From contig CAJVYQ010000030.1 in assembly GCA_913009825.1 (NCBI GenBank), forward strand, positions 1 to 59,764: a DNA stretch of 59,764 bases, read 5' to 3'. Positions 1 to 59,764 of this stretch are shown in pieces. Source of the DNA: an uncultured Deferribacteres bacterium. Lineage in GTDB: Bacteria > Zhuqueibacterota > JdFR-76 > DREG01. The position numbers and the translations under genes are program-made. Below the pieces are notes generated by a model. It saw nothing but the letters and a program-made list of their open reading frames with translations, did not search any database and was not told where the DNA came from. The first letter of the stretch is position 1. The number at the start of each line of letters is the position of its first letter.

Positions 1-2
1 CA

Positions 3-248
3 ATCTACGACGAGCTTGTCCAGATTCATCGGGAACGACTGACCCGTGAACGTGACAAGGGAACGTATGCCTTTGCTGCACGGCGCAGAGCTGTGGAACG
101 TATCGGGCTTCCGCAGGTTCGGGATCACCGACTGGCCATTCTGGAGCGGGAGGAGCGCGAATGGTTTGCACAACTGGAACGTAGATCTCAGATTATCCCG
201 GAAATGGTGCCGCTTCTCATAATAAAAGTGATGAGTAATGAGGACTGA
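3..248 (+). CDS. C-terminal end of a BREX-3 helicase-like protein (partial)
   Basis: An open frame enters from the window edge and runs 81 codons to TGA at 246-248. The visible tail is rich in Arg and Glu (for example LAILEREEREWFAQLERR) and ends PEMVPLLIIKV. No catalytic motif is in view. The assignment rests on context: the next genes downstream are pglZ and a BrxA-like gene, and in BREX type 3 loci a helicase (BrxHII) precedes pglZ. An Arg/Glu-rich helical tail would fit the end of an SNF2/DEAD-type protein. The last codons lie in the simple repeat that flanks the following four-helix-bundle gene, so the natural C-terminus may have been replaced. A different helicase or another BREX protein is possible. 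Confidence 0.5.
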   Translation: MYDELVQIHRERLTRERDKGTYAFAARRRAVERIGLPQVRDHRLAILEREEREWFAQLERRSQIIPEMVPLLIIKVMSNED

Positions 249-258
249 GTGATGAGTG
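228..258. repeat. GTGATGAGT-type simple repeat, left flank of the S23-family gene
   Basis: The stretch is built from words such as GTGATGAGT, AATGAG and ACTGAGTGATGAG. It is the inverted counterpart of the repeat at 639-677 on the other side of the four-helix-bundle gene. It overlaps the helicase stop codon and the start of that gene. Confidence 0.75.
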
Positions 259-632
259 AAAAAATTGAAAAATTTGAAGACCTGATTGCATGGCAGAAAG
301 CTCGCATATTAACACGGAAAATATATCAGGTTACCCGGGAAGGAGAGTTTGCAAAAGATTTTGGTCTTCGGAATCAGATACAACGAGCCGCCGTTTCGAT
401 CATGTCGAATATTGCCGAAGGGTTCGAACGATATAATCCTAATGAGTTTCATCAGTTCCTTTCTATTGCCAAGGCATCATGTGCCGAGGTACGTTCTCAA
501 CTATATGTTGCTTTGGACGTTGCTTATCTGAATAATGATCAATTTATCTCTCTGTTAAATCTGGCGAAAGAAACGGGCAGAGTCATCGGTGGTCTCAGAA
601 TTTCCGTAGACAAGAGACGAGACCCCAGATGA
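252..632 (+). CDS. Four-helix-bundle protein, S23/IVP (23S rRNA intervening sequence) family
   Basis: This 126-aa protein has the family hallmarks: an N-terminal F-E-D-L-x-A-W-Q-K-A motif, a [13 protein letters not shown]-x-S-N-I-A-E-G core (about residues 40-60) and a following EFHQFL..A..S..E helix. The family is homologous to the Avd accessory proteins of diversity-generating retroelements and is often encoded inside 23S rRNA intervening sequences; its molecular role is unclear. ATG at 252 was preferred over the adjacent GTG at 249. Inverted simple repeats flank the gene, and its TGA overlaps the ATG of pglZ (ATGA, 629-632), so the two may be translationally coupled. Its place between helicase and pglZ looks like an insertion into the defence operon. 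Confidence 0.85.
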
Positions 633-638
633 CAAAAA

Positions 639-677
639 ACTCATCACTCAGCACTCATCACTCATTACTGCCCTCAG
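639..677. repeat. ACTCATCACTCAGC-type repeat, right flank of the S23-family gene
   Basis: Inverted relative to 228-258. It encodes the odd N-terminus of PglZ (NSSLSTHHSLLPSE) just before the recognisable SWRNPILQEF start, so it appears to have replaced the original pglZ start region. Confidence 0.75.
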
Positions 678-903
678 AATCCTGGCGAAACCCGATTTTA
701 CAGGAGTTTCAGCCGAAAGTTGCAAAACTGACAATTGTAAGCGATCCGGATCAATTGCTTTCTGAGGAACAAATGATTTCAGAGTTACGGAAACGCGGTT
801 TTGGCCTCATTGAATTTGAAGATCCCGTCATGTTTCGTTATGCCTATGAGTCGCGATATCGTTCCCAATGGGACAAAGGGTTGGAAACGGATCTTGTCGT
901 CAT

Positions 904-937
904 ACTCAGAACTCATCCCTCAGAACTCATCACTCTT
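904..937. repeat. ACTCAGAACTCATC repeat inside pglZ (in frame)
   Basis: A copy of the S23-flanking repeat read as LRTHPSELITLP within pglZ, immediately before the conserved PYDLLQAGRR segment. Confidence 0.65.
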
Positions 938-1710
938 CCCTACGATCTCCTGCAGGCAGGACGAAGACTTTCCTTTAATCTCGGAGATCTGTTCCCCAAT
1001 CTGAGTTATCCGGTGGTTGCTGCGTTAGACGCACAAGACCTTGATGCGCTCTATCGGGCTCAGGTCCAACACACGCCGGGGAACATGGGTGACAACGCGA
1101 CAAAAGAATTCGCATTGCGCCACGTATTCGAGATTGCACCTGAGCTTATAAAGCAGCCGCCCGATCTTCTGCGTGTCTTGCTGCGCCTTCATTACAGGGG
1201 CCAGCGGATACCTGCCATACTTGACCAGCGTTTTATTCAGGTACTAAGGCAGAACGGGCTGTTCGAAAAGTGGCCGCTCGACAAGATCATTTCCGACCGC
1301 GAGGCATTCTTTGCCTTCCTGCAGGAACGTTGGCCGGCCTTCCTGGATCGTATGACCACCCAGGGACAATCAATGACAGTGAGCGAAGACAAGGATGCTT
1401 ACCTGTCTGCGTGCGGCGCACAGGCAGGCGGACTGCAATACTCCGGCCCATTGGACCTTCCATTCGACCATGACGACGTTCGCGTTTATATCGACAACCT
1501 TTTTCTTGAGGGCCTGCTCCATTCAGTGCCTTATGATAACGCCGGTGATTTGACATCGACCTGGGTTGGAATTGGTATCCGGACCGATCCGGCAATTGAT
1601 AGCCGGCGCAGGCTGGACCGGTTGATCGAAACGATCCGGGACGCCATTCCCACAGGGGATGCCGGGCACGCGGAATGGTTCCGTTTTGGATACGCCTATG
1701 CAAAGATGAA

Positions 1711-1759
1711 AGTGCTGAGTGCTGAGTGCTGTGGAATGAGTGGTGATGAACATCTCAGG
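1711..1759. repeat. AGTGCTGAGTGCTGAG repeat inside pglZ (in frame, inverted)
   Basis: A copy of the same repeat family in the opposite orientation, read as KVLSAECCGMSGDEHL within pglZ. It breaks no frame. Confidence 0.65.
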
Positions 1760-1879
1760 GCTTTTGAGAAGAGTGTTGATGGTCGTTTCCTGCATTGGGT
1801 GAAACATCGATATGCCGGATTGGTTCACTTGCCTGCTACAATACCGGCAATGGTCCACCATATTCCTCGTTTCATGCTC

Positions 1880-1910
1880 CATCACTCATCACTCAGCACT
1901 CAGCACTGAA
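1880..1910. repeat. CATCACTCATCACTCAGC repeat at the pglZ frameshift
   Basis: This copy ends pglZ frame A with a repeat-encoded LHHSSLSTQH tail and a TGA. The phosphatase core resumes in another frame directly after it (KACFLLVDGLALDQW). It is the most likely cause of the frameshift. Confidence 0.75.
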
Positions 1911-2731
1911 ACCAAAGCTTGCTTTCTGCTGGTGGATGGTTTGGCTCTGGACCAGTGGATCGTCTTGCGTGACGTGCTGCAATCTCAAAGGCAGGATTTG
2001 ATCTTCCGCGAAAGCGCCGTGTTTGCATGGATACCCACCGTTACGTCAGTGTCCCGGCAGGCAGCCTTCGCTGGTAAGCCGCCGATTTACTTCCCCGCGA
2101 GTATCAATACTACGAACAGGGAACAATCTCTGTGGGCGCAGTTCTGGGCGGATCAGGGGCTGACAGGGCCCGCTACAGCCTACGCCAGGGGCCTTGGAGA
2201 CGGTGATATAGACAAGGTTCGTGAGATTTTATCACATCCACAGATTCGTGTTGCCGGGCTTGTTGTCGACAAGGTCGACAAGATTATGCACGGCATGGAG
2301 CTGGGTGCCGCCGGTATGCTCAACCAGGTGCGCCAATGGGCTATGCAGGGCTTTATGTCCGAACTTATTGACACTCTTCTCGACCAGGGCTTTCAGATTT
2401 TCTTGAGCTCCGACCATGGCAACATCGAGGCAAGAGGTTGTGGACGACCGGCTGAAGGTGCGGTCGCGGATATACGGGGCGAACGCGTTCGCGTGTATCC
2501 GGATGACCTGTTGCGAGCAGCGGTCAAGGAACGCTTTCGTGATGCCATAGAATGGCCGTCGCTTGGTCTTCCGGATGATTATTGCGCTTTACTGGCTCCA
2601 CATCGAAAGGCATTCATTCGCGATGGCGAAACCATTGTTGGCCACGGCGGAATTTCTATCGAAGAGCTGATTGTCCCTCTGATTCAAATTGAACGCCTGC
2701 CTGTGCATCACACGCAGACAGAGAGGGAAGT

Positions 2732-3478
2732 ATGAACAATCGTCAGAAACAGATTGGGATTGACCGGCACATTCGTTTGGAATGGCTTGAGTATACCTCT
2801 AATATGGTACTAGCCGGTAATGATGAGGATGATGTTAAGGATAAACTTGAGCAATTACTTACAACCGTCTTCCCATCTTCGTCTCCCAATACCAGGGGGT
2901 CACTTTCTAAGACACTCACAATTCTCTTGAAAACATGGCTGCGTGTACATCGGGATATTCAATCATTAAGAGACACTGGCCTCGAACTACTTCAATCAGT
3001 GAAAAAAACTGACCTCATCGCAATACACTGGGGAATGATCATGGCTGCCTACCCTTTTTGGGGGTCTGTTGCCGGACAAACCGGGCGCCTTCTTCGGCTT
3101 CAAGAGAATGTCTCAGCAAGCCAAATACAGCGGCGCCTTCGTGAGCGGTTTGGGGAGAGAGAAACAGTTTCAAGAGCAACTCGGCGCGTCATTCATTCTT
3201 TCGTCGATTGGGGCGTTTTAAACGGAACCAAAGAGATAGGCGTCTATAAAAAGGAACATAAATACACAATTGATGATCCTAAAGTTATCTCCTGGCTCAT
3301 CGAGGCTTCTCTTCACGCCCGTACCAACAAGGCAGCCACTATAAAAGAAATTCTGAGCAGTCCAAACATCTTTCCGTTTTGTCTTGATCATATTTCAGCG
3401 GAACAAGTGGTCTCCCTATCATCCCACCTTGACCTACTACGCCACGGATTGGATGACATTTTAGTGATGTTGCGATAA
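2732..3478 (+). CDS. BrxA-like protein at the end of the BREX locus (tentative)
   Basis: A 248-aa, mostly helical, soluble protein with no signal peptide. Its ATG overlaps the pglZ stop (ATGA, 2732-2735), so it belongs to the same transcript. Central features are a predicted helical block with AIHWGMIMAAYPFWGSVAGQ (about residues 96-115) and a C-terminal half resembling a winged-helix arrangement (QIQRRLRERFGERETVSRATRRVIHSF). BREX type 3 operons usually carry brxA after pglZ, and the small helical BrxA (DUF1819) proteins are of comparable size, so this is the best guess. I do not recognise a diagnostic motif; it could be another BREX-associated protein. It is the last gene of the operon in this window. 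Confidence 0.55.
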   Translation: MNNRQKQIGIDRHIRLEWLEYTSNMVLAGNDEDDVKDKLEQLLTTVFPSSSPNTRGSLSKTLTILLKTWLRVHRDIQSLRDTGLELLQSVKKTDLIAIHWGMIMAAYPFWGSVAGQTGRLLRLQENVSASQIQRRLRERFGERETVSRATRRVIHSFVDWGVLNGTKEIGVYKKEHKYTIDDPKVISWLIEASLHARTNKAATIKEILSSPNIFPFCLDHISAEQVVSLSSHLDLLRHGLDDILVMLR

Positions 3479-4302
3479 AAAGTTGCTAAGATGTCTTTTT
3501 TCATTACAAAGGAAAGGTCCGAATAACAAAGTCTAATAAGGCCATGTACTGACCGGCAATTTCTCAGTTCCCCATTTTTTTATGTGTATCTGGCCGTTAC
3601 ATTAGGTTCAATTCTTGAACAGAAAGACAGACAATTCTACATCGAAAACAGATTCAAATATCTGAAAGAACAAATTGAAACAGTTTTACATAAAAGAAAC
3701 GAATAGATACATACGATCCATCGGTTTTCATCAATATTTTGCTCTTTGTTTCGAAATCTGTTTTCAAGTAACATATTATTTCTTTGATAATTATTTAAAT
3801 AAAAAAAGGGTTACAATTCTGTCCGCAAGTTCGGAAATGTTGGTTGTCTTCAACCGTTTTAAGATAAAGCCCGGAGAGGAATAGTGGCAAAACTGTTCCA
3901 CAAGCTAAAGCTCTTGGCAATGAAAAGAAGAGAGAAGTATTTATTGGGCTCCTCCTGTAGCGGATGACTTCTCCAAGTTCGTGGATTCATAAAGGTACCC
4001 AAACTACAGGATGCCTTTGCTTAATTCTACTCAATTTAATCCACTAAGTTGTCATTTCTGCTTAAATCGTACACTAATACAAAACCAATCTTTTTTCAAA
4101 GAGCTAAAATTTGATGTTTTTTTACTGTAGTTTGGCAAAAATGTCATTCTATATGTAGCGAAGAATCTATTTTCCCCCACCGGAGATTCTTCCCGCCTTA
4201 GTTGGACAGGCGTCAAGCTCACCCGCCTGCACGGGCAGGCCTGCCTGTGCAGACAGGGAATGACACCCCCCTCTAAAATTTGTCAAACTACTATTTTTTT
4301 AT
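3479..4302. other. Intergenic region with gene debris and a hairpin repeat
   Basis: No convincing gene. An open stretch at 3527-3706 reads TLGSILEQKDRQFYIENRFK, which looks protein-like but has no good start and may be the worn 3' end of a lost gene. The AUG-initiated frame at 3675-3884 has no recognisable features. A hairpin repeat follows at 4142-4265. Confidence 0.5.
4142..4265. repeat. TGTCATTC...GAATGACA hairpin repeat
   Basis: The ends are TGTCATTC and GAATGACA, with AGAATCT/AGATTCT inside and a CCTGCCTGTGCAG-type palindrome at 4219-4257. A related unit lies inside the miniature element at 7494-7645. It sits between the convergent BREX and two-component transcripts and could serve as a terminator. 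Confidence 0.6.
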
Positions 4303-5652
4303 TTAAAACCGCAGCGTAAAAACAGTTCTGCGTTTGGGTTCGGAATGAACGCTGATAGCTCCGCTGTGAAGCCTCATAATTTGGCGGGACAGGCTTAAAC
4401 CGATGCCGGAACCCTCCTTTTTTGTGGTGAAAAAAGGGATGAAGATTTTTTCTTTTACTTCGTCGATTATGCCTGGACCGTTATCGATAACCTGAATCAT
4501 AACCCGGCCCCTCTCATCCAAATGGGCATCCATCCCGATTATGGCATTGGCTTGGCCCTGCAAAGCCTGCAAAGCATTTTTCAAGAGATTGAGGATCACT
4601 TGCTCAACCAATTCCAAATCGGCGGTAAGTTCCAGATTTTCAGGAAAAATCTGTGTAGAAAATTGAATGTTATTGTCTTTTAATTGACCGGCCATCAATT
4701 GTTCGATCTCCCGAAACATTTTTTTGATGGGAAAAAATTGAAACTTTGGCGTAGGCAGTCTGGTTAAACGCCGGTATGCTTCCACAAAATGAAGCAGCCC
4801 TTCGCTTCGCCTTTGGATGGTTTGCGCCGCTTCCTGAACATCTGAAACAGTATTCCTGTTTATTTGGTACGGATCATCAACTGTGCAATCCTTCAGCAGA
4901 TCATTCATGGTCGCGGCCAGGGAAGAGATCGGCGTAATGGAATTCATAATTTCATGTGTCAAAACACGGATCAATTTTTGCCAGGCTTCGAACTCTTTCT
5001 CTTCCAACTCACTTTGGATATTCTGAATAGAAACAAGTTTAATTGTCCGGTACTGCAATTTAAATTCCCTCGCATGAATAGCCAATTGCAGCAATTCATC
5101 TCCATCCCGAACCTGTACCAATGTTTTTTGCCCGGATTTCAATTTTTCCAGAGCTTTTACCAGTGAATCGCTTCGTGACTCGAGCTTTTTAATATTATGC
5201 AGTTGATTAATTCGTAACTGCTTTTTTGCCGCTGTGTTAAAAAATTCCACAGTCCCATCCAAACGAAAAGCGATCAATCCGATTCCCACATGCTGCACCA
5301 CTGTCTGCAGGTAGCGATAATTTTCCTCTTTTTCTGCTCTTGTCTTGCGAAAATCGTCGATTACTTCTGAAAAAGCCTTACTCAGTTCATCAAACGAATT
5401 CCCCATCCCTTTCAGATTGAAGGATTGGGAAAAATCAGAATACCGTACCGCTTCAAGAAATCGAGTTAAATATTGATTGGTTTTTTCAACATATCTGATA
5501 AGGGCAATCATTTGGTAGAGAATAAAAACAACAACAATAAAAGTAGTGGCCGGCGGTCCCGCTTTAATCGCCAAATAGGAGAAAAGAAAAACAGAACCAA
5601 ACAGGAGAATGATTCTGAAAATTATTTGCAGCCGAAAATGTTTAAATGCCAT
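4303..5652 (-). CDS. NtrY-like sensor histidine kinase
   Basis: This 449-aa kinase is the likely partner of the adjacent sigma-54 activator. Two membrane helices lie near residues 11-30 and 36-54, followed by a HAMP-like linker, a PAS-like region (about 112-210), a HisKA domain with LTHEIMNSITP (His233) and a HATPase domain with NLLKNALQAL (N box), DNGPGI (G1) and GSGIGLSLSRQI (G2). The short periplasmic loop suggests sensing within or at the membrane. The start at 5652 (MAFKHF) was chosen because it overlaps the regulator's stop by 11 nt; a longer reading frame reaches 5727 inside the regulator gene. By position it should control the divergent exporter genes. The stimulus cannot be read from sequence. 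Confidence 0.9.
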   Translation of the reverse strand: MAFKHFRLQIIFRIILLFGSVFLFSYLAIKAGPPATTFIVVVFILYQMIALIRYVEKTNQYLTRFLEAVRYSDFSQSFNLKGMGNSFDELSKAFSEVIDDFRKTRAEKEENYRYLQTVVQHVGIGLIAFRLDGTVEFFNTAAKKQLRINQLHNIKKLESRSDSLVKALEKLKSGQKTLVQVRDGDELLQLAIHAREFKLQYRTIKLVSIQNIQSELEEKEFEAWQKLIRVLTHEIMNSITPISSLAATMNDLLKDCTVDDPYQINRNTVSDVQEAAQTIQRRSEGLLHFVEAYRRLTRLPTPKFQFFPIKKMFREIEQLMAGQLKDNNIQFSTQIFPENLELTADLELVEQVILNLLKNALQALQGQANAIIGMDAHLDERGRVMIQVIDNGPGIIDEVKEKIFIPFFTTKKEGSGIGLSLSRQIMRLHSGAISVHSEPKRRTVFTLRF

Positions 5653-7018
5653 ATTTTTCCATTCTACGATAAAGAGCGGCGCGTGTGAGTCCCAGTTCCC
5701 TTGCGGCGCGGCTGATATTGCCTTCATTCTTGTGTAAAGCTTTTTGGATTACCACCTTTTCCACCGTATTCAGACTGAGATCATCAAAATATAACCCTTC
5801 AGCCCGGGTTTCCCGGCTGGAGAGCAGAAAATCCTGAGGTCGTAAAATTGTTGTATCGCTCATGATAACCGCACATTCGATTGCATGCTGCAATTCTCTC
5901 ACATTACCCGGCCAGCGATATTTTTGCAGTTTGTTCATGGTAGCGGGACCGACCGCTTTTACTTTTTTATGATATTTCTTTACGAACATGGCCAGAAAAC
6001 GATCTATTAGAAGTGGGATATCCTCTTTCCGCTCGTGCAGCGACGGTAACTGAATTTCCACCGTATTGATACGGTAGAGTAGATCCTGACGAAAATGATT
6101 CTCTGATATCATTTCGTAAATAGGCATATTTGTAGCGCAAATGAGATGAATATCAATAGGACGCTGTTTGTGCGAACCAACCCGAATTACTTCCCGGTTC
6201 TGAATCACCTGCAGCAATTTGGCCTGCAGCGACAAGGGTAGATTGCCGATTTCATCCAAAAAGAGCGTACCGCCGGAAGCGACCTCAAACCGGCCGATGC
6301 GATCCTCTTTTGCATCTGTGAATGCGCCCCGTACATGGCCGAAAAGTTCACTTTCGAAGAGGCTCTCCGAAATAGCGCCCATATCCAGACTGATAAAAAC
6401 TTTATCGAAACGCAGGGATTGACGATGGATGGCGCGGGCAACCAATTCTTTGCCGGTGCCATTTTCGCCAAGGATCAACACATTGGCATCCGTGAGAGAT
6501 ACTTTTTGGATCATTTCGTAAACACGCAGCATGGCCGGGCTGTTACCGATAATCTCCTGAAAGTTCTGATCGATATCGGCGTTCAATTGCTGCCGCTGAG
6601 TGCGAAACTGCTCTGCTTTATTACGCGCCTGCCGCAGTTTCAGGGCTGCAGAAATAGTGGCGATTAATTTCTCGTTCTGCCACGGTTTGAGGACAAAATC
6701 CGTAGCGCCCTCTTTGATAGCTCGCACCGCCATTTCCACATCGCCATAAGCCGTAATCAAAATCACGACAACAGACGGATCTATCTGCAGAATTTTATTT
6801 AACCAATAAAATCCTTCCGATCCGCTGGTTGTATCACGGTTAAAATTCATATCTAACAGAACTACATCGTATGTTTCATTCCGAAGAAGGGTCCCTATTT
6901 TTCCCGGATTCTTTTCAGTATGAACCGTGGAAAAATGATTTTTCAATAATAAAGATACCGCGAGCAGAACATCTTCATCGTCATCTACCACCAGTATTTT
7001 ACCATATCTGTTTGCCAT
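5642..7018 (-). CDS. NtrC-family sigma-54-dependent response regulator
   Basis: A 458-aa three-domain activator. The receiver domain has the VDDDED acidic pocket and phospho-acceptor Asp56 (VVLLDMNF) with a later KPW lysine. The AAA+ domain has Walker A (GENGTGKE), a GAFTDA loop (a variant of the sigma-54-contacting GAFTGA), Walker B (GGTLFLDEIGNLP) and an R-finger region. The C-terminal Fis-type helix-turn-helix is NISRAARELGLTRAALYRRM. It leads the regulator-kinase operon and is divergent from the adaptor gene. Candidate binding sites are the TGTYC-N6-GRACA inverted repeats at 7412-7427 and 32448-32463, both upstream of sigma-54-like promoters. Confidence 0.94.
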   Translation of the reverse strand: MANRYGKILVVDDDEDVLLAVSLLLKNHFSTVHTEKNPGKIGTLLRNETYDVVLLDMNFNRDTTSGSEGFYWLNKILQIDPSVVVILITAYGDVEMAVRAIKEGATDFVLKPWQNEKLIATISAALKLRQARNKAEQFRTQRQQLNADIDQNFQEIIGNSPAMLRVYEMIQKVSLTDANVLILGENGTGKELVARAIHRQSLRFDKVFISLDMGAISESLFESELFGHVRGAFTDAKEDRIGRFEVASGGTLFLDEIGNLPLSLQAKLLQVIQNREVIRVGSHKQRPIDIHLICATNMPIYEMISENHFRQDLLYRINTVEIQLPSLHERKEDIPLLIDRFLAMFVKKYHKKVKAVGPATMNKLQKYRWPGNVRELQHAIECAVIMSDTTILRPQDFLLSSRETRAEGLYFDDLSLNTVEKVVIQKALHKNEGNISRAARELGLTRAALYRRMEKYGI

Positions 7019-7110
7019 AAGCAGTCCGTTTAAAAAATGTTCAATTTAAATTGCGTAATTATTTTCACCTAACTTCCGTCGCAAAGGTTTTGTTTTTAAA
7101 AATAAATATT

Positions 7111-7266
7111 GTAACCGATCACAGGAGTAAAAATTAACCCTCGCCTGAAGCTGAAGCAACAGGCTTAAATATGGAAGCACCCTAAAGGGCGCTTTAACGT
7201 CCTGCCACTTTTGAGCCTGAGCGTTTATCCTCAGGCGGTATTGCGAACGCTCCTGTGATTGGTTAC
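7111..7266. mobile_element. Miniature inverted-repeat element with GTAAC ends (IS66-like signature)
   Basis: Terminal inverted repeats GTAACCGATCACAGGAG / GCTCCTGTGATTGGTTAC bound a 156-bp non-coding element. The flanks are TAAATATT (7103-7110) and TAAATATC (7267-7274), a target duplication matching at 7 of 8 bases. GTAA ends with 8-bp duplications are characteristic of the IS66 family, so this looks like a non-autonomous derivative. It lies in the divergent regulator/adaptor intergenic region. Confidence 0.8.
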
Positions 7267-7411
7267 TAAATATCGTCTGTTTTGTTCTTCAAGCTATCCA
7301 TTGCCAACACACTGTATCGGGGGAATGGGAAAATGTTGGCATGGATCATTTCAGATACGAGTCATTTTAAAATAGGATACATGAAACAAAAAGTAAAGAT
7401 TTTTTATTACC

Positions 7412-7427
7412 TGTCCATTTTCGGACA
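7412..7427. promoter_or_regulatory. Candidate enhancer (activator binding site), TGTCC-N6-GGACA
   Basis: A perfect 5-6-5 inverted repeat. It has the same geometry and near-identical arms as the site at 32448-32463, and both lie upstream of a sigma-54-like promoter. It is the proposed binding site of the NtrC-type regulator encoded at 5642-7018. Confidence 0.55.
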
Positions 7428-7493
7428 CACCTTGTATGCTGGTGAACATTATTAAAAATCACATTGATCAATCGATCCCATATCTTTAATAAA

Positions 7494-7645
7494 ACCTAAA
7501 TCGAGCGATTCTTAGTTTGAAACAACCACCCAAAGAGTTTTGTCATTCTGCCTGCCCGACCGCAGGCGGGAAAGAATCTTGTTAGTTCTGTGCACTAAAC
7601 CAACAAGATTCCTACGGAATGACATGAGAATCGCTCAATTCAGGT
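7494..7645. mobile_element. Miniature element, ACCTAAAT...GAGCGATTCT family, copy 1 (152 bp)
   Basis: Terminal repeats ACCTAAATCGAGCGATTCT and AGAATCGCTCAATTCAGGT. The interior is a TGTCATTC...GAATGACA hairpin unit, different from the interiors of the 119-bp copies at 45307-45425 and 56382-56500. It sits between the candidate enhancer and the sigma-54-like promoter, ending 12 bp before the -24 element. Confidence 0.8.
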
Positions 7646-7655
7646 AAAAACAATA

Positions 7656-7673
7656 TTGGCACGGTTATTGACA
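7656..7673 (+). promoter_or_regulatory. Sigma-54-like promoter for the exporter genes
   Basis: TTGGCACGGTTATTGACA: a -24 TGGCAC box and a -12 TTGA box with exactly 10 nt between GG and GA. The -12 dinucleotide is GA rather than the consensus GC. It lies about 45 bp before the adaptor ATG, and a sigma-54 activator is encoded divergently. Confidence 0.7.
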
Positions 7674-7717
7674 TATCATCAGCGTATTTATTAAATATGT
7701 TGTGACAGGAGTTTCGG

Positions 7718-8968
7718 ATGGACAAAATGATCAAAAAGAAGAAATGGCCGCCCAGGAAAATTCTTTCCGGTGCCGGCATTTTGTTTATCGTTTTTTTATT
7801 TGTTTACGCACTTTTCTTTCGGGATAACAGATCCAAATTAAATGTTGCCCGGGATAAAATTACCATAGCCACCGTTATCAAAGGGCCGTTTAAAGAATTC
7901 GTTCCGCAGACAGGAACGGTTGTGCCGATTAACACGGTTTATTTAGACGCAGTCGAGGGAGGCAGAGTTGCGGAAAAATATATCGAAGAAGGCGCCATGG
8001 TTAAAAAAGGCGATAAAATTTTGAAATTGGAAAACACATCGCTGCTGATGGACATCATGTACCGGGAAGCGGAACTGTTCCAGCAGATTAACAATTTACG
8101 CACTACGCGCTTGAGTATGGAAAGAAACAGGCTTGAATTGCGGGGGCAAATACTGGAACTGGATTATCAGATCAAAGAGCAGGAAAGGCAGAAAAAACGC
8201 TATGATGATTTGTGGAAAAAAAAGCTGATTTCTCAGGAAGAATATGAAAAGGTGCGCGACAAGTACGATTACACCAGCAGCAAAAAGCAGCTAACCTTAG
8301 AAAGCCAAGAAAAAGATTCCCTGTTCCGGAAATTACAGATTGAACAGTTGGAAAATTCCGTTTCCAGGATGCAGCAGAATCTGGAAATTGTTAAAGGCAA
8401 ACAAGAAAATCTCACTCTGCGCGCGCCCATCTCCGGTCATCTTACTTCCTTAAACGCAGAAATTGGTGAATCAAAAACACGCGGTGAAAGATTGGGACAG
8501 ATCGATATTTTGAATGGTTTTAAAATCCGTGTCGGCGTGGACGAATTTTACATTGCGCGCATCGAAAAGGGCCAGAAAGGCGAGTTTGATTTTTCCGGGA
8601 AGACCTATCATATAATTGTTTATAAAATTTACCCGGAAGTTATCGACGGCAGATTCCAGGTGGATATGCACTTTGAAGGCGAAGAACCGGCCGGTCTGCG
8701 AAGGGGGCAAACCGTGCATGTAAAAATAGATCTGAGCGACTTGAGTGAAGAAATCCTGTTAGCCCGCGGCGGATTTTACCAGAAAACCGGCGGCCAGTGG
8801 GTGTATGTGGTTGATAAATCGGGAAATTTTGCTGTGAAACACCCCATCAAAATCAACCGTCACAATTCCCAGTATTACACTATCTCGGAAGGCCTGCAAG
8901 TTGGCGACAAGGTAATCGTCTCCAGCTATGAAAATTTTGGCGATGTTGATATGTTACTTCTTAAGTGA
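7718..8968 (+). CDS. MacA/HlyD-type periplasmic adaptor subunit
   Basis: A 416-aa membrane-fusion protein with one N-terminal membrane anchor (about residues 17-35). A lipoyl/barrel segment follows (KGPFKEFVPQTGTVVPIN, VEGGRVAEKYIEEGAMVKKGDKIL), then a long coiled-coil hairpin (about 105-220), the returning LTLRAPISGHLTSL strand and a C-terminal membrane-proximal region (GLQVGDKVIVSS). Such adaptors bridge a MacB-type inner-membrane transporter to an outer-membrane channel. A good ribosome site (GACAGGAG) precedes ATG 7718. It is the only adaptor in the island, so all eight permeases would have to share it or act without one. No TolC-like gene is in the window. Confidence 0.9.
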   Translation: MDKMIKKKKWPPRKILSGAGILFIVFLFVYALFFRDNRSKLNVARDKITIATVIKGPFKEFVPQTGTVVPINTVYLDAVEGGRVAEKYIEEGAMVKKGDKILKLENTSLLMDIMYREAELFQQINNLRTTRLSMERNRLELRGQILELDYQIKEQERQKKRYDDLWKKKLISQEEYEKVRDKYDYTSSKKQLTLESQEKDSLFRKLQIEQLENSVSRMQQNLEIVKGKQENLTLRAPISGHLTSLNAEIGESKTRGERLGQIDILNGFKIRVGVDEFYIARIEKGQKGEFDFSGKTYHIIVYKIYPEVIDGRFQVDMHFEGEEPAGLRRGQTVHVKIDLSDLSEEILLARGGFYQKTGGQWVYVVDKSGNFAVKHPIKINRHNSQYYTISEGLQVGDKVIVSSYENFGDVDMLLLK

Positions 8969-9027
8969 AAAGTATGAAGTAAAAAATTAGAAGTTCAATA
9001 AACCAATTTGATTAAGGAGACCAAATC

Positions 9028-9717
9028 ATGATCCGCACCGTTAACCTAAAAAAAGTCTACAGGACAGAAGAAGTAGAGACAACCGCTTTAAACGATATAA
9101 ATATGGAAATTCAATCCGGAGAATTTGTCTCTATCATGGGACCGTCAGGATGCGGAAAATCAACATTACTCAATCTGTTAGGCTTGCTGGACAATCCTTC
9201 CGACGGCGAATATTATTTCCTGGATGAAGAAGTTTCCGGATATTCTGAGCGGCAAAGAGCCAATCTGCGCAAGCAAAATATCGGTTTTGTGTTCCAGAGT
9301 TTCAATCTGATCGACGAATTAACCGTTTTTGAAAATGTAGAATTACCTCTTCTTTACTTAGGAGTTCCTTCCTCACAAAGAAAAAAACGGGTCGAGGAAG
9401 TGTTGGAAAATTTTCAGATCATGCATCGCCGCAATCATTTTCCGCAGCAGCTTTCCGGTGGACAGCAGCAGCGTGTGGCGGTTGGCCGGGCCGTTATCGC
9501 CAAACCAAAATTAATTTTGGCGGATGAACCCACCGGAAATCTTGATTCAACACACGGCGATGAAGTGATGAAAATTTTGACCGATCTCAACGAAAACGGC
9601 ACTACCGTCATCATGGTTACCCACTCCCCTTCTTACGCAGAATACGGTAACCGCACGATTCACTTATTCGACGGACATATCGTGACGGAGAATATTAAGG
9701 AAGAATTCCGGGTTTGA
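9028..9717 (+). CDS. MacB/LolD-family ABC transporter ATP-binding protein
   Basis: A 229-aa ATPase with a complete motif set: Walker A GPSGCGKST (residues 38-46), Q-loop FVFQSFNL, signature LSGGQQQR, Walker [14 protein letters not shown] and a switch His in VMVTHSP. It belongs to the o228/LolD group that powers MacB/FtsX-type permeases, which move substrates out of the membrane or periplasm rather than across the inner membrane. It lies 59 nt after the adaptor and 98 nt before permease P1, so adaptor, ATPase and P1 form the core exporter. Ribosome site AAGGAG precedes the ATG. Confidence 0.95.
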   Translation: MIRTVNLKKVYRTEEVETTALNDINMEIQSGEFVSIMGPSGCGKSTLLNLLGLLDNPSDGEYYFLDEEVSGYSERQRANLRKQNIGFVFQSFNLIDELTVFENVELPLLYLGVPSSQRKKRVEEVLENFQIMHRRNHFPQQLSGGQQQRVAVGRAVIAKPKLILADEPTGNLDSTHGDEVMKILTDLNENGTTVIMVTHSPSYAEYGNRTIHLFDGHIVTENIKEEFRV

Positions 9718-9795
9718 TTGTTATTTGCTGCGCGTCATTCAATTGTCATTGGTAGTTATTTATGGTCATTCATTGTCATTCAATTGTTATGTGCT
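9716..9795. repeat. GTCATT/GCTGCGC intergenic repeat, copy 1
   Basis: TTATTTGCTGCGCGTCATTC followed by several GTCATT-containing words. This is the first of seven related copies, all within the permease island (the others lie near 13.5, 16.0, 21.2, 28.2, 30.7 and 32.4 kb). Confidence 0.7.
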
Positions 9796-9815
9796 AATTA
9801 AAGATAGGAATAATT

Positions 9816-12197
9816 ATGTTTAGACATTACTTCATCGTTGCAGTTAGAAATCTGTTAAAAAAGAAAAGCTATTCTATGATCAATATTATAGGATTAGCAA
9901 TCGGGATTGCTTGTTGCATACTCATTCTTTTGTATGTCCAGGACGAGCTGTCCTTTGACCAATACCACGAAAACGTTGATCAAATCTATAGGCTGGTTTT
10001 AGAACGACATGCTGCTGAAAAAATGAGTCTTGATATTTCAACACCTCCACCATTGGCATCTGCCCTGACAAATGATTTTCCCCAAATTATCCATACGGTT
10101 CGTTTCCTTAACACAGACAATCCTATTCCTCTGGTGAACCATGGGGACAAACGTTTTTATGAACGTCATTTTTTCTTTGTTGATCCCAACGTGTTTGATG
10201 TATTCACTATTCCTTTTATTCTAGGAGACCCCAATAAATCATTGCAAAAACCCAATTCAATCGTTATCACAGAAGAGACAGCTCGAAAATATTTCGGAGA
10301 TGAGAATCCTTTGGGAAAAACACTCACCTTTAATAATTACCTTGATCTTGAAGTCACTGGTGTTGTGCAGAATTCTCCATCTAATTCTACTCTCAAGTTT
10401 GATTTTTTGGCTTCCTTCTCTACGCTCTACGGTTGGTTAGGTCGGGAGTTTGTCGATAATTGGCAAAACAATATATGCCAGACTTATCTGCTACTCTCAG
10501 ACGACTTCTCCGCGAAAATATTGTCTCGACAATTACCAGATCTAATAAAGAAGTATTTGAGTGAAGCCAATTCCCTCAAACAAATCCATCTTCAACCTTT
10601 AAACCGCATCCATCTTTATTCTTATCAGGATTATCAATTATCCTCTGGCGGAGATATCCGCTATATATATCTGCTCTCTGCTGTAGCACTATTTATTCTA
10701 TTAATTGGCTGTATCAATTTTATGAACCTGGCTACAGCTCGATCCATTGAACGATTCAGAGAGGTAGGAATCAGAAAAGTGGTTGGAGCAACAAAGAATC
10801 AACTCGTCCAACAGTTCCTTGGAGAAACTTTACTTTCAACGATTTTGGCATTACTGATAGCCATCATTATGGTTGAACTATGCCTTCCCTATTTGAATAC
10901 ATTTATTGAAAGTGACATTACCGTTAATTATCGTCAGGATTTGAATTTGTGGATCGGTCTGATTGGAATCGGTCTATTTGTCGGATTTATCTCTGGTGTT
11001 TACCCTGCTTTTTTTCTATCCAGATTTCAACCTATTCATACTCTAAAAAAGCGAGTAAAGATTGGTCATTCAAGAGTATCACTCAGACAAGTATTGATTG
11101 TCGTTCAGTTTACTCTCACTATTACATTGATCATTGGTACAATGGTTGTCAATGATCAAATTTATTTCATGCAGAATAAAAAACTGGGATTTGACAAAGA
11201 TCATGTAATAATAGTTCCTATTCGTGATCAGGCACTTCGTCAGAATCCTGAACCTTTAAAGACTCAGTTACGACAACACCCTTACATTCTACAGGTGGGT
11301 GCATCTGCTCTGTTACCTGGTGGTCCAGTAGGTCGAACTCGTTTCCGTGTTGAAGCGATTTCGGACGAAGGCACTATGTCTATGCTCTGGGTTGACCATG
11401 ATTTTATAAAAACCCTGGGTATAGAATTAGTAGCTGGCAGGGATTTTTCTAATAAATTTCAGACAGATGCGACTGAAGCGGTAATCCTGAACGAGGAGGC
11501 AATTCGACAGCTCGGTTGGACAGATCCTGATGAAGCCATTGGTAAATCATTTGAGTTAGTAGGTAGTAAGAGGGGAAGGATCATTGGGGTGGTGAAGGAT
11601 TTTAACTTTGCTTCTCTCCATCGTAAAATCGAGCCACTCGTATTGCATGAATGGCCCTGGTTAAATTACATTTTAGTACGGGTGGCGGCTACTCATCTTC
11701 CAAACATTTTAGACGATCTTGAGAATACCTGGCGGAAATTCGATCCAAATCATCCATTTACATACACTTTCCTGGATGATAAATTCGATCAATTCTATCA
11801 ATCTGAAAAACAGCTTGGGCAGATTTCTGGTTTCTTCTCATTGCTGGCTATTTCAATCGCTTGTTTAGGCTTATTAGGTCTGGTAGCTTTTGATGTAGAA
11901 CAGCGAACCAAAGAAATTGGAATCCGAAAAGTACTTGGTGCTTCCATAACAAATATTGTAAAACTGTTTACAATTGGGTTCGTAAAATTAGTCTTTTTAG
12001 CTAACTTAATCGCCTGGCCTATCGCATACCTAGTGCTGGAAGACTGGCTGCAAAACTTCGCTTATCGAATAGATATCGGTTTAAGTACGTTTTTACTGTC
12101 GGGTACATTGGTCTTAGTCATTGCTCTGTTAACGATCAGCTACCAATCTATCAAAGCCGCCCTAATGAATCCGATTAAAACGTTGAGGTATGAATAA
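9816..12197 (+). CDS. MacB/FtsX-type ABC transporter permease P1
   Basis: A 793-aa permease with two MacB_PCD/FtsX halves. TM1 (about residues 20-42, IIGLAIGIACCILILLYV) is followed by a large periplasmic domain, three helices (about 285-400), a central helix (VLIVVQFTLTITLIIGTMVV), a second periplasmic domain and three C-terminal helices. The cytoplasmic motif RTKEIGIRKVLGAS that contacts the ATPase is intact, and the protein ends NPIKTLRYE. It follows the ATPase directly and is the best candidate for that ATPase's primary partner. Its codon use is somewhat more AT-rich at the C-terminus than P2-P4, and it lacks their GC-rich tail. The stop codon lies 60 bp before an attC-like site. Confidence 0.94.
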   Translation: MFRHYFIVAVRNLLKKKSYSMINIIGLAIGIACCILILLYVQDELSFDQYHENVDQIYRLVLERHAAEKMSLDISTPPPLASALTNDFPQIIHTVRFLNTDNPIPLVNHGDKRFYERHFFFVDPNVFDVFTIPFILGDPNKSLQKPNSIVITEETARKYFGDENPLGKTLTFNNYLDLEVTGVVQNSPSNSTLKFDFLASFSTLYGWLGREFVDNWQNNICQTYLLLSDDFSAKILSRQLPDLIKKYLSEANSLKQIHLQPLNRIHLYSYQDYQLSSGGDIRYIYLLSAVALFILLIGCINFMNLATARSIERFREVGIRKVVGATKNQLVQQFLGETLLSTILALLIAIIMVELCLPYLNTFIESDITVNYRQDLNLWIGLIGIGLFVGFISGVYPAFFLSRFQPIHTLKKRVKIGHSRVSLRQVLIVVQFTLTITLIIGTMVVNDQIYFMQNKKLGFDKDHVIIVPIRDQALRQNPEPLKTQLRQHPYILQVGASALLPGGPVGRTRFRVEAISDEGTMSMLWVDHDFIKTLGIELVAGRDFSNKFQTDATEAVILNEEAIRQLGWTDPDEAIGKSFELVGSKRGRIIGVVKDFNFASLHRKIEPLVLHEWPWLNYILVRVAATHLPNILDDLENTWRKFDPNHPFTYTFLDDKFDQFYQSEKQLGQISGFFSLLAISIACLGLLGLVAFDVEQRTKEIGIRKVLGASITNIVKLFTIGFVKLVFLANLIAWPIAYLVLEDWLQNFAYRIDIGLSTFLLSGTLVLVIALLTISYQSIKAALMNPIKTLRYE

Positions 12198-12256
12198 GTA
12201 TGTGTAATAGTATAATTAATTTTTTTTGAGGAAGTATTACACTATTAATATTTGGC

Positions 12257-12388
12257 ACATAACCATCGGCTCAACCTGACCTGAAACAGCGAAAGCTTTT
12301 TTGTTATTCAGTACGTCTTGGTTTATTTCTATCTCTTTTTTCAGGTTCGTCTCCGCTGTTTCAGGCAGGTTAGCCTTGTCCGTTATGT
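12257..12388 (+). other. Integron-type attC site (solitary)
   Basis: The outer arms ACATAAC (R'') and GTTATGT (R') are exact complements and each match the RYYYAAC/GTTRRRY consensus with one difference. Inside, the left arm GGCT-C-AACCTG-A-CCTGAAACAGCG pairs with CGCTGTTTCAGG/CAGGTTAGCC (12354-12374) except for two extra bases, C and A, seven positions apart. This is the geometry of the extrahelical bases in the known aadA1 site (C-AAGCCG-A). Short unpaired spacers separate inner and outer stems, and a 62-nt variable loop lies between the arms. No integrase gene is in the window. Confidence 0.72.
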
Positions 12389-12544
12389 CGGCTGCGTTGT
12401 TCATGGTTCCCCGTTTATGATCATTCCGCGAATCTATAACAATTGAATGGCTACACGCAGCTAATTGACTGCATAAACAAATGAGAAATCAAGATTAAAG
12501 GTATATTAAAAACAGGATATAAAAAGTGCTGAGTAGAAAAATTA

Positions 12545-12943
12545 TCATGCCCAATTTTCAAATTTTAAACCGGGTACTTTTTTAAATTCTCTTTCATTGT
12601 TGGTAACTAATATGGAATTTAGAGAAAGCGCATGTGCAGCAATTAAAAGATCTAACGGACCAATGGGCTGGCCTTGTTTTTCAAGATAAGACCGAATTTC
12701 CCCATAAATTCCTGCTGCATTCAGATCATAAACTACAATTTCTAAAGGAGCTAAAAATGCGATGAGCGCTATTTTATTTTGTTCTATCTTACCGCTTTTT
12801 GCTACACCATACTCCAATTCACTGACTGTAATTGTGGAAAGTCCGACATCACTTATCGGAAGGTTGGTAAGATGATCAATCACTTTAACTGGTTTTTTCT
12901 TAATGATATAAATACAAATATTGGTATCCAACATATATTTCAT
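12545..12943 (-). CDS. vapC: VapC-family PIN-domain toxin
   Basis: A 132-aa PIN ribonuclease. The acidic residues of the active site are visible: Asp in MLDTNICIYI (residue 6), Glu in SELEYGV, Asp in GPLDLLIAAHAL and the C-terminal TNNEREF. VapC toxins cleave tRNA or rRNA and are neutralised by VapB. The gene overlaps vapB by 4 nt (ATGA), so toxin translation follows antitoxin translation. The pair lies opposite to the permeases, starting 157 bp beyond the attC-like site. Toxin-antitoxin pairs with their own promoters are common integron cassette cargo, and this orientation fits that pattern. Confidence 0.93.
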   Translation of the reverse strand: MKYMLDTNICIYIIKKKPVKVIDHLTNLPISDVGLSTITVSELEYGVAKSGKIEQNKIALIAFLAPLEIVVYDLNAAGIYGEIRSYLEKQGQPIGPLDLLIAAHALSLNSILVTNNEREFKKVPGLKFENWA

Positions 12944-13170
12944 AGTTGTGAATCTCGCGACTGTTCCTGCGGCTGGTTTCTTGATTCTAAGAAATCATCA
13001 GAAAAATTTTCTAAACTTTTGATTAGTGATGCCCACGGATTATCTTTCGGAATTAAAATCAGTAGATTATCTATTTTTGTAATAAATATTTCCGAATCGG
13101 AAATCCTAAATTCTTTTGGCAATCTAACAGCCTGGCTTCGGCCATTCTTAAAAAGTTTTGCTGTATACAT
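12940..13170 (-). CDS. vapB: VapB-family antitoxin (AbrB/SpoVT-type DNA-binding)
   Basis: A 76-aa protein with the swapped-hairpin AbrB N-terminus AKLFKNGRSQAVRLPKEFR and a flexible, polar C-terminus (SRNQPQEQSRDSQL) of the kind that wraps the toxin. It is first in the two-gene operon and should repress it together with VapC. A ribosome site (GGAGG) lies close before the ATG. A GATATATAC direct repeat in the upstream region is a candidate operator. Confidence 0.9.
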   Translation of the reverse strand: MYTAKLFKNGRSQAVRLPKEFRISDSEIFITKIDNLLILIPKDNPWASLIKSLENFSDDFLESRNQPQEQSRDSQL

Positions 13171-13188
13171 AATTTACCTCCATCAATT

Positions 13189-13209
13189 GATATATACCAA
13201 GATATATAC
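13189..13209 (-). promoter_or_regulatory. Candidate vapBC operator
   Basis: Two GATATATAC 9-mers separated by CAA, each nearly palindromic, about 20-40 bp upstream of the vapB start. This position suits autoregulation by the VapBC complex. Confidence 0.5.
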
Positions 13210-13600
13210 TTTTTTTAATATTGCAAGGATAAATTTAAATATTTCAATAAAAAAACAAGGGAAACCAAAATGGCTCATCATTTAAAAATTTTATTCAGGC
13301 AGATTTGCTGTTAAAAGCTGTATCAGATTTATTTACGGAGATTGATGGTATTTGTAGAATAAATCAGGCTTATCCAAGTAATCGTTACAAAGAACGCACT
13401 TTACAATCACGATTACTATATAAAAAGCAACGCTGACAAATCCGGTAGATAATTTAAAGTCTGAGTGAAAATGATGGTCATTTACTTTGTGTCATTCGTG
13501 GTCATTTGATAGTCATTTATTGTCATTTAAACCAATAGTGGCGAACCCAAATTACAGCGAAACAAATAACAGTGTAACGAATGACGGTGCAGCCAAATTA
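13210..13600. repeat. Intergenic region with GTCATT repeat, copy 2
   Basis: Up to 13470 it is AT-rich with no gene; a small hairpin (GTAATCG...CGATTAC, 13378-13417) is present. From about 13478 it carries the island's repeat: GTGTCATTCGTGGTCATTTG, then AATGACGGTGCAGCCAAATT on the other arm. Confidence 0.6.
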
Positions 13601-13621
13601 CTTTTAATAGAGGAAATAAGC

Positions 13622-15985
13622 ATGTTTAAAAACTATTTTATAGTGACACTCCGCAATATTAAAAGCAAAAAACTGTATTCGTCCTTAAATATTATTGGCC
13701 TGGCAGTCGGACTGGCTTCTTTTATATTAATTACATTATATGTTCAATATGAGTTGAGTTTTGACAGGTATCATAAAAATGCAGATCGAATTTATAGAAC
13801 CGTCAGAGAAGGCCACACATTAACCCCCGCGCCTTTGGGGCCGGCGCTGAAAGAAAATTTCCCGGAGATTGAAGCGGTTACCCGGATCATTCAAAATAAA
13901 AATATGTTAATTTCTTACGGACAAATACATTTCCTTGAAGATGAATTCTATTGGGCAGGACCTGAAACGTTTAAAATCTTCCCCCTGCCTTTCATTTCAG
14001 GCGACCCGGAGACGGCTTTGCAAAATCCATTTTCCATTGTATTGTCCCAAAGGGCAGCAAAGAAATATTTTGGTAATGAAGACCCGCTTGGCAAAGTTTT
14101 AACTGTAAATAATCAATCCAATTTTAAGGTTACGGGGATTTTTTCTGATATACCGGCCAATTCTCATTTTGTCATGGATGTCATCGTCCCCTATACCGAT
14201 TACTTTCAAGTAACGAACAATGACATTAACCGTTGGAGCAGCAATTTTACCTATACCTACTTTTTATTACAGCAAGGCGCCAACCCTAAAGTGCTGGAAA
14301 GTAAAATTCATCCGGTCATAGAGGAACCACTATTTGAAAAGTTCGGTTTCAAAAAGCCTTACCCGAAAATGTATTTTATCCAGCCCATTACCGAAATTCA
14401 CCTGCATTCTCACCGGATGCAGGAAATAGCTGTGAATAATGATATTAAATATATATTCCTTTTTTCAGCGATTGCTTTCCTCATTCTTTTCATTGCCTGC
14501 ATCAATTATATGAATCTGGCAACTGCCCGATCCATTCGGCGAGGCAAAGAAGTCGGGATGCGAAAGGTCGTTGGCGCACAGAGAAAACAATTAATCATGC
14601 AATTTTTAGGCGAATCTACAATTATAGCGGGTCTGGGATTAATTTTATCTTTCTTACTGATTCTGCTGGTATTACCGACTTTTAATAACCTGGTGGAAAG
14701 GCCTCTTAGCTTTGATCCGATTACAAATCCACAACTTTTTATCGGACTTGGATTGGTTGTGATCCTGGTTGGATTATTTGCCGGCAGTTATCCTGCGATG
14801 AGTATTTCTGCTTTTAAGCCTATCACTGTTTTAAATGAAGCGTTTACGAAAACATACAAAGGTAAAATGTTAAGACATTTTCTTGTTCTGTTTCAGTTTT
14901 CAATCACAATTATTCTTATCATTTGCACCCTAACGATCAAAGAACAATTGAGTTTTATAAAACATCTTGACGTTGGTTATGGCAAAGAGCAAATCATCAT
15001 GATAAATACTCGAGACAAGGCTGTCCGTAAAAATATAGAAGCGCTGAAGACAGAACTGCTGCAAAACTTTGATATTACTGCGGTTGCAACATCAGCCCGA
15101 TTGCCAAATAACATTGACACCTTTACTTCAAAGAGTTTAAATATTAATCATACGGACGAGCCAATCACTATCTTTTATAATACAGCGGACTACGATTTTA
15201 TTGATCTTTATAACATCCAAATTGTCGAAGGAAGAAATTTTTCAAAAGATTTCGCTTCAGATGTAAATGGTGCATTCCTGGTAAATGAGGCCGCCGTCAA
15301 AGCTGCCGAATGGAAATCACCTATCGGACAGAAATTTACGCATTGGAGTGGAGAGACAGGAGAGATTGTTGGCGTCATGAAAGATTTTCATTTACATTCA
15401 CTACATAGTCCCATCGATCCACTCTATATCTATTTAGATCCAAACAACTTTTCCTATATTTCAATAAAAATAAAACCAGCGGATATTCCGGCAACGATTG
15501 GTTATGTGAAAAGTGTCATGAATAAATTCTCTCCCGGTTATCCTTTTGATTACTCATTTTTTGATGAACTGTTTGATAAAGCGTATCATACAGAACAAAG
15601 GATGGTGACTATTTTTAGTTCATTTGCAGTATTGGCAATCATGATCGCCTGTCTGGGACTTTTTGGTCTGACCGCATTCGCGGCGGAGCAACGAACAAAG
15701 GAAATCGGAATTCGAAAAGTGGTTGGAGCTTCGGTCTCAAGAATTACGTTACTGCTTTCCAAAGAATTTATTCGTTGGGTGGTTTTGGCTAATTTTATTG
15801 CCTGGCCAATAGCCTATTTTGCGATGAATAAATGGTTGCAAAATTTTTCTTATCGCATTACCATCGAATGGTGGATATTTGTGTTGGCTGGCGGATTGGC
15901 GCTGGTGATTGCGCTTTTAACGGTGAGTGCGCAGGCTATAAAAGCAGCGCTGGCCAATCCGGTGGAGAGTCTGATGTATGAATGA
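13622..15985 (+). CDS. MacB/FtsX-type ABC transporter permease P2
   Basis: 787 aa from the start at 13622 (MFKNYFIVTLRNIKSKK), which has an AGAGGAAAT ribosome site. An upstream in-frame ATG at 13487 would only add repeat-encoded residues. TM1 is at about 20-42, PCD1 follows, TM2-4 include FLFSAIAFLILFIACINYMN, then a central helix, PCD2 and three C-terminal helices. The motif RTKEIGIRKVVGAS is intact. The C-terminal ~55 codons (from KWLQNF to ANPVESLMYE) are GC-richer and much closer in DNA to P3 and P4 than the rest of the gene, which suggests gene conversion. No ATPase is adjacent. Confidence 0.93.
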   Translation: MFKNYFIVTLRNIKSKKLYSSLNIIGLAVGLASFILITLYVQYELSFDRYHKNADRIYRTVREGHTLTPAPLGPALKENFPEIEAVTRIIQNKNMLISYGQIHFLEDEFYWAGPETFKIFPLPFISGDPETALQNPFSIVLSQRAAKKYFGNEDPLGKVLTVNNQSNFKVTGIFSDIPANSHFVMDVIVPYTDYFQVTNNDINRWSSNFTYTYFLLQQGANPKVLESKIHPVIEEPLFEKFGFKKPYPKMYFIQPITEIHLHSHRMQEIAVNNDIKYIFLFSAIAFLILFIACINYMNLATARSIRRGKEVGMRKVVGAQRKQLIMQFLGESTIIAGLGLILSFLLILLVLPTFNNLVERPLSFDPITNPQLFIGLGLVVILVGLFAGSYPAMSISAFKPITVLNEAFTKTYKGKMLRHFLVLFQFSITIILIICTLTIKEQLSFIKHLDVGYGKEQIIMINTRDKAVRKNIEALKTELLQNFDITAVATSARLPNNIDTFTSKSLNINHTDEPITIFYNTADYDFIDLYNIQIVEGRNFSKDFASDVNGAFLVNEAAVKAAEWKSPIGQKFTHWSGETGEIVGVMKDFHLHSLHSPIDPLYIYLDPNNFSYISIKIKPADIPATIGYVKSVMNKFSPGYPFDYSFFDELFDKAYHTEQRMVTIFSSFAVLAIMIACLGLFGLTAFAAEQRTKEIGIRKVVGASVSRITLLLSKEFIRWVVLANFIAWPIAYFAMNKWLQNFSYRITIEWWIFVLAGGLALVIALLTVSAQAIKAALANPVESLMYE

Positions 15986-15989
15986 AATA

Positions 15990-16092
15990 AACAGTTATAT
16001 GCTGCGCGTCATTCGGTAGTCATTGGTGGGTGTTTACTACTAATGACAACTAATAATGACGACGGAGCGCATCGACAGCGAAGCCTAATGAC
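15990..16092. repeat. GTCATT/GCTGCGC intergenic repeat, copy 3
   Basis: GTTATATGCTGCGCGTCATT, then GGTAGTCATTGGTGGG, TAATGACAACTAATAATGAC and GACGGAGCGCATCGACAGCG before the ribosome site of P3. Confidence 0.65.
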
Positions 16093-16111
16093 TTTTACAA
16101 GAGGAGACATC

Positions 16112-18556
16112 ATGCTTAAAAATTATCTAAAAATCGCAATCCGTAATTTTCATCGGAATAAGTTTTTATCTGCCATTACTATTTTCAGCTTGGTTATCGG
16201 CTTTACTTTCTGTATTCTCATCTTTCTCTACATACAGAATGAATTCACTTATGATAAATTCCATAAAGACGCAGAACAAATTTACCGTGTTTACTACCAA
16301 CAAGACACTGAAAGAAGGGGAATATATAAATCGACGGCAGTCCCGGCTCCCCTCGGCCAGGTGTTGTTGGAAGATGTACCGGGCATTATGGATATGGTTC
16401 GTTTATATTCTGTTGGTATAGATTATGTCGTTTCAAATGGGGACGATTTTTTCAGAGAACAACTTTCATTTGCAGATAAATCTTTTTTTCGGATGTTTAC
16501 TTTTCTCTTTAAATACGGCAACCCGGAAACCGCACTGAAAATGAAAAACAGTATTGTGCTCAGTCAAACAATGGCTATAAAATATTTTGGAGATGAAAAT
16601 CCTCTTGGCAGAATATTATCGATCAAATATCCCGGGGAAAAAGAATATTTACAGTTCCAGGTATCGGGCGTCGTAGAAAACATTCCGGAAAACTCTTCAA
16701 TTAAATTCAATTTAATGATACCGTTTAACAACAACAAAAAGTTATTAGACGTATCAAATGACGAATGGTATTTTATAGGAAATTATACTACTTATATTAA
16801 ACTACAAAAAGGTTTGAAACCGAAGGATATCAAGGAACAGATCACCCATATTGAAAATAAATATCTTCACGATTGGTATAAAAAACATAACACAAAATTT
16901 CTTTTGCAGCCGTTAACAAGTATTCATTTTGACGCAGATATCGATTATACATTCGATCACGTCACAAGCAATCCTGTCTATTCTTACATTCTTTCAGCAA
17001 TAACGCTTCTGGTTTTATTGATTGCCTGTATCAATTTCATTAATCTCAGTATTGCCGGATCCAGCGCCCGCACGAAAGAAGTTGGTATCCGCAAAACCGT
17101 CGGTTCGTCCAGAATACAACTGATCACGCAGTTTATTAGCGAATTTGTACTGCTGATTTTAATATCAGTGATCTCAAGCCTGGTTTTGGCCGGAATCGGC
17201 CTGCCATTATTCAATGGATTGTTAGGCAAGTCACTCTCTCTGACATCGTTATTGAACTTTCAATCGATAGCTCTATTGCTTCTCCTTATTCTTATCACCG
17301 CAATTTTATCCGGTTTCTATCCGGCAATTCTATTATCGGGATTTAAACCGGCGGACATTTTGAGAAACCGGCTTAAACCTGGCGGCAATAGCGCGTTTAG
17401 CCGCGGTTTAATTATTTTTCAATTTGCATTATCGATTTTCTTCATCAGCTGCGCATTGCTGATGCACAAACAATCCGGTTTTATCAAAAATACAAATCTT
17501 GGTTATAATCCGGAACAGGTAATAATTATCTCCACCGACGTCCTGGAAGGAGGGAACAACTCCTTTATGAATACCTTCAAGAACGATTTATTACAGTTTC
17601 CAAACATCGGTTCTATCAGCGGCTTTTTGCATCCACTCGTCGATGATTATATTTCTACTGCATCTGCGGATAAATCTGACAACAAAGAGCTCGTTTATAA
17701 TCCGATATTTATCGACTATGATTTCTTAAATACTTTAAAAATTGATCTTCTTTACGGAAGGAATTTTTCCAGAGAGCATGCTTTAGACGTTACGAAAGCC
17801 GTCATTGTCAACGAAAGTTTTGTTAAAGAGATGGGATGTAAAAACCCAATTGGGGAAATACTTCCGGGCCAAATGGGATTTGCCCTTATGAATAAAAAAA
17901 CCGGGAAACCGGATTTTATCAGAAACCCTGAAGTTATCGGCGTTGTGAAGGACTTTAATTTCCGTTCATTACATTATAAAATTTCTCCGTTGGCTCTGTT
18001 CTTAAATTCATCATCAATTGGCTCTGAGATTTATATTCGAATAAATGGCAAGAATTACTCAGAAACTTTAAAATTGATTGAAAATAAATGGAAAAAATAT
18101 ACATCCGGCTTGCCGTTTACATTCCGGTTCTTAGATGAAGATGTAGAAAGACAATACCGGGAAGAAATAAGATGGACAAAAATAATAAGTTATGCTTCTA
18201 TATTTGCAATTCTGATCGCTTGTTTGGGGATATTTGGCCTATCTTCTTTATCCATTATTAGGAGAACAAAAGAGATCGGTATTCGGAAAGTATTTGGTTC
18301 ATCAAATTCGCAAATAGTTTTTTTACTATCAAAACAAGAAATATTCCTGATTTCCCTTGCAAATCTGATATCCTGGCCCATTGCATACTTTGCGATGAAC
18401 AGATGGCTGCAGAACTTCGCCTATCGCATCTCAATCGAGTGGTGGGTGTTTGCGCTTGCCGGCGGGCTGGCGCTGGTAATTGCGCTGCTGACGGTGAGCA
18501 CGCAGGCGGTCAGAGCGGCGCTGGCCAATCCGGTCGAGGCATTGAGATACGAATAG
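16112..18556 (+). CDS. MacB/FtsX-type ABC transporter permease P3
   Basis: 814 aa from 16112 (MLKNYLKIAIRNFHRNKF) behind AAGAGGAGACATC; an upstream ATG at 16043 lies in the repeat. It is the most divergent family member: PCD1 has a longer loop (ISIKYPGEKEYLQFQVSG), PCD2 carries an extra segment (LPGQMGFALMNKKTGKPDF), and the ATPase-contact motif reads RTKEIGIRKVFGSS. TM helices lie near 20-42, 290-420, 450-470 and three at the C-terminus. The last ~50 codons switch abruptly to GC-rich DNA (TGGGTGTTTGCGCTTGCCGG onward) and match P4's tail, a clear mosaic boundary. Confidence 0.93.
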   Translation: MLKNYLKIAIRNFHRNKFLSAITIFSLVIGFTFCILIFLYIQNEFTYDKFHKDAEQIYRVYYQQDTERRGIYKSTAVPAPLGQVLLEDVPGIMDMVRLYSVGIDYVVSNGDDFFREQLSFADKSFFRMFTFLFKYGNPETALKMKNSIVLSQTMAIKYFGDENPLGRILSIKYPGEKEYLQFQVSGVVENIPENSSIKFNLMIPFNNNKKLLDVSNDEWYFIGNYTTYIKLQKGLKPKDIKEQITHIENKYLHDWYKKHNTKFLLQPLTSIHFDADIDYTFDHVTSNPVYSYILSAITLLVLLIACINFINLSIAGSSARTKEVGIRKTVGSSRIQLITQFISEFVLLILISVISSLVLAGIGLPLFNGLLGKSLSLTSLLNFQSIALLLLLILITAILSGFYPAILLSGFKPADILRNRLKPGGNSAFSRGLIIFQFALSIFFISCALLMHKQSGFIKNTNLGYNPEQVIIISTDVLEGGNNSFMNTFKNDLLQFPNIGSISGFLHPLVDDYISTASADKSDNKELVYNPIFIDYDFLNTLKIDLLYGRNFSREHALDVTKAVIVNESFVKEMGCKNPIGEILPGQMGFALMNKKTGKPDFIRNPEVIGVVKDFNFRSLHYKISPLALFLNSSSIGSEIYIRINGKNYSETLKLIENKWKKYTSGLPFTFRFLDEDVERQYREEIRWTKIISYASIFAILIACLGIFGLSSLSIIRRTKEIGIRKVFGSSNSQIVFLLSKQEIFLISLANLISWPIAYFAMNRWLQNFAYRISIEWWVFALAGGLALVIALLTVSTQAVRAALANPVEALRYE

Positions 18557-18585
18557 TAGCTCAATGCAGAGATCCCGAGAACTAA

Positions 18586-18619
18586 GCGAATCGGGGTGGA
18601 ATCTTTAAAATATGAATAA
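18586..18619 (+). pseudogene. Leftover permease 3' end downstream of P3
   Basis: GCGAATCGGGGTGGAATCTT followed by TAAAATATGAATAA. With one base removed this encodes ANPVESLKYE-stop, the standard permease C-terminus, 30 bp after P3's own stop. It looks like a scar left by recombination between permease copies. Confidence 0.6.
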
Positions 18620-18687
18620 TTCGATTTTAGATTTTGGATTTACGATTGAAGATTGACGAAAAAGTAAATCTAAAATGAGGAGGGATC

Positions 18688-21096
18688 ATGTTTAAAAACT
18701 ACATTAAAATCGCTTTAAGAAATATTGCCAAACACAGAATGTTTTCATCTATAAATATATTTGGTCTGGCAATTGGTATAGCCACTTGTATGATGATTTA
18801 TTTTTGGGTTGAACGGGAATTAAGCTACGATAGCTTTCACAAGAATGCTCATCGAATTTACCGGGTTGAACGGGAATTATTTCGCGATAATTTATACAGC
18901 AGGTGGCCAATTACCTCCGGTGCTTACAAAGAAGGACTGTTAAGCGACTATCCTGAAATTGAAGATGCCGTGCGACTCTGGAGAAGAGAATTTTCCATAA
19001 AAGATTACAAAAACACTACGCACCGCCAGGGACTTTTTGCTGTGGACAATTCTTTTTTTAATATTTTCGATTTTGGTCTTGAAGAAGGCGATCCGAAGAC
19101 AGCCCTTTCTGCACCAAGAACAGTCGTCCTGACCAGGAAAAATGCTTTTAAATATTTTGGCACGGATGATGTGATTGGGAAATCACTTAGCTTTGAAGTG
19201 GAAGGCAAACAGACAGATTTTAAGGTCACCGGAATTTTGAAGGAAATACCAAAAAATTCTCATATTCAATTTGACATGTTGATCTCCATCTCCTCTTATC
19301 CTGCTGATCGATTCAGCAATTGGAGAAGTAATTATTTATATACTTATATCCTGACCAGACATGGAACATCAAAAAGTGAGCTGGAAGAAAAATTAAAAAC
19401 TTTTGTCAGTAACCGTTTGCAACCTTACTACGGAGATTTACTCAGCCAGGGTTTTGATATTCATGAAGTTTTAAAAATGCATATCTTCCCTATTACCGAA
19501 ATCCATTTACATCCAAGCGTGAATTGGGAAATAGAAGCAGGTGGAAATATCGCCTCGGTTTATGTTTTCTCATCAATTGCTATTCTTATACTCATTTTAG
19601 CTTGCATAAATTTTATTAACCTATCAACGGCGCGCGCCCGTAAAAGAGCAAAAGAAGTGGGATTACGTAAAACAATCGGCGCTTGCAAAAGTCAGTTGCG
19701 GACTCAGTTTATCCTGGAATCTTTACTTTTGGCCGGAATCGCTTTAGCGCTGGCAGTTATTTTGTTATCGCAATTTATTCCGGTGTACAATTCAATTTTT
19801 AGAGACAAACTTTCCCTGAATTTACTAATGCAAGGGAAAAGCATCGCTATTCTTTTGGGCATCACATTAACAGCCGGATTATTTGCCGGACTTTATCCTG
19901 CATTTTATCTGACCAGATTCGAACCGGCAAGTGTTTTGAAAGGCGGCGTTCTATCCGGAAAAAGGAAATCCGGTTTCCGTAGAAATATGGTTGTATTTCA
20001 ATTTGTAATTTCAATTGCGCTGATTATTGGTATGCTGACCGTTTATAAACAGATGAATTTTATTCAGACCAGATCATTAGGTTTTGATAAAGAAAATGTG
20101 GTCATTATTCCGGTTAGAGGTAACCAATTTGCTCAAGATTACAATGCATTTCGAAATGAACTAATGGCCAATACTCAAGTTGTATCAATGGCCAAGTCAG
20201 CAGATGTCCCCAGCGACAGAATTTATAGTAACACTAATTTTAGAAAATATCAGGAAACAGATGAACCAATGATGTTGTTTTATCTGACAACAGATTATGA
20301 TTTTGTAGATACTTATAAAATGGATGTGATAGCAGGACGAAATTTTTCAAGAGATTTTGGTACAGATACTTCAGGGACTTTGATACTCAATGAAGCCGCT
20401 GTTAATCGAATGGGTTGGACTCCGCAGGAAGCAGTCGGGAAAGAATTGTTTTTTGGCAGAGGTACAATTGGGAAAGTTGTTGGTGTAGTTAAAAATTTCA
20501 ATTTTAAATCGGCAAGAGAAGAAATTGAACCGTTAGCATTAGTACTTAATCCTGATTATTTTTTTGCAATTTCCGTTAGAATTATGCCCGGTGATGTTAA
20601 GAAAACATTGGATTTTATCCATCAAAAATGGGATCGTACATTTCCCGGAGAACTGTTTGAATATAGTTTCCTGGATAATCGTATAAATCAGCTTTACGAA
20701 AGTGAACAGAGAATGCAAAGTATTTTTATTGTATTTGCGTGTTTCTCAATATTGGTTGCCTGCCTGGGATTGTTTGGCCTTGCTGCGTTTACCGCCGAAG
20801 TTAAAACAAAAGAGATCGGTATTCGCAAAGTATTGGGTGAGTCTGTCACCGGAATCACATTGATGTTAACAAAAGAATACACCAAATGGGTTCTTATTGC
20901 AAATATAATTGCGCTACCCATCGCTTATTATTCCATGAACAAATGGCTGCAGAATTTCGCTTATCGCATTACCATCGAATGGTGGGTATTTGCGCTTGCC
21001 AGCGGATTGGCGCTGGGAATTGCGCTGCTGACCGTGAGTACACAAGCAATTAAAGCGGCGCTGGCCAATCCTGTTGAATCTCTGCGCTGCGAATAG
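18688..21096 (+). CDS. MacB/FtsX-type ABC transporter permease P4
   Basis: 802 aa, starting MFKNYIKIALRNIAKHRMFS behind a strong GAGGAGGGATC ribosome site. TM1 is at about 20-42 (IFGLAIGIATCMMIYFWV). PCD1 is followed by FSSIAILILILACINFINLS and two further helices, a central helix (VVFQFVISIALIIGMLTV), PCD2 and three C-terminal helices. The contact motif is KTKEIGIRKVLGES; Glu replaces the usual Ala. The tail is GC-rich and shared with P2 and P3, ending ANPVESLRCE rather than RYE. It is separated from P3 by 131 bp without the GTCATT repeat but with a leftover permease tail. Confidence 0.94.
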   Translation: MFKNYIKIALRNIAKHRMFSSINIFGLAIGIATCMMIYFWVERELSYDSFHKNAHRIYRVERELFRDNLYSRWPITSGAYKEGLLSDYPEIEDAVRLWRREFSIKDYKNTTHRQGLFAVDNSFFNIFDFGLEEGDPKTALSAPRTVVLTRKNAFKYFGTDDVIGKSLSFEVEGKQTDFKVTGILKEIPKNSHIQFDMLISISSYPADRFSNWRSNYLYTYILTRHGTSKSELEEKLKTFVSNRLQPYYGDLLSQGFDIHEVLKMHIFPITEIHLHPSVNWEIEAGGNIASVYVFSSIAILILILACINFINLSTARARKRAKEVGLRKTIGACKSQLRTQFILESLLLAGIALALAVILLSQFIPVYNSIFRDKLSLNLLMQGKSIAILLGITLTAGLFAGLYPAFYLTRFEPASVLKGGVLSGKRKSGFRRNMVVFQFVISIALIIGMLTVYKQMNFIQTRSLGFDKENVVIIPVRGNQFAQDYNAFRNELMANTQVVSMAKSADVPSDRIYSNTNFRKYQETDEPMMLFYLTTDYDFVDTYKMDVIAGRNFSRDFGTDTSGTLILNEAAVNRMGWTPQEAVGKELFFGRGTIGKVVGVVKNFNFKSAREEIEPLALVLNPDYFFAISVRIMPGDVKKTLDFIHQKWDRTFPGELFEYSFLDNRINQLYESEQRMQSIFIVFACFSILVACLGLFGLAAFTAEVKTKEIGIRKVLGESVTGITLMLTKEYTKWVLIANIIALPIAYYSMNKWLQNFAYRITIEWWVFALASGLALGIALLTVSTQAIKAALANPVESLRCE

Positions 21097-21129
21097 TAAG
21101 CAGGGGCAAAACCCCGAACGTTTTTCGGG

Positions 21130-21153
21130 ATGGAGAGTTTGAGATATGAATAA
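21130..21153 (+). pseudogene. Leftover permease 3' end downstream of P4
   Basis: ATGGAGAGTTTGAGATATGA-ATAA encodes MESLRYE-stop, a second copy of the permease terminus 33 bp after the P4 stop. The bases between include a CCCCGAACGTTTTTCGGG hairpin. Confidence 0.6.
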
Positions 21154-21162
21154 AATTTATAG

Positions 21163-21240
21163 TCATTTGCTGCGCGTTATTTATTGTTATTAGTTTTTAT
21201 TCACCTATCAATGACAGCGCAGCTAAATGCTCGGCAGCAA
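21163..21240. repeat. GTCATT/GCTGCGC intergenic repeat, copy 4
   Basis: GTCATTTGCTGCGCGTTATT on one side and CAATGACAGCGCAGCTAAAT on the other; the two GCTGCGC/GCGCAGC cores can pair. Confidence 0.7.
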
Positions 21241-21367
21241 AATACGTCACCCGGCTTTGGAAAATTTTTTGAAACAATTCCAATTTATCAAGGAGTGTAA
21301 AGGCAGATTATTTGCGCCCTTTTGGTATTTGGAGTAAAACTAATTAACAGTAGTTTGGAGTATGGTT

Positions 21368-23760
21368 ATGTTTAAAAACTATTTAATCTCAGCTTTCCGA
21401 ATGTTTAAAAAATATCGTTTACATACCCTCATCAACATTACAGGGTTGGCTCTGGGCCTTGCCTTTTGTATCATCACACTTCTGTTTGTCCGACATGAAT
21501 TCTCTTACGATCGTTTTCATAAAAACATCGATGATATCTATTTGGCCCTGGTTCAAAAAGACAATCAAGGGAAATCGTATGCCTCCAGTCCACCCATTCT
21601 GGCATCGACAATCAAAGAAAATATACCGGAAATAAAATCTGCAGTGCGCGTCTTTGGGTGGGATGTTCAGGAAGGAACACCGGTAAAATATGGCGCCAAA
21701 GTTTTAAATATGTCCGGTTTTTATGTTGATCCGGAGTTTATGCAGATGTTTTCTTTTCCTGAAATTTTGGGAGACTCAAAATCCGCTTTGAATGATCCTG
21801 CCGGATTCATTATTTCAAAAAAAATGGCAGAGAAATATTTTGGCAACGAAGATCCGTTGGGAAAATCCATGGTTGTGAGATTACATGATAAAAGCCAAAA
21901 TTTTACCGTAAAAAGTGTAATCAAATGTCCGGAAAAATCAAGTTTGCGTTTTGATTTCTTAATCTCTTACGCGCGCATGTGGGATATTTCATCCCATTGG
22001 GGATCGAATAATGTGTATACATTTTTTCAATTGGAAAAAGGAGTAGACCCTGCAGTTGTGGAAGCAAAATCACGAGAGTTTTTTAAAGGTTATTTTTCCG
22101 GCTTGGGACAAATGAGAAGAGCGGAAAATTATTCAATGGATCTTTTACCATTACGGAAACTCTATCTCAATGATATTCTTCAAAATGTGTTTACATTAAA
22201 AAGTGATCCCAAATATTCGTACATCCTTTCCGGAATCGCCCTGGCAATTTTAATCATCGCCTGTTTTAACTTTTTGAATTTATCACTTGGACTCGCTTCC
22301 ACTCGTTTAAAAGATGTGGCAATGAGAAAAGTGATTGGCGCAAAACGCGGTGATCTGATCAAACAATACTTGAGTGAATCCATTTTAATAAGTTTGATAG
22401 CATTATTGATCGGTTTCATTTTAGCGAATTTATTCCTGCCAATCTTCAATCGAATTATGAATCGTGATCTCCTATTTAATTTAAAACACTTGCACTGCCA
22501 ATTATTGGCTTTACAATTTTAGTAGGATTTATTTCCGGGCTCTATCCATCACTAATTGTTTCCGGATTTCAACCGGTTGAAATTTTCAGGGGAAGGTTAA
22601 AAATCGGGACTAAAAATGTTTTTAGTAAAAGCCTGATTATTCTACAGATTTCTATATCCATTATTCTGATCATTGCTACTTTGGTTATGGCCGGTCAAAT
22701 GCGGTTTTTACGTAATAAAAACCTGGGTTTTAAAACGGATCAAATTGTAGTGATTGATACCGGAGGATTTGGAGTAGGGTTATCATCAGAACAGAGAAAA
22801 AAACTTTTAGATGTTTACCGTCAAAAATCGTTTTTTTATGATGAACTTGTCAGCGTTACGATGAGTAGCATGTCTTTTGGCAGGGGTAATTATTGGAGCA
22901 CCAGCTTTATGTATGACGAAAAGCCGGTTACATGTCGTGTATATTCTGTTGAATATGATTACCTTAAAACATTAGGGATAAAATTGCTACAAGGCCGGGA
23001 TTTTTCCCGAAATTTTCCCGGTGATGCGGAACATTCAATTTTAGTGAATGAAAAATTAGTCCAGTTCTTTGGCTGGGAAAATCCCATTGGTAAAAGGATT
23101 CCCGTTGAGGGAAACAATCAACTGAACGGAACAATTATCGGAGTAGTAGAAGATTCTCATCTTCGTTCCATGCATTATGCGATAGAACCCGCGGTTTTTC
23201 ATTTAAAGGAAGCAAACGGATATTACCGTTATATTTATGCAAAAATCAGATCTGATAATATTCCCAAAACTCTCGAGTTATTAAAAAATACCTGGTCTGA
23301 AGTCGTTCCGGATCGCCCTTATATTTATTCTTTTTTTGATGAAGATGTTGATAAAGTTTTCCGGGAAGACGAACGCTGGGTAGATGTAACCCAATATGCT
23401 GCTTTATTAGCTATCTTTATCGCCTGTCTGGGGGCGTTTGGTCTAATCTCACTGACCGTTGCAAAGAGAACCAAGGAAGTTGGAATTCGAAAAGTATTGG
23501 GAGCTTCCGTACCTAAAATTGTGATTCTCTTAACAACTGAATTTTCAGTTTTTACCTTAATTGCCAATATCCCGGCATGGCCAATCATTTATTTAATTAT
23601 GAACAAGTGGTTGCAGGCCTTTGTTTACCAGGTTGCACTGACCCCTGTTTATTTTCTAGCGGGCAGTTTGATTACTTTTATCATAGTCATTTCAACAGTT
23701 GGTTTTCAAGTATTGCGAACGGCGCTGGCAAATCCGGTGGAGAGTTTGCGGTATGAATAA
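21368..23760 (+). pseudogene. MacB/FtsX-type permease P5, interrupted by a -1 frameshift
   Basis: The first frame (MFKNYLISAFRMFKKYRLH..., from 21368 behind GGAG) runs to a TAG at 22520-22522. The second frame carries the protein on without loss from 22486 to 23760 (KTLALPIIGFTILVGFISGL ... ANPVESLRYE). Together they give a full-length ~797-residue permease with TM1, PCD1, TM2-4, central helix, PCD2 and three final helices; the contact motif is RTKEVGIRKVLGAS. The switch lies on T-TTA-AAA (22480-22486), where one missing A, or a -1 slip, explains everything. A recent mutation, a sequencing error in an A-run, or real slippage are all possible. Both halves otherwise look under selection. Confidence 0.85.
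22480..22509 (+). other. Slippery heptamer and palindrome at the P5 frameshift
   Basis: T TTA AAA in the zero frame fits the X-XXY-YYZ rule for -1 slippage. Ten nt further on, GCCAATTATTGGC (22497-22509) can form a small hairpin. The post-slip frame is exactly the one that continues the permease. Confidence 0.4.
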
Positions 23761-23773
23761 ACGAATGATAATT

Positions 23774-24367
23774 TCAGAAAAGATTATTTTTAGTTTTTTT
23801 AAGAATTTTTTCAAGATTTTCAATGATGTCTGGCATGTCGAGGGCATCCGCAAATTCCCGCACGGTTTTGTGTATGCGCCGGTAATTTAATTTTGAATTT
23901 GCGCTAATGATGGATTCAATGTCAATTAAATCTTTGGGACGAGCAGCAATAGCTTTCATAATAATTAAATCTTCCGGTTTTGGCAGGCGAATTGTTAGAC
24001 CCTTAACCTTTATATTGGTTGCATTTAAAATAGTTTTTTCTTCAAAGGGCAGTGCCGCAAACGAGATGTCTACATCGATTATACTGGGTTTGTGCTTGAG
24101 TAATAGAACACGAGATTGCCTGGCAAATTCTAACGGTTCGCTGATACGCGAAAAAAAATTATATTTTTTGCCCTGGTCAAGAAATTTAGTCCAATGCTCT
24201 TCCTCAAGCAAAATCAGAACATCTACATCACCGGTTGTGCGTGGACGACCAAGCAAAGAAGCTGCAATACCACCGATAATCACTCCATTTACTTGTTCAA
24301 TTTGGAGCCAGTTCATGAGATCGTGCAGAGCATGTAATAGGGGGGTGAGCGTGTCGGATTTAGCCAC
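23774..24367 (-). CDS. Nucleotidyltransferase-fold protein (AbiEii/MenA-like toxin candidate)
   Basis: A 197-aa protein with the minimal nucleotidyltransferase core: a GGIAASLLGRPRTTGDVDVL motif (Gly-Gly followed by D-x-D, about residues 32-51) and a third acidic position in IIDVDISFAALPFE. The LPKPEDLIIMKAIAARPKDLIDI segment is typical of AbiEii-type and related proteins. Several such proteins act as toxins that modify tRNA ends. It overlaps the small upstream gene (24360-24587) by 8 nt, an arrangement like toxin-antitoxin pairs. It lies opposite to the permeases, just after P5. A housekeeping or inactive role cannot be excluded. Confidence 0.75.
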   Translation of the reverse strand: MAKSDTLTPLLHALHDLMNWLQIEQVNGVIIGGIAASLLGRPRTTGDVDVLILLEEEHWTKFLDQGKKYNFFSRISEPLEFARQSRVLLLKHKPSIIDVDISFAALPFEEKTILNATNIKVKGLTIRLPKPEDLIIMKAIAARPKDLIDIESIISANSKLNYRRIHKTVREFADALDMPDIIENLEKILKKTKNNLF

Positions 24368-24587
24368 GATATTTTTCTCTCAGTTGCTGCCAGCGTTCCC
24401 AGAGTTCTGCTTCGTCCGAATCGATGGCGTTGTTCCACCCCAGAGCTTGACCGGAAGCCATAAGTGCGTCGGTTTGTTGCAGTTTCTCAGCGAAGCTGGT
24501 TTTTCGCAGTTCCCTGCTTTCGGCCGTGTTGACCATTTGCCAGCGTTTTCGAAAGGCTAATGCCTGTTCTTTGGTTAGTTGACCCAT
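24360..24587 (-). CDS. Small partner protein of the nucleotidyltransferase
   Basis: A 75-aa charged helical protein (LTKEQALAFRKRWQMVNTAE near the start, ELWERWQQLREKYRG at the end). Its ATG follows an AGAGAACTACC leader. Its end overlaps the start of the nucleotidyltransferase gene, so the two are co-translated. Small proteins of this type commonly precede AbiEii-like or DUF-type nucleotidyltransferases and may act as antitoxin. I cannot name the family with certainty. Confidence 0.6.
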   Translation of the reverse strand: MGQLTKEQALAFRKRWQMVNTAESRELRKTSFAEKLQQTDALMASGQALGWNNAIDSDEAELWERWQQLREKYRG

Positions 24588-24965
24588 GGTAGTTCTCTTT
24601 ATAAATTTCGGAGCACTTCTCTCTTTCCAGGAGAATTATAATACAAAGAAATATAGCAATAAATGTGAGAAATTACAAGAAATTTGATTTAGATATTTGT
24701 CCGTAAACGTACACTTTGTGTAATGCTAACGGATAGTTTTCAGTGAGTTCTATGTTTGTATTTTCTTTAAAAACAATGGTGGCATATAATTTGACAGTTA
24801 AATTACAACGGCGCCGGCGAATCCGGTGGAGTCTCTGAGATATGAATTGGGAGCAAACAACCGGAAACCGACTTTTTTGAAAGAAGTCGGTTTCTTTGGA
24901 AGCATTAGGGCTTTGAATTTGGGAAATCCGAAACCGGCAAGCCAAAATTTGAAAAGGAGAATGTC
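24588..24965. other. Intergenic region before P6
   Basis: AT-rich and without a gene. It contains a short leftover permease 3' end at 24808-24846, then a GACTTCTTTC-type hairpin (CCGACTTTTTTGAAAGAAGTCGG, 24868-24890) and the P6 ribosome site. Confidence 0.6.
24808..24846 (+). pseudogene. Leftover permease 3' end upstream of P6
   Basis: The bases encode TAPANPVESLRYE, the conserved permease C-terminus, with no gene body in front and the stop codon lost (GAA-TTG). This is evidence that another permease copy was deleted here, possibly along with its upstream sequence when the nucleotidyltransferase pair arrived. Confidence 0.7.
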
Positions 24966-27350
24966 ATGTTTACCAACTACCTGAAATTGGCCTTTAGAAA
25001 TGTAAAAAGATTTAAAACCTATTCTTTTATTAATATTTGCGGTCTTTCGCTGGGCATGGCAGTGAGTTTTGTCATTTTGCTTTATGTAACAAATGAACTT
25101 AGCTATGATAAATTCAATAAAAATGCCAATCAAATTTATCGTGTTATTACAAAAGACGATACCTTTAGTAACGAACAGCCCAATACTCCATTTATTTTAG
25201 CGCCAACCATGAAAAAGGATTTCCCGGAAATTATAGATATTGCCAGAGCAAACCGTCTGGGCGCCGCCATAAAAATTGGAGATAAATTCATCAGGGTAAG
25301 CAACTTTATCAGCGCTGATTCCGGAATTTTTAACATACTTGCTATACCTCTTGTTGAAGGCGCCCCGGAAACAGTACTGGATGATCCCTATTCTGTGACC
25401 ATGTCAGAATCAACCGCGAAAAAGTATTTTAGTGACGAAAATCCAATAGGCAAAATTCTGACAATAAAAATTTATGGAAAAACTTATGATTTAAGAATTA
25501 CCGGAATTTTCAAAGACTTCCCTCGTAATTCAACTTTTCAGGCTAATTTTATTTCTTCCATGACAATCAATTATAAATTTTATGAGACAATGTTTAGTTT
25601 TGATAAAACATTAAATCCACAACAAGATTGGACTATTTTATCTTGTTCCACCTACTTGCTTTTTCCTGAAAATTATAATGTCGATGTTTTTTTTTCAAAA
25701 TTACCGGCTTTTGTTAAACATTACCAAGAACAAGAGCGTTTTTCTTATTACCTGCAATCCTTAAAAGATATCTATTTATATTCTTCTAATTTAATTAACA
25801 ACCACACGGCCCAGGGGAATCTCGCAAATATTTATCTTTTCTCAGCCATTGCATTTTTAATACTAATTATTTCAGGAATTAATTTTGTAACTCTCTCGAT
25901 TGCCAAATCCACCACACGCACAAAAGAAATTGGTTTACGAAAAGTTTTCGGCGCGCGTCGATTCGATTTGATCAAACAGATTTTATCTGAATCCGTTTTC
26001 ATCTCTTTTATGGCTCTTCCTTTTGCAATCGTTTTTTTAGAAGTTCTCCTTCCCCAATTAAACCGAATACTTGGTGTTCACCTGACCATCAATTATTTAA
26101 AAGATTGGAAATTTATCGGCGCTTTTTTCGCTATCACTATATTTGTTGGTATGTTATCAGGCAGTTACATTGCTGCTTATCTTTCAAAATTTAATCCCAT
26201 TGAGATATTTAGGGCCCAAAAGGAAACCGGAGTTTCCCGATCTTTTTTCAGGCGTGCCTTAATTATAACACAGGTCTCCATTTTTGTGGGTTTAATCACC
26301 TCTTCAATTATTGTTACCAAACAACTTCATTATATGCAGAGCCAAAACCTGGGTTTTAATAAAGAAAATTTGATTTCAATATCCTTCCAGGATAATGAAA
26401 TAAGAAGTCGATATGAAGCCTATAAAAATGAAATATCTAATTTCCCGGGAATATTGAAAATATCCGGAGCATCCTATGTCCCCCCCACTGACGGTTGGAC
26501 AAAATTATCCTTTCCGGATCCAAATGACGTCACAAAGAAACTTGATGCCGAATCAATTCTTGTTGATTATGATTATGTAGAAACTCTTGGATTGCAGATC
26601 ATTGAAGGCAGAACATTTTCCAGGGATTTTTCCACCGATGCAAAAACTGCTGTTCTTCTTAATGAAACCGCTGTCAAAGAATTCAACATCAAAAATCCCG
26701 TCGGTTTTCATCTTTCTGCAAATCGAAAAATAATCGGGGTGCTGAAGGATTTTCATATTCATTCGTTTCGACGAAAAATTGGTCCGGCCTTACTAAGTTT
26801 AAATCCCCAGTATGTAAGAGAAATGATCCTGAGGATTGATTCCAAAAACGTTCCAAAAACCATTTCTTTTCTTCAGGAGAAATGGAAAACCATAAATCCG
26901 GGAAAACCATTTAATTACAGCTTTTTTGATGATTCTTTGGCCCAACTTTATTATAGCGAGCAGAACTTTAGAAAGATTGTTAACTACTTTACCTTTTTGG
27001 CCATCTTTGTAGCTTGTTTGGGTTTATTTGGCCTTGCTTCATTTATGAGTAAACAAAGGACAAAAGAGATCGGAATTCGCAAAGTGTTAGGCGCATCTCT
27101 AACTTCAACCATCATATTGCTTTCAAAAGAATTTGTGCTTCTAACGGCAATCGCAAATTTTATTGCATGGCCAATTGCTTATTTTTATATGAGTAAATGG
27201 TTACAAAATTTTGCTTACAAAACGACAATTGAGTTGTGGGTTTATTTACTAGCCGGTTTTCTGGCCATTTCAATCACATCGATAACCATAAGTTTTCAGG
27301 CCATAAAAACGGCCTTAGTTAACCCGGTTGAGAGTTTGAAATATGAATGA
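24966..27350 (+). CDS. MacB/FtsX-type ABC transporter permease P6
   Basis: 794 aa, starting MFTNYLKLAFRNVKRFKTYS behind AAAAGGAGAATGTC. TM1 is at about 20-42 (ICGLSLGMAVSFVILLYV). PCD1 is followed by FSAIAFLILIISGINFVTLS, where SG replaces the usual AC of the family, then two more helices, a central helix (ITQVSIFVGLITSSIIV), PCD2 and three C-terminal helices. The contact motif RTKEIGIRKVLGAS is intact. The tail (ITSITISFQAIKTALVNPVE) is AT-rich and lacks the GC-rich cassette of P2-P4. It is flanked by inserted accessory genes on both sides. Confidence 0.94.
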   Translation: MFTNYLKLAFRNVKRFKTYSFINICGLSLGMAVSFVILLYVTNELSYDKFNKNANQIYRVITKDDTFSNEQPNTPFILAPTMKKDFPEIIDIARANRLGAAIKIGDKFIRVSNFISADSGIFNILAIPLVEGAPETVLDDPYSVTMSESTAKKYFSDENPIGKILTIKIYGKTYDLRITGIFKDFPRNSTFQANFISSMTINYKFYETMFSFDKTLNPQQDWTILSCSTYLLFPENYNVDVFFSKLPAFVKHYQEQERFSYYLQSLKDIYLYSSNLINNHTAQGNLANIYLFSAIAFLILIISGINFVTLSIAKSTTRTKEIGLRKVFGARRFDLIKQILSESVFISFMALPFAIVFLEVLLPQLNRILGVHLTINYLKDWKFIGAFFAITIFVGMLSGSYIAAYLSKFNPIEIFRAQKETGVSRSFFRRALIITQVSIFVGLITSSIIVTKQLHYMQSQNLGFNKENLISISFQDNEIRSRYEAYKNEISNFPGILKISGASYVPPTDGWTKLSFPDPNDVTKKLDAESILVDYDYVETLGLQIIEGRTFSRDFSTDAKTAVLLNETAVKEFNIKNPVGFHLSANRKIIGVLKDFHIHSFRRKIGPALLSLNPQYVREMILRIDSKNVPKTISFLQEKWKTINPGKPFNYSFFDDSLAQLYYSEQNFRKIVNYFTFLAIFVACLGLFGLASFMSKQRTKEIGIRKVLGASLTSTIILLSKEFVLLTAIANFIAWPIAYFYMSKWLQNFAYKTTIELWVYLLAGFLAISITSITISFQAIKTALVNPVESLKYE

Positions 27351-27408
27351 AGAAATTGGTCAATTAATGTTTAGATTGGGAATTATATTTGAGGAGCATT
27401 TTTAATTT

Positions 27409-27996
27409 TTACTTCTCAAATTCCACATTGCGATAAATATCCTGCAGTGGAATTTGAACATCAATTGTCTTTAATTGCAATTGTTCTTTGACATCATTGT
27501 AGTCAATCAACTGCCACTTATCGCCAGGACTGATATTGTAATGCTCAACATGAATGCTGTCCTGATCGACCAGAACATATTCTTTAAAGGCCGGAATGGA
27601 ACGATAGAATAAAAACTTTTTGCCACGGTCGTAACTTTTTGTTGATTCAGAGAGGATTTCAAAAATCAATGATGGATTTGTAATTGTATCTTTACGACCA
27701 GGATAATATCTCAGTTTATTACAAACAAGAAACAGATCCGGATAAGTGAATAATTTATGTTTTTCGATCCATAATTTAATATCTGAAAAAAATACCAAAC
27801 ACTTATATTTGGATTGGGCTTGAATAAGACTTGTATGAAGATTCCCTAAAATAATATTATGATTTGTTGTTGTACCTGCTACATTGAATATTTCTCCTTT
27901 ATAATACTCGTTTTTATATTCAGCAGCTTCTTCCATAACTAAGTATTCTTCGGGAGAAATATAATTTTTTGCCGGTTGTTCTATGATGGCCTCCAA
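27409..27996 (-). CDS. Uma2-family (DUF820) PD-(D/E)XK nuclease
   Basis: 195 aa from a TTG start at 27996. The homologous region begins just after it (ISPEEYLVMEEAAEYKNEYY), and longer in-frame starts reach into repeat sequence. The nuclease core is visible: E-x-x-x-G-E-I-F, then TYPDLFLVC (Asp), NPSLIFEILSEST (Glu) and FLFYRSIPAFKEYVLVDQDS. Uma2 proteins occur as dispersed paralogues in cyanobacteria and FCB/Chloroflexi genomes; their role is unknown and transposon ancestry has been proposed. It is convergent with P6 and could be a passenger in the permease island. Confidence 0.85.
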   Translation of the reverse strand: MEAIIEQPAKNYISPEEYLVMEEAAEYKNEYYKGEIFNVAGTTTNHNIILGNLHTSLIQAQSKYKCLVFFSDIKLWIEKHKLFTYPDLFLVCNKLRYYPGRKDTITNPSLIFEILSESTKSYDRGKKFLFYRSIPAFKEYVLVDQDSIHVEHYNISPGDKWQLIDYNDVKEQLQLKTIDVQIPLQDIYRNVEFEK

Positions 27997-28159
27997 AATA
28001 ACGGATCGAACTAAACATCCTGAAAATAAAAAAGATATATAGTAAAAGCAACAAAAAATTCCGGAACAGTGATTCCAACATTCCCACTCTGCCGGACAAA
28101 TCAATGCAAAATAAATTCGGAAAACGGATGAATTTTTGAAATGAGCGGCATTCACATTT

Positions 28160-28232
28160 GTCACTGATGGTCATTTGCTGCGCATCATTTATTGTCATTT
28201 CCTGCATAATAACAGCGCAGCGAAATGACAAT
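28160..28232. repeat. GTCATT/GCTGCGC intergenic repeat, copy 5
   Basis: GGTCATTTGCTGCGCATCAT, TTATTGTCATTTCCTGC and the pairing arm ACAGCGCAGCGAAATGACAA, between the Uma2 gene and P7. Confidence 0.7.
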
Positions 28233-28289
28233 AATCCAACTTTAAGGCATGAAATTTGAAGCAGTCACCATAAAATATGGAGGAATCAA

Positions 28290-30677
28290 ATGTTAACCAA
28301 CTATGTCAAAATCGCGTTCAGAAACATTTTTAAACTGAAATTTTTCTCTTTCATCAACATCACCGGACTGGCAATTGGCTTGGCAGTGAGCTTACTTATG
28401 ATGATGTATGTTATCAACGAAGCAAGTTATGAAAATTTTCATCAGAAAAAGGACCGCATTTACAGGATTGCTGTTGAATGGGGTGCCGGCGAGAACAAGA
28501 TGAGATTTGCCGGCTCCATACCTGCTCTCGCACCGGCGCTGAATAATCAGATTCCGGAAGTGGAAAAAGCAATTCGGATTCGAAAAGATTACGGCGCTGA
28601 ATTCACCAACCGGGAAAATGTGAAAATTGAAGAAGAAAATGTATTTTTTGCCGATCCCGAAATTTTCGATATTTTTTCATTTCATTTAAAGGAAGGCGAT
28701 AAAAATACAGCTTTGGCGGCTCCTTTTTCTATTATTCTTTCACAAACGCAGGCACGGAAATATTTCGGTAATCAAAATCCACTTGGACAATCTCTGCTTT
28801 ACGGTGATACGCCGCTGAAGATCACCGGCATTATTGAAGATATTCCGGCCAATACACATCTGAATTGTGAATTTCTGATTTCCTACTCAACTCTTAAAGC
28901 CATGGGGGAAAAAACAGACAACCCCTGGAATCAATGGGGCGATGATTTCACTTATATTCTGACGAAAAAGCAAGCGGATATCAAAGGGATTAAAAATAAG
29001 CTGAATGCGATTTTGCTGGAAAATACCGGTGAATGGTTTGCTTCAAGAATAGATTTTGTCATCCAGCCGCTTTCATCCATTCATTGGGACAGAGAATCCC
29101 GCGGCGATATCGGTTCAAAAGGGAACAAAATGTATATCTACATTTTTCTTTCCGCCGCCATATTTATCCTGCTGATCGCCTGTTTTAACTTTATGAATTT
29201 AACGGCATCCCGCTATCTTGACCGCATGAAAGAAGTAGGCATCCGCAAAGTGATCGGCGCAAACAGGGGGCAGCTTGTGTGGCAATTTTTAACCGAATCA
29301 TTTTTGATATCGCTGATTTCCGTCATCATCGGAATGGCCATATTTGAATCGTTTCATTCCGTTTTGTATGAATACCTGGGTTCAAAAATAATTTTCGGAG
29401 CAAGCTATTTCAAATATCTTTTTATTGTTGTCATTGGTATGGTTTTCATTGTCGCATTGTTTGCCGGCGGTTACCCTGCTCTGTTTCTGTCCGGATTCAA
29501 ACCGATTGAAATCATGAGAAAGAAATATCGTTTATCTTCGGAAAGATTATCTTTCCGAAAAATTTTGGTTGTTCTTCAATTTGCTATTTCCATCATCCTC
29601 ATTTTAGGCACACTGGTCATCTACAGGCAATTGAATTTCATGAAGAATTCCGACCTTGGCTTCAATAAAGAGAATGTACTCTTAGTTATTTACCCCAGTG
29701 GCAATAAAGAAGTCAAACAAAAATATCCGGTTCTGAGAGATGAATGGTTAAAAAATCCCGACATCATCAACGTAACCGGAGCTTACACCGTGCCCGGCAT
29801 CAGAAGCAGAATGAATATCAGTGTTAGAAAGGTCGGCGATTCTCCCGATAATTCCATGACCATTCAGGCGCTACCGGCAGATTACGGTTTTGTTGCCACA
29901 CTGGGACTGAAAATTTTAGCCGGGAGAAACTTTTCAAAAAAATTTGCCACGGACAAACAAGAGAGCGTCATCCTCAATCAAAGCGCCGTACAGTCTTTGA
30001 ACCTGAAAAACCCTATCGGAACAAAATTGCAGATTCCCGGAAATAGAAAAGTTTCCGTTATCGGCGTCGTCAGAGATTTTCATATCCAATCGCTGCACAA
30101 CAAAATAAATCCTTTGTTGATTTATATCAATCCGGAAATGTATCTGTTATCGGCTGTAAAAATTAAACCACAAAACAGTCGGGCGACGATTGCTTTTATA
30201 AAAGACGTGTGGGACAAAGTTCTACCCGGTTCCGAGTTCAGTTTCCGATATTTACGCAACGCTTATGATCTTCTCTACAAAACGGAAGAAAGAACGGGCA
30301 GGTTGCTGGCAATTTTTTCCATTTTAGCATTAACTGTTTCCTGCTTAGGGATTTGGGGAATGGCTTTTTTCATAACAAACAAACGTATCAAGGAAATTGG
30401 CATTCGCAAAGTTTTAGGCGCTTCCGTTTCCGGCATTACGGTCTTACTGACCAAACAATTCACCAAATGGGTATTGATTGCAAATATCATCGCCTGGCCG
30501 GCGGGTTATTTTGCGGTCAACAAATGGCTGCAAAATTTTGCCTACAGAACCGGTATTCCAATTTGGATTTTTTTTGTCGCCGCAGTTATTGCTTTGGGGA
30601 TTGCTTTTATTACAGTTGGTTGGCAGGCGATTAAAGCTGCATCGGCAAAGCCGGTGGAGTCTCTGCGCTACGAATAG
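28290..30677 (+). CDS. MacB/FtsX-type ABC transporter permease P7
   Basis: 795 aa, starting MLTNYVKIAFRNIFKLKFFS behind ATGGAGGAATCA. TM1 is at about 20-42. After PCD1 comes FLSAAIFILLIACFNFMNLT and two further helices; then a central helix (LQFAISIILILGTLVI), PCD2 and three C-terminal helices. The contact motif is RIKEIGIRKVLGAS with Ile for Thr, preceded by an unusual CLGIWGMAFFITNK instead of CLGLFGLAAF. It ends AKPVESLRYE. Its upstream region has a weak sigma-54-like sequence (AGGCATGAAATTTGA, 28245-28259) but no TGTYC-N6-GRACA repeat. Confidence 0.94.
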   Translation: MLTNYVKIAFRNIFKLKFFSFINITGLAIGLAVSLLMMMYVINEASYENFHQKKDRIYRIAVEWGAGENKMRFAGSIPALAPALNNQIPEVEKAIRIRKDYGAEFTNRENVKIEEENVFFADPEIFDIFSFHLKEGDKNTALAAPFSIILSQTQARKYFGNQNPLGQSLLYGDTPLKITGIIEDIPANTHLNCEFLISYSTLKAMGEKTDNPWNQWGDDFTYILTKKQADIKGIKNKLNAILLENTGEWFASRIDFVIQPLSSIHWDRESRGDIGSKGNKMYIYIFLSAAIFILLIACFNFMNLTASRYLDRMKEVGIRKVIGANRGQLVWQFLTESFLISLISVIIGMAIFESFHSVLYEYLGSKIIFGASYFKYLFIVVIGMVFIVALFAGGYPALFLSGFKPIEIMRKKYRLSSERLSFRKILVVLQFAISIILILGTLVIYRQLNFMKNSDLGFNKENVLLVIYPSGNKEVKQKYPVLRDEWLKNPDIINVTGAYTVPGIRSRMNISVRKVGDSPDNSMTIQALPADYGFVATLGLKILAGRNFSKKFATDKQESVILNQSAVQSLNLKNPIGTKLQIPGNRKVSVIGVVRDFHIQSLHNKINPLLIYINPEMYLLSAVKIKPQNSRATIAFIKDVWDKVLPGSEFSFRYLRNAYDLLYKTEERTGRLLAIFSILALTVSCLGIWGMAFFITNKRIKEIGIRKVLGASVSGITVLLTKQFTKWVLIANIIAWPAGYFAVNKWLQNFAYRTGIPIWIFFVAAVIALGIAFITVGWQAIKAASAKPVESLRYE

Positions 30678-30685
30678 AATATGTC

Positions 30686-30812
30686 ATTTGCTGCGCGTCA
30701 TTTATTGTCATTGACTACTGAATGACGGCAAAGCCAATTGACTACTAAATGACAACGCAGCGATTTGACGGCGTAGCCGAATGACAATAAATGAAAGCGC
30801 AGCAAATGGAAG
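30686..30812. repeat. GTCATT/GCTGCGC intergenic repeat, copy 6
   Basis: A long copy: GTCATTTGCTGCGCGTCATT at the left, GACGGCGTAGCCGAATGACA in the middle and GAAAGCGCAGCAAATGGAAG at the right. Its right half is nearly identical to the copy at 32320-32425; the two flank the DUF4143 ATPase gene. Confidence 0.75.
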
Positions 30813-30862
30813 TAAAACCATCAACACTATTTGCACATTCTTTACGTGGCAAAAATTGTAGA

Positions 30863-32179
30863 TTAAAAATGTGATAGGGGCAGTTCAGGAAACCGGGAGA
30901 TGGCGTATAAAGGATAATTGCATATTTTGCCATCATGCTTCAAATTAAGTAATGTTGTGCGTGACAAGATGCCGGGTTTATACTTTTTATCATAAAAAAG
31001 GAGACTTTTGCTGCGAGGATTAACACCCGCTTTGGCTTCAAGAGGAAATATGTGGTTTTCATGCTGAAAGATGAAATCAACTTCGGCAGAACCGTCACTT
31101 TTCCAGTAGTAAAGCTCTGTTTCCTTATGAGAGATAATCTGTTGAACAACATAATTTTCCACAAAAGCGCCTTTAAATTCTTTAAAAAGCCGATTCCCCT
31201 GAACAAGGGTATCAGGAGGTATCTTTGCTAACATACAAAGTAAGCCAATGTCCAGTAAATAAATTTTGAAAATGCTTTGATCTACATAGGCGGCTAATGG
31301 TAATCCGGCCGACTTTAAAAGGTTCACTCGAATTACCAGACCGGTTTCTTCCAACCACTTCAAAGCATTTTCATATTCCCTGGCACGGGCGGTCTTTTTA
31401 AGCACTGAGAATATGAATTTTTTATTCTCTTTTCCCAATTGAGCAGGTATGGATTCCCAGATGAGACCGAGCTTTGGAATATCCTGAACAGGAGCATGTT
31501 TAGCGAAATCAAGGATGTATGAATTAATAATTTCTTTCTGAATGGTTCGAACCTTGAAAAAATCACTTGCTTCAGAATAATATTGAACAACTTCGGGCAT
31601 ACCGCCTACAAAGTAATAGGTTCGGAGTAATTCGATCAACTCACGATGAAATGGTTCCGGATATGGGATAAACTCTGTCGTATTTTCTATTAATTTCCGA
31701 AGCCCGCTCTGCCCGACAGCATCGAGAAATTCAAGAAACGTGAGTGGATATAAATTCAAAAAGTTAACTTTACCTACCGGAAATGATTTCGGTTTTGCTA
31801 ATTTGACGCCCAGCAAAGATCCGGCAGCGACAATATGATATTTATTTGCCTGTTCATTGAAATATTTCAAAGAATTAAGCGCATTGTTGGATGCCTGAAT
31901 TTCATCGAAGATAATCAGGTCTGTTTCCGGTCTGATATCACGCTTTAAATACAAAGAAAGATTTCGGATAATTTTTTCAGGTGCAAGACTATACTTAAAA
32001 AAATCATCCAGCAAAGGTTCTTCTTCAAAATTGAGATAAGCAACACGGGTATACTCTTGTCTGCCAAATTCTTGCAATATATATGTTTTACCGACCTGAC
32101 GGGCGCCCTTGAGCAATAGCGGTTTTCTTTGCGAAGAAGATTTCCAGGCTATTAATTTCTGATAAATATCTCGTTTCAT
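30863..32179 (-). CDS. AAA-type ATPase with DUF4143 domain
   Basis: A 438-aa protein with N-terminal Walker A (GARQVGKTY, about residues 25-33), Walker B (DLIIFDEIQ) and sensor region (IVAAGSLLGVKL), a central helical region (FLEFLDAVG, YYFVGGMPEVVQYY) and a C-terminal DUF4143 part with a nuclease-like ELYYWKSDGSAEVDFIF ... FPLEAKAG segment (D/E-x-K). These proteins are widespread, variable accessory genes of unknown function. It lies between two near-identical copies of the island repeat, in opposite orientation to the permeases, which suggests that recombination at the repeats could carry it in or out. Confidence 0.9.
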   Translation of the reverse strand: MKRDIYQKLIAWKSSSQRKPLLLKGARQVGKTYILQEFGRQEYTRVAYLNFEEEPLLDDFFKYSLAPEKIIRNLSLYLKRDIRPETDLIIFDEIQASNNALNSLKYFNEQANKYHIVAAGSLLGVKLAKPKSFPVGKVNFLNLYPLTFLEFLDAVGQSGLRKLIENTTEFIPYPEPFHRELIELLRTYYFVGGMPEVVQYYSEASDFFKVRTIQKEIINSYILDFAKHAPVQDIPKLGLIWESIPAQLGKENKKFIFSVLKKTARAREYENALKWLEETGLVIRVNLLKSAGLPLAAYVDQSIFKIYLLDIGLLCMLAKIPPDTLVQGNRLFKEFKGAFVENYVVQQIISHKETELYYWKSDGSAEVDFIFQHENHIFPLEAKAGVNPRSKSLLFYDKKYKPGILSRTTLLNLKHDGKICNYPLYAISRFPELPLSHF

Positions 32180-32319
32180 GGAAATAATATATCATTTTGT
32201 GAAGTCATTGTCAAAATATATTTCATAAATGTGAATTCCATCACATTTTACCAACGAATAATGTGATAGAATTCCTTTTTTGGGCGTTTATCAATAGCAA
32301 ATAAAAACGAGTAATTATC

Positions 32320-32425
32320 AATGATAATAAATGACGGCGAAGCCAATTGACAACCAATGACAACGCAGCGATTAGACGGCGTAGCCGAATGACAATAAAT
32401 GAAAGCGCAGCAAATGAAAGTAAAA
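32320..32425. repeat. GTCATT/GCTGCGC intergenic repeat, copy 7
   Basis: AATGACGGCGAAGCCAATTG, CAATGACAACGCAGCGATTA, GACGGCGTAGCCGAATGACA and GAAAGCGCAGCAAATGAAAG in tandem. It is close to a duplicate of the right part of copy 6. Confidence 0.75.
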
Positions 32426-32447
32426 CCATCGACAACACAAACCGGAA

Positions 32448-32463
32448 TGTTCGCTAATGAACA
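32448..32463. promoter_or_regulatory. Candidate enhancer (activator binding site), TGTTC-N6-GAACA
   Basis: A perfect 5-6-5 inverted repeat matching the TGTCC-N6-GGACA site at 7412-7427. It ends 77 bp before the -24 GG of the downstream sigma-54-like promoter. Confidence 0.55.
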
Positions 32464-32538
32464 CCTATTGGTATGAAATCGGGCAGTGAATTGTACATAA
32501 ATCGGAAATTCATGCTGTATGTTTAAAGAAAATAATTC

Positions 32539-32554
32539 TGGCATCGTTTTTGTG
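32539..32554 (+). promoter_or_regulatory. Sigma-54-like promoter for P8 and the second ATPase
   Basis: TGGCATCGTTTTTGTG: -24 TGGCAT and -12 TTGT with 10 nt between GG and GT. The -12 dinucleotide deviates from GC. Together with the upstream inverted repeat it suggests that P8-ATPase is a second unit of the same regulon. Confidence 0.5.
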
Positions 32555-32655
32555 AAGTGTTATTCTGATATTTGAACATCTGTTAAAAAACAAGATAAAA
32601 TGAGAAGAAACCTGAATCAATTTCAACTGGTTATTTATAAAAACCGGAGTGAATG

Positions 32656-35022
32656 ATGTTTAAAAGCTACCTGAAAATCGCAGTCCGTAACTTGTGGCGC
32701 AATAAAAGTTACACATTCATCAATCTGTTCGGATTATCCATTGGAATTGCCGCCACACTTTTAATTGTGATCTATATTTTATTCCAATTCAGTTACGACC
32801 GGTTCCATGTAAACAAAGATTCGTTGTACCGCATTTCTGTTAGCCACCAAAATGAGGGAAAATTGGAATATGAATCACCGGTTTATACACCGTCGATCGG
32901 CCCAACCATGAAAAGAGATTTCCCGGAAGTTGAGGATTTTGTCAGAATTTCCACCCCGCGGCCTGTGTTTGTCCAATACAACGGAACAGCCATCCGCATC
33001 AATACTGCCTGCTTTGCGGATACGGCTTTTTTCAAACTGTTTTCCTTTGAACTCCTTGCCGGCAATCCGAGAACGGCACTGATTGCCCCTTATTCGATTG
33101 TGCTTTCCGAAAAGACGGCAAAAAAGATATTCCCCAAACAGGACCCACTCAATCAAATCATCACTATAAATAAGCGGGCTCAGTTTACAGTTACGGGAAT
33201 TGTAAAAGATCCGCCGCAAAATTCCACCATCCAATTTGAAGCGCTTATCTCATTTTCCACTCTGTATCGAATGCCGAATGTTTACATGGGCTGGAACGGC
33301 GGCAATCAGTATATTACTTTTGTCAAATTGAACAGAAATACACAAGCCGGGAAAGTAGATAAAAAACTACCCGGCCTGATGTGGCGCAATTTCAACAAAG
33401 ATATGGCTTCCATCGGCCTTGTTGATAAAGCATATTTACAACCATTAACTAAAATACATGTTTTTTACGACAATTTAAGCGGCAAAACTTTTTTGTATTT
33501 ATTGATTTTTGCTACTGTTGCTATCCTTATTTTGTTGATGGCCTGCGTTAACTATGTCAATCTTTCCACCTCACTTTCTTTAAAAAGAGCCAGGGAGATC
33601 GGGGTTCGAAAAGTATTAGGTGCAGATAAATATCATTTAATCATGCAGTTTTTAACGGAATCTTTTTTATTAAGTACACTATCATTCGGCCTGTCCTTAT
33701 TTTTAGTCGAGCTGTTTTTCCCCATTTTCACCAATCTGGCAGGAGTGGAAATCAGCCTTTCAAATTTTATGCAGGTCAAACTGGCACTAATTTCTTTGCT
33801 CGTTGTCTTTTTGGTCGGATTTCTCGCCGGCAGTTATCCTGCATTTTACATCTCCTCTTTTCAGGCGGTTAAAACTCTGAAAGGTATCTTTAAGACCAAA
33901 AAAGGAAAACAGGGATTGCGAAACAGTCTGGTTGTTTTTCAATTTTCCATCGCGGTCATTTTAATCATCTCCACTATTTTAATTCAGCGGCAATTGAATT
34001 TTATGAACAACATGGATTTGGGATTTAAGAAAGATAACATTGTGGTTCTTAACCTGCCTTACGATGAAGTACGGCAAAAATCAACTTTGATTAAACAAAT
34101 GCTGCTTACCGTGCCGGAGGTGCAAAAAGTTTCGTTATGCTCAGCCGTACCAATCAGTGGATTTACCCAAAACGGTTATTTTCCGGAAGGCTCTCAAGCG
34201 CCGGTGTTAATCCACGTTGTGGATGCGGACAAAGATTTTTTTGATCTGTTTCACATTCCGGTTGTTGCGGGAAGAAAATTTTCATCCGATTTTCAAACGG
34301 ACAAACAAGCTTACATGATCAACGAAACATTGGCAAAAAGTTTAAACTGGAGTGACCCCATTGGCAAAACAATTCGCAGAAACGGCGTTCACCCCGTCAT
34401 CGGCGTTGTGAAAAATTTTCATTTTGCTACATTATATGATAAAATAGAACCGCTGATCATCACCAATCGGCCGGTTAACAATCAATTCAGCACCATTGCC
34501 ATAAGGGCCGAATCTGCAAACTGGCCGCAGACAATCCAATCGATAAGAACCGTTTGGAACAGAATTGTCCCCACTGCTCCCTTCGAATACTATTTTTTAG
34601 ACCAGGCATTCGATCATCTTTATCGCTTCGAACAACGATTTAAGAATATCTTTTTCTCATTTTCTTTATTGGCTTTTTTAATCGCCCTGCTTGGTTTATA
34701 CAGTCTCTCCTCCTATTCCACGGAACAGAGAACCAAAGAGGTTGGTATTCGAAAAACATTGGGCGCTTCAACAATGGAAATTATCCGATTGTTTGCCAGG
34801 AATTTTACTCTTTTGGTCGTCATCGCCAATCTGATTGCTTTTCCCATTTCCTGGTATATCATGAATACCCTGCTGCAAAATTTTGCTTATCGCATTTCTA
34901 TCGGCTGGTTCACTTTTGTGCTGGCAGGCTGCATTTCGTTATTCACGGCTGTTTTTACAGTAAGCGTGCAGGCTCTTAAAACGGCGCTGATCAATCCCGT
35001 GGAAGCGTTGAGGTATGAATAA
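32656..35022 (+). CDS. MacB/FtsX-type ABC transporter permease P8
   Basis: 788 aa from the second of two tandem ATGs (32653, 32656), placed 6 nt after GGAG and matching the MFKSYLKIAVRNLWRNKSYT family start. TM1 is at about 20-42, then PCD1, LLIFATVAILILLMACVNYVNLS and two helices, a central helix (VVFQFSIAVILIISTILI), PCD2 and three C-terminal helices. The contact motif is RTKEVGIRKTLGAS, and the protein ends NPVEALRYE. It is the only permease besides P1 that is adjacent to an ATPase gene. It has its own candidate enhancer and sigma-54-like promoter. Confidence 0.94.
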   Translation: MFKSYLKIAVRNLWRNKSYTFINLFGLSIGIAATLLIVIYILFQFSYDRFHVNKDSLYRISVSHQNEGKLEYESPVYTPSIGPTMKRDFPEVEDFVRISTPRPVFVQYNGTAIRINTACFADTAFFKLFSFELLAGNPRTALIAPYSIVLSEKTAKKIFPKQDPLNQIITINKRAQFTVTGIVKDPPQNSTIQFEALISFSTLYRMPNVYMGWNGGNQYITFVKLNRNTQAGKVDKKLPGLMWRNFNKDMASIGLVDKAYLQPLTKIHVFYDNLSGKTFLYLLIFATVAILILLMACVNYVNLSTSLSLKRAREIGVRKVLGADKYHLIMQFLTESFLLSTLSFGLSLFLVELFFPIFTNLAGVEISLSNFMQVKLALISLLVVFLVGFLAGSYPAFYISSFQAVKTLKGIFKTKKGKQGLRNSLVVFQFSIAVILIISTILIQRQLNFMNNMDLGFKKDNIVVLNLPYDEVRQKSTLIKQMLLTVPEVQKVSLCSAVPISGFTQNGYFPEGSQAPVLIHVVDADKDFFDLFHIPVVAGRKFSSDFQTDKQAYMINETLAKSLNWSDPIGKTIRRNGVHPVIGVVKNFHFATLYDKIEPLIITNRPVNNQFSTIAIRAESANWPQTIQSIRTVWNRIVPTAPFEYYFLDQAFDHLYRFEQRFKNIFFSFSLLAFLIALLGLYSLSSYSTEQRTKEVGIRKTLGASTMEIIRLFARNFTLLVVIANLIAFPISWYIMNTLLQNFAYRISIGWFTFVLAGCISLFTAVFTVSVQALKTALINPVEALRYE

Positions 35023-35168
35023 ACAGCACTATTCATGCATGCCGGTTTTTTGTTGCACAATATGTCTTCGACTCCCGGTTCACAGCAGGCACGTAGTTGA
35101 AGCGTGATAAAAGTTAATACATAATGCCTGCTTGAATAGCAGCTAAAAAACATTGAAAAGGAAAAACG

Positions 35169-35849
35169 ATGCCGTTAATCAAACTAAATCACATTTTCAA
35201 ATACTATTCGAGCCATTTTATCAAGACGTTTGTTCTGCAGGATGTGAACATGGAAATTGAGGAGAGCGAATTTGTTACCATTATGGGACCTTCCGGCGCG
35301 GGAAAATCCACATTGCTTTACATCATGGGAATGCTGGACGAACCAAACGACGGCGAATATTATTACAAAGATCAGCCGGTGCACAAAATGACGGAAAAAA
35401 TGCGCACCGAGCTGCACAAGCACGAAATCGGTTTTGTTTTCCAGAGTTACCACCTCATCGACGAACTGACGGTTTATGAAAACATCGAAACGCCCCTGCT
35501 CTATCAGAAAGTAAAAAGCTCCGAAAAAAAAGGGATGGTTGCCGATATCCTTGACCGCTTCAACATTGTGGCCAAGAAGAAACTTTTCCCACATCAATTG
35601 TCCGGTGGACAGCAGCAGTTGGTGGGTATTGCCAGAGCAATTGTTGCCCGGCCCAGTTTAATCCTTGCCGATGAACCCACTGGAAATCTGAATTCTCAGC
35701 AGGGAGAAGAAATCATGGATTTATTGACAATCCTGAACAAAAACGGCACCACCATTGTGCAGGTAACCCATTCACTAAAAAATGCCCGGTACGGCAATCG
35801 AATTATTAATTTGCTGGATGGCAGAATTGTGGAGGAAACTCAGCTTTGA
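35169..35849 (+). CDS. MacB/LolD-family ABC transporter ATP-binding protein (second)
   Basis: A 226-aa ATPase with Walker [11 protein letters not shown]-loop FVFQSYHL, signature LSGGQQQ followed by Leu (the first ATPase has Arg), Walker [14 protein letters not shown] (Asn for Asp) and switch His in VQVTHSL. Ribosome site AAAAGGAAAA precedes ATG 35169. It lies 146 nt after P8 and is related to, but not a recent copy of, the ATPase at 9028. The small motif differences may mean altered turnover or permease choice; both keep the Walker A Lys and catalytic Glu. Confidence 0.94.
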
Positions 35850-36385
35850 TTCTGAATTATCTTTTTTGACTATCGGCATTTTACTGCAGCAAATCTCAAT
35901 TTATTGTAACACTTTAGTTCTTTGAAACAAATTGATGATTTTGTTTTAGGCATTATAGTTCGTTGAAATTGTTAGTTTTGTTGTTTGTATGGTGATGCTG
36001 CCGGAAGATGACCTCTTTAAGAAGGTGAGTTTCTGTTTTCTTTGCCGTTTTCTTTGCGTCCTCTGCGTCTCTGCGTTAACTGAATAAACGCAGAGTACGC
36101 AGAGATTCGCAGAGTTATTCATATTCCGGGTTCAAAGTTTAGCGATATGGAACATTTTGGAGCTTTGAAAATATCTGATTTACAATGAGAGTGAACAAGT
36201 ATGAAACCCTCCGACTTCGTTTTGCTTAAACCTGTCGAAGGGCTCAGGGTAACAGTGTTGAAGCATGTCATATCGAGCGCCTGTCCGGCTCAGGTACGGC
36301 GGGAATAACGTTTGTTACTGTATTTTAGAATTTTCGTTCAGACACTAAGTAGATCATGGAGAAAATCAAACGGCCACTTTTGAAA
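35850..36385. other. Intergenic region with a truncated element and hairpin repeats
   Basis: No gene seen. GTAACACTTTAGTTC at 35906 matches the end of the element at 42770-42980, but no matching right end was found, so this copy appears truncated. A CTCTGCGTCTCTGCG / CGCAGAGTACGCAGAG hairpin lies at 36059-36115. A CCTGTCGAAGGGCTCAGG repeat follows near 36231. Confidence 0.6.
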
Positions 36386-37306
36386 TCAAAAAATGATCTC
36401 TGCTTTTTTGAACAGGAGATGGGCCGCACCCAAAATACCGCTGAATTCGATATTCCGGGCCCGTGATATTTTTTTTACGCTCTCCAATCCGGCCAGTTCT
36501 TTTTCAAACTGTTCGGCAAAAAGATTGTACGAATAGGCGATCTTACCGCCGACAACGATGCATCCCGGCCGAAACTGTCGTACGACCGGACGCAGCAATT
36601 TACCTAACAGAGAACCGATTTCCGCGAACGTTTCCACGGCGGCCTAATCACCGTTCCCGGCCAGTTGGGCAATTTTTTTCACATCGTATGTCCGTTTCGC
36701 AATGGGATTTTTTTTCAGATATTTAGCCATAATCGCCCGTTTCGATACATAATCATCGATGATGCCGTCTTTGTACGGCAGTCCGCTGAGCCGGCCTGTC
36801 GGCGGCACACCCGGACCGGAATCCACCATCCGTTCAGCAATCATAAAACCGGAGCCCAATCCGGTTCCCAACGTCAATCCGATGACCCGGTGAAATCCAT
36901 TTGCCGCGCCCTGCCGGGCTTCACCGCGGACAAAGGTCCAGCCGTCATTTTCAAAAATGATCTAATCATTTTCCGGATGCAGCCGTTTTGTCATCTCATC
37001 TATCACATTTATGCCGTAGACGGCTTCGTATTTATTCACGCCGCGGTACAGACCGGTGCCTTTTTCATAGTCAAACGGACCGGGCATACCGATGCCGATG
37101 CCGGCGATGTTCAATTTATTCGCCGCAGCAAAATCAAAATGGCAAATGATGGGACCGGTGAAAGTTTGCAAAATTTGTGCGGCTGTTCCTTTGGAATCGA
37201 TAGGCGTGTCTAAATAGGATTCCGGCAACAGATTACCACGGGAGGACACAATTGCAGATTTGATGGAAGTTCCGCCGACATCCACTGCGATACAGTATTT
37301 ATCCAT
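36386..37306 (-). pseudogene. ROK-family sugar kinase with two in-frame TAG codons
   Basis: One frame covers a complete ~306-codon ROK kinase: IAVDVGGTSIKSAIVS (ATP site), GIGIGMPGPFDYEKG, IIFENDGWTFVRGEARQGAA (sugar-binding END motif), GLTLGTGLGSGF and VVGGKIAYSYNLF near the end. It is interrupted by TAG at 36962-36964 and at 36644-36646, both after a GAT codon. There are no frameshifts. The usual Cys cluster of ROK proteins (CxCGxxGC) appears lacking in the region after the second DG motif. It is last in the sugar cluster, beyond a miniature element. Read-through is possible, but other genes here end in TAG, so decay is the simpler view. Confidence 0.8.
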
Positions 37307-37366
37307 TTTTTCTCTTTGTTTACAACAAGTCTATTGTTACCAATCACGAGGCGTTGTGTAAAAATG

Positions 37367-37625
37367 GTAATACCTCACTTACGGGTTGATAATAAAATGC
37401 AATCAGTACCAAAAGATTCATGTTCTGTTTACATCAGGTTTTGATGCTGCTCATCTAATGTTCTGTAACCCCAAATAGCACACGGATTACGCGGATGACA
37501 CAGATACACACGGATAAAATCTGTGAAAATCAGTGTGATCCGTGTCATCCGTGTTCTGTTTACTATTTTGGTTGAATAGATATAATAACATAAACAAATA
37601 TTCACACCAATAAGTGAGGTGTTAC
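37367..37625. mobile_element. Miniature element with GTAATACC.../...GGTGTTAC ends and 8-bp duplication
   Basis: Terminal repeats GTAATACCTCACTTA and TAAGTGAGGTGTTAC bound 259 bp, flanked by a perfect TAAAAATG duplication (37359-37366 and 37626-37633). The interior holds a CACGGATTACGCGGATGACA / ATCCGTGTCATCCGTG hairpin repeat. The ends and the 8-bp duplication fit the IS66 family. It separates the UroD-like gene from the ROK pseudogene. Confidence 0.85.
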
Positions 37626-37854
37626 TAAAAATGATATGAATGATCAGTTGAAACAGCCACCAAATCAGTCTTCGATAGAGTTTATCCTGAGCTTGTCGAA
37701 GGGCTCAGACCGGCTTAAAAAAAAAGCCATAGTGAGCGGAGTCGAACTGTGGCGTGCATGCAATTATTCTTCAATTCGTTGCAACTAATCATTCATATCA
37801 TTTTTATTATACTCTGCCATAACAGATATCCGATACTCTATGACAATTTTCAAT

Positions 37855-39057
37855 CTATTTCACAGGATAATTGCGGTATTTTTTTGCGGTTTCATAGGCG
37901 GCCACAACATTTTCCGGCGGTACGTTTGCCTGGACGTTATGCACCTGCGTGAAGACAAAACCTCCGCCCGGGGCAAATATTTTAAACATCTCTTTCACAT
38001 TCTCCCGAACCTGCTCCGGGGAACCGTCCGGCAAAATATGTTGTGTGTCTGTGCCGCCACCCCAAAATGTGAGTCGATCTCCGAATTCCGCTTTCAAAGC
38101 GGCAGGGTCCATTTTAGCGGCGGAAGTTTGTACCGGGTTCAATATTTCAACGCCGGCATCGATCAAATCTGGAATTAAATCGTATACGGAGCCGCATGTG
38201 TGAAGAAAAAGATACAGACCGGAATGTTCTTTCACGTATTGGTAAACTTTTTTGTGCCGGGGTTTAATCATCTCGCGGTACATTTTCGGCGACATCTGGG
38301 CCGCATTCTGAGTTCCCAAATCATCACCCATCTGAATGATCTGGATAAAATTGCCAACTGCCTGCAAGTAACCCTCTAAATTTCTCAGATGTACTTCCAC
38401 CATCTTGTCCATTAAATCAGCGGCAAAATTCTTTTCCACGGCCAGATCCATCATAAATTTACTCCAGCCGCGCAATTCCTGACCGTATTCCAAAATGTTG
38501 CCGCCGAATCCGCCCATGATGGCATAATCTGTTTCTTCAAATAAAAATTTGGCCTGTTTTTCTACTTCCCGCAGTTCCTCATCCCGGAAAAAGGGCCAGT
38601 TGTAATTTTTAATTTCAGCAGATGATTTCGCTTCCGCCAGCGGATGATAGATGGTCTCAAAATAGTAGCAGCTTTGCGGCATACGGGCCACCGGTCGCCC
38701 CTTCTCCATCAATACCCATTCATATCCCTGTTTAACCGGATATTTAGAAACGTGGATCTGACCGGTAGTTCCATCAGGTAACGGCCAATCCTTCCATTCT
38801 TTTGTCAATTTTCCCAGAGTATTGTTCAGGTCGATAACATCCACTTCAAACCGGTCTAAAATTTCCGGTTCCGGCTCGGCCAACTGCTGGTAAACATCGT
38901 AAATTTTAATAACGCCGCCTTTCATGCCCAAATATTTTTTGAGCTGATTATAAGCCATCGCCATAATTCCCGTGGAACGCATGGCGCCCAGATCGATGGG
39001 AACCTTGTCCGGTTCTTCATGGCGAAGGGTTTTTAGAACCCGTTCTCTCGATGTCAT
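37855..39057 (-). CDS. Uroporphyrinogen decarboxylase-family (MtaA/CmuA-like) methyltransferase
   Basis: 400 aa from 39057 (MTSRERVLKTLRHEEPDKVP), behind GGGAGAATAAGG. The URO-D fold signature is present: N-terminal RVLKTLRHEEPDKVPIDLG, GGFGGNILEYGQELRGW, and HTCGSVYDLIPDLIDAGVEI near residues 285-305, followed by NPVQTSA and GGGTDTQHILPDGSPEQVRE. The His-x-Cys pair is the zinc-binding motif of corrinoid-dependent methyltransferases of this superfamily and is absent from true heme-pathway HemE. Such genes often travel with sugar catabolism in this group, but their substrate is unknown. It is downstream of the PfkB kinase in the same orientation (58-nt gap). Confidence 0.85.
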   Translation of the reverse strand: MTSRERVLKTLRHEEPDKVPIDLGAMRSTGIMAMAYNQLKKYLGMKGGVIKIYDVYQQLAEPEPEILDRFEVDVIDLNNTLGKLTKEWKDWPLPDGTTGQIHVSKYPVKQGYEWVLMEKGRPVARMPQSCYYFETIYHPLAEAKSSAEIKNYNWPFFRDEELREVEKQAKFLFEETDYAIMGGFGGNILEYGQELRGWSKFMMDLAVEKNFAADLMDKMVEVHLRNLEGYLQAVGNFIQIIQMGDDLGTQNAAQMSPKMYREMIKPRHKKVYQYVKEHSGLYLFLHTCGSVYDLIPDLIDAGVEILNPVQTSAAKMDPAALKAEFGDRLTFWGGGTDTQHILPDGSPEQVRENVKEMFKIFAPGGGFVFTQVHNVQANVPPENVVAAYETAKKYRNYPVK

Positions 39058-39115
39058 CCTTATTCTCCCGATTAAAATCATTCCGGCAGATTCTCTGTCA
39101 GTAACCGTTTACCGG

Positions 39116-40342
39116 TCACCGCTCTTTGCCGGAATAATAAAAGTTGTCATTCTTCCCCACCCACATTTCCAATTCTTCATCCCAGCGCCATCTTTCATCC
39201 GCAAGGTCGGGCAGATCGACAAGTTTCAAATCACCCTCGCCCAGCATCCTCGTCGTTTCCCGCCATTCTTTGATACCGCTGTAGCCGTCGATCTCGTGCA
39301 GATTTTGAAATCCCAGGCAGTTGGCATATTTCAGACAATTTTCTATGGCATGTCCCCGGTAAAAAGCGGCAACAAATCCGGCAACTGCGGAATCTCCGGA
39401 ACCTGTGGCGCTGACAATTCTCTGAATCCGATAGGCCGGATACCACAATTCACGTTCCGACCAATTCTTCATATCAGCCGGTGGAACATTGCCAAAATCC
39501 GCAGATTCCTCTAAATTAGCGGTTCGGACATAAAAACCACGAAATCCGGTTTTGAACCCCACAACTTTTGCGCCAAACTTCAATAATTCGGAGGCAAGAT
39601 CGGGATAAAGAGAAACAGGGATGAATTTCACTGCATCATTTTCACCGGCTTTTTTCTTCATTTTCAAATATTCAGCGGGAGCCAGCATAAAAAATATTTC
39701 TTCGATACTGGGGAGAAAAATATCCACATAAGGCAGAATATTGGTCAGAATCTTCCGCCAGGGAGCCCTGCCGCTGGGACTGTTCATATCAGGTAAATTT
39801 AGATCCAACGCGGTTGTCAGGCCCAATGATTTCACCGAACGAAAAATTTTTACCAGCTCTTCCCCTTCATTTTCATACATTTTTGCCAGTGTGGGCGGAT
39901 ATCCGAAAAGGAACAGATTGGTCTGCCGCAGGATATTTTCATCAATATCGGCGTTGGTAAACCGGCTGTTGGCGCCTTGGTAGTGAAGAAATATCCGGTC
40001 TATTCCGGGCGGAGCGATTGCGATAGAATAAGAAGTATGCTCCCGTTCAGCAACAGTTATCCCCATGGAACAGCCATGCTGCCGCAGTATATTCTGCACC
40101 TGACGACCAAAATCATCCCGGCCAATCCGGGCGATTAGTACGGTTTTTAAACCTAATTTGGTTAATGCCAGGCCTGAGTTAGCAACCAGACCACCATTAC
40201 TGATCCGTGCCGCACCCACGTCCAACAATTTACCGGGTTGCAATAATTCACTGATATGCTTTGCGCCGGTAGCCGGAATTTGCGGAATGATGTCCAGACA
40301 AAGTTGCCCGGCAACGGCAATGTCATATTTTTTAGGGGGCAT
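39116..40342 (-). CDS. PfkB-family carbohydrate kinase
   Basis: 408 aa from 40342 (MPPKKYDIAVAGQLCLDIIP). An in-frame ATG at 40429 would read through a hairpin repeat and is less likely, although the chosen start has a weak ribosome site. PfkB features: the N-terminal glycine motif with DIAVAGQ, SNGGLVANSGLALTKLG and IARIGRDDFGRQVQ, and the C-terminal signature SATGSGDSAVAGFVAAFYRG with the catalytic Asp. Longer than ribokinase (about 310 aa), with extra sequence at the C-terminus (DERWRWDEELEMW). It probably phosphorylates a sugar or sugar derivative of the cluster; the substrate cannot be read. Confidence 0.88.
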   Translation of the reverse strand: MPPKKYDIAVAGQLCLDIIPQIPATGAKHISELLQPGKLLDVGAARISNGGLVANSGLALTKLGLKTVLIARIGRDDFGRQVQNILRQHGCSMGITVAEREHTSYSIAIAPPGIDRIFLHYQGANSRFTNADIDENILRQTNLFLFGYPPTLAKMYENEGEELVKIFRSVKSLGLTTALDLNLPDMNSPSGRAPWRKILTNILPYVDIFLPSIEEIFFMLAPAEYLKMKKKAGENDAVKFIPVSLYPDLASELLKFGAKVVGFKTGFRGFYVRTANLEESADFGNVPPADMKNWSERELWYPAYRIQRIVSATGSGDSAVAGFVAAFYRGHAIENCLKYANCLGFQNLHEIDGYSGIKEWRETTRMLGEGDLKLVDLPDLADERWRWDEELEMWVGKNDNFYYSGKER

Positions 40343-40392
40343 TTTTTTTGATTTTTTACTTCGCGGCAAATTAAACCTTCCGTAAATAAAAT

Positions 40393-40425
40393 AAACCTTC
40401 CTGGTTTTTAAAACCTGGAAGGTTT
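40393..40425. terminator. Hairpin between galK and the PfkB gene
   Basis: AAACCTTCC-T-GGTTTT / AAAACC-T-GGAAGGTTT with a one-base loop. The same palindrome follows the sulfatase gene (56671-56703). It is a dispersed repeat that could act as a bidirectional terminator or RNA-end stabiliser. Confidence 0.5.
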
Positions 40426-40431
40426 TCAATC

Positions 40432-41724
40432 TTACAAACTCACAGTTCCGCTAGATCGAACATCCAAACTCAACACCGATCTTTCGCCGAATATTTTTTC
40501 AATGAACCGCCGGTAGAGCTGCACAGAATTTTCCGGCATGAAGACAAGAATAGTGCCGGCGAATCCTCCGCCGTGAACCCGGCATGATCCTAAAATATAA
40601 TTCGTTTGCAAAAAATCTTCTGTGAGCGACAATGCCAGGGTGATCCCCTGCTCATGCGGCGCTTTGCCGGTATAACAGTTTTGCAGCCATTTCCAGGATG
40701 AATCACCCGATTCTTTCACCAATTCCAGGAATTCAACAAAGTTATTCTGCCGCAGAGCTTTTACCTGCCGATCCACGCGTTCGTTTTCCGCAAAAAAATG
40801 CAAGCTCCGCAGCAAAGCACGGTCGCCCGTTTTTTTACGCAGAGGGGATAAATTGGCAATTACTTCTTCCTTTTCCACCCGGCGCAGAACATCCCGGTTA
40901 AAAAATTTCGCCACCGATTTCATCTCGTCCGGAATAGCTGCATATTCGTCCGTCAAACCGGCATGACTGCCGCCGGTATCTATCACCAGAACTTTGTAAT
41001 GCTGCGGCGCGAAATTAAACGACACCCTTTCGAATAAAGGATGAGCAGTATCTGCAAAATCGACGGCCACAATCCCGCCGACTGCGCAGGTTAGCTGATC
41101 CATTAATCCGCACGGTTTGCCGAAATGAACATTCTCTGCGTACTGCCCGGCCAGCGCCAGAGTTTCTGCGCTGATTTTATTTTCATTGAATAACCGGTTA
41201 AAAATGGTGCCGAGCAACACTTCGATGGACGCCGATGAACTCAGACCGGAACCGGACAGTACCCTGCCGGAAATGACGGCATTAAATCCGCCGATCCGGT
41301 AATTCAGTTTTTTCAGCCGGGCGGCAATGCCGCGGATGAGCGCTGTGGTTGTCCCTTTCTCTTTTTCCTGAACCTCTAAATCATCCAGATTTACTTTGAA
41401 CGGCTGTGGATAGCCCTCGGAATAAACAGTTACTTGTCTATTGTCCGTGGCAGCAGCGCCGGCGGCAGAGTCCGGATTTACACCGGCAGCCAGAACTTTT
41501 CCGGCATTGTGATCCGTATGATTGCCGCCGATTTCAATCCGTCCCGGCGTACTGAAAAGATGTAGATCCCCATCGGAAAAATATTCCCGGTATTTTTGCA
41601 GCAGGGTTTCATATCTTCGGGTTTGTTCACGGAGAATGGCAGTCTCTGAACCGTAAAGTCCGGCAAACGTTGTTTGCATTTTTGCGCTTTCGATTAACCT
41701 CAACATGCTCTGTACATCCGGCAT
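40432..41724 (-). CDS. galK: Galactokinase
   Basis: 430 aa from 41724 (MPDVQSMLRL), with GGGGAATAGAA as ribosome site and 2 nt after the epimerase stop; an upstream ATG would overlap that gene. GHMP-kinase motifs are intact: GRIEIGGNHTDHNAGKVLAA (galactokinase signature), SGSGLSSSASIE (ATP-binding loop), GKPCGLMDQLTCAVGG, and a C-terminal CRVHGGGFAGTILVF motif. The GGNHTDHN form (Gly-Gly instead of Gly-Glu) is a variant seen in several bacteria. It converts alpha-D-galactose to galactose-1-phosphate. It is coupled with the aldose 1-epimerase upstream. No galT or galE is in the window. Confidence 0.93.
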   Translation of the reverse strand: MPDVQSMLRLIESAKMQTTFAGLYGSETAILREQTRRYETLLQKYREYFSDGDLHLFSTPGRIEIGGNHTDHNAGKVLAAGVNPDSAAGAAATDNRQVTVYSEGYPQPFKVNLDDLEVQEKEKGTTTALIRGIAARLKKLNYRIGGFNAVISGRVLSGSGLSSSASIEVLLGTIFNRLFNENKISAETLALAGQYAENVHFGKPCGLMDQLTCAVGGIVAVDFADTAHPLFERVSFNFAPQHYKVLVIDTGGSHAGLTDEYAAIPDEMKSVAKFFNRDVLRRVEKEEVIANLSPLRKKTGDRALLRSLHFFAENERVDRQVKALRQNNFVEFLELVKESGDSSWKWLQNCYTGKAPHEQGITLALSLTEDFLQTNYILGSCRVHGGGFAGTILVFMPENSVQLYRRFIEKIFGERSVLSLDVRSSGTVSL

Positions 41725-41726
41725 TT

Positions 41727-42686
41727 CTATTCCCCGTTCTTTAATTTTATACCGCACTCCGCCCTTAATTTTTCTCCGGGTGACAGAACAATCAATCGAT
41801 CCTTAGTATTGAACGAATTGGTGTTGGAGGTCATCGGTTCAAAAGCAATGGATTGGCCATGCGGCGGTGTGTAAAGCTGCAGAAAATTATATTTCCGCCG
41901 TCCCGTTTTCTGCCAGACTTGTAGTGTTACCATTTCCTGCGGATCCATCAGTTCGGTTACAGCCGTTCCTTCTTTTTCGCTCAACGGAAAACAGGTATCA
42001 AAAAAATAATTGCCGATCTGTTCAAATTCCCTGAATGCCGGAAAGGGCATTAGTTTTCCGGTGGGGAGTAGGCGTTCATCCACTTCCGTTCTGATATTAG
42101 CGGGAATTTTTAACAGCAGTCGATCGATGGATTTACCCAGCGTAAAATACGGATGCCAGCCGTCCATCACCGGCATTATTTCTTCACCCCTGTTTTTTAC
42201 TTCCGTGATAAAGGTAAATCCATTCTGCCCGTGCAAAGAGAATTCAAGCCTAACCTCAAACGGAAATGGATATCCGGGATAGTCCCCCGAATATTCATGG
42301 GCCAAAATAAGTGTAACGGAATCAGGCTTGATGATTTCATCATCGACGATAAATTCTTTATCATGAATGAACCCATGAATAGCATAATGTTCCTGCGGCC
42401 GGTTGATGGGAAGTTGGTAGGTTTTTCCGTTGAACCGGTAAATCCCATCCGAAATGCGGTTGGCAAAAGGCAACACTTTGGCGCTTTTGTGATAATCATT
42501 CTTCAACAGTTCATCATAAGTAGTGAATCCATCGATTACTGAAAATTGTCTTTGGCCACAGCTCAGCACAACTTCGGCAACATTGCCGCCGCGACCGGGA
42601 ATGACAGAAACAGATTCGCCGGAAGTTGTGTTTACTAATTTTTTCTTTTTGAACCGGCCAAAGTTTTCACTGCATACTTCAAACAT
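41727..42686 (-). CDS. galM: Aldose 1-epimerase (mutarotase)
   Basis: A 319-aa protein of the galactose mutarotase-like fold. Key positions: NRISDGIYRFNGKTYQLPIN (Asn-Arg pair), HAIHGFIHDKEF-type segment (HYAIHGF, catalytic His), GWHPYFTLGKSID (second His) and LYTPPHGQSIAFEPMTSNTN near the end with the catalytic Glu. It supplies the alpha-anomer for galactokinase, whose gene follows almost directly. The start has a GGAG ribosome site (GAAAAGGAGCAGC before ATG). Upstream is a miniature element (42770-42980) that separates it from the transport genes. Confidence 0.92.
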   Translation of the reverse strand: MFEVCSENFGRFKKKKLVNTTSGESVSVIPGRGGNVAEVVLSCGQRQFSVIDGFTTYDELLKNDYHKSAKVLPFANRISDGIYRFNGKTYQLPINRPQEHYAIHGFIHDKEFIVDDEIIKPDSVTLILAHEYSGDYPGYPFPFEVRLEFSLHGQNGFTFITEVKNRGEEIMPVMDGWHPYFTLGKSIDRLLLKIPANIRTEVDERLLPTGKLMPFPAFREFEQIGNYFFDTCFPLSEKEGTAVTELMDPQEMVTLQVWQKTGRRKYNFLQLYTPPHGQSIAFEPMTSNTNSFNTKDRLIVLSPGEKLRAECGIKLKNGE

Positions 42687-42769
42687 TGCTGCTCCTTTTC
42701 AGGCAGTCAATTTTTTGGCAATGACTTTTAAAACCATTCTGCCCCCATAATATCAGGCTTCTAATATCC

Positions 42770-42980
42770 GTAATACTTTAGTTCTTTGAAAGACAACAAT
42801 TATCAGGCAGCCTGTAATTCCCGAATGCTTTTATCGGCCTGCCTGTTGCAGACAATTTATATTCCCTGTTTTTTCAATTTCTCTGCGTCCTCTGCGCCTC
42901 TGCGTTAAAAAAGGCGCTCTCAAACGCAGAGACGCAGAGAGCGTGAAGGACACAGATTTTATCAAAAACTAAAGTGTTAC
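42770..42980. mobile_element. Miniature element with GTAATACTTTAGTT ends and 8-bp duplication
   Basis: Terminal repeats GTAATACTTTAGTT and AACTAAAGTGTTAC bound 211 bp, flanked by a perfect TAATATCC duplication (42762-42769 and 42981-42988). The interior has the CTCTGCGCCTCTGCG / CGCAGAGACGCAGAG hairpin. IS66-like ends. It is inserted in the sugar cluster between the small membrane protein and the epimerase. Confidence 0.85.
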
Positions 42981-42992
42981 TAATATCCCGAC

Positions 42993-43214
42993 CTATTCCT
43001 GTGATTTATAGTGGATTATGGATGGGATTAAAAACAACAAACCGGCCACCAAAATAACCATTCCCCACCAAAGATTCGGATTTAAATTGGCCAGAACGGT
43101 TTTGTGCTGGGGATGAAATATATAATTAACCCCGGTCAGTGTAACAATAACGCCGAAAACACTCAGCATCAAACCGACAAAAAACCAAATTGACAACATT
43201 TTCTTTTCACCCAT
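42993..43214 (-). CDS. Small two-helix membrane protein next to the symporter
   Basis: 73 aa from 43214 (MGEKKMLSIWFFVGLMLSVF); an ATG at 43232 is also in frame. Two membrane helices (about residues 8-28 and 50-66) are separated by a polar loop (YIFHPQHKTVLANLNPNLWW). It lies 42 nt after the symporter stop in the same orientation. Small membrane partners of this sort accompany some sodium:solute symporters; a helper role is inference. No family recognised. Confidence 0.7.
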   Translation of the reverse strand: MGEKKMLSIWFFVGLMLSVFGVIVTLTGVNYIFHPQHKTVLANLNPNLWWGMVILVAGLLFLIPSIIHYKSQE

Positions 43215-43256
43215 GTGATAAACTCCCGACATTTTGTATAAAACATTTGATAAATT

Positions 43257-44924
43257 CTACCAGAATAGAATATTTAAAACAATAAAAATAATAATTACGA
43301 AAACAGCCATGATTTCCGGTTTTCTGTAAAATGGGATTCCGGTTTCTATTTCGATTTTAGTCAGTCCCTTAACCAAACCAATTAGCTCCTCTTTAGGTTT
43401 TCGTTTCGTAAAAAGACTAACGACGATGGTAACCACAAAACAGATCAACCAGGCCCACCAGGCGCGCCAAAAATTTGCCGCCATGGGGCTGGCATTTTCC
43501 GAAAGAGTAATCACACTCCGTGAGATCCAATCGAATTTAACGGCTAAAAACATGGCGAATGAGGAGGACATGCCGGTAATCAGTCCCCAGAATGCTCCGC
43601 TCGGGGTAATCCAGACCACAAACATACCCAGCAGCATGGTGGCAAACAACGGTGCGTTCACCCAGGAAAAAATCGCCTGCATGTAGTCCATAATACTGGG
43701 AAACGACTTCGCCCAGTAAGCGGTAATAATACTGATAATTATGCCGGCGATGGTGGCCATGCGACCCATCCTGAGATAGTGTGCATCTGAAGCATCTTTT
43801 TTTATCACGGAGCGGTAAATATCATAAGTCCAAACGGTATTAAAAGCGCTGATATTCCCCGCCTGTCCGGCCATGAATCCGGCGAGCAGTGCGGTAACCC
43901 CCAAACCAATGAGGCCCTGAGGATAGTAGCGGGCTAACAGAAGAGGCAAAGCGGAATCGTAGCGAATCTGCCCTCCGTCACGTAAAAGGGCAAAACCGCT
44001 GTTGGGATCGCGTGCCAGCACCCAGGCGATCAATCCACCCATGATGACAATAAAAGGCAGCGCCATTTTAAAAAAGGAGGCGACGATGGGTGTCATTCGG
44101 GCTGTGCGTAAATCTTTGGCGGAAAAAGCTCTTTGAACCACTAAAAAATCGGTGGTCCAGTAGCCAAAGGAAAGGACAAATCCCAAACCAAGAACGATGC
44201 CCATCCAGGTAATCTGCATGCCATTTGCCGACACATCTCCGGCGGTTGACCATAATGCGCTCATCGATTCCGGAATACGCGCCAATATCTCATGCCAACC
44301 GCCAATTTCAATAAGACCCATTAAAGATGCCAGCAGCAAGCCAAACCAGATGAGAAAAAACTGGACTATTTCAGTAAAGATTGCCGACATCAGTCCTGCC
44401 ATCGAAACATACGCTGCCACCGTGAAAGCGGAAGTCCACATACAAACATCCCAATTCCAACCCAGAAAGGTGCGTAAAACCAGGGCCATTGCGTACAGGT
44501 TAATGCCGGAAACCAGCAGTGTCATAAAGGCAAAAGCGATGGCGTTGAGCACGCGGGTTTTTTCATCGAAGCGCAATTTAAGATATCCCGGGATTGAATG
44601 AATTTTGCTGCTGTAATAAAACGGCATCATGTAAATGGCAAGAAACAGCATGGCCGGAATCGCGCCAATCCAGTAAAAATGGGCGACAAACATACCGTAT
44701 TCAAATGTATTTCCTGTCATGCCCAATAACTCCAGCGCGCCCATATTGGCGCTGAGAAATGCCAATCCGGCTACCCAGGCGTTGTTCTTGCGGCCGGCGA
44801 GAAAAAAATCCTCACCGGTTTTAGTAAATCGCCGCAGATAAATTCCAATTCCCAAAACAAAGACAAAATAGAGCGCAATAATCAGCCAATCTACCCATGA
44901 AATTTCCAAAGTAAAATCCATCAA
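43257..44924 (-). CDS. Sodium:solute symporter (SSS family), probable sugar transporter
   Basis: A 555-aa protein with about 14 membrane helices. SSS landmarks: IALYFVFVLGIGIYLRR at the start, GEDFFLAGRKNNAWVAGLAFLSANMGALELLGMTG (Na+ site region), YFWIGAIPAMLFLAIYMMPFYY-type helices, SIPGYLKLRFDEKTRVLNAI, GFVLSFGYWTTDFLVVQRAF and ALLAGFMAGQAGNISAFNTVW. The GYWTTDFLVVQRAFSAK motif is typical of the SGLT-like sugar subgroup. First gene of the minus-strand sugar cluster; neighbours (epimerase, galactokinase) suggest galactose or a related sugar as cargo. A miniature element lies about 120 bp upstream of its start. Confidence 0.93.
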   Translation of the reverse strand: MMDFTLEISWVDWLIIALYFVFVLGIGIYLRRFTKTGEDFFLAGRKNNAWVAGLAFLSANMGALELLGMTGNTFEYGMFVAHFYWIGAIPAMLFLAIYMMPFYYSSKIHSIPGYLKLRFDEKTRVLNAIAFAFMTLLVSGINLYAMALVLRTFLGWNWDVCMWTSAFTVAAYVSMAGLMSAIFTEIVQFFLIWFGLLLASLMGLIEIGGWHEILARIPESMSALWSTAGDVSANGMQITWMGIVLGLGFVLSFGYWTTDFLVVQRAFSAKDLRTARMTPIVASFFKMALPFIVIMGGLIAWVLARDPNSGFALLRDGGQIRYDSALPLLLARYYPQGLIGLGVTALLAGFMAGQAGNISAFNTVWTYDIYRSVIKKDASDAHYLRMGRMATIAGIIISIITAYWAKSFPSIMDYMQAIFSWVNAPLFATMLLGMFVVWITPSGAFWGLITGMSSSFAMFLAVKFDWISRSVITLSENASPMAANFWRAWWAWLICFVVTIVVSLFTKRKPKEELIGLVKGLTKIEIETGIPFYRKPEIMAVFVIIIFIVLNILFW

Positions 44925-45047
44925 AACCTCCGCAATTGAATAATTCAGTTACCGGATGAATCCTTGTTCTTCCCACCTGTATTCAGTAGCATACAGGTGT
45001 CAAATTCGTGAGTTTTCCAGGGACGTTTGCAGAATGTTAAAAAATTT

Positions 45048-45183
45048 GTAACTATTCAGGATACAATACGATTATACCGGAAGTTGTTTTACCCCCCCAG
45101 TACCCCCCTCAAGGGGAACTACTACAGTCTCCCTTTGAGAGGAGTACGGGGGGGGTGTCCCTTCAATCTCCCTGAATAGTTAC
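45048..45183. mobile_element. Miniature element with GTAACTATTCAGG ends and near-perfect 8-bp duplication
   Basis: Terminal repeats GTAACTATTCAGG and CCTGAATAGTTAC bound 136 bp. The flanks AAAAATTT and AAAAATTG match at 7 of 8 bases. The interior is an imperfect hairpin (ACCCCCCCAGTACCCCCC / GGAGTACGGGGGGGGT). IS66-like signature. Confidence 0.82.
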
Positions 45184-45306
45184 AAAAATTGAAATAAAAT
45201 ACAAATTAATATTTTCTTATGCAAGAAGTGATTGGACAGAATCAACGCTACAATTGGGGGAGACACTTTATCTTTTACTGAATTCTGCTATATTTCCGTT
45301 TATAGT

Positions 45307-45425
45307 ACCTAAATTGAGCGATTGTAGGGCGATTCGCTGAATCGCCAGCCGTATTTATATTAAAAATGAAAATCCGTTTAGTAACAAAAACAAAGTCAAA
45401 AACAAGAGAATCGCTCAATTTAGGT
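45307..45425. mobile_element. Miniature element, ACCTAAAT...GAGCGATT family, copy 2 (119 bp)
   Basis: Terminal repeats ACCTAAATTGAGCGATT and AATCGCTCAATTTAGGT. The interior (GGGCGATTCGCTGAATCGCC hairpin, then AATGAAAATCCGTTTAGTAA) is shared with the inverted 119-bp copy at 56382-56500. Confidence 0.85.
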
Positions 45426-45677
45426 AGTAAATATATGATTAATAATTGATGGTTCACAACCTCCCATGGTCTCTTCTTGATAAAGAGAGTATTGCAGAAT
45501 GGCATAAAAAAGTAAAAAATATCATTTCCTGTCTGCAAAAGGCAGGCGAGCGAAGCCCTAAGGAAGGGAAATTCCTTCCCTCACTAAGGGGAGATTCGGA
45601 GGAGTTAAATTCCCCTTGCCGTCGGGCTCGGGCAGGAGTTGAACTCCCGCCCAAGCGAAAAAAAATTCCAAATACTT
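45426..45677. other. Intergenic hairpin region before the hybrid kinase stop
   Basis: A short protein-like stretch at 45449-45540 (MVHNLPWSLLDKESIAEWHKK) is followed by GGAAGGGAAATTCCTTCCCT and GAGTTAAATTCCCC-type hairpins. I see a possible gene scrap but no intact gene. Confidence 0.4.
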
Positions 45678-48482
45678 TTACAAAACCACTTCTTTTGCTG
45701 CACTTTTATTTTGATATTGCATCAGTGCTTTACTTAAGCGAATAATTTCCTTTTCCAGATACGGATACAATCTGACGGCATTTTCAAAATCACCTGTTTT
45801 ACCTAATTTTTCCATTTTAACAGCAGCCTGCCGTGCCGGTTCCGCACCGAAATTCACAACCGAACCTTTGATTGAGTGGGCAGCTCTTTCAAATATTGCC
45901 GCGTCACCATTTCTTATTCCATCCCGAATCTCCTGCAATAACTTTGGCGTACCCGCTAAAAACAATTTGATAATACGCCCCAATAATTCATCATCACCAA
46001 AAAATTGATTTTGAATAGTTTTTTCATTCAGGACGGGATCGTCACTCATCTTTATAGCCATAGTTGGTTTACGATTCTCGTTTTTTACTATATTTTTATT
46101 CTTTTTGACGGTTTTTCGCACAGAAGATTTTTCGACCAAAAGCCGGGCAATTTTATCATACAACTCCGCCGCTTTGATCGGCTTGGAAATATAATCATCC
46201 ATGCCGGCATTTAAACAACGCTCCCGGTCTTCTTTCATGGCATAAGCGGTCATAGCGATGATGGGAAGATGGCTCTTCATCTGTCTTTCCACTTTGCGAA
46301 TAACCTGTGTCGCCTGCAGTCCGTTCATCAACGGCATCTGCACATCTATCAACAGCAAATCAAATTTTCTCTTGGTGAGCGCCGTCAGCGCCTCTCTGCC
46401 GTTATTTACCACGGTTATATGATACCCCCGTTTTTCCAGCAACGTAACTGCAAGTTCCTGATTCACATCGTTATCTTCAGCCAGCAGGATGTAATAGCTG
46501 CCGTCTATTTTGGCCGGATGAGGCTTACTCATCCCCCCGGAATGAACAGATTGTTGCGGAATAACACTTTCCGGAATTTTCTGAGTGCCTAAGCCGAACA
46601 CAGCTAAGATAGCGTCGGTAATTTCCGACTGATTGTATGGTTTGGGCAAAAAGGTAGTAATTCCCAATTGGCGACACTTGACAGCATCTGTCCGCAGGCC
46701 GGAAGAGGCAAGCAGAACAATCATCAATTTTTTCAACTGGGGATTGGATTTTATTTTTTCAACAAGCGCGAACCCATCCATTATGGGCATTTCCACATCG
46801 ATGAAAGTTAGAGAGAAAGGTTCACCTATGCGAACAGCTCTTTCCAGAACAAAATACGCCTTTTTACCATCCTCTACTGCGGAAGAGTTCAAACCAAGAC
46901 TGCGCAGCATGTCTTTTAAAATATGGCGGTTGGTTTCGTTATCATCTACAATGAGAACAGATCGACCTTTCAAACTAACAGGCAACTGTTGGGCGATTTT
47001 TTGATTCTGGCCGATTTCAAAATGAACGGTGAAATAAAAGGTACTCCCTTTCCCCTCCTGACTATCCACCCACATACGGCCACCCATCATTTCTACAAAT
47101 TGTTTTGAAATGGCCAGTCCCAACCCGGTTCCGCCAAATTTTCTGGTAGTAGTCCCATCTGCCTGGGTGAAGGGTTGAAAGATCAGATGCTGTTTATCTT
47201 TCGAAATCCCGATTCCCGTATCACTGATTGAAAAATTTAAGCCGATTATATTGACATTCCTGTTTTTTGGAGTAGATTTTGCTTTATCCATAGAAAGAAT
47301 GATGACCACTTCCCCCTGTTCTGTAAATTTTATAGCATTTCCAACCAGATTGTTGATGATCTGACGAAGCCGGCCGGGATCGCCGATGAGATTATCCGGT
47401 AATTCGGGTGGAATATAATAGGACAGTTCCAACCCTTTTGCATGAGCACGGACGGCCAATGCTTTCATCAAATCACTCATCGTGTCACGCAGACTGAACT
47501 GAATATATTCAAATTCCAGTTTTCCAGCTTCTACTTTGGAAAAATCAAGGATATCATTGATCAGGGATAACAATGTCTCACCGGAAGAACGAATCGTCTC
47601 TGCATAACGCTGTTGATCCGGCGCCAATTTTGTTTCCAACAGCAAATCCGTCATGCCGATGACGCCGTTCATTGGTGTCCGAATCTCATGACTCATGTTG
47701 GCAACAAATTCCGATTTCAACCGGGATGATTCAAATGCTGCTTCCTGTGCGCGCACCAATTCCCGGTAGGATGATTCGATATTTTCCACCATAGAATTAA
47801 ATTTTTCCACTAAATCGCCAACTTCACCTTTAGATGCAATGGCCGATCTCTCGCCCAAATTCCCTTTACGAATTTCATTGAAAGAATTGTTAAAAGAGCG
47901 GATCAGTTTCACAATTCGCGAACTATTTTTCAGTGCAACCATTATTGCGACAATTAAAAACAACAAGCTTGTTATAAGGGTGGCGTAACGGATATATTCC
48001 GGTTTAATGAAGTAAGTAACAGGAATGCCAAGATACAGCTTGCCAATCTTTTTTTGTGCGGCCAAAATATCGATACCGGTTTTATAGATAGAAACCGGAC
48101 GATATCTCATCCAGAACGGTTCGGTTTGCAATTCCCGGAAATGATGTCGCTCCGCTGATTCCTGTTGTGCTGATGCAACCACTTTGCCGGAATCGTTCAC
48201 CAGTACCCAATAGGCAAGCCGGTCAAAATTGGGAATTTTATTTAAATTGCGCCATGCAGATGCTGAATCAAGCAGTACCTTTCCTCTAATTACAAACGAC
48301 GGAACAAGGTTGGAATAGATAGAAGATTTCTCCTGCGCCGATTGGAGAGCCTGGAGTTCCAGCGTTTTAAGCACAGAGATGTGAAAGAAGAAAGCCAAAA
48401 TAACAATTGGCAAAGAATACGTCATGATGGTCTTTGTTCTGATGGAGAAGATAGATTTTATTGAAAAACGAAAAATCTTCAT
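45678..48482 (-). CDS. BarA-like hybrid histidine kinase (HAMP-HisKA-HATPase-REC-REC-HPt)
   Basis: A 934-aa phosphorelay kinase. TM1 (about 20-36) and TM2 (about 166-184) enclose a ~125-residue periplasmic sensor. Then come HAMP (about 186-240), HisKA with [18 protein letters not shown] (His265), HATPase with [16 protein letters not shown] and [10 protein letters not shown], receiver 1 ([26 protein letters not shown]), receiver 2 ([27 protein letters not shown]) and a C-terminal HPt with AAHSIKGS. All relay residues are present, so phosphate could pass His-Asp-His within one protein. It is a single gene; no partner regulator is adjacent. Confidence 0.94.
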
Positions 48483-49101
48483 TTATTGAATTCCCGCATA
48501 CTACCGTATTGTATTCATTGGATTTCGTTTAACTTTTTTCACATTAATACAGAAATTCCTCTAATACAACTTGAAACTCCCTTTTTATTTATCGGTCAAA
48601 CTTAAGAACAACTTAAAGTCGATAATCCAAGACAAAGAAGTTCCTCCCCTGCAGAGAGTAAAAGGGAAATTGTTCTTCCTATTCCGCCAAGAATTGGAGG
48701 AGAAACATGAAGGCTACTGTAACATGTGCCGGTTTTATTATCCCCGGCGCTTGACTGCTGAAAGTCGTATCGTCACTTCCATTTTTTTCAGCCCAATATA
48801 ATAGAGAAAGCAAGGGAATTACAAATAAACAATATTCAGTGTCTGAACGAAAACTCTGAAAAACAGTAAAAAACGTCTTTCCCACCGTGCCCGGGGCAAC
48901 GCCCCCGGGGGAAAAAACAACGGAGTCAAGCCCTGAAGGGACGAAATACAAAATTCAAATGAACAGATCGTACCGGCACAGGTAAATATTCCGCCCTTTC
49001 AGGGCTTGTTATTCTTTTTCCTCTTTCCCCCCGGGGCGTTGCCCCGGGCTATTGTATTTCACCCCGTTGGGGTGGCTGAAAATGTCTTTTAATTGCTATG
49101 T
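48483..49101. other. Intergenic hairpin-repeat region
   Basis: No convincing gene. From about 48887 it carries a cluster of strong hairpins: GCCCGGGGCAACGCCCCCGG, AAGCCCTGAAGGG, CGCCCTTTCAGGGCTTG (49000), CCCCGGGGCGTTGCCCCGGG (49031) and CACCCCGTTGGGGTG (49061). The same style of GGGRC-containing hairpins recurs at the end of the window. Confidence 0.65.
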
Positions 49102-49573
49102 TCAGACCTCGTTAAATCAGGTGTTTTATTGTTCATTAAGTTCTTGTTTACCAGTCAATTGTGAGAAAATCCATGAATAATTGAACACTGCGTAACAGTT
49201 CACCTGTATCTAAAATCAGACATTTGCGATATAAATATTTGCCTTGAATAATCCTTTTTTGTCTTGAAACCTTAGTAATAAGCAAAATCTACAAACACCT
49301 AACCTTATTACCTTATTTGAAGAGGATAATAAGGTAATAAGGTCAAAATTTGTGGGTTATCATTATTCTACTAAGGTTAAGAAGACAAAAATAAGGTTTC
49401 AAAGATATTCAATTGAGCAAAAAATTTTGACATCTGATACTGGTGAACGATTACAACACTGCATGTTTTACTTTAAACTAAAAAACAAGTACTTACGCAA
49501 TATATAGTGCAAATTCATGATGATTTTTGTCCGGTTTTTCAACCTAATATTTATCAAATTTAACGAGGTCTGA
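49102..49573. repeat. ~470-bp foldback (imperfect palindrome)
   Basis: The outer arms TCAGACCTCGTTAAAT (49102-49117) and ATTTAACGAGGTCTGA (49558-49573) are exact complements. Moving inwards, GTTCACCTGTATC pairs with GATACTGGTGAAC, TTGTCTTGAAACCTTAG with CTAAGGTTAAGAAGACAA, and CCTTATTACCTTATT with AATAAGGTAATAAGG around a ten-base centre (49322-49331). No coding potential. The whole stretch could fold into one long arm: a foldback element or a structured RNA. Confidence 0.7.
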
Positions 49574-49577
49574 TGTT

Positions 49578-49770
49578 ACAAACAGCACAACATAGGTTAC
49601 TCTTTTTTAATGACGTAAGTGATATGACACCCTCCCCGTGATTGTTTGTAAGTGATGGTGCCATATCATTAATTATTAATGGGTTAACAGTACTTGAAAA
49701 GTATTTTCCAGTATACTTCATAGTTTAACTTACGTCCTATAAATTAGGTAACCTATGTTGTGCAGTTTGT
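49578..49770. mobile_element. 193-bp inverted-repeat element
   Basis: The ~43-bp arms share ACAAAC-GCACAACATAGGTTAC at the outside and GACGTAAGT at the inside (49578-49620 and the complement 49728-49770). A second palindrome (GATATGACACC / GGTGCCATATC) lies inside. It interrupts the small minus-strand reading frame at 49737-49880. No clear target duplication was found. Confidence 0.6.
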
Positions 49771-49880
49771 GAGCCTATGAATTTCTCACTGATATCTAAA
49801 AGAGTATCACCGGCTTTTTCAGGATGTGTAAAAAATCCTTTTAATTCGTACAATTTTGTAATACCTTCAATATACAGCAT
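49737..49880 (-). pseudogene. Truncated small gene cut by the inverted-repeat element
   Basis: A good ribosome site (ACGGAGG, 5 nt before ATG 49880) starts a 47-codon frame (MLYIEGITKLYELKGFFTHP...) whose last ~11 codons are encoded by the right arm of the element at 49578-49770. The original 3' part is not seen nearby. The native residues match no family that I recognise. It is probably the 5' stub of a lost gene. Confidence 0.45.
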
Positions 49881-50191
49881 ATAACCTCCGTTTTGTAACA
49901 TATTATATTTTAATAAGTTGTGAGGTTGTATGCTGCTTTTTTTATGCCGGTTTCCCTTATTTTTATGCCGGTTAACTAACTGCGAAACCTGAGTAAAATA
50001 TTCACAAAAACAGCGGAAGAGGAAAAAAACGTTCCGGAACCATGGGCAAGAATGACTTTTTCATGATTCGGTTTGATGTATTGTTAACAGAATTTGTCCA
50101 CAATCCGGTTCATCTGCAAATTGTTCAGTCAAATCTGCAGATGAACCCGATTATATCCTTTTTTTGCCACGATATCCCCTTGTAAACAGTT
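49881..50191. other. Intergenic region before the HesB-like gene
   Basis: AT-rich; contains the short repeated phrase TTTTTATGCCGGTT (49938 and 49959 areas) and CCGGTTCATCTGCAAATTGT / AATCTGCAGATGAACC, a small inverted repeat near 50105-50145 that could end transcription. No gene seen. Confidence 0.5.
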
Positions 50192-50497
50192 CTAACAAGA
50201 CACACCTTCAAAGCCGACATGCAACCGGCCGCCCATAAAACTTTTGGTGTAATCGATCACTAATTTACCATACATATTCATCATTTTGTCAACTTGCTCA
50301 TCCCAGACCATATCGATCCCTTCTATAGTATGTTTACTGAGATTATTTTCGTAATCTGATCCTGCCTGGACCAGTCCCAGTCGGGGGCCGCCTCAACCAA
50401 AACTTACCAGGGCAATGCGAAACAGTTTATTCTCGATTCCCTTTTTCTGTGCATAATTGCTAATCGCCTCAACAGCCGATTCAGTTATTTCAATCAT
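50192..50497 (-). CDS. HesB/IscA-like protein with in-frame TGA (probable selenoprotein)
   Basis: The frame begins ATG 50497 (MIEITESAVEAISNYAQKKG) and ends with TAG at 50192-50194, 101 codons, with one internal TGA at 50393-50395 (codon 35). The sequence around it is VSFG-[TGA]-GGPRLGLVQAG. In A-type iron-sulfur carrier proteins this position is the first conserved Cys of a GGC-G loop, and a HesB-like selenoprotein family with U-G-G/P is known. The remainder continues without damage to GGRLHVGFEGVSC, as expected for translation through the TGA as selenocysteine. A short stem-loop (CTGG/CCAG, 7-nt loop starting with G) lies 16 nt after the TGA, which is weak support for a bacterial SECIS. A Cys-to-stop mutation is the alternative. 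Confidence 0.72.
50364..50382 (-). promoter_or_regulatory. Weak SECIS-like stem-loop
   Basis: On the minus strand GACTGG-GACTGGT-CCAGGC: a 4-bp stem with a 7-nt loop beginning with G, the loop starting 16 nt after the TGA. The distance fits the bacterial SECIS range, but the stem is short. Confidence 0.35.
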
Positions 50498-50635
50498 TTT
50501 TCAGTTTCCTTTTTTTCCATTCCATAAAAATTATTTTTCTTTTTTTTCGCCCCCGATTTTTATTATATTAAAATTAGTTCGTTTTTCAAATCGCAAATGT
50601 TCACTGAATTATACTTTTAATATCGGATAAATACT

Positions 50636-53194
50636 ATGATTTTTCAACATAAAAGCAGCCTGGTTATTTTTTTACTTTTTCTGACTGTACTTTGCCTCCT
50701 CTTTTCTCTACAAATTCAGAGTCCCAAAATTGAAGAAAACCAAATAATTGCCGGTGATGCCATGGAAGCATTGGATTTCTGGACCGCACAGAGAGCTTAT
50801 CCGAACCGCGTTATTCCGGACCGTGATTTTTACAAAGCATATCAATATTCGGAAACCCGGTTAAAAAAAAGAACACGTGGTTGTACGCCAAATGATGCCT
50901 GGCATTCCATCGGCCCGGAGAACCAGGGCGGCAGAACCATTGCCCTGGCCGTTGATCCGCAAAATCCGGATGTTATTTATGCCGGATCGGCCAGCGGTGG
51001 TTTGTGGCGGTTAACTATGCACGGTTCGGGCTACTCATGGGAATATATCGATACCGGTTTTCCGGTTTTGGGTGTGAATGCCATCGCCATCAATCCGGAC
51101 AACTCCGATGAAATTTACATCGGCACCGGAGAAGTTTACGGTTATCAAAACTCGGATGGCGGCATTTATGTGCGCACAACCCGGGGCAGCTACAGCATCG
51201 GCCTGCTAAAATCAACAGACAGGGGTGTGACGTGGACAAAAATCATCGACTGGTCATATCAACAAAAACGCAGCGTTCTAAGTTTGGCCATCAATCCGTT
51301 AAATCCGAAGGTTGTTTTTGCCGGCACTACCGAAGGGACATTCAGATCGACTGACGCCGGCGCAACCTGGCAAAAAGTGCAAACGACTGTCATGGCCGTT
51401 GATGTGGACATCAATCCGGTCGACACGAATTTTGTTTTCATTTCCTGCGGAAATTTAGGAAGTGCCGGCACCGGTATTTACCGCTCCCCGGAGGGTGGCA
51501 TGAAGGGTACGTGGAAGCGACTCACCACCGGTCTTCCACAGACCTGGGGCGGAAAAGCGCTGCTCACAATTTATCCGGCCTCGCCTGACATTATTTATGC
51601 AAGCATCGGCGAAGGTTACTCCAACGTTGCCGGAACCTGGTTGTGCAAATCGATCGATAACGGCGAAACCTGGAACATCATCAACAGTTTTAATTATGCC
51701 CGTTACCAGGGATGGTTTGCCCATTATGTGCGGGTAAATCCCGTTGACGACACAAAAATAATTTGTGCCGGAGTAAATTTTTTTCTTTCCAACAACAGCG
51801 GCCAGACTTTAGTACAGCGGAATGGTATGCATGTGGATCACCACACCTTCGCCAATCATCCCACCGATCCGGATATCATCTATTTTGGCAACGATGGCGG
51901 CGTTTACCGAACTACGGACGGCGGGTATTCTTTCGAAAACCTCAATGAAGGCTACATTACCACTCAATTTTACAACGGCTTTTCTTCATCGCCGCTGGAT
52001 TCCAATTTTGCCCTCGGTGGACTGCAGGACAACAGCACGGTTCGTTATTACGGAAACAAGAATTGGTACACCGGCCTGATCGGAGGAGACGGTGCTTTCA
52101 CAGCGATTAACCCGGTCAGCGACAATATTGTTTATGGTTCCTGGCAGTACCTGCATATTCTCCGCTCCAGGCAAAACGGTTTGTCGGGAAGTTGGGTGAG
52201 TATTTCAACATCACTGAAGGGAAATGATGTGGCTTTCATCGCTCCTTTTGTGCTGGCGCCATCGGCTCCGTATGTCATTTACGCTGCAAAAGACATCGTC
52301 TATCGCAGTGATAACAATGGTACCAATTGGCGGGCGCTGAACAGCGGAAATCCGTTGAACGGAAATGCTGTTCTATCTATGGCAGCGGCGCCGACAAATC
52401 CTGATGTGCTTTATGCAGCCACGGTGCCAAATTCGCGACACAGGGCCGAAGTTTTTGTCACCAGGGACGGCGGTTATACGTGGATGAATATCACCCAAAA
52501 TCTGCCCGACCGGTATTATGTGGATCTACAGGTGGCGCCTCACAATGACCGTGTTGCTTATATTACCGTCTCCGGATTTGGCAGCTCCCATCTGTTTATG
52601 GCTGAAAACGGCGGTCAAAGCTGGAAAGATATTGGGGCCGGCTTACCGGATGTACCCGCATCAGCCGTGGCGATCGATCCCGAAGCGCCCCATCATATTT
52701 ATTTAGGGAATGATTTGGGTGTGTATGTATCTACCGACTTTGGAGAAAGTTGGCAGGAATTTAGTGAAGGTCTGCGGCCTGCCGTGTTGGTGATGGATCT
52801 CTCCATTTCCGAAAGCAACCGGTCGATCAGAGCGGTTACCCATGGAAACGGCGTTTATCAGCGCCGTTTGTTGACACTAGACAGCGCGCCACCAGATTCC
52901 CCTGCCGGTCTCAACGACCGTTTTATCCTGCTGCAAAATTTTCCTAATCCGTTTAACCCGGAGACGGAAATACTATTCGATCTGAAATTACCGTCTTTTG
53001 TTACTATTAAAATTTACAATTCGCTTGGGCAGAAAATCAGAACGCTGGCAGCTAATGGCTATCCGGCCGGCAATTATTCCGTCAGATGGGATGGCAACGA
53101 CAATTCCGGCAAACCGGCAGTTAGTGGTACGTATTTTTACTCCATGAAAGCCGGAACATTTACAGCCGTGAAAAAAATGCTGCTGATGCGGTAG
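50636..53194 (+). CDS. Secreted sortilin/BNR-type beta-propeller protein with C-terminal sorting domain
   Basis: 852 aa. An N-terminal hydrophobic signal (FLLFLTVLCLLFSLQI) is followed by many propeller repeats with STDRGVTWTKI, STDAGATWQKV, SIDNGETWNII, TTDGGYSFENL, TRDGGYTWMNI and STDFGESWQEF motifs (Asp-box/Vps10 type, residues ~80-740). The C-terminal ~85 residues (LLQNFPNPFNPETEILFDLK ... DNSGKPAVSGTYFYSMKAG) form the FlgD-like/type-IX-style sorting module of secreted proteins in this phylum group. The substrate is unknown; related proteins bind or process cell-surface glycans or act as adhesins. The start has no strong ribosome site. It is convergent with the peptidase gene. Confidence 0.88.
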   Translation: MIFQHKSSLVIFLLFLTVLCLLFSLQIQSPKIEENQIIAGDAMEALDFWTAQRAYPNRVIPDRDFYKAYQYSETRLKKRTRGCTPNDAWHSIGPENQGGRTIALAVDPQNPDVIYAGSASGGLWRLTMHGSGYSWEYIDTGFPVLGVNAIAINPDNSDEIYIGTGEVYGYQNSDGGIYVRTTRGSYSIGLLKSTDRGVTWTKIIDWSYQQKRSVLSLAINPLNPKVVFAGTTEGTFRSTDAGATWQKVQTTVMAVDVDINPVDTNFVFISCGNLGSAGTGIYRSPEGGMKGTWKRLTTGLPQTWGGKALLTIYPASPDIIYASIGEGYSNVAGTWLCKSIDNGETWNIINSFNYARYQGWFAHYVRVNPVDDTKIICAGVNFFLSNNSGQTLVQRNGMHVDHHTFANHPTDPDIIYFGNDGGVYRTTDGGYSFENLNEGYITTQFYNGFSSSPLDSNFALGGLQDNSTVRYYGNKNWYTGLIGGDGAFTAINPVSDNIVYGSWQYLHILRSRQNGLSGSWVSISTSLKGNDVAFIAPFVLAPSAPYVIYAAKDIVYRSDNNGTNWRALNSGNPLNGNAVLSMAAAPTNPDVLYAATVPNSRHRAEVFVTRDGGYTWMNITQNLPDRYYVDLQVAPHNDRVAYITVSGFGSSHLFMAENGGQSWKDIGAGLPDVPASAVAIDPEAPHHIYLGNDLGVYVSTDFGESWQEFSEGLRPAVLVMDLSISESNRSIRAVTHGNGVYQRRLLTLDSAPPDSPAGLNDRFILLQNFPNPFNPETEILFDLKLPSFVTIKIYNSLGQKIRTLAANGYPAGNYSVRWDGNDNSGKPAVSGTYFYSMKAGTFTAVKKMLLMR

Positions 53195-53298
53195 TAATTG
53201 CATATTTTTAAAGTCAGGTAACAATGAAAGCAGAATGAAAAGACAACTCCTGTACCCCAATGTCAGGTTTTTGCAGCCATGTGATCTGCGAAGCTCGT

Positions 53299-53316
53299 CC
53301 CGTGGTTCACCACGGG
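53299..53316. terminator. Hairpin between the convergent propeller and peptidase genes
   Basis: CCCGTGG-TTCA-CCACGGG, a stable 7-bp stem in a 147-bp gap between convergent genes; no strong T-run follows. Confidence 0.4.
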
Positions 53317-53341
53317 GCGGCATTGTCGTAAAAGAGCCTAA

Positions 53342-55876
53342 TTATAAACTGCCCTTTTCCCCTGCCGCCGATAAAATCGCATTAAACATAAATTTGTAGG
53401 TGCCTCTGGCCTGGGCGCGAAATTGCGGCGCAAAGCCAAGCAGCACTAACCGACCTTTTCCATAGGCGATACGCACGGCAACCGGTTTTTCGGCCACAAA
53501 TTCTGCTCCGGTCAGCCAGCCGGTTAATTTGGGATTCCCCGGTAAAAATCTGGCGAGTACTTCGCCTTCTTCCACGTTGAACACTATGCCGCGCCGGAAG
53601 AAAACGGGAAAGGGCGAGGAAAAGCCAAATGTCAACGGGTTGGCAGCGGTAATTTCCGCAGCTAATATGGAACCGGGAATGAAATATTTTTTTGCCGGTA
53701 GTTTTTCCACGGCATTTTTCATCCTGAGCGAAAATTCTTTGATGAAAAGCTGCGTGGAACTGCCCCACGCCAATATCGTGCCACCGTTACGGACAAATTT
53801 CTTCAATGCCGTAACTCCGGCATCTTCAATGCCGCCGCGGTACTGCAGCGGTTCATTTTTACTGCGATTCCCTTTCTTTATGATTAAGGCACTTTGGTCG
53901 GCAAAAAGGATGATTTTGTATTTTTCCGGTTTGTTTAATTTTTGCACTTCTTCATTTTTCAGCGAATGAAATTTAATTTTGTAATGATCAAATATCCAGC
54001 GCGTCCAGCCTTCGTCCATGGACGGCACCCAGGAATGATACAGCGCAATTTTGGGCGATTTGATTTTGAACGCCGGCTTTTTACCCCCCACTGAATTTAC
54101 ACCGACCGTGCTCACCGGAGTTTCCGTCATAATGGCGCGCAATTTTTGCCGATTGGATTTTGAATTTTTGATGACATAGCTTCCGGCGGCAAAACGGAGA
54201 TTTTCCAAACGGGTTTCGTTGGCCAGCCGGGCGATGTGAACGCCGGCCTGACCCAGGCGGATCGCAGCAATATCGGCGCCGTAACTGTTGGGCGGCAAGA
54301 TGAGATATTTGGATGTGACGCCGGATAAATCGGCCACAGAAGCCCGGAATTTGACCGGAGCGGAAGAGAGCGCCTGCGGTTTTTCAAACAGGGTGTCGAT
54401 GGTCACATTCATCAGATACGGCAGGTTGTTGGCAACTACATCGTACGGTACTTTCAATTTGCCGGAAGCGTCGATTAAATCGGGATATTCCTGTTTTGCC
54501 AGCATAGCGCGGGCGAAGGGGCCGTACGGTTGTGCCAGCGGAACAACATAATCGCCGCGTTGACAAGCGGTCTGGCCGACACGGCAATCTACAGTAATCC
54601 GGGATATTTCCACACCGGCAGTCTGTAAAACATCTGTCAGTTCCATGATTTCCGTCTGCTTAGTGAGATCGTTTGGGATCAGATATCCCCAGATTTTGCC
54701 CCGGTAATCACAGGCATCGCGATGGATTTGATAAAATCCCAGCAGCCATTCCTTCCTGAATTTTGCTGCATGCTGCAGTTCGGCTTTTGTAGCGATCCAT
54801 TCATAATCGATGATATCCCGCAGGGACCATTTTCCGCCCGGCCAGGGGACCGGAAAGTGCATGCTTGGATTTTTCATACTTATACCGCCCCGTCCGGCCA
54901 ACTGCGCGGCGGATATATCGATGGGCGTGGCAATTTGGGCCGAAGCCAATTCCGTCAATACGCGCACGCCGCCGTGGTAGTGTTGATAAGCGCGGGCCGG
55001 CGTCCACAGATCGAAAATGGCGTTGGTGATCACGCCGGATTTTCCCGCCCGGATAAGCGCCGCGGCCATGGTTTCGCCCAGCATATTCACCTGTGCGATG
55101 AGAATGGGATGAACGTTGGGTTCAAACGGATCGATGAAAGGCGGCAAAAAAATACGCGCTCCCGCAGAACCCATCTGATGCATATCATGAACAATTTGCG
55201 GATGCCAAACGCTATAAATTTTTTCCACCGTAATCCTGGTCTCTTTTTGGGTGAACATGAACCAATCGCGATTGTTGTCATGCCCCACGTATTTATTGTA
55301 CAGGAACGGCATGGGCGCGGTTCGATGCTTGCGATACCAATTGGTCACCAGCAACTGGCCGTCGGGATTGTGGGACGGAGTGATCAGCACAATCACATTA
55401 TCCAAAATTTCCTGAACTTCGGGATCCTGAGAAGTGACCAGATAATGGATGAACAGCGGCGCCCATTGGGTTGAACCAATCTCCGAAGCATGAATGGCGC
55501 AGTTGATGAGCACCACCGTTTTGCTCTGCCCAATCAATTCCTTCGCCTCGCTTTCGCTCAATCCCCTTGGATCCGCCAATTTGGCCAGGTTCGCCCGGTT
55601 TTGCGCCATATTTTTTATATTTTCGGCCGAGCTGACGATGGCCAGCATGAAACGGTTACCCATAGTAGTTTCGCCCAAATCTTCGAGCCGCAGACGATCC
55701 GACTGCTCATCCAGATAGCGCAAATAATCGATAATCTGATGATAATCCGCCAACCGGTAGTCTGCGCCGATTTCCACACCGATATAGTCTGACGGCGTTC
55801 TGATTTGAGCGGAAATTTGGACAACAAAAATAAATAACATTACAAGATTAACAAACAGGTGTTTGATCTTTTTCAT
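53342..55876 (-). CDS. Secreted M14-family zinc carboxypeptidase-like protein
   Basis: 844 aa from 55876 (MKKIKHLFVNLVMLFIFVVQ), because GGAGAAG 4 nt upstream is a ribosome site; an ATG at 55888 would include it in the coding sequence. A signal peptide ends near ISAQ. The M14 zinc site is CAIHASEIGSTQ (His and Glu) with a later His in IVHDMHQMG, and HNNRDWFMF provides the Arg/Asn substrate site. The C-terminal half (about 600-840) resembles a glutamine-amidotransferase-like fold (GTILAWGSSTQLF, GRLVLLGFAPQFRAQA). Large secreted or periplasmic peptidases of this type are common in FCB bacteria. Single gene, opposite to the propeller gene. Confidence 0.88.
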   Translation of the reverse strand: MKKIKHLFVNLVMLFIFVVQISAQIRTPSDYIGVEIGADYRLADYHQIIDYLRYLDEQSDRLRLEDLGETTMGNRFMLAIVSSAENIKNMAQNRANLAKLADPRGLSESEAKELIGQSKTVVLINCAIHASEIGSTQWAPLFIHYLVTSQDPEVQEILDNVIVLITPSHNPDGQLLVTNWYRKHRTAPMPFLYNKYVGHDNNRDWFMFTQKETRITVEKIYSVWHPQIVHDMHQMGSAGARIFLPPFIDPFEPNVHPILIAQVNMLGETMAAALIRAGKSGVITNAIFDLWTPARAYQHYHGGVRVLTELASAQIATPIDISAAQLAGRGGISMKNPSMHFPVPWPGGKWSLRDIIDYEWIATKAELQHAAKFRKEWLLGFYQIHRDACDYRGKIWGYLIPNDLTKQTEIMELTDVLQTAGVEISRITVDCRVGQTACQRGDYVVPLAQPYGPFARAMLAKQEYPDLIDASGKLKVPYDVVANNLPYLMNVTIDTLFEKPQALSSAPVKFRASVADLSGVTSKYLILPPNSYGADIAAIRLGQAGVHIARLANETRLENLRFAAGSYVIKNSKSNRQKLRAIMTETPVSTVGVNSVGGKKPAFKIKSPKIALYHSWVPSMDEGWTRWIFDHYKIKFHSLKNEEVQKLNKPEKYKIILFADQSALIIKKGNRSKNEPLQYRGGIEDAGVTALKKFVRNGGTILAWGSSTQLFIKEFSLRMKNAVEKLPAKKYFIPGSILAAEITAANPLTFGFSSPFPVFFRRGIVFNVEEGEVLARFLPGNPKLTGWLTGAEFVAEKPVAVRIAYGKGRLVLLGFAPQFRAQARGTYKFMFNAILSAAGEKGSL

Positions 55877-56381
55877 TTTCTTCTCCATTGATTCATCCGT
55901 TTTAAATTAAGACCGGGATGAAATATTTTTGATATTCAGAATAAAAAGTCCTTAATTTTCATTATGTTCAAGTTACACGAATATACAGGGAAAATCAAGG
56001 TAATCATGCCATGTTTTGTTCTACTATAAATAATACATGTTTACTTTTCCATGCAATAAATGTGATATATGAAAAACGGTGTACATATTGACAAGCAAGG
56101 TCAACGGGATTAAATTATATTGTTCCATGGAGTTCTTTTAATCACTTATGCGCTCGTTGCCTGTCTGCTCAGGCAGGCAAAAAACACAACCGGCATATTT
56201 AGCTGTACTTAATATACTGCATATTCAAGCAGTCGGCTGTAAATGCCCGTTAACCACGGCTTCTACAACGAACAAAAAAGCTGATGTTTTTTGGATTTTC
56301 GAGCGGGTTTTGCTTCAGGTTAATGGCAATTATCAAGTTCCTTGCCTGCTTTTTTATCGGTTCAAGCCGAAAATTATTAAA
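55877..56381. other. Intergenic region upstream of the peptidase
   Basis: AT-rich, with probable promoter sequence for the minus-strand peptidase gene (TTGACAAGC at 56087 is on the other strand). A GCCTGTCTGCTCAGGCAGGC hairpin lies at 56159-56178. No gene found. Confidence 0.5.
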
Positions 56382-56500
56382 ACCTGAATTGAGCGATTCT
56401 CTTATTTTTGAGCTTGCTTTTATTACTAAACGGATTTTCATTTTTAAACTAAATCCGATTGGTGATTCAGCGAATCGCCCTACAATCGCTCAATTATGGT
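56382..56500. mobile_element. Miniature element, ACCTAAAT...GAGCGATT family, copy 3 (119 bp, inverted)
   Basis: The ends are ACCTGAATTGAGCGATTCT and AATCGCTCAATTATGGT; apart from scattered substitutions it is the reverse complement of the copy at 45307-45425 and has the same length. Confidence 0.85.
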
Positions 56501-56670
56501 AAAAATTATATCAACCAAAAACTTACCCCTGTGATCGAGTGCCTCCTGACATACTCCTTCCGACATACACGGAGCAGGCCGTTGCAAAGGGAAGTAATTT
56601 CCCACCCTCTGCAAGAACCCATCCTGATTTAATCGCCGGTTTACTATATACTACTGCGGACCGACACTGT

Positions 56671-56703
56671 AAACCTTGCAGGTTTTGAAAACCTGGAAGG
56701 TTT
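56671..56703. terminator. Hairpin just after the sulfatase gene
   Basis: AAACCTTGCAGGTTTT-G-AAAACCTGGAAGGTTT, nearly identical to the hairpin at 40393-40425. It ends 4 nt from the sulfatase stop codon and would end or protect that transcript. Confidence 0.55.
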
Positions 56704-56706
56704 GCT

Positions 56707-58791
56707 TTACCTCACTACCACCTCGTCGGCAAACAGCCATGCTTTGCCGCCGGCGCCGGGATGCCAGGATGGGCAGATTCCTATATTTTTTGCATGAACG
56801 CGCAAATATCCGGCACGGACATTTTTTACCGATAATTTAAAATTTCTCTTCAGTGTTCTGGGATTCTTCATCGGCACTTCATTTTTTACACGCCCGATGG
56901 ACGTGAAATGGGTTCCGTCTTGCGAGACGGAATATTCCACCACCGGAGGAAGAAAAATCCAGGAACCGATCTCCTGCAAAAAACCGGTGGCAACCTGGTT
57001 AATTTCCATTTCTTTTTTCAGATCGATGACAGCGTCCAGGTCCACCTGTTCGAATCCCTGCCAGACCGGATTATCGTTAAAAGTGGTCAGGTTACCGGGC
57101 GCCTGCACACCGTCTGTGAGGGCATTGGCACCGCCGCCGCTGTATTTGGCCGCATAGGCATGTTTCAGCGTTACTTTGCATCCTTCTGCCTTATGGTTTA
57201 CAGCTACGCTTTTCTTGGGTAAAAAACGGGTGACATCGGTATCTTTATATTTTTCCCGCAGTTTCTGCAATTCTTCTTTCAATTCTTTCACAACAGAAGC
57301 ATATTTTGGGTTATCGTAAATATTGTTCAGTTCATGGGGATCCTGCTGCAGATCGTACAATTCCCAGGCATCGATATCATAATAATAATGGATCAATTTG
57401 TACCGTTTGGTGCGCACTCCGTAATGTCGTTTCACCATGTGCACCGCCGGATATTCAAAATAGTGATAGTAGATCGCTTTTCGCCAATCGTCAGGTGTTC
57501 TGCCGGCCAATACGGGACGCAGCGACCGGCCCTGCATATCCGCCGGGATTTTCACGCCGGCATAATCCAGGAAGGTGGGCGCAAAATCCACATTCTGCAC
57601 CATGTCATTCTCATCCACAACCGGTTTTATCTCCTTCGGGTAGCGGAAGATGAGCGGCATGCGTAATGATTCTTCATACATGAACCGTTTATCGAACCAG
57701 CCGTGTTCGCCAAGATAAAATCCCTGGTCGGATGTATAAACAACGATAGTATTTTCCGCTAATCCGTGCTCGTCCAGATAATCCAGCACCCGGCCGATAT
57801 TTTCATCCAGCGAAGCAATGCAGCGCAGATAATCTTTGATGTAACGTTGAAACTTCCATTTGGCCAACTCTTTTCCATGCAAATGGGCCTGACGGAATTT
57901 CTTATTTTTGGGACCGTATTCAGCATCCCAGGCTTTCTTTTGTTCTTTGTTCAGACGGCCGTAAATCATTTGCCAGTATTTCCGGCCGGTTTTTTCCCGC
58001 GGCGAGTCCTTTTCCGGCGGCTGTACCGGCGGAACTTTTAAATCGTAAGCCAGATACATATATTTGCCGATCTCCATCTCTTGTGTTTTTGCCGCCTCGC
58101 TGCGGGTGGCGTAATCATCGAAGAAGGTCTCCGGCATGGGAATTTCCACATCATCGTACATGGAAAGATGTTTCGCATCCGGCATCCAGTTCCGGTGGGA
58201 CGCCTTGTGATGCAGCAACAGACAAAACGGCTTTTTCTGATCCCGGTTGTCCAGCCAGTCGAGAGAAAAATCGGTGATCAGATCTGTCACATAACCGGTG
58301 TGCTTTTTTCGTTCGCCCATTTCGATGAACTCGGGATTGTAATAATGCCCCTGACCCGGAAGAATATGCCAGTAGTCGAAACCGGTGGGAGAACTTTTCA
58401 GATGCCACTTCCCGATTATTGCAGTCTGGTACCCTGCTTTTCGTAACAATTTTGGAAAGGTCTGCTGGCTGCCGTCAAATGTAACCCGGTTGTCTATCTG
58501 TCCGTTGATGTGGCTGAATTTCCCGGTCAGCATCACCGCTCGGCTGGGAGCGCAGATGGAATTTGTACAAAAGCTGTTTTCAAAGCGAACACCGTCTTTT
58601 GCCAAACGGTCGATGTTTGGCGTTTGGTTGAGTTTTCCGTTGTAACAACTGATGGCCTGATAACCATGGTCATCGGCCATGATATACAAAATGTTGGGAC
58701 GTTTTTTGCTACCGCACGATTGCAGCAGAGAAGGAACGGCAAAAAGAAAAGCGCCCTGTCCCGCTTGTTGCATAAATTTGCGTCGATCCAT
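56707..58791 (-). CDS. Exported sulfatase (probable lipoprotein) with C-terminal carbohydrate-binding-like domain
   Basis: A 694-aa arylsulfatase-family enzyme. The N-terminus has a twin-Arg motif (MDRRKFMQQ) and a lipobox-like LLQSC (Cys26). The metal site is YIMADDHG (Asp40-Asp41). The active-site motif is SICAPSRAVMLTGK: Cys80 in C-x-P-S-R, the form converted to formylglycine by an anaerobic or aerobic maturase. Later motifs include GKWHLKSSPTGFDYW and SDQGFYLGEHGWFDKRFMYE. The last ~140 residues (ALTDGVQAPGNLTTFNDNPV, VEYSVSQDGTHF, GYLRVHAKNIG) form a discoidin/F5-8C-like module that should bind glycans. GAAAGGAAAAATCAA precedes the ATG. It probably desulfates extracellular polysaccharides; no maturase is in the window. 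Confidence 0.92.
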   Translation of the reverse strand: MDRRKFMQQAGQGAFLFAVPSLLQSCGSKKRPNILYIMADDHGYQAISCYNGKLNQTPNIDRLAKDGVRFENSFCTNSICAPSRAVMLTGKFSHINGQIDNRVTFDGSQQTFPKLLRKAGYQTAIIGKWHLKSSPTGFDYWHILPGQGHYYNPEFIEMGERKKHTGYVTDLITDFSLDWLDNRDQKKPFCLLLHHKASHRNWMPDAKHLSMYDDVEIPMPETFFDDYATRSEAAKTQEMEIGKYMYLAYDLKVPPVQPPEKDSPREKTGRKYWQMIYGRLNKEQKKAWDAEYGPKNKKFRQAHLHGKELAKWKFQRYIKDYLRCIASLDENIGRVLDYLDEHGLAENTIVVYTSDQGFYLGEHGWFDKRFMYEESLRMPLIFRYPKEIKPVVDENDMVQNVDFAPTFLDYAGVKIPADMQGRSLRPVLAGRTPDDWRKAIYYHYFEYPAVHMVKRHYGVRTKRYKLIHYYYDIDAWELYDLQQDPHELNNIYDNPKYASVVKELKEELQKLREKYKDTDVTRFLPKKSVAVNHKAEGCKVTLKHAYAAKYSGGGANALTDGVQAPGNLTTFNDNPVWQGFEQVDLDAVIDLKKEMEINQVATGFLQEIGSWIFLPPVVEYSVSQDGTHFTSIGRVKNEVPMKNPRTLKRNFKLSVKNVRAGYLRVHAKNIGICPSWHPGAGGKAWLFADEVVVR

Positions 58792-59764
58792 TTGATTTTT
58801 CCTTTCAATCGGTTTATTTCAGCGATGCCAACTGTTACGGAGGATTGCAGCTATTTGGTAAAATGAAACACACCCCTGCCTGCGCAGGCAGGTCTAAATT
58901 TCCTCTTAAGAGGGGACTTTCCGCTTCCCCCTTGAAGAAGGAAGCCGAGAGTTCGCCCCTTTTCGAGGGGGCAATGTTGTTTACTTAAGAAATATAACTA
59001 TGAAGTGATAACATTGACAAATCACAGACGATTACATCGTTTCAGATTATTCAAGGTCGTAAACTCGGCTAAAAAATGTTATTCTGTTAAGGTAATTCAA
59101 CATCTTTTTACATGTTGTCGCTATGCGACTTTGAACTTGTATCTGCGATCGATACCTACAAACATTCCGTCCCTATCGGGACTTCTCCTGAGTGTTGTAT
59201 ATTCCAGGTAACAATCATCGCGTTGATGTTAAGATTTCATAAAATTATAAGTCTCGCAGAGACGAAATGTTTACAGCGCATCCTGATACACATTTGCCGA
59301 AGTCTCGTCAGGGACGAAATGTGTAAAATTCGTAACGGATCGGTTTGAAATCTCACTCCTTCGTTTGGTTTCGGCAATTTATTTCATTGTTCATTTTGAA
59401 CGGTTAATCAATCATTGTCACAAAAATCAACTTCACGTCTCCTTAAGTCAACAATATCGATCCCCCTCCAGGGTGACTTTTAGATTCCCCTCTTTAGGAC
59501 GTAGCATTACCCATAAGTTGTCCTTGACTTTTGGATTTATTTTGTGAGTAGAAAACATTTATGGTTCTTAGTTTGTTTTCGTTTTAATCTTTTTATCCCG
59601 AAGGGATATATTGAAAATAGCCCCGGCATTCATGCCAGGGTCCGGTTAAGGTTATCGTTTTTCTTTCCGTCCCGTTAGGGGACGATTGGAACATATTATA
59701 GTCATAAGACCGGTTTCAACCGTCCCAACGGGACAAAGATATGTGTGTTATTTATTTCCCCGGC
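58792..59764. repeat. Terminal hairpin-repeat region
   Basis: No gene recognised. It holds a CCTGCCTGCGCAGGCAGG palindrome (58876-58893), CCCCTTTTCGAGGGG (58957) and many short hairpins with GTCCC/GGGAC cores: CCGTCCCTATCGGGACTT (59168), TCCCGAAGGGATAT (59597), CCGTCCCGTTAGGGGACG (59668), CCGTCCCAACGGGACAAA (59720) and GCCCCGGCATTCATGCCAGG (59621). It resembles the cluster at 48887-49075. The phrase CGTCAGGGACGAAATGTGTA and CTCGCAGAGACGAAATGTTT also recurs near 59250-59320, a direct repeat of about 60-bp period. Confidence 0.6.

Follow-up and report, generated by a model that had tools for sequence, protein, structure and literature searches.

Gene content of the locus

The window analysed here, a single stretch of 59,764 nucleotides, carries a two-component gene pair and, on the opposite strand, genes for a HlyD-type exporter (Table 1). 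The regulator had been put forward as a complete σ54 activator, which is borne out by its Pfam domains and by the AAA+ motifs GENGTGKE (Walker A), GAFTDA, a variant of the GAFTGA-type loop, and GTLFLDE (Walker B). This domain set, these motifs and the single rpoN gene of the same genome place the protein among the σ54 enhancer-binding proteins of the NtrC type. Its scores lie below the NCBIfam equivalog cut-offs for the named regulators NtrC, AtoC, ZraR and PrsR, the best being TIGR02915 with 400 versus 503 bits. The start of the adjoining kinase gene probably lies nearer 5652 than 5727, as in relatives.

The exporter genes likewise fall short of the cut-offs for named systems, with P6 at 243 and P8 at 309 bits for ADOP (TIGR03434, cut-off 622 bits), and with 215 of 450 bits for DarC, 284 of 375 for DarD and about 100 of 700 for DarB of the darobactin exporter DarBCD. 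In another permease, P5 (21362-23760), a frameshift near 22470 apparently leaves two separate frames, of 386 and 359 amino acids. No Rfam family has a match across the window.

Table 1. Genes, control elements and mobile elements in the window
Feature	Position	Strand	Basis and details
Sensor histidine kinase	4303-5727	-	HATPase_c match; adjoins regulator
NtrC-type σ54 activator	5642-7018	-	receiver, AAA+, Fis-type HTH; Pfam domains and motifs
Second MITE	7111-7266		ends GTAACC...GGTTAC; 7-8 bp duplication TAAATAT; between regulator gene and enhancer; about 20 genome copies
Predicted enhancer dyad 1, TGTCCATTTTCGGACA	7412-7427	+	exact palindrome; profile; relatives
Predicted enhancer dyad 2, TGTATGCTGGTGAACA	7433-7448	+	21 bp offset from dyad 1; 21-22 bp in relatives
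Target-site duplication TAAAA, left copy	7490-7494		copy comparison
MITE, 150 bp, terminal inverted repeats CCTAAATCGAGCGATTCT / AGAATCGCTCAATTCAGG	7495-7644		multicopy; duplications; IS1380-type ends
Target-site duplication TAAAA, right copy	7645-7649		copy comparison
σ54 -24/-12 promoter of adaptor gene, TGGCACGGTTATTGAC	7657-7672	+	consensus scan and profile
HlyD-type periplasmic adaptor	7718-8968	+	Pfam; NCBIfam RND_mfp above cut-off
ABC ATPase (MacB/LolD/DarD-like)	9028-9717	+	Pfam and NCBIfam
Duplicated permease P1, FtsX/MacB-type	9816-12197	+	Pfam
Control region of P6	24697-24795	+	dyads TGTCCGTAAACGTACA and TGTAATGCTAACGGAT; promoter TGGCATATAATTTGAC; 82 nt; best blind-profile match, 46.2 bits
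Duplicated permease P6	24966-27350	+	NCBIfam
Control region of P8	32446-32553	+	dyad TGTTCGCTAATGAACA at 32448-32463; weak second dyad; promoter TGGCATCGTTTTTGTG from 32539; 91 nt; 38.4 bits
Duplicated permease P8	32653-35022	+	NCBIfam

Control regions and their specificity

The original prediction set one perfect TGTYC-N6-GRACA repeat before each of two σ54-like promoters, at 7656-7673 and 32539-32554. Both repeats are exact and both promoters were found, the adaptor promoter being corrected to 7657-7672, but the repeat at 7412 is not a single site, being followed in tandem by a second dyad. The control region of P6 was absent from that prediction because its right arm, GTACA, escapes the repeat pattern used. 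The -12 elements carry GA at the adaptor promoter and GT at P8 in place of the consensus GC, as is common to many relatives. The spacings originally given as 79 bp for the adaptor gene, once the inserted element is subtracted, and 77 bp for P8 retain their near identity when the palindrome start and the T of the -24 TGG are taken as end points, with 90 nt for the adaptor gene without the element (245 nt as occupied) and 91 nt for P8.

The short palindrome was rejected as a marker of the regulon, with 25 genomic matches versus 9 for a reversed control and a mainly intragenic position of those inspected, as was the -24/-12 consensus, whose frequency is at chance level. Within the window, the 10-letter palindrome has three matches versus 0.25 expected, the third of which (21664) is a chance match within the coding frame of P5.

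A blind profile built purely from sequence, namely the adaptor control regions of 31 relatives with no window sequence included, behaves differently from these short motifs. Across the 5.1 Mb of the window's own genome, a fragmented genome bin of 123 contigs, strong matches occur at only four places, all of them in the window. Two are the control regions of P6 and P8 (scores in Table 1), and the others, 7411-7494 (22.1 bits) and 7621-7672 (19.5 bits), are the two halves of the adaptor control region with the MITE between them. The next-best match, on another contig, reaches 17.1 bits with an E-value of 0.02, profile E-values being rough. When the MITE and one copy of the duplication are omitted in silico, the two halves become one continuous match of 37.5 bits, compared with 37.0 bits for P6 on the same scale. 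The specific signal is the composite of enhancer and promoter and not its short parts; the short palindrome is scattered over the genome, mostly in genes among the matches inspected, whereas strong matches of the composite are confined to this cluster. That each short motif is common by chance might suggest that the palindromes and -24/-12 elements are coincidental, that the genes use other promoters and that the MITE lies in ordinary intergenic DNA, but a composite profile that is cluster-specific and conserved over several phyla makes such a coincidence extremely improbable.

A recent MITE between predicted enhancer and promoter

The element within the adaptor control region had been described as a miniature element of 152 bp at 7494-7645. 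The element is real, and its bounds are 7495-7644, or 150 bp, as set by a comparison of 30 of its copies, 25 of which have perfect 5-bp flanking duplications. With one TAAAA, the net insertion amounts to 155 bp. The right copy of the duplication completes the conserved A-rich box AAAAACAAT just ahead of the -24 element, so that this box is intact. The element has the characteristics of a MITE in being short and non-coding, with terminal inverted repeats, a target duplication and many copies. At least 40 copies with 91-100% identity are present in its own genome and further candidates exist, while its ends, allowing up to two mismatches, occur 567 times (274 + 293) on both strands of the 5.1 Mb and a reversed control gives none. 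This genome is very heavily loaded with IS1380-type derivatives. One of its contigs (G000:C21) holds a 1.8-kb element whose ends are those of the MITE and, between them, a 467-amino-acid frame matching PF13701 above the cut-off, a transposase family of the IS1380 type. A transposase of this type probably mobilised the MITE. Two further elements of 117 bp (45308-45424 and 56383-56499), in mutually opposite orientation, have the ends of the MITE and a different interior. A consensus scan within the MITE found neither a terminator nor a σ70 promoter.

A single base separates the window copy from the consensus of the 30 copies, which marks the insertion as recent; given so recent an event, an intact enhancer and promoter do not demonstrate that the two still function together. 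The second MITE in the window is older, as its closest copy is 96% identical.

With so many copies of the element in a genome bin, an assembly in which the repeat joins two unrelated pieces would produce a junction of this kind. Such an artefact is scarcely credible in view of the matching 5-bp duplications on both sides, the 90-nt spacing and continuous profile match that return when the element is left out, and a regulator-adaptor synteny that is the same as in relatives. The claim that the element landed inside the control region agrees with the duplication, with the restored match and with the empty sites of relatives.

Conservation of the probable regulon in relatives

An orthologue of the regulator with 58-70% identity is present in 17 genomes of the same phylum, several of whose records are labelled candidate division KSB1. 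The kinase gene adjoins the regulator gene in all 17 loci fetched, and a HlyD gene stands divergent and next to the regulator in 12 of them, usually followed by an ABC ATPase and permeases. Most adaptor genes of the relatives are preceded by TGTNCG-N4-CGNACA, a weaker dyad 21-22 bp further on and a -24/-12 element that the first dyad precedes by about 91 nt. In the comparison with orthologous promoters that was proposed at the outset, the palindrome of adaptor promoters free of the element stands a median of 91 nt before the -24; the 73 sites measured in relatives have this median, with 49 at 90-93 nt and a range of 77-112 nt in close relatives. The two relatives of the same family for which a site was scored both show the empty arrangement, with 91-92 nt and no MITE. 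A similar layout precedes HlyD genes in records labelled Caldithrix/Calditrichaeota, Neomarinimicrobiota, Zixibacteria, Ignavibacteria and Krumholzibacteria, and also Aminicenantes, Acidobacteria, Gemmatimonadetes, Latescibacteria and Bacteroidetes, although not in every record.

Among 58 other genomes, a profile match is found in 16 of the 17 with a regulator orthologue versus 6 of the 41 without (Fisher 1.4e-8). Some of these genomes contributed to the training of the profile, and of the six several are fragmented or incomplete, which makes the figure indicative; kinship among sites is uncorrected. The gene captured downstream of the relatives' matches is always HlyD, an ABC ATPase or an FtsX/MacB permease, some of the permeases lie on contigs other than that of the regulator, and two partial profile matches are likewise upstream of permeases. 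Taken together with the specificity of the composite, these data support the original proposal that both repeats act as predicted enhancers of one σ54 regulon, and the dispersed exporter genes very probably form a regulon under the control of an NtrC-type two-component system.

The sole regulator-bearing genome without a profile match, G034, has at one locus (L104/L137, G034:C136) the regulator orthologue and a palindrome before HlyD with no recognisable -24/-12 element at the usual distance. In another relative (L247, G056:C163), the σ54 promoter of the regulon is apparently tandem-duplicated before a permease, the copies being about 290 bp apart with a run of N between them.

Proposed activation through a longer loop

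A σ54 regulator bound at an enhancer must loop to reach the promoter-bound polymerase (PMC7057263). For the locus described here, we infer that the kinase phosphorylates the NtrC-type activator, which would bind both tandem dyads at 7412-7448 and, through DNA looping, contact the σ54 polymerase at 7657-7672 and so activate the HlyD-ABC-permease genes. P6 and P8 would be switched on by this activator as well, via their matching sites. The recent MITE insertion, with its duplicated TAAAA, stretched an ancestral distance of 90 nt to 245 nt with enhancer and promoter undamaged, and the adaptor promoter probably still works through the longer loop, possibly with altered strength. As a whole, the explanation of a two-component σ54 exporter regulon with a recent MITE between the adaptor enhancer and its promoter is highly probable.

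The main rival concerns the effect of the insertion. A real enhancer and a real promoter might have been uncoupled, leaving the adaptor gene with weak induction or none and the full response to P6 and P8. Close relatives hold the spacing within narrow limits, with 245 nt outside their range, and the added 155 bp corresponds to about 14.8 helical turns, so the two faces may be out of phase. Helical phasing of natural spacings is suggested by the closest set (Rayleigh 0.004 at 10.5 bp) and absent from the broad set (0.84), both values being uncorrected for kinship. On the other hand, σ54 enhancers act over long distances, neither the enhancer nor the promoter has decayed, and in distant relatives homologous promoters with tandem dyads and a strong -24/-12 element have spacings of 123-233 nt (e.g., 187 nt at L120, 205 nt at L162 and 233 nt at L136), which suggests a tolerance of loop length. 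Owing to these natural spacings, continued activation through the longer loop is favoured, and reduced or lost induction is a serious but less likely outcome. The longest of these spacings (L273/L136, G029:C177), upstream of a HlyD gene, is an independent second case of a long loop; its 233-nt spacer is single-copy in the G029 genome, and an element insertion there is unsupported.

Significance and comparison with known systems

The cluster represents a natural experiment on a bacterial enhancer, with one regulator and three promoters, two at ordinary spacings and one stretched within a control region that is otherwise conserved across many bacterial phyla. As the size of the insertion and the empty state are both known, the stretched promoter offers a test of the limits of enhancer-promoter distance. 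A widespread exporter system of mostly uncultured phyla would gain a regulator, a predicted site and a target set, by which targets could be predicted across genomes. More speculatively, and as a tentative extension only, a tandem-enhancer exporter regulon of one design might span KSB1, Calditrichota, Marinimicrobia, Zixibacteria, Ignavibacteria, Gemmatimonadota, Acidobacteriota/Aminicenantes and Bacteroidota, with an enhancer-promoter distance that is selected yet can be reset in one transposon step, so that MITEs would act as natural tuners of loop length.

The components are all of known kinds. No earlier description of this regulon was found in the literature searched, which covered few subscription journals and is weak evidence of absence. 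In a 2025 survey (PMC12316311), FtsX-like permease genes and ABC ATPase genes (COG1136) of other groups are predicted to have σ54 promoters; in contrast to the system of the window, the text of the survey does not include KSB1 or Calditrichota, and the sections consulted name no regulator or enhancer for these genes. The MITE shares with others of IS1380-type elements the short non-coding form, the inverted repeats of the transposase-encoding element, the small duplication and the high copy number. It is unlike them in that the window copy lies between an enhancer and a σ54 promoter, a position for which the literature searched, again with few subscription journals, yielded no earlier case. 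The exporter has the HlyD adaptor, MacB/DarD-like ATPase and FtsX/MacB permeases of the MacAB, DarBCD and ADOP-type tripartite exporters, and departs from these in scoring under the DarC, DarD, DarB and ADOP cut-offs and in its several paralogous permeases. The regulator resembles the tandem-dyad enhancer-binding proteins NtrC, AtoC and ZraR in its receiver-AAA+-Fis architecture, its partner kinase, the downstream σ54 promoter and the pairing of dyads at an offset of about two helical turns. Unlike these proteins, it falls under every NCBIfam equivalog cut-off among the matches listed and has its own predicted site consensus, TGTNCG-N4-CGNACA, and exporter genes as its predicted targets.
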